Below the pieces are notes generated by a model. That model saw only the letters and a program-made list of their open reading frames with translations. It was not told the DNA's origin and made no database searches. Of a stretch of DNA of 6,261 nt, positions 1 through 6,261 are shown piece by piece. Position 1 is the stretch's first letter, and the number at the start of each line of letters is the position of its first letter. The position numbers and the translations under genes are program-made. The stretch comes from Deltaproteobacteria bacterium RIFOXYA12_FULL_61_11 (GTDB taxonomy: Bacteria > Bdellovibrionota_F > JAHFAK01 > YA12-FULL-61-11). Where the stretch lies: positions 599 to 6,859 of the forward strand of contig MGSU01000246.1 in NCBI GenBank assembly GCA_001799195.1, in the 5' to 3' direction.

Positions 1-2236
1 GATCATACCGCAAGAGCGGCATCAGCGCGCGTTCGAGATTGGTCACCACTACTCTACCTGCCCTTCCTACCGGACAAGGCAGATCGTCGTCGAGACCAAG
101 GAGTTCGAGGTGTTGGTGGCCGACGAGCAGATGATGTTCGGAACCTCGACAGTGGAGGCACTGATACCCCAGGGGGCCGGCATCCACGGTCCCGTACCCG
201 AAGGAGAGTACATCGTCTATCCCATAGGAGGCCAAGAGGGCTCGGTCTTCTTCGAAAACGTGCTCTCCGGCATAGAGGAAGCACTTGACCCCGGCAGAGC
301 GGAACCGCTCGCCGTGCTCGCGGACCAGACACAGGAAGGTAGACGGAATTCCGAGAACGGTATCGATGGAAAAAGCCTCCAGCGTTGCCAGCACCATCTC
401 GGTATCGGCATGACTGGTCAGAGGGAATACCTGACATCCCAGCAATTCAGCGATCTTGATCGAGGAAATAAAGGATCCATAAAGGGATCCTGCCGAAAAC
501 ATAGAAGCAACTCTACGCCCCGGTCGCAACCCGAGAGCATAGGGCCCTCGCGCTGCCGCGGCCATGTCGGCGGCGACATCCTCGAGGGAATAGAGCGAAT
601 ATTTTGGACGCCCCGAGGAACCACCGCTGCGGAAGACATAGCCGTCTCGCGGTTCGGAGCAGAAGAGCGCCCGCGAACGCGGGGGAACGAGATCGGGTAG
701 ATCCCGAGGCGAGAGCAGAGGAATCGACGCGAGGTCGTCGAGGCTGCGCAACTCGATTCCGTCCAGACGCTCCCGATAGTAGTCTGAGCCTTCTCTGGCT
801 CTGGCAACCCGAGCGCGCAAACGCCCCAGCACCAACCTCTCGAGCCGAGGAAGCGACAAAGTTTCTAGGGGAGAGTAGTAGGCTTCGTCGGATCCGACCT
901 CGGTAGAAACCCAACGCACCAACCTGCGCAAGGCATGCACCCCGTCATGGGGCTCACCGGGCACCCCGCCGCTCATCCCTTCGAGGGACGTGATCCGAGT
1001 GGCCCCAAGCAATTCGGCGATCTCGAGGAAACGGGACCGTTCTTCCCGGCTCGCTGCCAGCCCAATGGTCTGTAAATGGCCGCAGACCGCGGAGAGTTGT
1101 TCAAACAGGTATTCGGGGGTTTTCAGAGGGGAGACGAGCAAGGTACGATTGAGGGGAGAGAGCCGGAAACCTGGTTTCTCCTCGACAATGATGGTCCATT
1201 CCTGCCGGGAACCACTGGTACGCAAGCCACCCGTGCCAATGGCTGCGTTGAAAGCTGCAAGTTCTCGCTCCTTCGTCACCTCGGCAAGCTCATCGAGCGT
1301 TCGTCGGCCGAGAGGTAGAGTCGAAGCCAGTCGATCGAGCGTTTGGCATACATGGTCGAGGAAAGCCTCGAGTTCTGCTTCGCATAGGTCGGTGTAGAGG
1401 ACCTGAGGTGAAGAACAGGCCTGCTGATCCCATACCGCAACGCTATGTGCCAGTGCTTCGGCCAGGAGCTCGGCACCATAGCTTTTCACCGCTGCCGAGG
1501 TCACCACGGCTACGCTGAACTTGGGGCCGTATTCGATCGCCCTGCAGGTTACCGGGAGGCGGCCTCGGAGCTGCTTGACAACTTCCTCGCCTCCCCAGAC
1601 CACCACCCCATCGACCCCGCCATAGAACTCCCCGAGTACCGTGTCATCCCTCCCCGGGAGGTCGAGGACGGCAAAGCTCGAGGCCACGATCCCCTCGGGG
1701 TCACATGCTGTCACTGCCCGGGCGAATTCGAGAGCGAACCAGCGTTCGCGCGAGGACATTTTGATGATGTTGACGTTCTTGGTCAACAAACCCTCGACCA
1801 GGGTCAACACCGCGGTGAGGAAAACATTGCCGCTGGCTAAGTGTAATACCACCCCAAGCGGAGAGGCTTTGAGAAGTTGGCTCCTGCTACGATCATGGAC
1901 CGGGACGTCAAGCACCTCCAAACTGCCGAGTTCTTCCTTCACCTTTGCCTCAAGCATAGAGCGGTCGAGAGCATCGAGCAGGACGCCATACGCCAGATCA
2001 ACCATGGGAGTTGAAAAATTCGAACCGGCGGCAATGCGCTCGACAGAGGCTCGGCGACGTTCGACCTGAGAGAGGTGACCTCGCACCCGGTGGAGACACT
2101 CGACGATCTCCACGAAGGGGATTTCTTGCAGACTTTTCCGACGATTTCGTGCTTCGGCGAGGAGGGCGCGGGCCTGGTTAAGCTCGAACTGACCCTCAAC
2201 GGGTTTTCCAAACACCCAGTGAGCGACAATATCCAT
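1..2236 (-). CDS. LuxC-type acyl reductase fused to PaaK-type adenylate-forming ligase (partial, C-terminus beyond window)
   Basis: Read by hand from the reverse complement: ATG at 2236, then 745 codons with no stop to the window edge. Residues 1-443 match the LuxC family (NADPH-dependent reduction of an enzyme-bound acyl thioester to aldehyde): SPLGVVLHLASGNVF at 125-139, KNVNIIKMSS at 153-162, EYGPK at 235-239, WDQQACSSPQ at 269-278 with nucleophile candidate Cys274, NRTLLVSP at 363-370, LQTIGLA at 388-394 and HDGVHALRRLVRWV at 430-443. From about 450 a second domain opens as PaaK-type ligases do (YYSPLETLS, then YYRERL). It continues with an ATP-binding loop SGGSSGRPK (537-545), FGYGTVDAGPLGYQC (679-693) and RYD at 743-745, where ligases normally continue into GD. 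About 100 residues are probably missing. LuxC proteins are usually free-standing at roughly 480 residues, so the fusion is unusual. Family assignment is strong; substrate is unknown. Confidence 0.92.
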   Translation of the reverse strand, partial: MDIVAHWVFGKPVEGQFELNQARALLAEARNRRKSLQEIPFVEIVECLHRVRGHLSQVERRRASVERIAAGSNFSTPMVDLAYGVLLDALDRSMLEAKVKEELGSLEVLDVPVHDRSRSQLLKASPLGVVLHLASGNVFLTAVLTLVEGLLTKNVNIIKMSSRERWFALEFARAVTACDPEGIVASSFAVLDLPGRDDTVLGEFYGGVDGVVVWGGEEVVKQLRGRLPVTCRAIEYGPKFSVAVVTSAAVKSYGAELLAEALAHSVAVWDQQACSSPQVLYTDLCEAELEAFLDHVCQTLDRLASTLPLGRRTLDELAEVTKERELAAFNAAIGTGGLRTSGSRQEWTIIVEEKPGFRLSPLNRTLLVSPLKTPEYLFEQLSAVCGHLQTIGLAASREERSRFLEIAELLGATRITSLEGMSGGVPGEPHDGVHALRRLVRWVSTEVGSDEAYYSPLETLSLPRLERLVLGRLRARVARAREGSDYYRERLDGIELRSLDDLASIPLLSPRDLPDLVPPRSRALFCSEPRDGYVFRSGGSSGRPKYSLYSLEDVAADMAAAARGPYALGLRPGRRVASMFSAGSLYGSFISSIKIAELLGCQVFPLTSHADTEMVLATLEAFSIDTVLGIPSTFLCLVREHGERFRSAGVKCFLYAGEHVFEEDRALLASYGIDDVLSFGYGTVDAGPLGYQCLHCRGSEHHLLVGHQHLELLGLDDDLPCPVGRAGRVVVTNLERALMPLLRYD
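2..889 (-). other. PaaK-like adenylation domain of the fusion protein (partial)
   Basis: Residues 450-745. The P-loop reads SGGSSGRPK, where classical PaaK proteins have SSGTTGKP-like loops. The usual YG-x-(S/T)-E motif is replaced by YGTVD, giving Asp685 in place of Glu. A CLHC pair (Cys693, Cys696) followed by His701, His702, His707 and His709 could hold a metal, which is inference. The domain stops at the window edge, so the C-terminal lid and its catalytic lysine cannot be judged. CoA, a protein thiol, or the fused LuxC cysteine could be the acceptor. Confidence 0.85.
908..2236 (-). other. LuxC-like acyl-thioester reductase domain of the fusion protein
   Basis: Residues 1-443. The glycine-rich segment and KNVNIIK resemble the nucleotide-binding part of the aldehyde-dehydrogenase-like fold. 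Cys274 (codon 1415-1417) lies in DQQACSSPQ, the position of the acyl-accepting cysteine in characterised LuxC. In LuxC chemistry the acyl group passes from LuxE to this cysteine and is then reduced by NADPH. All family landmarks I can recall are present in order, so I expect an active reductase. Confidence 0.88.
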
Positions 2237-2240
2237 ACTA

Positions 2241-2246
2241 CCTCCT
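2241..2246 (-). promoter_or_regulatory. Strong Shine-Dalgarno of the LuxC-ligase fusion gene, overlapping the upstream stop codon
   Basis: On the minus strand AGGAGG stands four bases before the ATG at 2236. The AG of the TAG stop of the luxE-like gene (2245-2247) forms its first two bases. The intergenic gap is only eight bases. This fixes the start of the fusion gene and suggests translational coupling in one operon. Confidence 0.88.
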
Positions 2247-3366
2247 AGGAACCCGAGGCTTCCAAAGCGGCGATGGCACACCCCTTGTTCTTCCTGGTGC
2301 CGGCGCGACCGAGCAGCGTGAAGTAATCCGTCCCTCGGCCGCACGGGCAGCCGTGACCGCTCACGGCATAGTCGCTGGTCAGAATGGCCAGGGTTGGCAT
2401 GGCCAGGTTAAAAGGAGAGCAGAGTTCCAAGAGACCGACCTCACCATGCGGCAAGGGAGCGAGGGTTTCGGTGTCGCGAATGAGACTCCGAGCATACACC
2501 GGTACGTGCAACCGGTGATGCTCGCACTCCACGTAAGGCACCCCGTGCTCGACCATACCGAAACTGTCGCGAATATTGGCCGCGGGTAAGCCCAAAAAAC
2601 CGGCCAATCGCTCCACAAGTTCAGCCTTGGGTACCTCTTTGTCGCGGTGCACCTTCCAGCCGCCACCGGTGATGACGTGGCAACGTGGACCGAAGGCGAA
2701 GGGGGCTCCGCCCCGTCGTTCGTGTTCGAGCATAGCCAGATAGAGAAAGGAAGGGAAACCGATGAAGCGGGTAGGATACCCGCTGACCTGGAATTCAGCC
2801 ATCTTGGCCAGAACCTCGTCCACGGCAAAACGATAGTCACCGGTCCGCTCGTCAAAACGCAGGGCGAAAACCACCTCCCGCCTCGCGGTCAACTTGGTCA
2901 CGTTGTCATCGGTATACGACGTGCCACGTTCATTGCCACGACGGGGTTCCTGGACAAAGGCAATATAGTTGACCTCGAGGGTCGGATCTTTGAGCCCGAA
3001 GGCATCGAAGACCTTGGCGACCATACCCAGGCCGAGGTCGAGCGAAGCACGGTCGAAGAAGACTTGGCTGGTCTGGCCGGTGGTACCGCTCGAGGTCAGC
3101 CGCAACACTACTTGGTCGGCCGGAACCGAGAGCAAGGTATGGTGTTTGAGCACATTCACGAAAAGGTAGGGCAGGCGCCAGAGTGAGTCGAGATCGACGA
3201 ACTCATCCGGGACGAACCCCCGGTACCGGCACAGCGCACGATACTCGGGGCAATGATCATAGTGATGCTCGACCGCGGCCTGCATGGCCGCGAGGAAGAG
3301 CGTGTCGGCCTCTTGTCCTGAAAAAAAAGGCGTGGGGTGGGTACAAAGCAGGTCTCGAGCTTCCAT
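2245..3366 (-). CDS. LuxE-type acyl-protein synthetase (LuxE/PaaK family acyltransferase)
   Basis: A complete 373-residue protein, close to the roughly 370-380 residues of characterised LuxE. LuxE activates a fatty acid as acyl-AMP, carries it as a thioester on its own cysteine and hands it to LuxC. Visible motifs: ATP-binding loop TSSGTTGQTS at 91-100, TGGGWK at 233-238, DSFGMVEHG at 267-275, ECEHHRLHVP at 280-289, CPCGRGTDYF at 340-349 and GRAGTRKNKGC ending at Cys363. Vibrio harveyi LuxE is acylated on Cys364 near its C-terminus, so Cys363 is the expected acyl-carrying residue. ATG 3366 is the only ATG in frame within the preceding ~90 bases. A GAGGA lies upstream (3379-3383) but 12 bases away, longer than ideal. 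First gene of an operon with the LuxC-ligase fusion. The chain length and nature of the acid are unknown, and nothing here points to luciferase. Confidence 0.9.
   Translation of the reverse strand: MEARDLLCTHPTPFFSGQEADTLFLAAMQAAVEHHYDHCPEYRALCRYRGFVPDEFVDLDSLWRLPYLFVNVLKHHTLLSVPADQVVLRLTSSGTTGQTSQVFFDRASLDLGLGMVAKVFDAFGLKDPTLEVNYIAFVQEPRRGNERGTSYTDDNVTKLTARREVVFALRFDERTGDYRFAVDEVLAKMAEFQVSGYPTRFIGFPSFLYLAMLEHERRGGAPFAFGPRCHVITGGGWKVHRDKEVPKAELVERLAGFLGLPAANIRDSFGMVEHGVPYVECEHHRLHVPVYARSLIRDTETLAPLPHGEVGLLELCSPFNLAMPTLAILTSDYAVSGHGCPCGRGTDYFTLLGRAGTRKNKGCAIAALEASGS
3321..3328 (-). repeat. Homopolymer tract of eight T (coding strand) near the 5' end of the luxE-like gene
   Basis: The plus strand has eight consecutive A; on the coding strand they encode Phe14-Phe15 between Pro13 and Ser16. 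A one-base slip would truncate LuxE within its first residues. The gene is in frame here. Confidence 0.9.
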
Positions 3367-3467
3367 GAATCCCGACCGTCCTCGTAAAAACTTCGCCGCG
3401 TGAAGGCCCTGCTGTCCCGCAAACCTCTTGTCGCGCGGCGCTGCCCCCGGTGATATGTAGATTCCTA

Positions 3468-3497
3468 TTGCTTTTCTGGTCCACTTGGTCCGATACT
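3468..3497 (+). promoter_or_regulatory. Candidate sigma70-type promoter for the lipoprotein gene
   Basis: TTGCTT (3468-3473) is followed after 18 bases by GATACT (3492-3497); each hexamer matches four of six consensus positions. Transcription would start near 3504, leaving a leader of about 33 bases before the ATG at 3537. This is weak and rests on consensus matching alone. Confidence 0.28.
3477..3491. repeat. Short direct repeat TGGTCC x2 in the divergent promoter region
   Basis: TGGTCC occurs at 3477-3482 and 3486-3491, nine bases apart (start to start), inside the spacer of the candidate plus-strand promoter. The intervening bases make the block also weakly two-fold symmetric. It could be part of a regulator site or chance. 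Confidence 0.2.
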
Positions 3498-3527
3498 CTA
3501 TACCTCGTATGGGATCGATCCTGTCAA
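3497..3527 (-). promoter_or_regulatory. Candidate sigma70-type promoter for the luxE-like/luxC-fusion operon
   Basis: On the minus strand a perfect TTGACA (complement of 3522-3527) is followed by TATAGA (complement of 3497-3502). The spacer is 19 bases, longer than the optimal 17. Transcription would begin near 3490 and give a leader of about 125 bases before the ATG at 3366. Its -10 touches the -10 of the plus-strand candidate, so the two promoters would overlap. Confidence 0.35.
3512..3521. repeat. Perfect 10-bp palindrome in the divergent promoter region (possible operator)
   Basis: GGATCGATCC is its own reverse complement. It sits directly beside the minus-strand TTGACA, inside that promoter's spacer, and in the leader of the lipoprotein gene. 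The placement suits a repressor site acting on both genes, but 10 bp is short and could be chance. Confidence 0.3.
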
Positions 3528-3532
3528 GAGGT
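3527..3532 (+). promoter_or_regulatory. Shine-Dalgarno that decides the start of the lipoprotein gene
   Basis: AGAGGT lies four bases before the ATG at 3537. The upstream in-frame ATG at 3450 lacks a comparable site and would put 29 non-conforming residues before the lipoprotein signal, so 3537 is preferred. The site also overlaps the candidate minus-strand -35 hexamer. Confidence 0.75.
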
Positions 3533-3536
3533 GGAT

Positions 3537-5930
3537 ATGTTCAATCTTGCGAAACTCCTACTGATGCCTTTCTTTGTTCTCATCCTGTCCTGTCAGATCG
3601 TCGATTCGACGGACGAGGACGAACCCGGAAGCGACGACGATAAAAAGGATAATGCCAGACAAGAAGACACCGTCAAGGTCGCAGACCTTGCCCAGAGCGA
3701 TCTGGTCACCACCACCGGCAACCTCAAGCCCAAAGGAGACCCCCTGACCCTGAACAAGGTCGAGGGTATGCTCGAATCCATCATTGGACCACTCCAGGTC
3801 GCCGGGGGACAGAGTGACGAAGCCGTGGCAAAATTCTCCACCAAGCTCCTGCAGTACAACCTCGGTCAAGATCTCCGGGGCTTGATCGCAAAGATCAGGC
3901 CCAGCCTGCGCGAGACCGTGGTCCAACGCAACGGCATCAAGTTCTTACGACAACTCAACGAAGACCAGGAAGAGGATGGACCCCCGGACTGCATCACCTT
4001 CAGCCCGGCCTGGACCGAATTCGAGGCCTTCGGTGAGGCCATGAACGATCCAGATGACGAGGACAACCTGGCGACCGTGCAGGACTTTCTGAAAGGACTC
4101 GACGCCAGCGCCACCATCGCCACTGGCTGTGACATGGGAGACGGTACTATCGGCGAGGGGACACTCACCGCCAAGGCAGACGAGGGCATCGACCTCACCT
4201 GGGATGCAACCGCCCCCGACAATCGCAAACTCGCCGCGCTGAAAGGCAAGCTGACCTTGACCGCTACCGGTATCAAGATCGAAAATACTGCCGAGGGTTC
4301 CTTCGTGCGGATCGGCGGGAAACTGCTACCGCGTGTCGACCTGGTCAACGAAGCCGCGAAGTTCCGCCTCGACGCGGGTCTCAATCTCGAAGATTTCACC
4401 GCGCATGTCAGCCAATTCCTCGACGAGGTCATTTCTGAGAATCTTGATAGTGAGGAGAATGGACCACCCATGACACCTCCCTACCAACCCCAACAAGATC
4501 CCTGGGAACAACCGGATACAGACTGCCCTCCCCGTCCTGCAGACTGGCCGGCCGACAGTCCCTGGTGCGATGATACCAATACTCTTCCCGAGGACGATTA
4601 CACCTACTACCTGACTCAGGACGATCCTCCGGACGACGACTATCTCTTCGAAGACAGCTCGGACGACGAATTCTGGACCATGGATATGTCCGACGATCAA
4701 TGGGATGAACCCGTCTATCAACCATATAACCCCTATGACGGTCAGTACCAACCTGTGGGCTACGGTTACGGAGAACCCGAAGAGCCCACGGACACCGAGG
4801 TCAAGCTCGCCGCAAACGGTTCGGTTTCCTTGCTCCTAGAAGAAATACCGACAAAATTCCTGGTCCAAGCCGCCGCGGACCTCAATCTCTCTGAGGTGCT
4901 CTTTAAAGAGTTACCGGAAGACGGCAGCACTGGCACAACCATGGCAATGAAGGGGACCAACAAGGGTTCTCTCGACCTGAACCTTGAACCGACCTCAGCA
5001 CATCTCAAGGCATCCTTGAAATCTGACCTCGAGCTCAATATGACCCCTGCCGGGGAGAACCCTTACAAACTCCTCCTCGAGCAATCGTTCGAATTCGACG
5101 GTCAAGCCACGGGCACAGGCCTCAAATCCGACATCATCCTGGAGACCGGAGCCGATTACGAGGGCCAGATTGAATCCCTCTCCTACACCCTCTCGCTGGC
5201 CCAATCCGGGACGATCGACGCACCGGATCAAATGAACGGTACAATCGGCTATACGATCGACTCCTCTGGCAGTATCGATCGAGAGAAGCTCGACTTCGTG
5301 ATCAAGTTCGACCCCGAGGTGAGCTTCCTCAACCCGCAGAAAAAAGAACTCGATCTTGAGGACTTGGACTTCGACGGTTATTTTGAACTCGGTCTCAAGT
5401 TCGATCAGATGGACTGGGGCGATGCCTTCCTCGAAGATGACCTCAAGGTCATTGCTGGCTCGCTCTGGCTGTCCTTCTCGGTCGAATTCACCTCCAAGGA
5501 AACCACCGAGACCATCCCCTTGTCCCTGATCGTCCGGGCACCGATCAAGGACAACGAGGTCGACCCAACGACGATCGAGTACCTCATCAAGGCCTCGGAC
5601 GGTAGTTATTACCTGATCGAATTCGAAGAGGACTACGAGGGCAACGCTGACCTCGCTCTGACCCTTATCGACGAAGCCGGCAACAAGGCCTTCTTGGAAT
5701 TCGACTTCGACGAGGACACGACCGAGAACTACACCGTGACGGCAACCCTTACCCCGGCCGGTGGCGGCGCACCAGAAACCTCGACCTTCGCGGGCTCGAC
5801 TTTCACCATCTTCCGGGAAATGAGCAAAATGGGAGAAGAGATGAGCGGTGAACTCGATGAAGAAATGTTCACCGAAGAAGAAAAAAATCCGGAGATCCCA
5901 GAACCTCTCCAACCTCAAATAACCTGGTAA
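3537..5930 (+). CDS. Large acidic secreted lipoprotein, unrecognised family
   Basis: 797 residues from ATG 3537. Residues 1-18 form a lipoprotein signal: Lys6, a hydrophobic core, then ILSC, with Cys19 as the lipidation site. Gln at +2 favours outer-membrane sorting by the E. coli rule. An acidic tether follows (about 22-44, rich in Asp and Glu). Residues 60-190 look largely helical. Residues 202-286 and 421-751 show alternating polar/hydrophobic patterns typical of beta-strands, with many Gly, Thr and Ser. Between them, 309-418 is a low-complexity linker rich in Asp, Pro, Tyr and Trp, with Cys330 and Cys344 as a possible disulfide; Cys152 and Cys198 are the other mature cysteines. The tail (757-797) is Glu- and Met-rich. 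I recognise no catalytic motif or named domain. A structural, binding or envelope-transport role is conceivable but not shown. It heads a likely operon with the exported protein 27 bases downstream and diverges from the LuxE/LuxC operon. Confidence 0.88.
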   Translation: MFNLAKLLLMPFFVLILSCQIVDSTDEDEPGSDDDKKDNARQEDTVKVADLAQSDLVTTTGNLKPKGDPLTLNKVEGMLESIIGPLQVAGGQSDEAVAKFSTKLLQYNLGQDLRGLIAKIRPSLRETVVQRNGIKFLRQLNEDQEEDGPPDCITFSPAWTEFEAFGEAMNDPDDEDNLATVQDFLKGLDASATIATGCDMGDGTIGEGTLTAKADEGIDLTWDATAPDNRKLAALKGKLTLTATGIKIENTAEGSFVRIGGKLLPRVDLVNEAAKFRLDAGLNLEDFTAHVSQFLDEVISENLDSEENGPPMTPPYQPQQDPWEQPDTDCPPRPADWPADSPWCDDTNTLPEDDYTYYLTQDDPPDDDYLFEDSSDDEFWTMDMSDDQWDEPVYQPYNPYDGQYQPVGYGYGEPEEPTDTEVKLAANGSVSLLLEEIPTKFLVQAAADLNLSEVLFKELPEDGSTGTTMAMKGTNKGSLDLNLEPTSAHLKASLKSDLELNMTPAGENPYKLLLEQSFEFDGQATGTGLKSDIILETGADYEGQIESLSYTLSLAQSGTIDAPDQMNGTIGYTIDSSGSIDREKLDFVIKFDPEVSFLNPQKKELDLEDLDFDGYFELGLKFDQMDWGDAFLEDDLKVIAGSLWLSFSVEFTSKETTETIPLSLIVRAPIKDNEVDPTTIEYLIKASDGSYYLIEFEEDYEGNADLALTLIDEAGNKAFLEFDFDEDTTENYTVTATLTPAGGGAPETSTFAGSTFTIFREMSKMGEEMSGELDEEMFTEEEKNPEIPEPLQPQITW
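4461..4790 (+). other. Asp/Pro/Tyr/Trp-rich linker of the lipoprotein
   Basis: Residues 309-418 of the lipoprotein, between its two beta-rich regions. The first third is Pro/Gln/Trp-rich with two cysteines (330 and 344). The middle is dominated by Asp with aromatic residues. The last third carries PY and GY units such as QPYNPYDGQYQP. It is probably disordered and surface-exposed. Its sequence is distinct from the flanking regions. Confidence 0.75.
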
Positions 5931-5957
5931 TACGATAGGACCCTTTGCAGAACGGGC

Positions 5958-6261
5958 ATGACCTTCCGTTCACCCCTTACTTTACTTCTCCTTGCCTATC
6001 TCTGTGCACCCCTCCTCCCGACTTCGGCCCTGGCGACCCCTTTACCTGCGCCCCCGGACGAAGCGGCGGACATGCTCCTCGTCGCGCGCCTTGATCGCGA
6101 GGGATTACCCACGCGAGTGCGTTTGCCTCTGTTTACGACCTGGCTCACCGCCTGTGCCCAACAACTGTGCGCTCGTGCGGAGATCGACTGCGATCGTCAC
6201 CTTCTCTTCAACGCTCCACGCCGCTATTACGCGGTCGACCGTTTTCCCTCGACCCTGCTCT
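5958..6261 (+). CDS. Exported protein with Sec signal peptide, partial, function unknown
   Basis: ATG 5958 opens a frame that runs to the window edge (101 codons seen). The lipoprotein stop at 5928 is in the same frame and no other start lies between, so this start is well constrained. Residues 1-26 look like a cleavable Sec signal: Arg4, a leucine-rich core (LLLLAYL) and a likely signal peptidase I site after ALA at 24-26. There is no lipobox. The mature part begins Pro-rich and has three cysteines (66, 71, 78), suggesting a disulfide-bonded periplasmic or surface protein. The ribosome-binding site is weak (AGAACGGG just before the ATG). Spacing of 27 bases behind the lipoprotein gene suggests one transcript and perhaps a shared envelope role. 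The visible part is too short to name a family. Confidence 0.78.
   Translation, partial: MTFRSPLTLLLLAYLCAPLLPTSALATPLPAPPDEAADMLLVARLDREGLPTRVRLPLFTTWLTACAQQLCARAEIDCDRHLLFNAPRRYYAVDRFPSTLL

Follow-up and report, generated by a model that had tools for sequence, protein, structure and literature searches.

What does a LuxC-type acyl reductase do when its reading frame runs on into a PaaK-type ligase? The question is raised by a stretch of 6,261 nucleotides (the window) in the 4.64 Mb draft genome of Deltaproteobacteria bacterium RIFOXYA12_FULL_61_11, where it occupies positions 599 to 6859 of contig MGSU01000246.1 (C246:599-6859). A sequence-only reading had taken the gene for an uncommon, self-contained activating-and-reducing enzyme, similar in logic to a carboxylic acid reductase (CAR).

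The fusion gene and its LuxE partner

On the minus strand, a frame starting at position 2236 runs for 745 codons without a stop and is still open at window base 2 (Table 1). That LuxC and a PaaK-type ligase share one polypeptide was borne out, since each half found matches in Pfam, NCBIfam and PDB. The LuxC domain scored 263.7 bits with PF05893, against a gathering score of 21, and residues 64-446 aligned with PDB chain 7xc6_A at E 4e-30; the alignment likewise confirmed Cys274 as the LuxC catalytic cysteine. The ligase half matched the NCBIfam models for DVU_1553-type AMP ligases (residues 441-744, E 4e-20) and PaaK (TIGR02155, residues 458-744, E 5e-16) as well as the PaaK structures 4r1l/2y4o (residues 452-744, E 1e-16), so that both NCBIfam and PDB place an adenylation domain past residue 450, where it had been proposed. 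It carries the P-loop A3, which in its wider context reads RSGGSSGRPK, and the A5 motif of the PaaK/ANL enzymes. With Pfam AMP-binding, residues 537-731 of this domain, which is cut by the window end, gave E 4e-4 and 19.7 bits, below the cut-off of 29.9 bits; the complete Bdellovibrionia relative at locus L005 also stayed below the cut-off, whereas Streptomyces and Salmonella relatives passed it. No PP-binding (carrier) domain was matched by Pfam in the window protein or in full-length relatives, as the sequence-only reading had held. When the window fusion was modelled from a three-sequence alignment, the predicted structure reached a pLDDT of 44, too poor for use.

Table 1. Positions of the fusion gene, the luxE gene and their predicted functional elements in the window
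Feature	Position	Strand	Basis
LuxC::PaaK fusion, N-terminal 745 residues	2..2236	-	ATG at 2236; 3' end of gene outside the window, in assembly gap
PaaK-type adenylation domain, residues 453-745, C-terminal part cut off	2..880	-	NCBIfam PaaK / DVU_1553, PDB 4r1l, 2y4o
PaaK A5 motif, YGTVD	182..196	-	alignment
PaaK phosphate-binding loop A3, RSGGSSG	611..631	-	alignment
LuxC (acyl reductase) domain, residues 38-442	911..2125	-	PF05893 E 3.4e-78
LuxC catalytic Cys274	1415..1417	-	alignment; conserved in 27/27 sequences
Shine-Dalgarno-like AGGAGGT of fusion gene	2240..2246	-	read from sequence; overlaps LuxE stop codon 2245-2247
LuxE acyl-protein synthetase, 373 aa, upstream partner gene	2245..3366	-	PF04443 E 5e-38; PDB 7xc6_E E 2e-23
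LuxE Cys363, acyl-accepting C-terminal Cys	2278..2280	-	alignment with Photorhabdus LuxE
LuxE adenylation P-loop, TSSGTTG	3076..3096	-	alignment

A LuxE partner, which the sequence-only reading had left out, is encoded in the same window just upstream of the fusion gene and ends 8 nt before it. It scored 131 bits with PF04443 (cut-off 24.9) and also matched the PaaK models of NCBIfam, PaaK and LuxE being distantly related. From the overlap between the Shine-Dalgarno-like element and the LuxE stop codon, translational coupling of the two genes is likely. Divergent from the LuxE gene, window positions 3540-5927 (plus strand) encode a large, acidic predicted lipoprotein of 796 aa with a lipobox-like LSCQ near its start, for which Pfam and NCBIfam gave no match.

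To the left of the window, a run of 245 N (C246:354-598, L001:354-598) hides the C-terminus of the fusion and blocks leftward extension; the 353 bases beyond it encode a TPR fragment on the opposite strand. Full-length fusion relatives have a complete ANL C-terminal part with its A10 Lys, which in the window gene is concealed by this gap. In the same genome, contig C270 starts with a C-terminal ligase piece (fusion-profile positions 756-833, E 3e-4) that carries an A10-type Lys (EHSGKRRK) and ends in HSGKRRKLIDRRKL, with a gene for a second PaaK beginning two bases past it; the window piece spans positions 1-701 of the same profile. Because the gene order is the same as in L005, we think, from this order and not from the assembly, that C270 continues the window operon. 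Against this, the join crosses the assembly gap, where the scaffold puts the TPR coding fragment and not C270, and the C270 piece matches the second-PaaK profile nearly as well as the fusion profile (24 and 28 bits, respectively). The TPR fragment and C270 cannot both directly follow the fusion, so the scaffold join, or else the size of the gap, is open to doubt.

Relatives of the fusion and the genes around it

Full-length fusions of 790-892 aa were found in two Bdellovibrionia MAGs, on plasmids of Streptantibioticus cattleyicolor and two Streptomyces, and on two plasmids of Salmonella enterica. A frameshift or chimera artefact was ruled out by the complete Streptomyces and Salmonella plasmids, which carry the fusion as a single ORF. 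A profile built from seven fusions and searched over 290 sampled Bdellovibrionota genomes (E ≤ 1e-60) matched 80 of them; three held the ligase half only, which left 77 genomes with a LuxC part, nearly always fused. The LuxC::PaaK fusion is thus neither an artefact nor a one-off, and "uncommon" proved too strong a word for an architecture found in about a quarter of the sampled genomes. A scan of viral contigs returned no relative, and the Salmonella cassette had no near counterpart in E. coli genomes.

In one of the 77 genomes (G131), LuxC and PaaK are adjacent separate genes. As these nest within fused groups in both trees (support 100/100 for LuxC and 100/94 for PaaK), they look like the product of a later split of the fusion. 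The window fusion sits by itself on a long branch. A single origin of the fusion was considered and is not shown by these trees, since the fused LuxC domains do not group together to the exclusion of stand-alone LuxC (4 changes in the tree) and the PaaK domain of one fusion group falls apart from the other PaaK domains.

Among sequences only about 30% identical, the LuxC, LuxE and PaaK residue sets were all kept. The catalytic Cys of LuxC was present in all 27 aligned sequences and the C-terminal Cys of LuxE in 25 of 25 aligned to Photorhabdus LuxE; every aligned fused protein had the P-loop SGG[ST][ST]G, and the A10 Lys was found in each one that reached its C-terminus.

The Bdellovibrionia genome of L005 has a second, divergent fusion paralogue (L022:9261-11924), accompanied by a LuxE and a second PaaK of its own. 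On a Streptomyces europaeiscabiei plasmid (L021:2359-10817), stand-alone LuxE and LuxC genes adjoin YcaO and DUF692 genes, which suggests a gene cluster for a modified peptide whose synthesis includes the reduction of a carboxylate; this LuxC is 51% identical to the LuxC part of a Streptomyces fusion. Streptomyces sp. NBC_01343 (L064:5851-10462) encodes an ATP-grasp protein, a 721-aa protein and an MFS protein in the vicinity of genes for aspartate kinase and aspartate-semialdehyde dehydrogenase; the ligase half of the 721-aa protein groups with the PaaK domains of one fusion group, and its N-terminal part was not recognised.

Gene neighbourhoods were compared at 37 fused loci and one split locus. 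LuxE lies directly upstream of the fusion at all 37 and likewise directly upstream of the split LuxC (L055). At most loci LuxE has a GNAT-type protein (about 380 aa) as its neighbour, and a second PaaK gene lies near the fusion; the adjacent second PaaK was missing from one fusion group of seven loci (L050-L054, L056, L057). MFS genes recur and share an operon with the fusion in L005, L009 and L042, whereas several other fusion loci have no MFS gene beside them. Apart from the families of the cassette itself, no gene family common to the diverse neighbourhoods was seen, and PADLOC gave no defence-system match. At one Bdellovibrionota locus (L049:10548-12005), histidine-kinase-like ATPase and GNAT domains are joined in a single protein directly after the fusion.

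GNAT and LuxC tend to occur in the same genomes: of the 77 Bdellovibrionota genomes with a LuxC part, 75 have a member of the GNAT family, as do 9 of the remaining 213 (Fisher p 2e-56, a value that ignores kinship). A search of plasmids for GNAT returned only four Streptomyces/Streptantibioticus records, every one with the fusion, the Salmonella GNAT being too distant to be caught. In the genome of the window, neither GNAT nor second PaaK lies on the window contig. The second PaaK is on C270, and AjiA1 and PaaK-like ligases rank among its closest PDB chains; the GNAT relative lies by itself on contig C212 (30% identity, E 7e-48). Since gene order does not account for its presence there, we see in it the strongest indication that GNAT and the cassette are functionally linked. 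Two more PaaK-like genes of this genome lie on contig C48 (L023:322-12000), beside several radical-SAM-like and methanofuran-biosynthesis-like genes recognised by eye.

A proposed pathway and its alternatives

These results do not support a self-contained enzyme, as a LuxE with its acyl Cys accompanies the fusion at all 37 fused loci examined, and the one in the window also has its P-loop. The best explanation, which we consider probable with a fair margin for error, is that LuxE and LuxC::PaaK in the window are part of a small biosynthetic cassette that works without a carrier protein. Besides these two genes, the cassette would comprise GNAT, in most cases a second PaaK and, at certain loci, an MFS exporter. 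In the lux fatty acid reductase, LuxE is well established as the enzyme that loads LuxC. By analogy, LuxE would adenylate a carboxylic acid and hold the acyl group on its C-terminal Cys, and the LuxC domain would receive it on Cys274 and reduce it to the aldehyde. Both PaaK units, the fused domain and the separate enzyme, may adenylate one or more further acids, for conversion to acyl-CoA or for direct condensation, while the GNAT-type protein would couple an amine with an acyl group. The completed product, a small molecule derived from an aldehyde, would be exported, by the MFS pump where there is one, and the fusion itself would keep the reduced intermediate beside the ligase that uses it. 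Since LuxE is upstream at every locus examined and the residues for loading of LuxC by LuxE are all kept, the fused PaaK domain most likely adds an activation step and does not substitute for LuxE.

PaaK-like enzymes with comparable tasks are on record: AjiA1 and NatL2 are enzymes of benzoxazole pathways (PMC8388817), and FevW was proposed to condense two molecules via adenylation in bagremycin/ferroverdin synthesis (PMC6692506). By analogy, the PaaK-like enzymes, the GNAT protein and the exporter at some loci suggest a small metabolite put together from parts, one of which derives from an aldehyde.

A CAR-like enzyme could still be reconciled with the presence of LuxE if the fused PaaK domain activated an acid, as AMP ester or CoA thioester, for the LuxC domain of the same chain and LuxE served another step. 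Two active sites on one chain, the retention of all checked ANL motifs in full-length relatives and the annotation of LuxC-type enzymes as acyl-CoA reductases would agree with this. However, LuxE keeps its acyl Cys throughout the fused loci without having another reductase partner in the cassette, and the one lineage in which the domains are adjacent separate genes still retains the cassette; we therefore regard such an enzyme as unlikely, if worth keeping in mind. It is very improbable that the PaaK domain has lost its own catalysis and acts as a degenerate scaffold or regulator of a LuxE-LuxC complex. The P-loop, A5 motif and A10 Lys are kept in very divergent relatives, implying selection for catalysis, and although the AMP-binding score of the window is weak, and a LuxE that matches PaaK models is itself a distant relative of PaaK, the copies from Streptomyces and Salmonella score above the Pfam cut-off.

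The aldehyde made by LuxE and LuxC might also be used on a cell-surface component, as a lipid or surface-glycan modification, and not in a secreted molecule. A possible precedent is found in the flagellar glycosylation islands of Aeromonas, which carry luxE and luxC with a carrier protein gene and an AMP-ligase gene (PMC7874193), and the fusion loci that lack an MFS gene would fit it as well. Yet the diverse neighbourhoods share only the gene families of the cassette, and MFS genes recur at several loci, which makes surface modification rather improbable. More tentatively, and with a little less than even confidence, we propose that GNAT–LuxE–LuxC::PaaK–PaaK may constitute an undescribed type of carrier-free pathway for a secreted aldehyde-derived metabolite, common to Bdellovibrionota, Streptomyces, Salmonella plasmids and the poorly known lineage to which the window belongs.

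Known systems

The component families are already known; neither the fusion nor the cassette was found described in the open-access library searched, which misses most subscription papers, and two matches there that mention LuxC were reporter constructs. LuxC and LuxE are known chiefly from light production. Here they form the core of a gene set conserved in bacteria from distant phyla, at least one of these bacteria being without detectable luciferase, and this set is small enough to be transferred whole to a laboratory host, so that its product can be searched for directly. Should a carrier-free route to aldehyde metabolites be true, it would represent a new type of small pathway, perhaps one missed by genome-mining rules.

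With the lux fatty acid reductase (luxCDABE), the window shares a LuxC domain with catalytic Cys and a neighbouring LuxE that has both a P-loop and a C-terminal acyl Cys, and the best solved relatives of the two are chains A and E of PDB 7xc6. It differs in that LuxC is fused to a PaaK domain. The window LuxC scored 129.4 bits against the 750 required by the bioluminescence LuxC equivalog NF052251, and its LuxE, at 114 bits, stayed far below the NCBIfam LuxE cut-off of 550. As the genome, 87% complete, gave no match to luciferase LuxAB (PF00296), a bioluminescence system was rejected.

The PaaK ligases, including AjiA1/NatL2 and BagE/FevW, belong to the same ANL subfamily and share the P-loop and the A5 motif, to which full-length relatives add the C-terminal part and its A10 Lys. 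In contrast to them, the window domain sits behind LuxC, the fused proteins have their own form of P-loop, and every PaaK equivalog cut-off was missed; for phenylacetate-CoA ligase (TIGR02155) the domain, cut by the window end, gave 58.4 of 646 bits. CAR, finally, likewise has acid-activation and reduction parts on a single chain, but the order in the fusion is reductase then ligase, no carrier domain was found in it by Pfam, its reductase is a LuxC of the aldehyde-dehydrogenase type, and a separate LuxE stands alongside.
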